DNA of 20,564 nucleotides from IMG/VR virus record IMGVR_UViG_3300025120_000727, positions 1 through 20,564 of that record; one strand, 5' to 3'. Under the pieces are notes generated by a model. The model worked only from the letters and a program-made list of their open reading frames with translations, was not told the origin of the DNA and ran no database searches. Origin of the DNA: a virus. The translations under genes were made by a program, and so were the position numbers. Shown here in pieces: positions 1 to 20,564 of the stretch; positions within the stretch are counted from its first letter, which is position 1; each line of letters opens with the position of its first letter.

Positions 1-2
1 AC

Positions 3-311
3 TTCTATGATGCATACAAACTTGTAAAGAGTTGGAGAGATGCTTTACAAAAAGCATTCTGGGTGAACAAAGGCAATCCAAACAAGCAAAAACTTGTTGA
101 TGCTTTGAATAAAATGGTACAGGATCCTGAGTCTGTTGCCGCTATTGAAAAGAAAGTTGGCAAGTATGAATGGAGAACAGGTGCTGATGGTGATGCCGCA
201 GTGGCAACACTGAAGTCGTTTATTACGCCAGGAGCTCTCAAAACCTTATCTGACTTTGGAAAAAACCAATTAGGATATAATACAGTGTATAAAGAACAAC
301 TGACGAAATAA
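3..311 (+). CDS. C-terminal fragment, possible TctC/Bug-type substrate-binding protein
   Basis: The frame is open from the left edge of the window, so this is the last 102 codons of a gene that starts upstream. A GTG at 63 is internal and is probably not the start. The visible part is a soluble helical segment with a lysine-rich first half. The pattern of a helix containing 'KLVDALNKMVQDPE', then 'AAIEKKVG' and a following acidic/alanine helix, resembles the C-terminal lobe of tripartite tricarboxylate transporter receptors (TctC/Bug family), where a 'kLn.AL.kml.DPev...le..G' pattern is usual. If correct, it would be a periplasmic binding protein carried as an auxiliary metabolic gene. The stop codon overlaps the next start by 1 nt (TAATG), so the two genes are cotranscribed. 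The family call rests on pattern memory of one lobe only and could be wrong. Confidence 0.45.
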   Translation, partial: FYDAYKLVKSWRDALQKAFWVNKGNPNKQKLVDALNKMVQDPESVAAIEKKVGKYEWRTGADGDAAVATLKSFITPGALKTLSDFGKNQLGYNTVYKEQLTK

Positions 312-943
312 TGAAATATATCTTTGTAGTAGGTGCTCCAGGTTCACGTTGGAGTGGTGTAGCCAAAAGCATCTACTATTCAGATCAAATTGATCAGTCA
401 GACGACTCGCCCGAACGCACATACTACAATCCTAAAAGCCCACCCAAGGCACAACAACTTATGCACAGAGGAGCTTACTTTGATCCAGGTATGGAGTTTG
501 GCGAACAACTTAAAGACTTTAACAGCCTAACAAAAGAAGAATTAACCAAAATATTTGACGCTCCATTTAAAGAAGATGATAAGATTAGAATTATCAAAAG
601 TCATGTCCTTGCAGAGCATTTGGATAAACTGGCAGAGATGTTTAATGATCCAATTGTTCTAGTATACAGACATAATGAAGACTGTTTCGACTGGTGGACA
701 GAAGCAGGAGGCTGGAACATCACATATCCAAACTATATTTGGTACAAGGATGATTCTAACATGAAAAACCAAATTGCAATACAAAATCAATCAATTACAA
801 AATTTGTAATAAAAAATAAACTATACTCTATTAATGATAATATACAATTACAAAAACTTTTAGGAATTAACTCAACAGGCTATTTAAGGTTTACAGACGT
901 AGAAGTTTATTGTAAAATTACTAATGAATCAAAAGATACTTAA
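311..943 (+). CDS. Sulfotransferase/P-loop NTPase-like protein
   Basis: This 210-residue cytoplasmic protein starts at an ATG that shares one base with the preceding stop. A hydrophobic first strand (residues 2-7) runs into a glycine-rich loop GAPGSRWSG (8-16). That loop resembles the nucleotide- or PAPS-binding loop of sulfotransferases and P-loop kinases. Near residues 115-125, IVLVYRHNEDCFDWW resembles the sulfotransferase 3'-phosphate-binding segment (hydrophobic strand, Arg, then a helix). There is no classical GKS/T Walker A, so a kinase is less likely than a sulfotransferase-like fold. It sits directly before a SAM methyltransferase and overlaps it by 20 nt, which suggests a small modification pair, perhaps acting on glycans or small molecules. 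The substrate cannot be predicted. Confidence 0.5.
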   Translation: MKYIFVVGAPGSRWSGVAKSIYYSDQIDQSDDSPERTYYNPKSPPKAQQLMHRGAYFDPGMEFGEQLKDFNSLTKEELTKIFDAPFKEDDKIRIIKSHVLAEHLDKLAEMFNDPIVLVYRHNEDCFDWWTEAGGWNITYPNYIWYKDDSNMKNQIAIQNQSITKFVIKNKLYSINDNIQLQKLLGINSTGYLRFTDVEVYCKITNESKDT

Positions 944-1577
944 CCAACTTATTACAGATGTCGGCCAGCATGAAATCACTAGTGATTATATTAAAAACAC
1001 CTTTGACATAGAGATAAGCAAAAAATATAATAACATAGAGCAATGGACCAAAGCCATTGACGATGCGGTACTACACAGGTACTTTTCCAAAGTATGGCAA
1101 TCTGATATGAAGAAATGGAAACACAGCGGACTACAATTAATAGATGAAGTTAATAAATTAAGACCAAGAGCAGTGCTAGATGTTGGTTGCGGATATAATG
1201 AATTCAAGGGCAAGATAAATTATCTCATAGGTATTGATCCTTACAATGATAGAGCAGACATGGTTATAAACACAATAGATTATAAACCCAAAGAAAAGTT
1301 TGATGTAATACTATGCTTAGGCTCAATTAACTTTGGCTCACAGCATAAGATTGAAACTGAGGTAGCCCATTGTGCCAGCTTACTAGAACAAGATGGTATA
1401 ATGTTTTTTAGAGTCAATCCAGGACAGCCACATGATAAGCCAGAGTCTAAGTGGATAGACTTCTTTGCATGGAACGTGCCTTTTATTATAGACTTGGCAA
1501 ATAAGTTAAATTTTAAAGTATTAGATATTAGAGATGATACTAATAAGAGAAAATACTTTGTTTATAGGAAAATTTAA
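924..1577 (+). CDS. Class I SAM-dependent methyltransferase
   Basis: This 217-residue protein has a class I methyltransferase core. Motif I is VLDVGCG (residues 84-90), followed by a second strand ending in GIDP (103-106), whose Asp would bind the SAM ribose. A later strand FDVILCLGS (126-134) corresponds to motif IV. The phage sequence between motif I and strand 2 is short (YNEFKGKINYLI), typical of compact phage or lipid/small-molecule methyltransferases. The N-terminal 80 residues are helical and probably form a substrate cap. The ORF overlaps the sulfotransferase-like gene by 20 nt, so the two are likely translationally coupled. No DNA-methyltransferase catalytic motif (DPPY/NPPY or PCQ) is seen, so DNA methylation is not supported. 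The substrate is unknown. Confidence 0.75.
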   Translation: MNQKILNQLITDVGQHEITSDYIKNTFDIEISKKYNNIEQWTKAIDDAVLHRYFSKVWQSDMKKWKHSGLQLIDEVNKLRPRAVLDVGCGYNEFKGKINYLIGIDPYNDRADMVINTIDYKPKEKFDVILCLGSINFGSQHKIETEVAHCASLLEQDGIMFFRVNPGQPHDKPESKWIDFFAWNVPFIIDLANKLNFKVLDIRDDTNKRKYFVYRKI

Positions 1578-1630
1578 CCAAAATACTACAATTAACGCAT
1601 AGACAAATACTATAATTGTGCTAAACTTAT

Positions 1631-1638
1631 ATTAAATA
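1631..1638 (+). promoter_or_regulatory. T4-late-like box ATTAAATA, 5 nt before the ATG
   Basis: ATTAAATA resembles the T4 late promoter TATAAATA. The TAAATA part ends 5 nt before the ATG at 1644. If it works as a late promoter, transcription would begin at or next to the start codon. The same spacing recurs at 4208, 8717 and 17782. Confidence 0.4.
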
Positions 1639-1643
1639 CAACA

Positions 1644-1943
1644 ATGTATAAGAAAACAAACAGTATTCTAGAAGAACTAGCTAACGTTAGACTTAATAAA
1701 GAACCAGAAAATTTTGTTGAAAGCCGAGCATCACACATTATAGATTCTGCTATCAATCTAGTGCATTATATTAGAGAAAATTTTGATTCACAAACAGCAT
1801 ACACATTAGAAAAAAAATTTAATTCAGCAATAAAAAACCTTGATTCAAAGAAGTTTCGCAGAGGAGTCAACAGGCTCAAAGAACTTAAAGACGTTAAAAA
1901 TAGTCTTATAGTCAAACAAGGCGAATTCAAAAACGAGGATTAA
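1644..1943 (+). CDS. Small conserved-type hypothetical protein, helical
   Basis: This 99-residue, charged, helix-rich protein has no signal peptide or membrane segment. I do not recognise the family. Residues around 25-85 alternate hydrophobic and charged positions as in paired helices. It begins after a 66-nt gap containing a late-type box, and its stop lies 2 nt before the next ATG (1946), so it forms a two-gene unit with the KxDG protein. No Shine-Dalgarno sequence is visible before its start. The coding frame uses the same AT-rich codons as its neighbours. Confidence 0.7.
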   Translation: MYKKTNSILEELANVRLNKEPENFVESRASHIIDSAINLVHYIRENFDSQTAYTLEKKFNSAIKNLDSKKFRRGVNRLKELKDVKNSLIVKQGEFKNED

Positions 1944-1945
1944 AA

Positions 1946-3163
1946 ATGCTAATTGAAGATATTCTTAATGAGTTCAAGAGAACACATCTTGAACATATAG
2001 AAGACATAATATTGACACAAGGTTATCAGGGAGGCCAAGCAGTAATTGATTACTATAAAGGCTTATTGGTTACCCTACAAGGTACAGCAATTGATCCTGT
2101 TAAGGTTAGTGTTAAATGGGATGGTGCGCCTGCCATTGTGTGTGGAGTTAATCCCGACAACGGTAAGTTTTTTGTAGGCACAAAAGCTGTATTTGCAAAG
2201 TCACCAAAAATAAATTACACAAAAGCAAATATTGCAAAAAATCATGGCACAGATGATCTTGGTCAAAAACTTTTAAAATGTCTTGTACACCTTAAAAAAA
2301 TAAACATTCAAGGAGTCGTGCAAGGTGACTTACTGTTCACTGAAGATGATTTAATAAGGAAACCGATCGGTGGCAAGCAACACCTAACATTCACACCTAA
2401 CACAATAACTTATGCTGTTGAAGAAGGTACAGACGTAGCAAAACAAATAGAAGACGCCAAGGTTGGAATAATATTCCATACAACATATACCGGTGACAGT
2501 TTGGGAGACATGAATGCATCAGCAGGAGCAGATGTACAAAGTTTTACTAAATCACCAGATGTGTTTTTTGATAATGCTACGTACAAAGATGTATCAGGCA
2601 GTGCAAAATTTACAAAAGATGAAACTTCTTACTTCATGCAACAGGTAGACAATCTAGAAAAACTTCTAACAGCAGTGCCTAGAAATCTTAGTGATATGTT
2701 CAAAGGAAATCAAGACTTTATACCGTTCTTCCAAATGTTTATAAATGATCAAGTCAAGCAAGGTAAACTACCAACCAACGTTAATCAATTCATAAATGAT
2801 TTTAAAATGTTTTACGCAGGTAGAATGCAACAACAAATTGCTGGACTAAAAGCACAAAAGGCACTTGCTCTACGACAGGAAAAAATGAAACAGATGCCTA
2901 CGTTCTTAAACAGATTAAAAAGACCATTGCAGGCCATGTTAAGTTTTTATAAACAGACACAAGGAATGAAGTCTTTTATATTGAAAAAAATGAGTCAGGC
3001 TATGCAAATTGGATCATTCAGTCAAACAGACAACGGTTTAGAGGTTACAGAGCCAGAAGGCTTTGTTGCTGTAGACAAACAAGGCGGTGCTGTAAAGTTA
3101 GTTGATAGATTAGGATTTAGTAGAAGAAACTTGACTGCTATCAAAAAATTCCAACCAAGATAA
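1946..3163 (+). CDS. Nucleotidyltransferase/nucleic-acid ligase-like protein (KxDG motif)
   Basis: This 405-residue protein contains SVKWDGAPAIV (residues 55-65). Lys57 in K-W-D-G matches the K-x-D-G adenylylation motif (motif I) of ATP-dependent DNA/RNA ligases and capping enzymes. Downstream, FFVGTK (75-80), VVQGDLLF (124-131, compare motif III 'dGE') and VGIIFHTTYTG (173-183, near where motif IV falls) keep the expected order and spacing. The usual EG of motif IV and a clear KxK motif V are not obvious. The C-terminal half is helical and basic and may bind nucleic acid. The start has a GAGG ribosome-binding site at 1935-1938. The last 54 nt overlap, antisense, the end of the glycosyltransferase gene. 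Ligase-like activity is an inference from motif I and motif order. Confidence 0.55.
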   Translation: MLIEDILNEFKRTHLEHIEDIILTQGYQGGQAVIDYYKGLLVTLQGTAIDPVKVSVKWDGAPAIVCGVNPDNGKFFVGTKAVFAKSPKINYTKANIAKNHGTDDLGQKLLKCLVHLKKINIQGVVQGDLLFTEDDLIRKPIGGKQHLTFTPNTITYAVEEGTDVAKQIEDAKVGIIFHTTYTGDSLGDMNASAGADVQSFTKSPDVFFDNATYKDVSGSAKFTKDETSYFMQQVDNLEKLLTAVPRNLSDMFKGNQDFIPFFQMFINDQVKQGKLPTNVNQFINDFKMFYAGRMQQQIAGLKAQKALALRQEKMKQMPTFLNRLKRPLQAMLSFYKQTQGMKSFILKKMSQAMQIGSFSQTDNGLEVTEPEGFVAVDKQGGAVKLVDRLGFSRRNLTAIKKFQPR

Positions 3164-4192
3164 TATTTCTTTATTAACTACCTCAGAGAAAGCACTTCTG
3201 TTAAAAAAATGTTTTTTATTATGTTTTCTAATCTCTAGAGTTTCACTGTATAGGTCAACATGACTACGATCAGTGATACTTCTAATTGCTCCTACTAGTT
3301 TTTCAATTCTTAAGTTTCTGTCTATTTCGTTGTCATAGGATTCATCTATTATATTTTCAAATGTTTTAAATCCTAGTTCTTTTAATTTTTTAAGATATTG
3401 ATAATTTCCATGCACCACAAAAATTTGCTCCATTAGTATTGGTTTCCAAACTTTCTCAGTCATAAACACATCGGTGTTATTATCATTTGTTTCTGATACT
3501 ATACTTGCAACAGTGTCTTGGTATGGTTTATCAAATAGCTCTTGATCCATTCCTGTTTTAGGATATGGTTGTTTAGCATCAAGCCATGGCAGTTCATATT
3601 CCTTAGGTAAATCAAAAGGCTTGGTTGGGTGGTCAACGAAACTAACTAATGAATTTTCTATTAATCTATGTTGTATAAGTTTATCGTACAGTTTAATTCT
3701 GTGACCTCTAGGGTTTTTGTTTAGGTATAAAAAAGTATATTTTTTTTTATAATGATTAACATTAAATTTACTTCTAATATGTTTCAATATCATGTAGTAC
3801 CAGAACCAACTCACACCACCGTACCATTTGTGTGCTTTCATATCAAGTGTAGGATAATATAATTGCTTCATTGATTCAACATTCTCTTGAGATTCATACG
3901 GAGTGGCAAAAATAAAAACAAAGCCCATTTCTTTTAATTTTTTAATTCTTAGTTGTATCTCACTGTCAAATACTTTACTTTTTACTCTTTGATTTTCTGT
4001 TCTTATATCTATGAGAGCAATTTTTCTATCATAGGTGGAAACATCTCTATGATCAGGACCAAAAATTGTATAATACTCACCGGTCATTGTAAACTCTTGG
4101 TCTTTGAGAGAATTAAATCTTACATATCCTTCAAGCAAAGGAGTATTACCAGTTTTCATTAGATCAGTTAGAATAAAATTACGTTGAACCAT
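3110..4192 (-). CDS. Glycosyltransferase, fucosyltransferase/exostosin-like
   Basis: This 360-residue protein is the only leftward gene in the first 19 kb. The C-terminal half has FLYLNKNPRGHRIKLYDKL (residues 154-172), then DVFMTEKVWKPILMEQIFVVHG (241-262). The 'TEK...P.....P.v.G' signature is typical of GT10/exostosin-type donor-binding domains seen in phage and giant-virus glycosyltransferases. No signal peptide or membrane segment is seen, so it would act in the host cytoplasm on sugar acceptors, perhaps glycan, DNA or virion proteins. Its ATG (4190-4192) lies only 15 bp from the likely divergent start at 4208. Its 3' end overlaps the upstream gene by 54 bp. I see no recognisable promoter for it. 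This placement is what a later-inserted moron would show. Confidence 0.65.
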   Translation of the reverse strand: MVQRNFILTDLMKTGNTPLLEGYVRFNSLKDQEFTMTGEYYTIFGPDHRDVSTYDRKIALIDIRTENQRVKSKVFDSEIQLRIKKLKEMGFVFIFATPYESQENVESMKQLYYPTLDMKAHKWYGGVSWFWYYMILKHIRSKFNVNHYKKKYTFLYLNKNPRGHRIKLYDKLIQHRLIENSLVSFVDHPTKPFDLPKEYELPWLDAKQPYPKTGMDQELFDKPYQDTVASIVSETNDNNTDVFMTEKVWKPILMEQIFVVHGNYQYLKKLKELGFKTFENIIDESYDNEIDRNLRIEKLVGAIRSITDRSHVDLYSETLEIRKHNKKHFFNRSAFSEVVNKEILSWLEFFDSSQVSSTKS

Positions 4193-4194
4193 AC

Positions 4195-4202
4195 GGTAAA
4201 TA
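4195..4202 (+). promoter_or_regulatory. T4-late-like box GGTAAATA, 5 nt before the ATG
   Basis: TAAATA (4197-4202) lies exactly 5 nt before the ATG at 4208, inside the 15-bp gap between divergent start codons. It supports 4208 rather than the in-frame TTG at 4184. The identity as a late promoter is inferred from the T4 TATAAATA consensus. Confidence 0.4.
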
Positions 4203-4207
4203 GGTTT

Positions 4208-5059
4208 ATGTTAACACCTTTTTTACAGTATGTATCTGAAGCAAGAATCGTAAGACGACAAGATGATTTGTCTAGATACACTTACCAAGAAGTTGAAGAA
4301 AGAGTATTCCTTACATTTTTGACTTTGTCATTTCTAAACAAGTTTCCAGGCACAACTACATTTGCCAAACAATATGCAAATAACACATTGACCTATGGTG
4401 GGTTTGATAGAGTAAGAACAACAGCAAACGATCTTCACAACTTGTTGTCTGTTCTTGATGGCAACAAAGATATACTAGATAAGTTGGCCAACAAACAACA
4501 AGCAAAGGCACTAAGACAAAGACACGTCTTACCAACAATGGCAGTGAAGAGATATCTTAGAACTTTTGACAAAGATTATAAGTTTTTGACTACACTGGAA
4601 AGATCATTGGGCATAAACAATACTGATTACAAAAATCTTAGAATAGCAATTTCCGATTTTAAAAATTTAAACACAAAAAGGAAAAAAATTACTGTCACAA
4701 GACTTTTACAGGCTCTAAGAGCAAAACTGTCTGGTACCGATCTGTTGAAACAAGTTAATTTACTTTCCAATCAAAAAGACTTTGAACTAGACAATGTTAT
4801 CGATGCAGAAAGAACTATACCTTCTAAGGAGATGACTCCGAATGAAATAAATGCTTATCGTATTTTAGTAGGACCAACAAATCTTAGACGAGCGAAACTT
4901 GCAGTTGATCAAGCAAGTCAAGGCAAAGGGTTAGCAGGCCCGTTGGCTTCATCGTACTATCCTATAATGAAGATGATTGACGATATTGCAAAAGGCGGTT
5001 ACACATTTGTGAAATTGCTACAAACTATTGCTGACAGAGCAAGAAACAGTAAAAAATAG
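4208..5059 (+). CDS. Conserved-type phage protein of unknown function, basic and helical
   Basis: This 283-residue protein is rich in Lys, Arg and Leu and predicted largely helical, with no membrane segment. I do not recognise the family. The start chosen is the ATG at 4208. An in-frame TTG at 4184 would overlap the divergent glycosyltransferase and adds eight residues of no clear character. It lies between the KxDG protein and a late structural operon, so a role in assembly or the baseplate is possible but not shown. It would read in the same direction as the KxDG gene if the antisense glycosyltransferase were removed, which suggests the two were once adjacent. Confidence 0.7.
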   Translation: MLTPFLQYVSEARIVRRQDDLSRYTYQEVEERVFLTFLTLSFLNKFPGTTTFAKQYANNTLTYGGFDRVRTTANDLHNLLSVLDGNKDILDKLANKQQAKALRQRHVLPTMAVKRYLRTFDKDYKFLTTLERSLGINNTDYKNLRIAISDFKNLNTKRKKITVTRLLQALRAKLSGTDLLKQVNLLSNQKDFELDNVIDAERTIPSKEMTPNEINAYRILVGPTNLRRAKLAVDQASQGKGLAGPLASSYYPIMKMIDDIAKGGYTFVKLLQTIADRARNSKK

Positions 5060-5099
5060 CCGTTTTGGTTATAATACAGTAGAATTTACCAACCTTTAC

Positions 5100-5107
5100 C
5101 ATAAATA
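5100..5107 (+). promoter_or_regulatory. Late-type promoter box CATAAATA for the structural operon
   Basis: CATAAATA differs from the T4 late consensus TATAAATA at the first base only. It lies 62 nt before the first of three structural genes, and the region between holds a hairpin and a strong ribosome-binding site. A TATAAT at 5070-5075 has no matching -35 element and is a weaker alternative. Confidence 0.5.
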
Positions 5108-5115
5108 ATGTCAAC

Positions 5116-5134
5116 TGTCACCTGAGCGGTGACA
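5116..5134 (+). promoter_or_regulatory. Leader hairpin, 7-bp stem
   Basis: TGTCACC pairs perfectly with GGTGACA around a TGAGC loop. There is no U-run after it, so it is not a typical terminator. It would sit near the 5' end of an mRNA started at the 5100 box. It may stabilise the abundant structural transcript or regulate translation; that role is inferred. Confidence 0.6.
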
Positions 5135-5169
5135 TACCATTAAATCAAGAGAAAAAAAGGAGGATTATA

Positions 5170-5583
5170 ATGGCGATAGTAACAAACAATAATAATCTAG
5201 GGACTGCAATCGGCGCACTTAATACTGGTAACGGTATGGAAGTACAATTTTTTACTGTAACAGTAAAAGATGCTTCAGGCACAGCGGTTGACCTTAGAGC
5301 ACACGACTCCTCAGGTGGTGCATTTCACAAAGATGGTCTAGTAGACAGAATCTTAGGTGTAGCACAAACCAAAGGAACTGTTGTGCATTTCATAGTAAAA
5401 AACGCAAATAGCGGCATAGTTACCGTAGGTATGGAAGGTCAGTTCGCAACAGCGGCTAACCTAGCCACAGCTTATGATAACAGCTCAGTAGGAATCAAAT
5501 TTAGATTCAGTGCAACTTCTACAACAGAAGATGGAACTGCAGATATATCTGGTACTACAGTAGCGGCTGATCTATTAATCTAG
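5170..5583 (+). CDS. Small virion-type structural protein 1
   Basis: This 137-residue protein is rich in Thr, Ser, Ala, Gly and Val with alternating beta-strand patterns and few charges, the composition of phage decoration, tail or fibre proteins. A very strong ribosome-binding site (AGGAGGA, 5158-5164) precedes the ATG. It is the first gene of a three-gene unit framed by a late-type box and hairpin on the left and a terminator on the right, as expected for an abundant virion component. Alanine codons are GCG-rich compared with neighbouring genes, mostly at Ala-Ala pairs. The exact role (decoration, head fibre or tail) cannot be told from sequence, and I do not recognise a named family. Confidence 0.65.
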   Translation: MAIVTNNNNLGTAIGALNTGNGMEVQFFTVTVKDASGTAVDLRAHDSSGGAFHKDGLVDRILGVAQTKGTVVHFIVKNANSGIVTVGMEGQFATAANLATAYDNSSVGIKFRFSATSTTEDGTADISGTTVAADLLI

Positions 5584-5599
5584 TAGGAGGAAACAGAAA

Positions 5600-6019
5600 A
5601 TGGCTTATGATGCAACATTACCAGCAGGCGGTCCAGGAAACTTTGTTTCACCAAACTCTGCTCATGAAGCAGATGGTGTAGCAGTTGACTTTATCACTGT
5701 TGATTATATCAACTCAGTGGCTGGCGAAGTAACCAACCCTAGAGCAACAGCGGCAACAGGCGGTTTAGAACTAGCATTACAGGCAATCCAAAACCAAGGC
5801 GTAAATGTCTTAGGAAAAGGATTACTTGGAAACTCTAACACAGAGCAAACTTACATGGTAAGAAGAGACTCGTTAGATACGCAAAGTTCAACAACAACTG
5901 TAGCGGCAATTCAAGCGGCAATCAGATTATTGAATGCTGGAACCCCTGACAAAGTAACAGCGAATATTGCTTCAGCTACAGCGGCTGACAGAGATATGAG
6001 TGATACTCAGGTAGCATAA
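5600..6019 (+). CDS. Small virion-type structural protein 2
   Basis: This 139-residue protein follows the previous gene by 16 nt and has its own strong AGGAGG ribosome-binding site (5585-5590). The N-terminus is Gly/Pro/Ala-rich. Around residues 18-32 lies EADGVAVDFITVDYIN, a beta-hairpin pattern comparable with the first strands of the flanking proteins (a hydrophobic 'FITV/FFTV' strand near residues 26-30). The last third is Ala/Thr-rich. I read it as a companion virion protein in the same operon, possibly a diverged relative of its neighbours, though overall similarity is too low to call paralogy by eye. The family is unknown. Confidence 0.65.
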   Translation: MAYDATLPAGGPGNFVSPNSAHEADGVAVDFITVDYINSVAGEVTNPRATAATGGLELALQAIQNQGVNVLGKGLLGNSNTEQTYMVRRDSLDTQSSTTTVAAIQAAIRLLNAGTPDKVTANIASATAADRDMSDTQVA

Positions 6020-6037
6020 TCATAGGAGGATACAATT

Positions 6038-6592
6038 ATGCCAATAACATCAAATAACACGGCGATAATGTCAAGAAGACAATCTTTCAATGGTAAAGGC
6101 TTAACCTTTATCGAAGTAATCTTCGACACACCTATCACTGCAACAGCAACTACACCAGATACAAAAGACTCAACTTTTCAAAAAGTTAGAGACTCTATAT
6201 TAGGTGGAGTAATATCAGGCGGTACTTTACTTGCACAATCTTACAGATTAGCAGGCAAAGCAACTGACGACGACGCGGCAGAAGCGGCTGGCATAGGAGC
6301 AGATGAATCAATCGACTCTTATCAGTTTATAGTTGAAGGTACCCCAGGTATTTTTAACACAGCAGACTCAGCAGGCGACGTTAATCACGATCCGGGAGCG
6401 AAGGAAACTTCAGACCCTGGAGTTATCGCAGACGCAGAAGCTGACCTAGAAGCAGACATTCTTACGAGAATAGCTGTTAATGATTCAGCAGGCAACGTTC
6501 ATTGTAAAATTAGATTTTTACCTGGAGACGGTGTAGCGGCGACTGGTTCTAACGTAGTATACGGAATGTTTGATCAAAGAGGTGATGCATAA
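6038..6592 (+). CDS. Small virion-type structural protein 3
   Basis: This 184-residue acidic protein, third in the operon, is preceded by a strong AGGAGGA site (6024-6030) 7 nt before the ATG. The N-terminal 40 residues form beta strands (TFIEVIFDTPI). The centre is Asp/Glu/Ala-rich and probably flexible. The C-terminus returns to strands (NVHCKIRFLPGDG). This is compatible with an exposed decoration or fibre-like protein. The gene ends 32 nt before the operon terminator. Ala-Ala pairs use GCG as first codon throughout. I do not recognise a named family. Confidence 0.65.
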   Translation: MPITSNNTAIMSRRQSFNGKGLTFIEVIFDTPITATATTPDTKDSTFQKVRDSILGGVISGGTLLAQSYRLAGKATDDDAAEAAGIGADESIDSYQFIVEGTPGIFNTADSAGDVNHDPGAKETSDPGVIADAEADLEADILTRIAVNDSAGNVHCKIRFLPGDGVAATGSNVVYGMFDQRGDA

Positions 6593-6624
6593 TCACTCTT
6601 AGTCATCAAGACTATACAATTACC

Positions 6625-6661
6625 AAAAGGGCGGATCTATTTTTTTAGGTTCGCCCTTTTT
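6625..6661 (+). terminator. Strong rho-independent terminator
   Basis: A 15-bp stem (6625-6639 with 6646-6660) contains GGGCG/CGCCC and closes on a 6-T loop. A T-rich tract follows (6657-6667, broken by one C). A-to-U flanks make it partly bidirectional. It closes the three-gene structural operon and is the only clear intrinsic terminator seen in the window. Confidence 0.9.
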
Positions 6662-6685
6662 CTTTTTAAATACCCTTACAATATT

Positions 6686-7150
6686 ATGAAACACCTCAAA
6701 GCCCAAGTACAGGAATATGCAAACAAAAAATGCATCACCATGCGCATGGATGATCTTGTGCCAGCATCATTTTATAAAGAAATACCCGACTATGAAAAAT
6801 TAAAACAGACTTTGACAACAGGAGAAATGAAATATCCTTTGTTGGTGTATCAGGGCACACAGGATTATTACACAATCAATCACCTTGGATTGTATAAAAG
6901 AAATCATCCACAGTTGCCTGACACTGCACCCGAACTTGAAGTAGAACTTTTTGACAAAGGACATTTTAAAAAAGCCCAAAGAGTACACATAGTTTGGTCA
7001 GGAAGACAACGTTGGCAAGTAGCAAAAGAACTTGGCTATACAGACGTAGATGTAATTGTTGAACCTAACTTTTTTAAAATGGTTGATATAGCAAAACAGT
7101 TTGCAAAAATTACTGAAAACACCAAAGGTTTTAAGAAAAAAAAGAAATAA
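6686..7150 (+). CDS. ParB/Srx-like domain protein
   Basis: This 154-residue protein has the order of a ParB N-terminal/sulfiredoxin-like fold. A strand YPLLVYQG lies at residues 50-57. Later comes VHIVWSGRQRWQVAKELGY (100-118), which fits the 'v.dG.hR..aa..lG' signature of the fold, with Ser in place of the usual Asp before Gly-Arg. In ParB-type proteins this motif binds or cleaves a nucleotide. The C-terminus is a lysine tail that could bind nucleic acid. Phage proteins of this type are commonly annotated as ParB-like nucleases, but no partition partner is present here. It starts after the terminator, with TAAATA 13 nt before the ATG, and overlaps the next start by 1 nt. Confidence 0.6.
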   Translation: MKHLKAQVQEYANKKCITMRMDDLVPASFYKEIPDYEKLKQTLTTGEMKYPLLVYQGTQDYYTINHLGLYKRNHPQLPDTAPELEVELFDKGHFKKAQRVHIVWSGRQRWQVAKELGYTDVDVIVEPNFFKMVDIAKQFAKITENTKGFKKKKK

Positions 7151-7620
7151 TGTTTACTTTCTGTCTTCATACACTGGTTGACATCACCGAAAACGGTCAA
7201 TTAAAACAAGCATTTCCATTTAAAACAAAGTCCCATGAGGTCATTCATAATAAAGACACTCTTACAATTGCAAAAAATCAGCAGGCAAATTTTACGACAC
7301 TAATTCAAGCTCTGCAGTTAAGAGGAAATATAGTGTGGGAGAGAGAACCAATAAGAATAAATGAGAACGTAGTCAATATGCGGTTTGGAGATGCGTATGA
7401 AGGTAAACATTTAGTATGGAATTTTATGTGGCAGGTTGAGCAGTCAGACGTTTATGCAATTGATAACGATCAATACGGTCAATTAAAAGAAGATTTTAAC
7501 ATGATTCCTGTTATAAATTTTTGCAAGGAAACAGCAACATTTCCTGCAAGTGCATTCATTACAAAAGACTCTCGTTTTTTAAACACCTACTTTTCTTTTG
7601 TGCCGGAAGAAAATAAATAA
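7150..7620 (+). CDS. Hypothetical protein, mixed alpha/beta
   Basis: This 156-residue soluble protein's ATG overlaps the preceding stop (TAATG), so translation is coupled to the ParB-like gene. It contains several Trp/Phe-rich strands (VWNFMWQVEQSDVYAID, about residues 88-104). No signal peptide, membrane helix or catalytic motif is recognisable. I do not know the family. The coupling to a ParB-like gene is the only functional hint. Confidence 0.7.
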   Translation: MFTFCLHTLVDITENGQLKQAFPFKTKSHEVIHNKDTLTIAKNQQANFTTLIQALQLRGNIVWEREPIRINENVVNMRFGDAYEGKHLVWNFMWQVEQSDVYAIDNDQYGQLKEDFNMIPVINFCKETATFPASAFITKDSRFLNTYFSFVPEENK

Positions 7621-7622
7621 TA

Positions 7623-7751
7623 ATGATTAAGGCACAACAAGGCAACACAGCACAAGGCACAATTAGGCATGAGGACTCAGGCACAATTCCAGGCACTATA
7701 CCGACATCTGAGCGATGTAAAAAAGGAATTAATAATAATGAGTACAACTGA
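7623..7751 (+). CDS. Possible small ORF with repeated Gly-Thr-Ile motifs
   Basis: A 42-codon ORF fills an otherwise non-coding 117-nt gap and overlaps the next gene by 14 nt. It repeats Gly-Thr-Ile three times (residues 12-14, 20-22, 24-26). At DNA level the element GGCACAA is repeated about three times between 7630 and 7690. It has a TAAATA 3 nt before its ATG but no Shine-Dalgarno sequence. It may be a real micro-gene or simply a repeat-bearing leader. Coding status is uncertain. Confidence 0.3.
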   Translation: MIKAQQGNTAQGTIRHEDSGTIPGTIPTSERCKKGINNNEYN

Positions 7752-7971
7752 ATTAGAAAAACAAAATCTTGAAGCACACGTTGACCTTTGCAGTGAACGT
7801 TATACTCGCCTGCACGATCGTTTATCTGCGATTGAACTTAGATTAGCAAAAATGAACGAAGATATGACCACAGGGCATAAGTCACATTCAAAAACTTTAA
7901 TTGCCACAGCAGGCACAGTAATTGCTGGATTGCTATCCACAGTTGTTGTTGTATTAATGAACGTTAATTAA
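7738..7971 (+). CDS. Small coiled-coil protein with C-terminal membrane anchor (holin/XhlA-like candidate)
   Basis: From the ATG at 7738 this is a 77-residue protein. Residues about 3-42 form a charged coiled coil with heptad-like Leu/Ile/Met spacing. Residues 53-74 form a single hydrophobic helix ending in a short NVN tail. Coiled coil plus one C-terminal transmembrane helix is the layout of XhlA-type and some holin-like proteins, so a role at the host membrane, perhaps in lysis, is possible. A longer frame from 7669 is open, but 7738 has an AGGA site (7724-7727) and the extra 23 residues read like the repeat-bearing leader. The function is inferred from topology only. Confidence 0.55.
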   Translation: MSTTELEKQNLEAHVDLCSERYTRLHDRLSAIELRLAKMNEDMTTGHKSHSKTLIATAGTVIAGLLSTVVVVLMNVN

Positions 7972-7988
7972 TACCCAAACAGAATTAC

Positions 7989-8219
7989 ATGAAAGTACAA
8001 ATCTCCCAAGGAATCAGGGTATATATTACCAAAGATGAATACCAATTTTTCTTGAATATGCGAGACAAATTACCTTTTTTACTTAAAAATGTTCCGGTAG
8101 AACAACAGGCAATTGCTGTAAGATTGGGTGACAAAGCCATTTTTGTAAGGAAGAAACTTGCAACCACCACCCAATACAATTTAAATAAGAACATTAGATT
8201 CTTATATGAACAAAAGTGA
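7989..8219 (+). CDS. Small hypothetical protein
   Basis: This 76-residue basic protein has a short strand-rich N-terminus (KVQISQGIRVYITKDEY) and a helical middle. There is no signal or membrane segment. Its end overlaps the next ATG (8206) by 14 nt, which indicates coupling to that gene. I do not recognise the family. No Shine-Dalgarno sequence is visible. Confidence 0.6.
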   Translation: MKVQISQGIRVYITKDEYQFFLNMRDKLPFLLKNVPVEQQAIAVRLGDKAIFVRKKLATTTQYNLNKNIRFLYEQK

Positions 8220-8697
8220 ATTAATAAAACAAATAGAAAGTTATAATCTTTCTTCAAAATTAAAATCTCTTGCAGAGAAAGATGTGAGCAAGAGACCATT
8301 CAGACACTTACCAAAACAATTTAGCAAAGGCATACTAATTGGAAACATTGCTATTGTACCAAAAAAACACACAGAAACAAGATATGTTTACGTAATTGCA
8401 GACATGGTTGAAGCAAGAGTACTTTACAACGACATAAGTCTAAAACAAACTGCAATAATGATGTCTCATTATCTTGCAGAAGGTCAAAATCCACCCACTA
8501 ATCTTGAAGACGAAGACAAACAATTTGCATCTAAGTTGTTTGATATAAGCAATTTTAAAAGAATGCAAAAAGAGGCTAAAAAAAGCAACGATGAAGACAT
8601 TGAATTTATATATGAAAACAAATTTGTAGAAGCCAACAGGGCCGCAGACGAATTAAAACACAGAATACAGTCTAATTTTAACTCATTGTTCAGTTAA
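8206..8697 (+). CDS. Hypothetical protein, marine T4-like phage type
   Basis: This 163-residue basic protein opens with a helical segment (residues 1-25). A short beta module follows (KGILIGNIAIVPKKHTETRYVYVIADM, about 41-68). Two long charged helices then run to the C-terminus. I do not recognise a named family. The cytoplasmic character and position before an acidic structural/scaffold-like gene suggest virion assembly, but nothing shows this directly. It overlaps the preceding gene by 14 nt. Confidence 0.65.
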   Translation: MNKSELIKQIESYNLSSKLKSLAEKDVSKRPFRHLPKQFSKGILIGNIAIVPKKHTETRYVYVIADMVEARVLYNDISLKQTAIMMSHYLAEGQNPPTNLEDEDKQFASKLFDISNFKRMQKEAKKSNDEDIEFIYENKFVEANRAADELKHRIQSNFNSLFS

Positions 8698-8703
8698 TGA
8701 GTT

Positions 8704-8711
8704 GCTAAATA
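8704..8711 (+). promoter_or_regulatory. T4-late-like box GCTAAATA, 5 nt before the ATG
   Basis: TAAATA (8706-8711) ends 5 nt before the ATG at 8717, the same spacing as at 1644, 4208 and 17782. It supports 8717 over the in-frame TTG at 8702 as the start of the next gene. Confidence 0.45.
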
Positions 8712-8716
8712 AACAC

Positions 8717-9610
8717 ATGCAATCAATTGAACTTACACAACCAGTATCTAGTGTCGCATTATTAAAGCAGTTTGAATCAAGATTTGGTCAAACCATGAAT
8801 CTTGAAGGCTTAGATAAAACACAATTAGAAGATCTAGCAAACGGTGTAAGAACTAAAATACACACAATTACTGATAACTTACATTTTGGCAAAGAACTGA
8901 ATGATAATGAATATCAAAAGAGTCAAATGATGTTAGATATTTTAAATCAAAGCATAAAAGAATATGGTGGGGCACAAATGGATCCACAAGCAAAGGCGGC
9001 CGCACAAGGTATGTCAGCACAAAAGAAATTAGAAAAAGGTCAAGCACTTACACCAGATGAAAGAAAAACAGTTGCAAAAGTTTTACCTAAAGAAATGGCA
9101 AAAATGCCAAAAGGCACAGGCAAGATGATTGCAAGTGAAGGCATTGAAGAACAATCAGAATTAATACTTGCCGCTAAGGACATGATGGACAAGGTGACAG
9201 GCTACCTAGAAGATTTAGCATCAATGAAAACAGAAGGCATGTTGGAACTTTCAGACAGAATTAGAGACGAAATGGGTGCAGATAAGTCGGACGCATTCAT
9301 ACAAAAAATTCAACCAGCACTTGAACAAGCAGAGTCTACACTAACACAAACACGACAAGATTTAGACGCAGGTGTGAGAATACTAACAGGTGAAGAAACA
9401 GCTACTGATACCATCGGCGCTGATGACACCATGAACACTGACACTGACCTAGACAGTTTAGAAAATCCAGAAGCAGATGCTGAGTCAGACGAATTTGGAG
9501 CCACTGACGCAGAAGCAGGCGGCACTGAACCCGAAGGCAGAGAACAAAGAGAATCAAAAGAAGTTTTTGAAACTTCAAATAGAATCTACGCCAAACTAGC
9601 AGGGAAGTAA
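8717..9610 (+). CDS. Acidic structural or scaffold-like protein
   Basis: This 297-residue protein, read from the ATG at 8717, has three regions. Residues 1-80 are helical. Around 85-140 is a Lys/Ala/Gly/Met-rich flexible stretch. Residues 140-225 form long amphipathic helices (EQSELILAAKDMMDKVTGYL). A very acidic Asp/Glu/Thr-rich tail (about 225-280) precedes a short C-terminal helix. Coiled coil plus acidic tail resembles phage scaffold or core proteins and other virion proteins of marine T4-like phages. An in-frame TTG at 8702 is less likely because the ATG has a late-type box at the recurrent 5-nt spacing. The exact role is unknown. Confidence 0.6.
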   Translation: MQSIELTQPVSSVALLKQFESRFGQTMNLEGLDKTQLEDLANGVRTKIHTITDNLHFGKELNDNEYQKSQMMLDILNQSIKEYGGAQMDPQAKAAAQGMSAQKKLEKGQALTPDERKTVAKVLPKEMAKMPKGTGKMIASEGIEEQSELILAAKDMMDKVTGYLEDLASMKTEGMLELSDRIRDEMGADKSDAFIQKIQPALEQAESTLTQTRQDLDAGVRILTGEETATDTIGADDTMNTDTDLDSLENPEADAESDEFGATDAEAGGTEPEGREQRESKEVFETSNRIYAKLAGK

Positions 9611-9614
9611 TTCC

Positions 9615-9971
9615 ATGCGTTTTCAAGAGTTTCAATCAACAGACAAAGAATTAGAATCAGCACTGGTCAATACATTGACCAATATGAGAGGTGATGCTAA
9701 CGACGATGATCAGACAGCACAAATCAGTTTTGATGCACTTGATCAAATAATGAAAAACACAGGCTATCCTACTTTTAGCTATAATCTTTTTAAAACAATC
9801 TACGACAATAGTCAAACATTAAAGAGTGTGGTTGACGATTTTGATCAAGAAAAAATTGTTTTGAAAACTGAAAAACAGGCTGAGAAAGATCCAGCAATGG
9901 ATTTTGACAATCAAGGCTCTACTGACAAGGTACAACAAATGGCCAAGTCAGCAATGAAAAGACGTCAATAA
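9615..9971 (+). CDS. Small hypothetical protein following the acidic structural gene
   Basis: This 118-residue helical, charged protein has no membrane or signal segment. It begins 4 nt after the acidic structural gene and is probably cotranscribed with it. Residues 35-75 contain a compact helix pair (ISFDALDQIMKNTGYPTFSY). The C-terminus is Lys/Arg-rich. I do not recognise the family; a structural or assembly companion role is plausible from position only. Confidence 0.65.
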   Translation: MRFQEFQSTDKELESALVNTLTNMRGDANDDDQTAQISFDALDQIMKNTGYPTFSYNLFKTIYDNSQTLKSVVDDFDQEKIVLKTEKQAEKDPAMDFDNQGSTDKVQQMAKSAMKRRQ

Positions 9972-9989
9972 TCTTACATAATTACATAT

Positions 9990-10409
9990 ATGCAAGACAA
10001 AATTTTAGAGCTTGGTCTAGAATCTTTAAAGGTGGGTCTTCTATCTTCTGAAAGATACTACCAAAAACCAATAGTCATTTTTAATAGTGCATCATTTTGT
10101 GGATATACAAAACAGTTGTCAGACTTTCAATCGATGTGGGAACAAAAAACTATAGTGCCAATTGCTTTACCTACAAATGAATTTAATAACCAAGAGCCAG
10201 GGGACGACTACGAACTGTTTCAATTTTACAAAAAAAATTACAACATAACTTTTCCTGTTTGCAAAAAAACTGATTTAACTCATAAAGTATTTGACCTTTT
10301 TGGTTCACCAGACTGGAATTTTAACAAGTATCTTTTTGATAAAGATCATAACTTTGTTAAAAAGTTTGATGGTAAGTTTCAACCAGCGGATTTATTAAAT
10401 CATGTCTAA
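9990..10409 (+). CDS. Glutathione peroxidase-like thiol peroxidase
   Basis: This 139-residue thioredoxin-fold peroxidase is a little shorter than typical bacterial GPx/BtuE proteins (about 160-180). The full catalytic tetrad of the family is visible. Peroxidatic Cys37 lies in FNSASFCGYT (compare NVAS-C/U-G-T). Gln68 lies in NNQEPG. Trp109-Asn110 lie in DWNFNKYLFD. The motif FPVCKKTDL (89-97) corresponds to 'FP...K.DV' and carries an extra Cys91 that might act as a resolving thiol. It uses Cys rather than selenocysteine. It would reduce peroxides in the host cytoplasm and may protect infected cells or RNR radicals from oxidation. Its end overlaps the radical SAM gene by 8 nt, which suggests coupled translation. 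Confidence 0.85.
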   Translation: MQDKILELGLESLKVGLLSSERYYQKPIVIFNSASFCGYTKQLSDFQSMWEQKTIVPIALPTNEFNNQEPGDDYELFQFYKKNYNITFPVCKKTDLTHKVFDLFGSPDWNFNKYLFDKDHNFVKKFDGKFQPADLLNHV

Positions 10410-11679
10410 AAGTTATTGTTCCTATCCTTGGTTCCATCAATTTGTTCATACAACAGGACACCAACGTATATGTTGTATGGATGAAAATAACATAACCAAA
10501 GACGATAATTATTTCCAATTTAATTTAAAAAAAGATCAAATACTTGACTCTTGGAACAGTAAATTTATGAAAGACATTAGGCTTAAAATGATTAATGGAG
10601 AAAGTGTCTCCAACTGTCAAAAATGTACAACAGCAGAATCTAGTGGACTAGAGTCTATGAGAGCCACGCATAAAAAAGATTACTATGTTAAATCAACCAA
10701 GGAAGATGGCAGTCTAGATATCTTACCTGATCAACTTGAACTGCATTTTGGAAACACTTGTAATTTGCATTGTAAAATGTGCAGTCAAAACTACAGCCAT
10801 ATGATAGGAAAAGAATTATTAAAAATGGGAGAACAGGATCCGGATTTTATACAATGGGTAAAAAAAGAAAGTGGAGTTGTTAACAACTGGACAGGTGAAC
10901 TTGACATAGCATACGACTGGTATAAAAATAATAAAATTAAAAAAAGTATCTTTGAACACGTAAGCAGTAATGTTGAAGGGTTTGTTGTTATAGGTGGTGA
11001 ACCTACTATCATAAAAGAATTTTATGAACTTTTAGAATTCTGTCAAAGTAAAAATACACTACGAAACAAAGACATTACCATAACCACCAACATGACAAAC
11101 ACCAGTAAGAACTTATCCACCTGGTTAGGTGAAGTAAAAAGTTTTATGATCCACGCGAGTATAGACGGAATTGATCAAAGAAACAAATACATAAGGTTTC
11201 CTTGTAATTGGCAAAGTGTTTTAAATTCTATTGAATTTTATAAGTCCACAATGAAAAAATATAACAATGGAAGATTTTCATTTGCACCTGCTACACAATT
11301 ATTGAACATTGATCAAATTGTAGATCTTAGTAAATTTTTTTTATCGCACTGTGAAAATAAGAAGGATAACATTGCCTGGGTATCTAACGTAAAGTTTCCA
11401 ATTATTTGTGATTACCAAATTCTGCCAAGTGGGTATAAAAATAAAGTAGCAGACAAAATAGAAGAACAAACAAAGAATGTTTCCAATGAAATAGTAAGAA
11501 ATAACTTATTAAGCCATGTGGCTAATTTAAGAACAGAAGAATTTAAAGCAGAACAAAAAAAACAGTACCAAAAAATGTTTATGCGATACAACGATGCACA
11601 AGATCAATTCCGCAGTAGTATCAGTTGGAGAAACCTAATTCCGTCTCTAGAAACTGCTTTGACAAAAGATACAGATTAA
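10402..11679 (+). CDS. Radical SAM protein with extra N-terminal cysteines (twitch type)
   Basis: This 425-residue protein has the radical SAM cluster motif C120-NLH-C124-KM-C127 (CxxxCxxC). The SAM-contacting GGEP motif (residues 198-201) follows a hydrophobic strand. An N-terminal segment beginning CSYPW (6-10) has further cysteines at 24, 25, 72 and 75. This resembles half of a SPASM or twitch auxiliary Fe-S site, but placed before the core rather than after it. Related 'twitch' radical SAM proteins are known from marine T4-like phages, with no established substrate. It overlaps the GPx-like gene by 8 nt. A perfect sigma70 promoter for the next gene lies in its last 21 nt. Confidence 0.85.
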   Translation: MSKSYCSYPWFHQFVHTTGHQRICCMDENNITKDDNYFQFNLKKDQILDSWNSKFMKDIRLKMINGESVSNCQKCTTAESSGLESMRATHKKDYYVKSTKEDGSLDILPDQLELHFGNTCNLHCKMCSQNYSHMIGKELLKMGEQDPDFIQWVKKESGVVNNWTGELDIAYDWYKNNKIKKSIFEHVSSNVEGFVVIGGEPTIIKEFYELLEFCQSKNTLRNKDITITTNMTNTSKNLSTWLGEVKSFMIHASIDGIDQRNKYIRFPCNWQSVLNSIEFYKSTMKKYNNGRFSFAPATQLLNIDQIVDLSKFFLSHCENKKDNIAWVSNVKFPIICDYQILPSGYKNKVADKIEEQTKNVSNEIVRNNLLSHVANLRTEEFKAEQKKQYQKMFMRYNDAQDQFRSSISWRNLIPSLETALTKDTD

Positions 11680-11687
11680 TATATAAT
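11659..11687 (+). promoter_or_regulatory. Perfect sigma70 promoter TTGACA-N17-TATAAT
   Basis: The -35 element TTGACA (11659-11664) and -10 element TATAAT (11682-11687) are separated by exactly 17 bp and match the bacterial consensus 12 of 12. The -35 and spacer overlap the end of the radical SAM gene. The predicted transcription start is about 11694, which is the second of two consecutive ATGs (11691, 11694), so the mRNA would be leaderless or nearly so. Confidence 0.8.
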
Positions 11688-11690
11688 ACT

Positions 11691-12398
11691 ATGATGAAGA
11701 TACCTGAAGATGTTTTGAAAGAAAAAGGCATTGCCTATATCCAAAAATATCCATATCAAGCAATATCTAAATCTTCCAAAAATGGCAAGCGTCATTATCA
11801 AACACCAGACGGCCGAGCAGTACCAAGTGTAACCACAGTACTGTCAGCAACTAAAGACATGACACATTTACACGCATGGCGTAAGAGAATTGGTGAGCAG
11901 AAAGCTCAACAGATTACAACCGAGTCTGCAAACATTGGAACTGTTATGCATAGAAGTTTAGAAAAGCACGTTAAGGGACAGGACAGAACTCCAGGATCAA
12001 ATTTAATACAACAAAAAGCCTGGGGCATGGCCAATGTAATAATAGATAATGGATTAAAAGATGTTTCAGAAGTTTGGGGATCAGAGGTATCGTTATATTA
12101 CCCTGAATTATATGCAGGAACAACGGATTTAGTTGGTGTCTACAAAGGTCAACCGTTTATAGGAGACTTCAAACAATCACGCAGATTAAAGAAAAAAGAA
12201 TGGGTAGAAGACTATTATCTGCAACTAACAGCCTATGCAGAAGCCCATAATAAAATGTACGACACCAAAATTAAGAATGGACGTATGTTTATATGCACAC
12301 AAAAGAACGAATTCCAAACATTTGAAATTGAAAACTACGATCAGTGGGTTGGCAAATGGTATGCCAAATTAGAACAATATTACAAGTCTGTCCTTTAA
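11691..12398 (+). CDS. PD-(D/E)XK exonuclease (RecB/Cas4-like)
   Basis: From the first of two adjacent ATGs this is a 235-residue nuclease. The motifs come in order: His87 in GTVMHRSLE (83-91), Glu132 in GSEVSLY, Asp146 in YAGTTDLVGVY (141-151), Asp159-Phe-Lys161 in FIGDFKQS (157-164), and the QLxxY motif with Gln178 in YYLQLTAYA (175-183). This is the full metal-binding set of the RecB/Cas4 exonuclease group, here without any iron-sulfur cysteines. It would degrade or process DNA ends, serving recombination, replication or breakdown of host DNA. A longer frame from 11625 has no start signals and overlaps the radical SAM gene. The perfect sigma70 promoter just upstream indicates early transcription by host polymerase. 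Confidence 0.85.
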   Translation: MMKIPEDVLKEKGIAYIQKYPYQAISKSSKNGKRHYQTPDGRAVPSVTTVLSATKDMTHLHAWRKRIGEQKAQQITTESANIGTVMHRSLEKHVKGQDRTPGSNLIQQKAWGMANVIIDNGLKDVSEVWGSEVSLYYPELYAGTTDLVGVYKGQPFIGDFKQSRRLKKKEWVEDYYLQLTAYAEAHNKMYDTKIKNGRMFICTQKNEFQTFEIENYDQWVGKWYAKLEQYYKSVL

Positions 12399-12404
12399 TA
12401 AATA
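12397..12404 (+). promoter_or_regulatory. Weak late-type box AATAAATA before the tail-fibre gene
   Basis: AATAAATA overlaps the stop codon of the exonuclease gene and lies 19 nt before the tail-fibre ATG. Tail fibres are late products, so a late promoter is expected here. The match (7 of 8 to TATAAATA) could also be chance in AT-rich DNA. Confidence 0.3.
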
Positions 12405-12423
12405 ACATTAAATTTAGGATAAT

Positions 12424-14025
12424 ATGGCAGTCGTACAAATATCACGTATACAACATCGAAGAGGTCTGGCAACAGATCTGCCTCAATTAGCGGCTGGAGA
12501 ATTAGGTTGGTCAGTTGACGATCAAAGATTATACATAGGTAATGGCACAGTAGCAGACGGTGCACCTGCAATAGGAAATACAGAAATTGTAACAACAGGA
12601 TCAAGTAGCTTTACAACTGCATTAAGTTATGTCTATAAAGGTTACCTAGGATCAAGCACTCCTATTGCCACAGGAGCAAGTGGAGACTTTACTAGAACAG
12701 CACAGCAGAAGTTAGATGATTTTGTGTCCGTAAAAGATTTTGGTGCGTTGGGTGATGGCTCAACAGCAGACGTCACAGCAATACAAAGAGCACTAGACGA
12801 ATTATATTGTGACACAGACAAAGATGACGAACGTGCAAGAAGAGTTTTATATTTTCCTGCAGGAGATTATAGAATTGCCGCAAGTTTAAAAATTCCACCT
12901 TTTGCAAATATAAGAGGGGAAGGCGCTGGAAAAACTGTAATTGTTCAATCAGCAAGTGCACCAGTGGCAGTTTTTCAAGATGATGAAAAACAACTTTATG
13001 GTTCAATAGGTGGCAGTTCTGCAACTACACCTACTAAAATTAATATTGAAGGAATTACTTTTCAAAACGGATCCAGCTACGGTGGTGTCAGCATTGACAA
13101 TGCAACAAACGTAAGATTTGAAAGATGTGAATTTAAAGGTGCCTATGTAGCCGGTGGCACAGACAATACTAACTCTAAAGGAGTTACTGTGAGATCAACA
13201 ACAGCATTGCCTTGTAGAGATATAATTTTTGACGCTTGTATGTTTACAAAATTTGCTAGATTGGCTGACATTTCACAAGATGTTACTAGTGTTAAATTTA
13301 CTAATTGTGATTTTACCACTGCATTATATGGTGTAATAGTTGGAGACGAACTAGACGGATCAACAAGTGGAAGTACAATTGGTCCTAAAGATGTCAAAGT
13401 AACTAATTCGCAATTTACAACAATAGGTTTAAACGGAATAAGAGTGAAAGCACAATCAGGTGCCGCAGATGGCACAATAGGAGAAGTAAGAAATTTTGTT
13501 AGTATGGCAAACTTCTTTGCAGAAGATGTTGGGACTAACTTTGACACAGTAGATTCAACTGTAAATATTTCTCCAGCAATACAATTTGATACAGACGAAT
13601 GTACGAGTATTGCAGACTTTTTTGATGCTACACAAGACAGACATCATGAGATCAATCCTATTCCCGAAGTGCAAGGCATTGGTTATCATACTAGAGCAAT
13701 TAAACAAGCAACTCTTAACGACAATCAAACGGCCACCAGACTTTTACTTTTGCCCGCACTGGCAGGAAAAAGCATAAAAATCAGTTACAAAATGGAACGT
13801 AGTGGAAATTTACGATCCGGAACTTTTTGTATTAGTGCATCAACATCAGGAGTTGCATATCATGACGACTTTATCGAGTCAGACGGAGATGTTGGAGTAA
13901 CTCTAACAGCTGATATATCTGCTTTAGACTCAACAGCTGGTAACGAAACTGTAGAAGTTAAGTATGCAACCGTTGACGACAGCTCTGCTGTGACAATGAA
14001 TTTTGTTGTTACCGAAATGGTATAA
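12424..14025 (+). CDS. Tail fibre/tailspike with pectate-lyase-like beta-helix
   Basis: This 533-residue protein has an N-terminal module (residues about 5-55) of the type 'RRG...LPQLA.GELGW..D.QRLYIGNGT...GAP..GNTEI'. That module is shared by many phage fibre and receptor-binding proteins and usually serves for virion attachment. Residues 100-175 carry the pectate-lyase-superfamily entry (VSVKDFGALGDGSTADVTAIQRAL, then FPAGDYRI and IRGEG). Repeating strand-turn units typical of a right-handed parallel beta-helix continue to about 370. The last 120 residues look like a small beta-sandwich tip. It would bind or degrade host surface polysaccharide. It starts behind an AGGA site (12416-12419). 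The catalytic residues of a lyase cannot be assigned from sequence alone. Confidence 0.85.
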   Translation: MAVVQISRIQHRRGLATDLPQLAAGELGWSVDDQRLYIGNGTVADGAPAIGNTEIVTTGSSSFTTALSYVYKGYLGSSTPIATGASGDFTRTAQQKLDDFVSVKDFGALGDGSTADVTAIQRALDELYCDTDKDDERARRVLYFPAGDYRIAASLKIPPFANIRGEGAGKTVIVQSASAPVAVFQDDEKQLYGSIGGSSATTPTKINIEGITFQNGSSYGGVSIDNATNVRFERCEFKGAYVAGGTDNTNSKGVTVRSTTALPCRDIIFDACMFTKFARLADISQDVTSVKFTNCDFTTALYGVIVGDELDGSTSGSTIGPKDVKVTNSQFTTIGLNGIRVKAQSGAADGTIGEVRNFVSMANFFAEDVGTNFDTVDSTVNISPAIQFDTDECTSIADFFDATQDRHHEINPIPEVQGIGYHTRAIKQATLNDNQTATRLLLLPALAGKSIKISYKMERSGNLRSGTFCISASTSGVAYHDDFIESDGDVGVTLTADISALDSTAGNETVEVKYATVDDSSAVTMNFVVTEMV

Positions 14026-14069
14026 CCAAAAGTTGTATAAAAAAATAAACTACATACATTATCTTTATC

Positions 14070-14098
14070 TAGACATCGTTTTGTTTTTGTTTTATAAT
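14070..14098 (+). promoter_or_regulatory. Near-consensus sigma70 promoter for nrdAB
   Basis: TAGACA (14070-14075, one mismatch to TTGACA) and TATAAT (14093-14098) are separated by 17 bp. The predicted transcription start is near 14105, leaving a leader of about 125 nt before the nrdA ATG at 14230. It is the only strong promoter near the RNR genes. Confidence 0.75.
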
Positions 14099-14177
14099 AG
14101 CATATATTAAAAACATCAAACGACAACATGATAAAAAATTTATTACATACTGAAAATACCCTTATTGAAAAAAACAA

Positions 14178-14185
14178 GATAAATA
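14178..14185 (+). promoter_or_regulatory. Possible late-type box in the nrdA leader
   Basis: GATAAATA lies in the very AT-rich nrdA leader, 44 nt before the ATG at 14230, and matches TATAAATA at 7 of 8 bases. It might give later expression of RNR, but in A/T-rich sequence the match is weak evidence. Confidence 0.25.
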
Positions 14186-14229
14186 CTGGCAATCAAAAAA
14201 ACAAAATCAATATAATAAAAAATAAAATT

Positions 14230-16602
14230 ATGCCATCTACTAACGCCTCAACTATTCAAGTTAATAAAAGAGATGGTAGAAAAGAAACTTTAGACATTAA
14301 CAAAATTCATTTCGTAGTTGAAGAAGCCTGTGAAGGTTTATCAGGAGTATCTGCATCGTTAATTGAAATGAACGCCAACATACAATTCTATGACGGCATG
14401 ACAACTAAAGATATTCAAAACGTTTTAGTAAGATCAGCAAATGATTTAATTAGTTTAGATGCACCCAACTATCAATTTGCCGCGGCAAGACTTCTTTTAT
14501 ATGATGTAAGAAAAGAAGCACACGGACAGTACGAATACACACCATTTTTAAAACTTATTTTAAGAAATATTAGAGTAGGAGTGTATGATAAAGGCATTGT
14601 AGAAAAATATAATAAAACAGAACTTAAAAAGTTAAACACATGGATAAGAAGGGACAGAGATCTTAGGTTTACATATGCCGGACTAAGACAAGTTGTTGAC
14701 AAATATCTTGTACAAGATAGATCTTCAGGAGAATTATATGAAACTCCGCAGGATATGTACATGATGATTTCAGCCACACTATTTGGAGATTATCCAACAA
14801 AAACAAGGATGAGCTATGTTAAGAAATATTATGACGCAATATCACAACACAAAATCAATATTCCAACTCCGGTTATGGCCGGTGTTAGGACGCCTATCAG
14901 ACAGTTTGCAAGTTGCGTACTCGTTGACAGTGACGACACTTTGTCTAGCATTTTTAGTAGCGATATGGCCATTGGTCTTTATGTGGCTCGTAGGGCAGGG
15001 ATCGGTATCAACGCTGGTAGGATCAGAGGCATCAATTCGAAAATAAGAGGTGGTGAAGTACAACACACAGGTGTCATTCCGTTCCTTAAAAAGTTTGAAT
15101 CAACTGTGAGATGTTGTACACAGAATGGAGTACGTGGCGGTAATGCAACTGTACACTTTCCAATATGGCACCAAGAGATAGAAGATATTTTAGTTTTAAA
15201 AAATAACAAAGGTACAGAAGATAACAGAGTAAGAAGAATGGATTACTCAATACAAATTAGTAAATTATTCTATGAAAGATTTATAAACGACGAAGAAATA
15301 ACTTTATTCTCGCCACACCAAGCACCAGGTTTATACGATGCATTCGGTATGCCTGAATTTGATGCACTTTACTTAAAATATGAAAAAGACAAAACTGTTC
15401 CTAAGAAAACAATTAAAGCACAAAGTTTATTTTTTGACTTGTTAAAAGAAAGAGCAGAAACTGGTCGTATCTATATCATGAACATTGACCATGCTAACAC
15501 CCACTCGAGTTTCAAAGACAGAATCTCAATGAGTAACTTATGTCAAGAAATTACTCTGCCAACTAAACCAATTACTCACATTGATGACGAAAAAGGTGAA
15601 ATTGCGCTTTGTATTCTTTCTGCTATAAACGTTGGAACGATTAACAATCCAGATGAACTAGAAAACTTATGCGACTTGAGTGTTAGGGCGTTGGATGAAA
15701 TTATTGACTACCAGGACTATCCAGTCAAAGCCGCAGAAGTTAGTACCAAAGCAAGAAGAAGTTTAGGTATAGGTTATATTGGATTGGCACACTATCTTGC
15801 AAAACAAGGTTTGAAATATTCTGACAAAAATGCTTGGGATTCAGTAGACAGACTTACAGAAGCTTTTCAATTCTACTTACTACAAGCATCAAACGATTTA
15901 GCAAAAGAAAAAGGCAAGTGTACTGGCTTTGAAAGAACAAAATACGCAGATGGCTTACTTCCTATTGATCACTACAAAAAAGAAGTAGACGACATTGTGC
16001 CACACAAACAAAGATATGCTTGGGAGGCATTAAGGAAAGACATTGCCAAACACGGATTAAGACACAGCACACTTTCAGCACAGATGCCATCAGAATCTAG
16101 TTCGGTAGTTTCAAATGCTACCAATGGTATAGAACCACCAAGAGCATTATTATCAATCAAGAAGAGTAAAAAAGGTCCATTGAAACAGATTGTTCCAGGA
16201 TTTCCAAAACTTAAAAACGATTATACTTTGTTATGGGATATGCCAGACAACACAGGGTACATAAACATTGTGTCTGTGATGCAAAAATACTTTGATCAAG
16301 CCATATCGGGCAACTGGAGCTACAATCCTTTACATTACGAGAACAACGAAGTGCCTTTAAGTGCAATGGCTACAGATCTACTAACAACATACAAATATGG
16401 TTGGAAAACAAGTTACTATCAAAACACGTATGACTTTAAAGGTGAAGAAGATGAGGTACAACCAGCTGGTATCAATGCCACAGTTACTGATGATGATGGT
16501 GAAGATGTAGAACTACCTCAAGATATAAACAACGTAAATGGCACAGGACAAATAAATACCGCCACTGAAGACGATGGTGAGTGTGAGGCCTGCACCATAT
16601 AA
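14230..16602 (+). CDS. nrdA: Class Ia ribonucleoside-diphosphate reductase, alpha subunit
   Basis: This 790-residue NrdA reduces ribonucleoside diphosphates to deoxy forms. An ATP-cone (NKRDGRKETLDINKIH, near residue 15) opens the protein. The active-site set aligns closely with E. coli numbering: redox Cys229 (FASCV), Asn436/Cys438/Glu440 in SNLCQE, redox Cys461 (LCILSAINVG), and radical-transfer Tyr729-Tyr730 (YYQNT). The C-terminus ends in the thioredoxin/glutaredoxin-exchanging pair Cys785-Glu-Ala-Cys788. No intein or frameshift is seen. The in-frame ATG at 14128 would add 34 Lys/Asn-rich residues; I reject it because the conserved N-terminus fits the ATG at 14230. nrdB starts 12 nt after the stop. 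Regulation is through the sigma70-type promoter at 14070-14098. Confidence 0.97.
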   Translation: MPSTNASTIQVNKRDGRKETLDINKIHFVVEEACEGLSGVSASLIEMNANIQFYDGMTTKDIQNVLVRSANDLISLDAPNYQFAAARLLLYDVRKEAHGQYEYTPFLKLILRNIRVGVYDKGIVEKYNKTELKKLNTWIRRDRDLRFTYAGLRQVVDKYLVQDRSSGELYETPQDMYMMISATLFGDYPTKTRMSYVKKYYDAISQHKINIPTPVMAGVRTPIRQFASCVLVDSDDTLSSIFSSDMAIGLYVARRAGIGINAGRIRGINSKIRGGEVQHTGVIPFLKKFESTVRCCTQNGVRGGNATVHFPIWHQEIEDILVLKNNKGTEDNRVRRMDYSIQISKLFYERFINDEEITLFSPHQAPGLYDAFGMPEFDALYLKYEKDKTVPKKTIKAQSLFFDLLKERAETGRIYIMNIDHANTHSSFKDRISMSNLCQEITLPTKPITHIDDEKGEIALCILSAINVGTINNPDELENLCDLSVRALDEIIDYQDYPVKAAEVSTKARRSLGIGYIGLAHYLAKQGLKYSDKNAWDSVDRLTEAFQFYLLQASNDLAKEKGKCTGFERTKYADGLLPIDHYKKEVDDIVPHKQRYAWEALRKDIAKHGLRHSTLSAQMPSESSSVVSNATNGIEPPRALLSIKKSKKGPLKQIVPGFPKLKNDYTLLWDMPDNTGYINIVSVMQKYFDQAISGNWSYNPLHYENNEVPLSAMATDLLTTYKYGWKTSYYQNTYDFKGEEDEVQPAGINATVTDDDGEDVELPQDINNVNGTGQINTATEDDGECEACTI

Positions 16603-16614
16603 TCAATTAAAACT

Positions 16615-17715
16615 ATGCCAAAAACTGTTTTTAACAAATCTGCTGTTGACTTTACAAAGCAACCTATGTTTTTTGGTGAAGATCAAAACACACAAAGGTT
16701 TGATGTATACAAATATCCAATTTTTGACAAACTTACACAACAACAGTTAGGTTATTTTTGGAGACCGGAAGAAGTTTCATTACAAAAAGACAGAGCAGAT
16801 TTTCAAACATTTAGACCAGAACAAAAACATATTTTTACTTCAAACTTAAAATATCAAACACTGTTAGATAGTGTACAAGGTAGAGGTCCAGCATTGGCTT
16901 TTTTACCTTACATCAGTTTACCAGAACTAGAAGCCTGTGTTATTACTTGGGATTTCTTTGAAACAATTCATTCGAGAAGTTACACACACATAATAAAAAA
17001 TGTTTATCCAGATCCGTCAGAAGTGTTTGATAAAATTATGGATGATGAAGAAATACTAAAACGTGCTAGATCAGTTACACAGTACTATGATGATTTTATT
17101 GAATATGCTAAACAATGGGACGTTAATGGCAGAGGTTCTACAAAAGTTTTAAAGAAAAAACTTTATCTTGCAATGTCAAATGTTAACCTACTAGAAGGAT
17201 TAAGATTCTATGTATCTTTCGCTTGTACTTTTGCATTTGGTGAACTAAAACTTATGGAAGGCTCAGCAAAAATACTTTCATTGATTGCTAGAGATGAATC
17301 ACAACACTTGGCTATTTCAACTGCAATTATAAAAAACTGGCAGGCAGGTGATGACAAAGAAATGAAAACTATTGCAAAAGAATGCGAAGCAGAAGTGATC
17401 AAAATGTACAAAAAATGTGTTGATGAAGAAAAAGCATGGACCAAGTACCTGTTTAAAGATGGCTCTATCATTGGGCTAAATGAAAAACTTTTAAGCAATT
17501 ACGTTGAATGGATCGCCAATAAAAGATTAAGATCAATTGGACTTGATCCCCAATATGATGTTCCAGCCAACCAAAACCCACTGCCATGGACTGAACACTG
17601 GTTAAGTTCAAAAGGTATGCAGGTAGCTCCACAAGAGACAGAGGTAGAATCTTATATTGTTGGTGGTATTAAGCAAGACGTAAAACAAGGTCAATTTTCT
17701 AAATTTAAATTGTAA
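16615..17715 (+). CDS. nrdB: Class Ia ribonucleotide reductase, beta subunit
   Basis: This 366-residue NrdB carries the diiron-tyrosyl radical cofactor for NrdA. All ligands are visible in the expected order: Asp85 (LLDSVQGR), Glu116 and His119 with radical Tyr123 in ETIHSRSYTHII, Glu194 (LLEGLRF), and Glu228/His231 in ARDESQH. The presence of the radical Tyr places it in class Ia rather than the Tyr-less class Ic. It is complete, with the C-terminal tail that docks to NrdA. It lies 12 nt after nrdA with no promoter or Shine-Dalgarno sequence of its own, so it is translated from the same mRNA. AATAAATA at 16551-16558, inside the end of nrdA, might be a late box but is unproven. Confidence 0.97.
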   Translation: MPKTVFNKSAVDFTKQPMFFGEDQNTQRFDVYKYPIFDKLTQQQLGYFWRPEEVSLQKDRADFQTFRPEQKHIFTSNLKYQTLLDSVQGRGPALAFLPYISLPELEACVITWDFFETIHSRSYTHIIKNVYPDPSEVFDKIMDDEEILKRARSVTQYYDDFIEYAKQWDVNGRGSTKVLKKKLYLAMSNVNLLEGLRFYVSFACTFAFGELKLMEGSAKILSLIARDESQHLAISTAIIKNWQAGDDKEMKTIAKECEAEVIKMYKKCVDEEKAWTKYLFKDGSIIGLNEKLLSNYVEWIANKRLRSIGLDPQYDVPANQNPLPWTEHWLSSKGMQVAPQETEVESYIVGGIKQDVKQGQFSKFKL

Positions 17716-17722
17716 TTTACAA

Positions 17723-17751
17723 TTATCACGTTAGACCAACTTCATTATAAT
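17723..17751 (+). promoter_or_regulatory. Possible sigma70 promoter before the PAAR gene
   Basis: TTATCA (17723-17728, four of six) and TATAAT (17746-17751, six of six) are separated by 17 bp. It lies just after nrdB and 30 nt before the PAAR gene. It is weaker than the promoters at 11659 and 20362. Confidence 0.4.
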
Positions 17752-17768
17752 AGCCGTTAATTTTACTC

Positions 17769-17776
17769 CATAAATA
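17769..17776 (+). promoter_or_regulatory. T4-late-like box CATAAATA, 5 nt before the ATG
   Basis: CATAAATA is identical to the box at 5100 that precedes the structural operon, and ends exactly 5 nt before the PAAR ATG (17782). Late timing is expected for a spike-tip protein. The predicted mRNA would start at about the ATG. Confidence 0.5.
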
Positions 17777-17781
17777 TCAAT

Positions 17782-18078
17782 ATGAGTCAACCCATAGCAA
17801 GAAAAGGTGATAAAGAAGCAAGCCATTGTTCACCACCTACACGTGATGGTGCATTTAGATCTGTGTTTGCTAATGGTATACCTGTGTCCGGTGATGGACA
17901 CGCAAACACTGTACATCTATTCCCTTTTAAATGTCCGATCTGTTGCCTACCACACACTGCAACATTGTCGGCAACTACCAGTTCGGTTTTTGCAGAAGGC
18001 AGACGAGTGGGTCGAGTAGGAGATCCAACTTGTACAAGTGTTGTGCAAGGTTCACCCAATGTGTTTGTAGGAGGATAA
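17782..18078 (+). CDS. PAAR-domain tail-spike tip protein
   Basis: This 98-residue Gly-rich, beta-type protein has the PAAR pattern: PIARKGDKEASH (4-15), NGIPVSGDGH (31-40) and GRVGDPTC (77-84) as turns of the cone. His15, Cys16, His40, Cys51, Cys54, Cys55, His58 and Cys84 include the likely zinc ligands. In T4 the PAAR protein gp5.4 caps the central spike and makes the piercing tip. Here the insertion CPICCLPH (51-58) gives more cysteines than a minimal PAAR. No effector domain is fused, as expected for a phage spike. The next gene starts 1 nt after the stop, with its ribosome-binding site inside the PAAR end, so the two are coexpressed. Confidence 0.85.
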   Translation: MSQPIARKGDKEASHCSPPTRDGAFRSVFANGIPVSGDGHANTVHLFPFKCPICCLPHTATLSATTSSVFAEGRRVGRVGDPTCTSVVQGSPNVFVGG

Positions 18079-18079
18079 C

Positions 18080-19294
18080 ATGACAGTAAATCAAGGGCTA
18101 AAAAGTTTTGCTGAAAGTTCTCCAGAATTTACAAATCAAGGAATTAGCAATTTAATTAATGTGGTCAACACTGGCTGGGTTGCAAAAAACAGACTGTTGG
18201 CACAAAAAATAGACGTCAGCACTGTAATTACAGATAGTCAAAGAAATGACTTGGCCGACGATCTAGCAACACACGAGTATTTGAATTTAGGAAGGGTGCT
18301 AGAAGACTTGTCGTTGCACACTCCAAAAATCTTTACAGGTGTGTTAGGCGAACAAGATCCCAACAGTGACGAAGCAAACAGAGGTTCTTTTGTTAATCAT
18401 ATTCAATCTGTGCAAGGCTTTATAGGCACTGTGCCTTTTTTATATGGATACACGGCTAACTCAATCAACAAAGGTGTAGCAGGACATTTTGGAACAGTCA
18501 GCGGCAGTTTAGATTCAGCAATGGAAACTTTAAGAGAATCTGTTGTGAGAATTACTAAAGCAGAACTAACAACTGACACGGCACTTCAAACTGCCTTGAC
18601 AAATTTAAACAATTTTTTAGACACGCTGGATGGCAGTACAGATGCAAACAATACAAGTTATAATAATCTAAGAGCGGCATACGTGACAGCGGCAAATAAT
18701 TTTAACACTGCTTTGGCAAACGGAGCATATGATACATTTAGAGAAAATATTATAACTGCTAGAAAAATTGTTGTAGATCAAATAGCTCTTGAAGTAAGTA
18801 ATCTAGGAGTGATTAGAACCTTTGAAGCTCAGCTGGCTGATATCAGTTCTTACGTGAACATGGCAACAGACTCAGATGTAAGGAACTTAATGATTAGGAC
18901 CAGTAATAATAAAAAATTTGTAGAATATTTTGAGAACTATGCACATCGTGATGGACTTTTAAATCCATTATTTGAAACTAGCGATAGTTCTATAGAACAG
19001 CAAGTCAAAGATATGTTAAGTTTACAAGGATTGCCCGATGTGACTGATCCTTTAGATTTGGATTCGGTAGCAAACAAAGCCTCTAGAGATTCAAGATTAA
19101 TCACAACAGTAAGTTTTCAAGGCAAAACTACAGAAGAAATAATAAATCTAGCCTGTGATTTCCTAAAAATTACAAAAGGTGGTAAGAACATATATGGTTT
19201 AAGTGAAAGTCTTTTAGACAACATGAACAACCACGATATTACAATAATCAAAAATCAAATTACTGCAAATCAAGAAGTAGATACTTTAAATTAA
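18080..19294 (+). CDS. Virion structural protein (baseplate/tail associated), unknown family
   Basis: This 404-residue protein is rich in Asn, Asp, Thr, Leu and Ser. It has long helical stretches around residues 140-260 and an Asn-rich linker (DGSTDANNTSYNN, about 184-196). The strong AGGAGGA site (18069-18075) lies in the end of the PAAR gene, which indicates high late expression together with the spike tip. No catalytic motif, signal or membrane segment is visible. Neighbourhood and composition point to a tail or baseplate component, but I do not recognise a named T4 homologue. It converges on the bL12 gene, with 18 AT-rich bases between and no clear terminator. Confidence 0.65.
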   Translation: MTVNQGLKSFAESSPEFTNQGISNLINVVNTGWVAKNRLLAQKIDVSTVITDSQRNDLADDLATHEYLNLGRVLEDLSLHTPKIFTGVLGEQDPNSDEANRGSFVNHIQSVQGFIGTVPFLYGYTANSINKGVAGHFGTVSGSLDSAMETLRESVVRITKAELTTDTALQTALTNLNNFLDTLDGSTDANNTSYNNLRAAYVTAANNFNTALANGAYDTFRENIITARKIVVDQIALEVSNLGVIRTFEAQLADISSYVNMATDSDVRNLMIRTSNNKKFVEYFENYAHRDGLLNPLFETSDSSIEQQVKDMLSLQGLPDVTDPLDLDSVANKASRDSRLITTVSFQGKTTEEIINLACDFLKITKGGKNIYGLSESLLDNMNNHDITIIKNQITANQEVDTLN

Positions 19295-19312
19295 AAAATT
19301 TTATAATTGAAT

Positions 19313-19675
19313 TTATTTGAGGTCAACAGTGGCACCCTCGGCTTCTAGTGCTTTTTTCATTTCTTCTGCGTCGGATTTATCTATATCCTCTTTCACTGCT
19401 TTAGGTAGACCTTCAACAAAATTTTTGGCTTCCAAAAGTCCAAGTCCTAATATCTCTTTGACTTTTTTAAGCACAGCAATTTTTTTACCATCAGCAAATC
19501 CTGTTATCAGTACTGATGCTGTGGTTTTTGCTTCTGCTGGAGCTTCTGCTGTAGCTGGAGCCATGCCTGCAACTGCTGTAACACCCCACTCGTCTTCAAG
19601 TTTGTTGGCCAAATCAGCCGCTTCTTGCAGTGTTAGTTTACCCAATTGTTCTACTAATGCATTAATGTCTGCCAT
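19313..19675 (-). CDS. rplL: Ribosomal protein bL12 (L7/L12), phage-encoded
   Basis: This complete 120-residue bL12 has the N-terminal dimerisation domain (about residues 1-34), a short Ala/Pro-rich hinge (about 38-51), and the C-terminal factor-binding domain (52-120). The conserved GLGL (77-80) and EAK (82-84) core is intact, and the C-terminus ends in TVDLK (compare E. coli EVEVK). The protein sits on the ribosomal stalk and recruits IF2, EF-Tu, EF-G and release factors. The start is the ATG at 19675, behind a good Shine-Dalgarno sequence (AGGAAA). The in-frame ATG 11 codons upstream lies inside the 42-residue ORF and is rejected. The stop of that ORF lies 2 nt before this ATG, so translation is probably coupled. 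Phage bL12 genes have been reported in marine phage genomes; no other ribosomal protein is seen here. Confidence 0.95.
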   Translation of the reverse strand: MADINALVEQLGKLTLQEAADLANKLEDEWGVTAVAGMAPATAEAPAEAKTTASVLITGFADGKKIAVLKKVKEILGLGLLEAKNFVEGLPKAVKEDIDKSDAEEMKKALEAEGATVDLK

Positions 19676-19677
19676 TG

Positions 19678-19806
19678 CTATTTCCTTTTGCGTCGACCCA
19701 TGTACCATTCTCCTGGTTCATAGTCCCATCTTTTGCCGTGGTGTCCTCTTAAATCAGCATACCACATTCTTATTCTCACGATAAATCTGATATATTTTCT
19801 TAGCAT
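19678..19806 (-). CDS. Very small basic protein upstream of bL12
   Basis: This 42-residue ORF is rich in Arg, Lys, Trp and Tyr (strongly basic, four Trp or more in the aromatic-rich middle, ending GRRKRK). It fills the space between the two leftward genes. Its start is 9 nt after the preceding stop and its TAG is 2 nt before the bL12 ATG. The fit between neighbours and the biased composition support a real gene. An internal ATG at residue 14 is an alternative start. The basic, aromatic character would suit binding to RNA or the ribosome, but no family is recognised. The bL12 Shine-Dalgarno sequence lies in its last codons, so ribosomes translating it would pass on to bL12. Confidence 0.6.
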   Translation of the reverse strand: MLRKYIRFIVRIRMWYADLRGHHGKRWDYEPGEWYMGRRKRK

Positions 19807-19815
19807 ATAACTAAT

Positions 19816-20085
19816 TTATCTCGATAGTTTCTTTTTACGCCCTAAAGGCACTTTAACCATTCTTGAAACCTTGTTGCCTTTTCTATTAGTGTACTCAACA
19901 CTGACTTCGGTAGTACCTTTTGGTAAACTGCTTTGAAGTCCTTTAATAATTTTTTTGAATGACAATCCCTCTTTGGTCTCATCAAATTCTTTTAAATCAG
20001 TTACTCTAATAGATAGTTTTCTCTTGCCTTTGGCATCTATTAGTGGTTGAAATGCTTTTTCTACTGCTTGTTGTTCTGGATTCAT
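19816..20085 (-). CDS. Small basic hypothetical protein, first gene of the bL12 operon
   Basis: This 89-residue protein has a helical N-terminus and a strand-rich middle (RKLSIRVTDLKEF; TTEVSVEYTNRKGNKVSRMVKVPL). It ends in the very basic tail GRKKKLSR. No known family is recognised. The alternating charge and basic tail suggest nucleic-acid or ribosome contact, which is inference. It heads the leftward operon that continues with the 42-residue ORF and bL12. A perfect sigma70 promoter (20091-20119) sits 5 nt before its ATG, predicting an almost leaderless early transcript. Confidence 0.7.
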   Translation of the reverse strand: MNPEQQAVEKAFQPLIDAKGKRKLSIRVTDLKEFDETKEGLSFKKIIKGLQSSLPKGTTEVSVEYTNRKGNKVSRMVKVPLGRKKKLSR

Positions 20086-20090
20086 ACCTT

Positions 20091-20119
20091 ATTATATATT
20101 GCGAAAGTGTTTTTGTCAA
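20091..20119 (-). promoter_or_regulatory. Perfect sigma70 promoter of the bL12 operon
   Basis: Read on the minus strand, TTGACA (20114-20119) and TATAAT (20091-20096) are separated by 17 bp, 12 of 12 to consensus. Only 5 nt separate the -10 box from the ATG at 20085, so transcription should begin at or within the start codon. This would drive the unknown gene, the 42-residue ORF and bL12. Confidence 0.85.
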
Positions 20120-20125
20120 CTGTGA

Positions 20126-20320
20126 TTAGAAAGTTCTTTTGTATTGCCATAATTGCATTTCACCATTGTACATATCTTCCATGGCTTTGAACTTGTCCTC
20201 ACATGCAGACCAATCTATGCTGTGTTGGTAGTAGCATTTTTTGTTGAAATTTTTATAGGTTGGGAAACTGTGCTGACCTGCACAACCGGTGGTTATTAAA
20301 ATTATTGTTAGCCAACGCAT
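20126..20320 (-). CDS. Small putative lipoprotein
   Basis: This 64-residue protein begins MRWLTIILITTGCAGQ: a basic residue, a short hydrophobic stretch, then a lipobox-like ITTGC with Cys13 as the lipidated residue. The mature part of about 52 residues is polar and aromatic, with two more cysteines (29, 40). It would be anchored to the inner or outer membrane of the host. Small phage lipoproteins include outer-membrane spanin subunits and superinfection-exclusion proteins. There is no Pro-rich segment or adjacent inner-membrane spanin here to support the first. It precedes the bL12 operon on the same strand but has its own likely promoter (20327-20354). Confidence 0.6.
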   Translation of the reverse strand: MRWLTIILITTGCAGQHSFPTYKNFNKKCYYQHSIDWSACEDKFKAMEDMYNGEMQLWQYKRTF

Positions 20321-20326
20321 AATAGT

Positions 20327-20354
20327 AGTTTAAAGTATTTACAAGCAGAGTCAA
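20327..20354 (-). promoter_or_regulatory. Probable sigma70 promoter of the lipoprotein gene
   Basis: On the minus strand, TTGACT (20349-20354, five of six) and TAAACT (20327-20332, four of six) are 16 bp apart. Six nt separate the -10 box from the ATG at 20320, again predicting a leaderless transcript. It lies back to back with the tmRNA promoter. Confidence 0.45.
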
Positions 20355-20361
20355 GTTGTAT

Positions 20362-20390
20362 TTGACAGTAAATTGGTTATAGTTTATAAT
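20362..20390 (+). promoter_or_regulatory. Perfect sigma70 promoter of the tmRNA gene
   Basis: TTGACA (20362-20367), a 17-bp spacer and TATAAT (20385-20390) match the consensus 12 of 12. The predicted start near 20397 lies just before the acceptor piece of the permuted tmRNA. It diverges from the lipoprotein promoter, the two -35 boxes being 7 bp apart. Confidence 0.85.
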
Positions 20391-20397
20391 TAAAACG

Positions 20398-20564
20398 TAG
20401 ATGTTGAAGTTGGAAAATAGTTTCGACGGACACCGGTTCGACTCCGGTCACCTCCACCATGACTAGGCAGGTGGCTTATGTAATCCCTTTCGGGGGTGTA
20501 ATGGTATCGACGTGTTATGAAAGTCCAATGGAGTTTACGCAGTAGACACGAGCATACGTTCAGT
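20398..20564 (+). ncRNA. ssrA: Circularly permuted (two-piece) tmRNA, cut by the window end
   Basis: tmRNA frees stalled ribosomes and tags the unfinished protein. Here the 3' part comes first. An acceptor piece, about 20402-20459, contains a T-arm (ACCGG stem, TTCGACT loop, CCGGT) and ends in CACCTCC-A-CCA at 20449-20459. After about 32 nt, GGGGGTG (20492-20498) begins the 5' piece, followed by GGTATCGACG, which matches the tmRNA GG.UUCGACG element. GGGGGUG pairs with CACCUCC over seven positions, including a G3-U70 wobble and discriminator A73, the alanine identity elements. This gene order matches the permuted tmRNA of alphaproteobacteria, in which the intervening loop is removed to give two RNAs. 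The peptide-tag reading frame lies beyond the window. A perfect sigma70 promoter precedes it. The start coordinate is inferred from that promoter. Confidence 0.92.

Follow-up and report, generated by a model that had tools for sequence, protein, structure and literature searches.

The 20,564-nt stretch of viral DNA analysed here (the window) ends in a tRNA-like sequence that had been read, from its letters, as a permuted tmRNA carried by a phage. This raises the question of whether a tmRNA gene is really present and, if so, where it came from and what it might do for the phage.

A permuted tmRNA gene at the end of the window

The Infernal/Rfam check that accompanied the original prediction was run with cmscan and gave a match to tmRNA_permuted (RF04321) at 20397–20538 on the + strand (75.1 bits against a gathering cut-off of 47, E = 4.6e-13), covering model positions 1–133 of 213. 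Most of the tRNA-like portion of a circularly permuted gene is contained in the final 170 bases of the window. All elements are on the + strand, starting with the 5′ flank of the acceptor piece, which supplies one P2 strand (20395–20431) and is identical to that of the relative L058. The T-arm ACCGG-TTCGACT-CCGGT (20432–20448) follows, then the acceptor 3′ strand CACCTCC (20449–20455) with its ACCA end to 20459, an intervening segment (20460–20491) that is expected to be removed in processing, the acceptor 5′ strand GGGGGTG (20492–20498) with a D-like arm of the G18 type, TAATGGTATCGA (together 20492–20510), and finally the P2 3′ strand and the beginning of the first pseudoknot region (20511–20564), placed by alignment with relatives. 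The acceptor half thus precedes the 5′ half, as predicted; the loop between them, estimated at about 32 nt, is exactly 32 nt, and the two halves do make one acceptor stem, with 7/7 pairs including G3-U70.

The contig stops at 20564, ∼8 nt short of the resume codon as located in L056, leaving the tag frame and the downstream pseudoknots outside it. Because of this truncation, ARAGORN called no tmRNA gene in the window. The folding energy of the window tmRNA was no better than that of shuffled sequence, either for the two strands together (z = −0.9) or as a single strand (z = 0.0), and was not counted as support; what carries the identification is the covariance model, together with compensatory changes among relatives in the T-stem. 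Relative to L058, whose T-stem is GTGGG/CCCAC, the window T-stem carries three double compensatory changes. More widely, T-stems are fully paired in all 19 phage copies compared, though their sequences differ widely, and G3-U70 is present in 19/19. The tmRNA at the end of the window is real.

Viral contigs were searched for relatives by exact pattern, by protein and by model. The close syntenic ones are L055/L003 (on contig G002), L056/L002 (G001) and L058/L203 (G003, 172 kb). The prediction that a tag frame and pseudoknots would follow is answerable only in L055, L056 and L058, each of which holds a complete gene, matched over all 213 positions of RF04321 and over 355 positions of RF01849. 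Their ARAGORN tags are ANKKALRFADLVAMPTSRSELRLAA, ANKKALRFADLVVMPTSTSELRLAA and ANRKALRFADLVAMPTSGSALRLAA, respectively, each of 25 aa and ending in LAA. The locus lies downstream of nrdA-nrdB in the syntenic relatives of the window and in several other phages, and adjoins nrdB in many. A permuted tmRNA is also present in two cultured Pelagibacter phages, HTVC008M (tag ANFNEYALAA) and Mosig (tag GEDNFALAA). Phage copies score 78–100 bits with RF04321 and most of the 115 alphaproteobacterial genomes score above 110, so the phage copies are divergent.

Promoters and neighbouring genes

A match to the sigma-70 consensus in 12/12 positions (TTGACA-N17-TATAAT, 20362–20390, +) ends 6 nt before the RF04321 match. 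A promoter match lies at the same distance from the gene in L058 (12/12) and in L055, L056, L057 and L059 (9–10/12). Upstream of the opposing genes, a second 12/12 match (20091–20119, −) is placed to serve an 89-aa protein and ribosomal protein bL12. Both are consensus matches, not proof of activity. Within 20 kb there are four 12/12 TTGACA-TATAAT sites (spacing 15–19), at 1003 (+), 11659 (+), 20119 (−) and 20362 (+); two of the four cluster within 300 nt, at the tmRNA and the 89-aa/bL12 genes.

The bL12 gene (19316–19675, −; PF00542, PF16320) starts with MADINALV, within an open reading frame listed from 19708. Its product is 77–86% identical to that of the closest phages and 42–61% identical to that of many other marine viral contigs. 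The gene adjoins the tmRNA in the window, L002/L004, L003/L005, L203, L208 and L009/L059, and is absent beside it in L210 and L212. The 89-aa basic protein, of unknown family, is encoded upstream of bL12 (19816–20085, −); its homologues adjoin bL12 or tmRNA in other phages, and it is kept beside bL12 even in the distant phages G012 and G015 (31–34%). The AlphaFold model of this protein is poor (pLDDT 56). A glutamine riboswitch, as claimed for phage Melnitz, was looked for in the window and its relatives and not found.

Other genes were noted in passing. The window encodes a radical SAM/SPASM protein (10402–11679, +), which by eye has several look-alikes in G003, and a candidate glutathione peroxidase, picked out by eye (FNSASFCGYTKQ; 9990–10409, +). 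TctA-like transporter genes were likewise seen by eye in G003 (L164, L165).

The window gene is a mosaic

Comparison with L056 and L058 divides the window gene into three runs of identity: 20385–20431 with L058 (47 nt), 20429–20510 with L056 (82 nt) and 20506–20562 with L058 (57 nt). At sites that discriminate the two relatives, the window agrees with L058 at 16/16 (20391–20431), with L056 at 20/20 (20432–20510) and again with L058 at 30/30 (20511–20560). A run of this kind was reached in 0 of 200 000 permutations of site order, a shuffle that assumes independent sites. The 82-nt block (+ strand) is the tRNA-like domain, matching another phage lineage, and the P2 strands, each other's pairing partners, are both on the L058 side.

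Could the mosaic have arisen during metagenome assembly or library PCR, from a true gene that is unmixed? The contig finishes only 54 nt past the second junction, and exact stretches are common to several related phages. The two parents, however, have just 3 nt (GAC) and 5 nt (ATCGA) in common at the junctions. A k-mer assembler could not bridge overlaps of that length unless real reads crossed them, so an assembly error is improbable; an artefact would also need two independent junctions, and other contigs carrying this intervening segment already differ in T-loop and D-loop type. We consider an artefact unlikely. The mosaic gene is the new element here: judged from these identity runs, one core module was swapped in from a related virus.

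In the intervening segment, GGTGGCTTATGTAATCCCTTTC stands directly before the GGGGGTG of the window and recurs in that place in 12 further viral contigs, and the T-arms and tags of these 13 vary widely; the 3′ part of the segment was the search pattern, so that independent evidence of conservation is limited to the GGTGGC part. Even when 3 mismatches were tolerated, the segment was found in 0 of 385 alphaproteobacterial genomes. Two body types are represented among nine further contigs that have the pattern, and the window D-arm, TA(A/C)TGGTATCGA, elsewhere accompanies the second of these, which suggests that the window received its tRNA-like domain from a phage lineage of the second body type. 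Within the segment, hairpins CCACC/GGTGG and CCC/GGG, which rival the acceptor stem, occur in most but not all minimum-energy folds. Using both acceptor strands, they might speculatively represent a precursor conformation; since the conservation of the search-pattern part is by construction, this idea stays a lead.

The elbow and the tmRNA class

The elbow of the window tmRNA is canonical, with U54-U55/A58 (T-loop TTC..A) and G18-G19. Among 35 distinct alphaproteobacterial cores, 32 have G54-G55-C56..G58 with A18-G19, and the other three have U54-G55..A58 with A18 (TGC..A). Phage sequences show all three states: U54-U55..A58/G18 (n = 12, window included), U54-G55..A58/A18 (n = 3, HTVC008M and Mosig included) and G54-G55..G58/A18 (n = 4). 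T-loop position 55 is linked to D-arm position 18, U55 occurring with G18 and G55 with A18, with no exception in the 19 phage sequences and 35 distinct host cores; several of the phage sequences are related or near-identical, so that these counts are not independent events, and L208 fits with a D-arm insertion. We found no report of the 55–18 linkage in the searchable literature, which is weak evidence of novelty. The coupling (U-G versus G-A) across phages and alphaproteobacteria offers a clean way to follow the tmRNA elbow at the sequence level.

The label 'alphaproteobacterial-type', applied originally, holds in part. Of the clan models, RF01849 fits the complete relatives best (57.6–60.7 bits; gathering 50). 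On the other hand, the window elbow is not alphaproteobacterial, and the betaproteobacterial model RF01850 leads on the window fragment, at 37 bits, well under its gathering cut-off of 84. RF01850 gave nothing above cut-off across 150 Pseudomonadota, and there are therefore no true beta-type genes in that 150-genome sample.

Taken together, these patterns may reflect a long-lived permuted tmRNA lineage that belongs to the marine phages themselves and is recognizable by its phage-specific intervening segment. Within this lineage, the T-arm and D-arm with their co-varying elbow (54–58, 55–18) would be exchanged between phages as a unit, independently of P2 and the tag. We put this forward tentatively. 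If true, such exchange would let phages retune contact with SmpB, EF-Tu and AlaRS as hosts change.

Phage type and origin of the gene

That the gene belongs to a phage is supported by the syntenic viral contigs and by the window's NrdA and NrdB, which are nearest to those of the Pelagibacter phages HTVC008M and Mosig, plus cyanophages. The description of this phage as T4-like, taken as kinship with Kyanoviridae and their relatives, survives for the replication genes, through the NrdA/NrdB affinity and the T4-type DNA polymerase and clamp loader of the 172-kb relative G003, but not for the virion: the T4 portal (PF07230) and capsid (PF07068) families are absent from G003, which may be incomplete, and present in G015. 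One window structural protein (8702–9610, +) has a sole isolate-phage match, at 30% identity, in the 469-kb Sinorhizobium phage Phosso, a hint that the structural genes are far from T4.

The original prediction also held that the phage had acquired the gene from its host. A BLAST search with a complete relative gene against 385 alphaproteobacterial genomes, the class covered by this donor search, returned only matches of ∼20–50 nt and no donor, so that recent acquisition from such a host found no support. BLAST of the tmRNA gene against isolate phages gave short hits only, in T-arm and tRNA-like stretches, and no extended homologue. Cellular matches to bL12, from a peptide-filtered scan, are led by marine alphaproteobacterial MAGs (∼52% identity), equalled in closeness by a verrucomicrobial MAG contig, and give a weak hint of the host. 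One alphaproteobacterial genome (L158; G116:C5:288000-289100) carries two permuted tmRNAs, the second of which (84 bits) has a phage-like T-loop, TGCAAGT, adjoins tRNA-Pro and is perhaps on a mobile element.

Another reading is a relic: a piece of tmRNA, picked up together with an integration site, that has no function and drifts. In its favour, tmRNA genes are known integration sites (PMC11915505) and the window holds only a partial gene. Against this, the promoter is conserved, the stems are compensated, the synteny is stable, the frames are intact in all complete relatives and none of the 385 alphaproteobacterial genomes has a host gene that gives an extended match. A relic is thus highly improbable. 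The window copy and its relatives indicate that the gene travels with phages rather than being recently host-derived, and that its tRNA-like domain swaps as a module.

Proposed function

We consider it probable that the locus is a phage permuted tmRNA (ssrA) gene of a marine myovirus-like lineage that is expressed early from a host-type promoter, processed into two pieces, used for ribosome rescue and LAA tagging, and inherited within the phage lineage with recombination. Host RNA polymerase would transcribe it early from the consensus promoter. By analogy with known permuted tmRNAs, the precursor would be cleaved into an acceptor piece and a coding piece, held together by P1 and P2, and host AlaRS would charge the RNA at its G3-U70 acceptor. 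No SmpB was found in the phage records, and therefore host SmpB would serve; with EF-Tu of the host, it would carry the charged RNA to stalled ribosomes, which would be rescued, a tag ending in LAA being appended for host proteases. Translation would probably be sustained in this way during host mRNA degradation, alongside the phage bL12. The gene itself would pass down within the phage lineage, reshuffled by recombination, with the window's tRNA-like domain apparently drawn from a second phage lineage. The most likely function of the gene, we infer, is to rescue ribosomes early in infection.

Alternatively, the phage RNA could act as a decoy: tying up stalled ribosomes or the SmpB or AlaRS of the host, it would give no productive tagging and would block host trans-translation. 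There is a precedent in the tag-less tmRNA-like RNA of mycobacteriophage DS6A, which is reported to inhibit the endogenous tmRNA in Escherichia coli (PMC11915505), and the elbow and tag of the window clade are unlike alphaproteobacterial ones. The relatives nevertheless keep full tag frames ending in LAA and a resume region, which a decoy does not need, and we regard this as quite unlikely.

The tags bear on a further alternative. The long phage tags have 22–29 aa; sampled host tags are mostly ANDN...(A/V)AA of 10–15 aa, with long tags in some alphaproteobacteria. In the window clade and in L057/L059 the tags exceed the ANDN... tags of hosts in length and do not resemble them, and a long phage tag could be imagined to route rescued proteins away from ClpXP or to protect them. 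Yet every phage tag ends in LAA, the usual protease signal, long tags are found in some alphaproteobacteria too, and short tags like those of hosts (ANESYALAA, ADENLALAA, ANFNEYALAA) occur in some phages of this group, making such retargeting very doubtful. The tag ANESYAIAA of a 1.2-Mb genome resembles ANESLALAA and ANESYALAA of phage contigs G012 and G015. The window copy and its relatives also show that a tmRNA can adjoin a phage ribosomal protein gene, behind consensus early promoters. Together with the passage of the gene among phages and the modular exchange described above, this makes phage takeover of ribosome rescue testable.

Comparison with known systems

A permuted tmRNA in a phage had been thought unusual. 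It is not new in kind: two-piece ssrA genes were published in 2022 for phages Melnitz and Mosig, with an early promoter noted, and a likely two-piece tmRNA was reported in 53 phage genomes, mostly marine, with rescue or selective degradation as the proposed role (Buchholz et al. 2022, PMC9004378). The tmRNA database lists 79 phage tmRNA sequences (PMC11915505). The phage two-piece tmRNA is known yet barely studied.

Like the Melnitz and Mosig genes, the window gene is a permuted ssrA of a marine myovirus with an early promoter, alpha-like by overall model. The Mosig and HTVC008M copies differ in having the U54-G55/A18 elbow, the tags GEDNFALAA and ANFNEYALAA, respectively, and another intervening segment, whereas the window clade has the canonical elbow and, in the relatives, 25-aa tags. 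With the alphaproteobacterial two-piece tmRNA (RF01849), the best clan model on the complete relatives, the phage gene shares gene order, the 3′ pseudoknot motif GGCAACAGAA and the P2 arrangement; it departs from that type in its T-loop (TTCGACT, not GGCRGTA), its D-arm (G18, not A18) and its phage-specific intervening segment. The betaproteobacterial RF01850 consensus has a T-loop UUCGANU and a D-arm UGG as in the window, but the window reaches only 37 of the 84 bits and the complete relatives favour the alpha model. Virus-encoded bS21 and bL12 are also known, bL12 among cultivated phages only in genomes below 80 kb (Mizuno et al. 2019, PMC6375957); the phage bL12 described there is of the kind found near the window tmRNA, but a tmRNA is not mentioned in that work.
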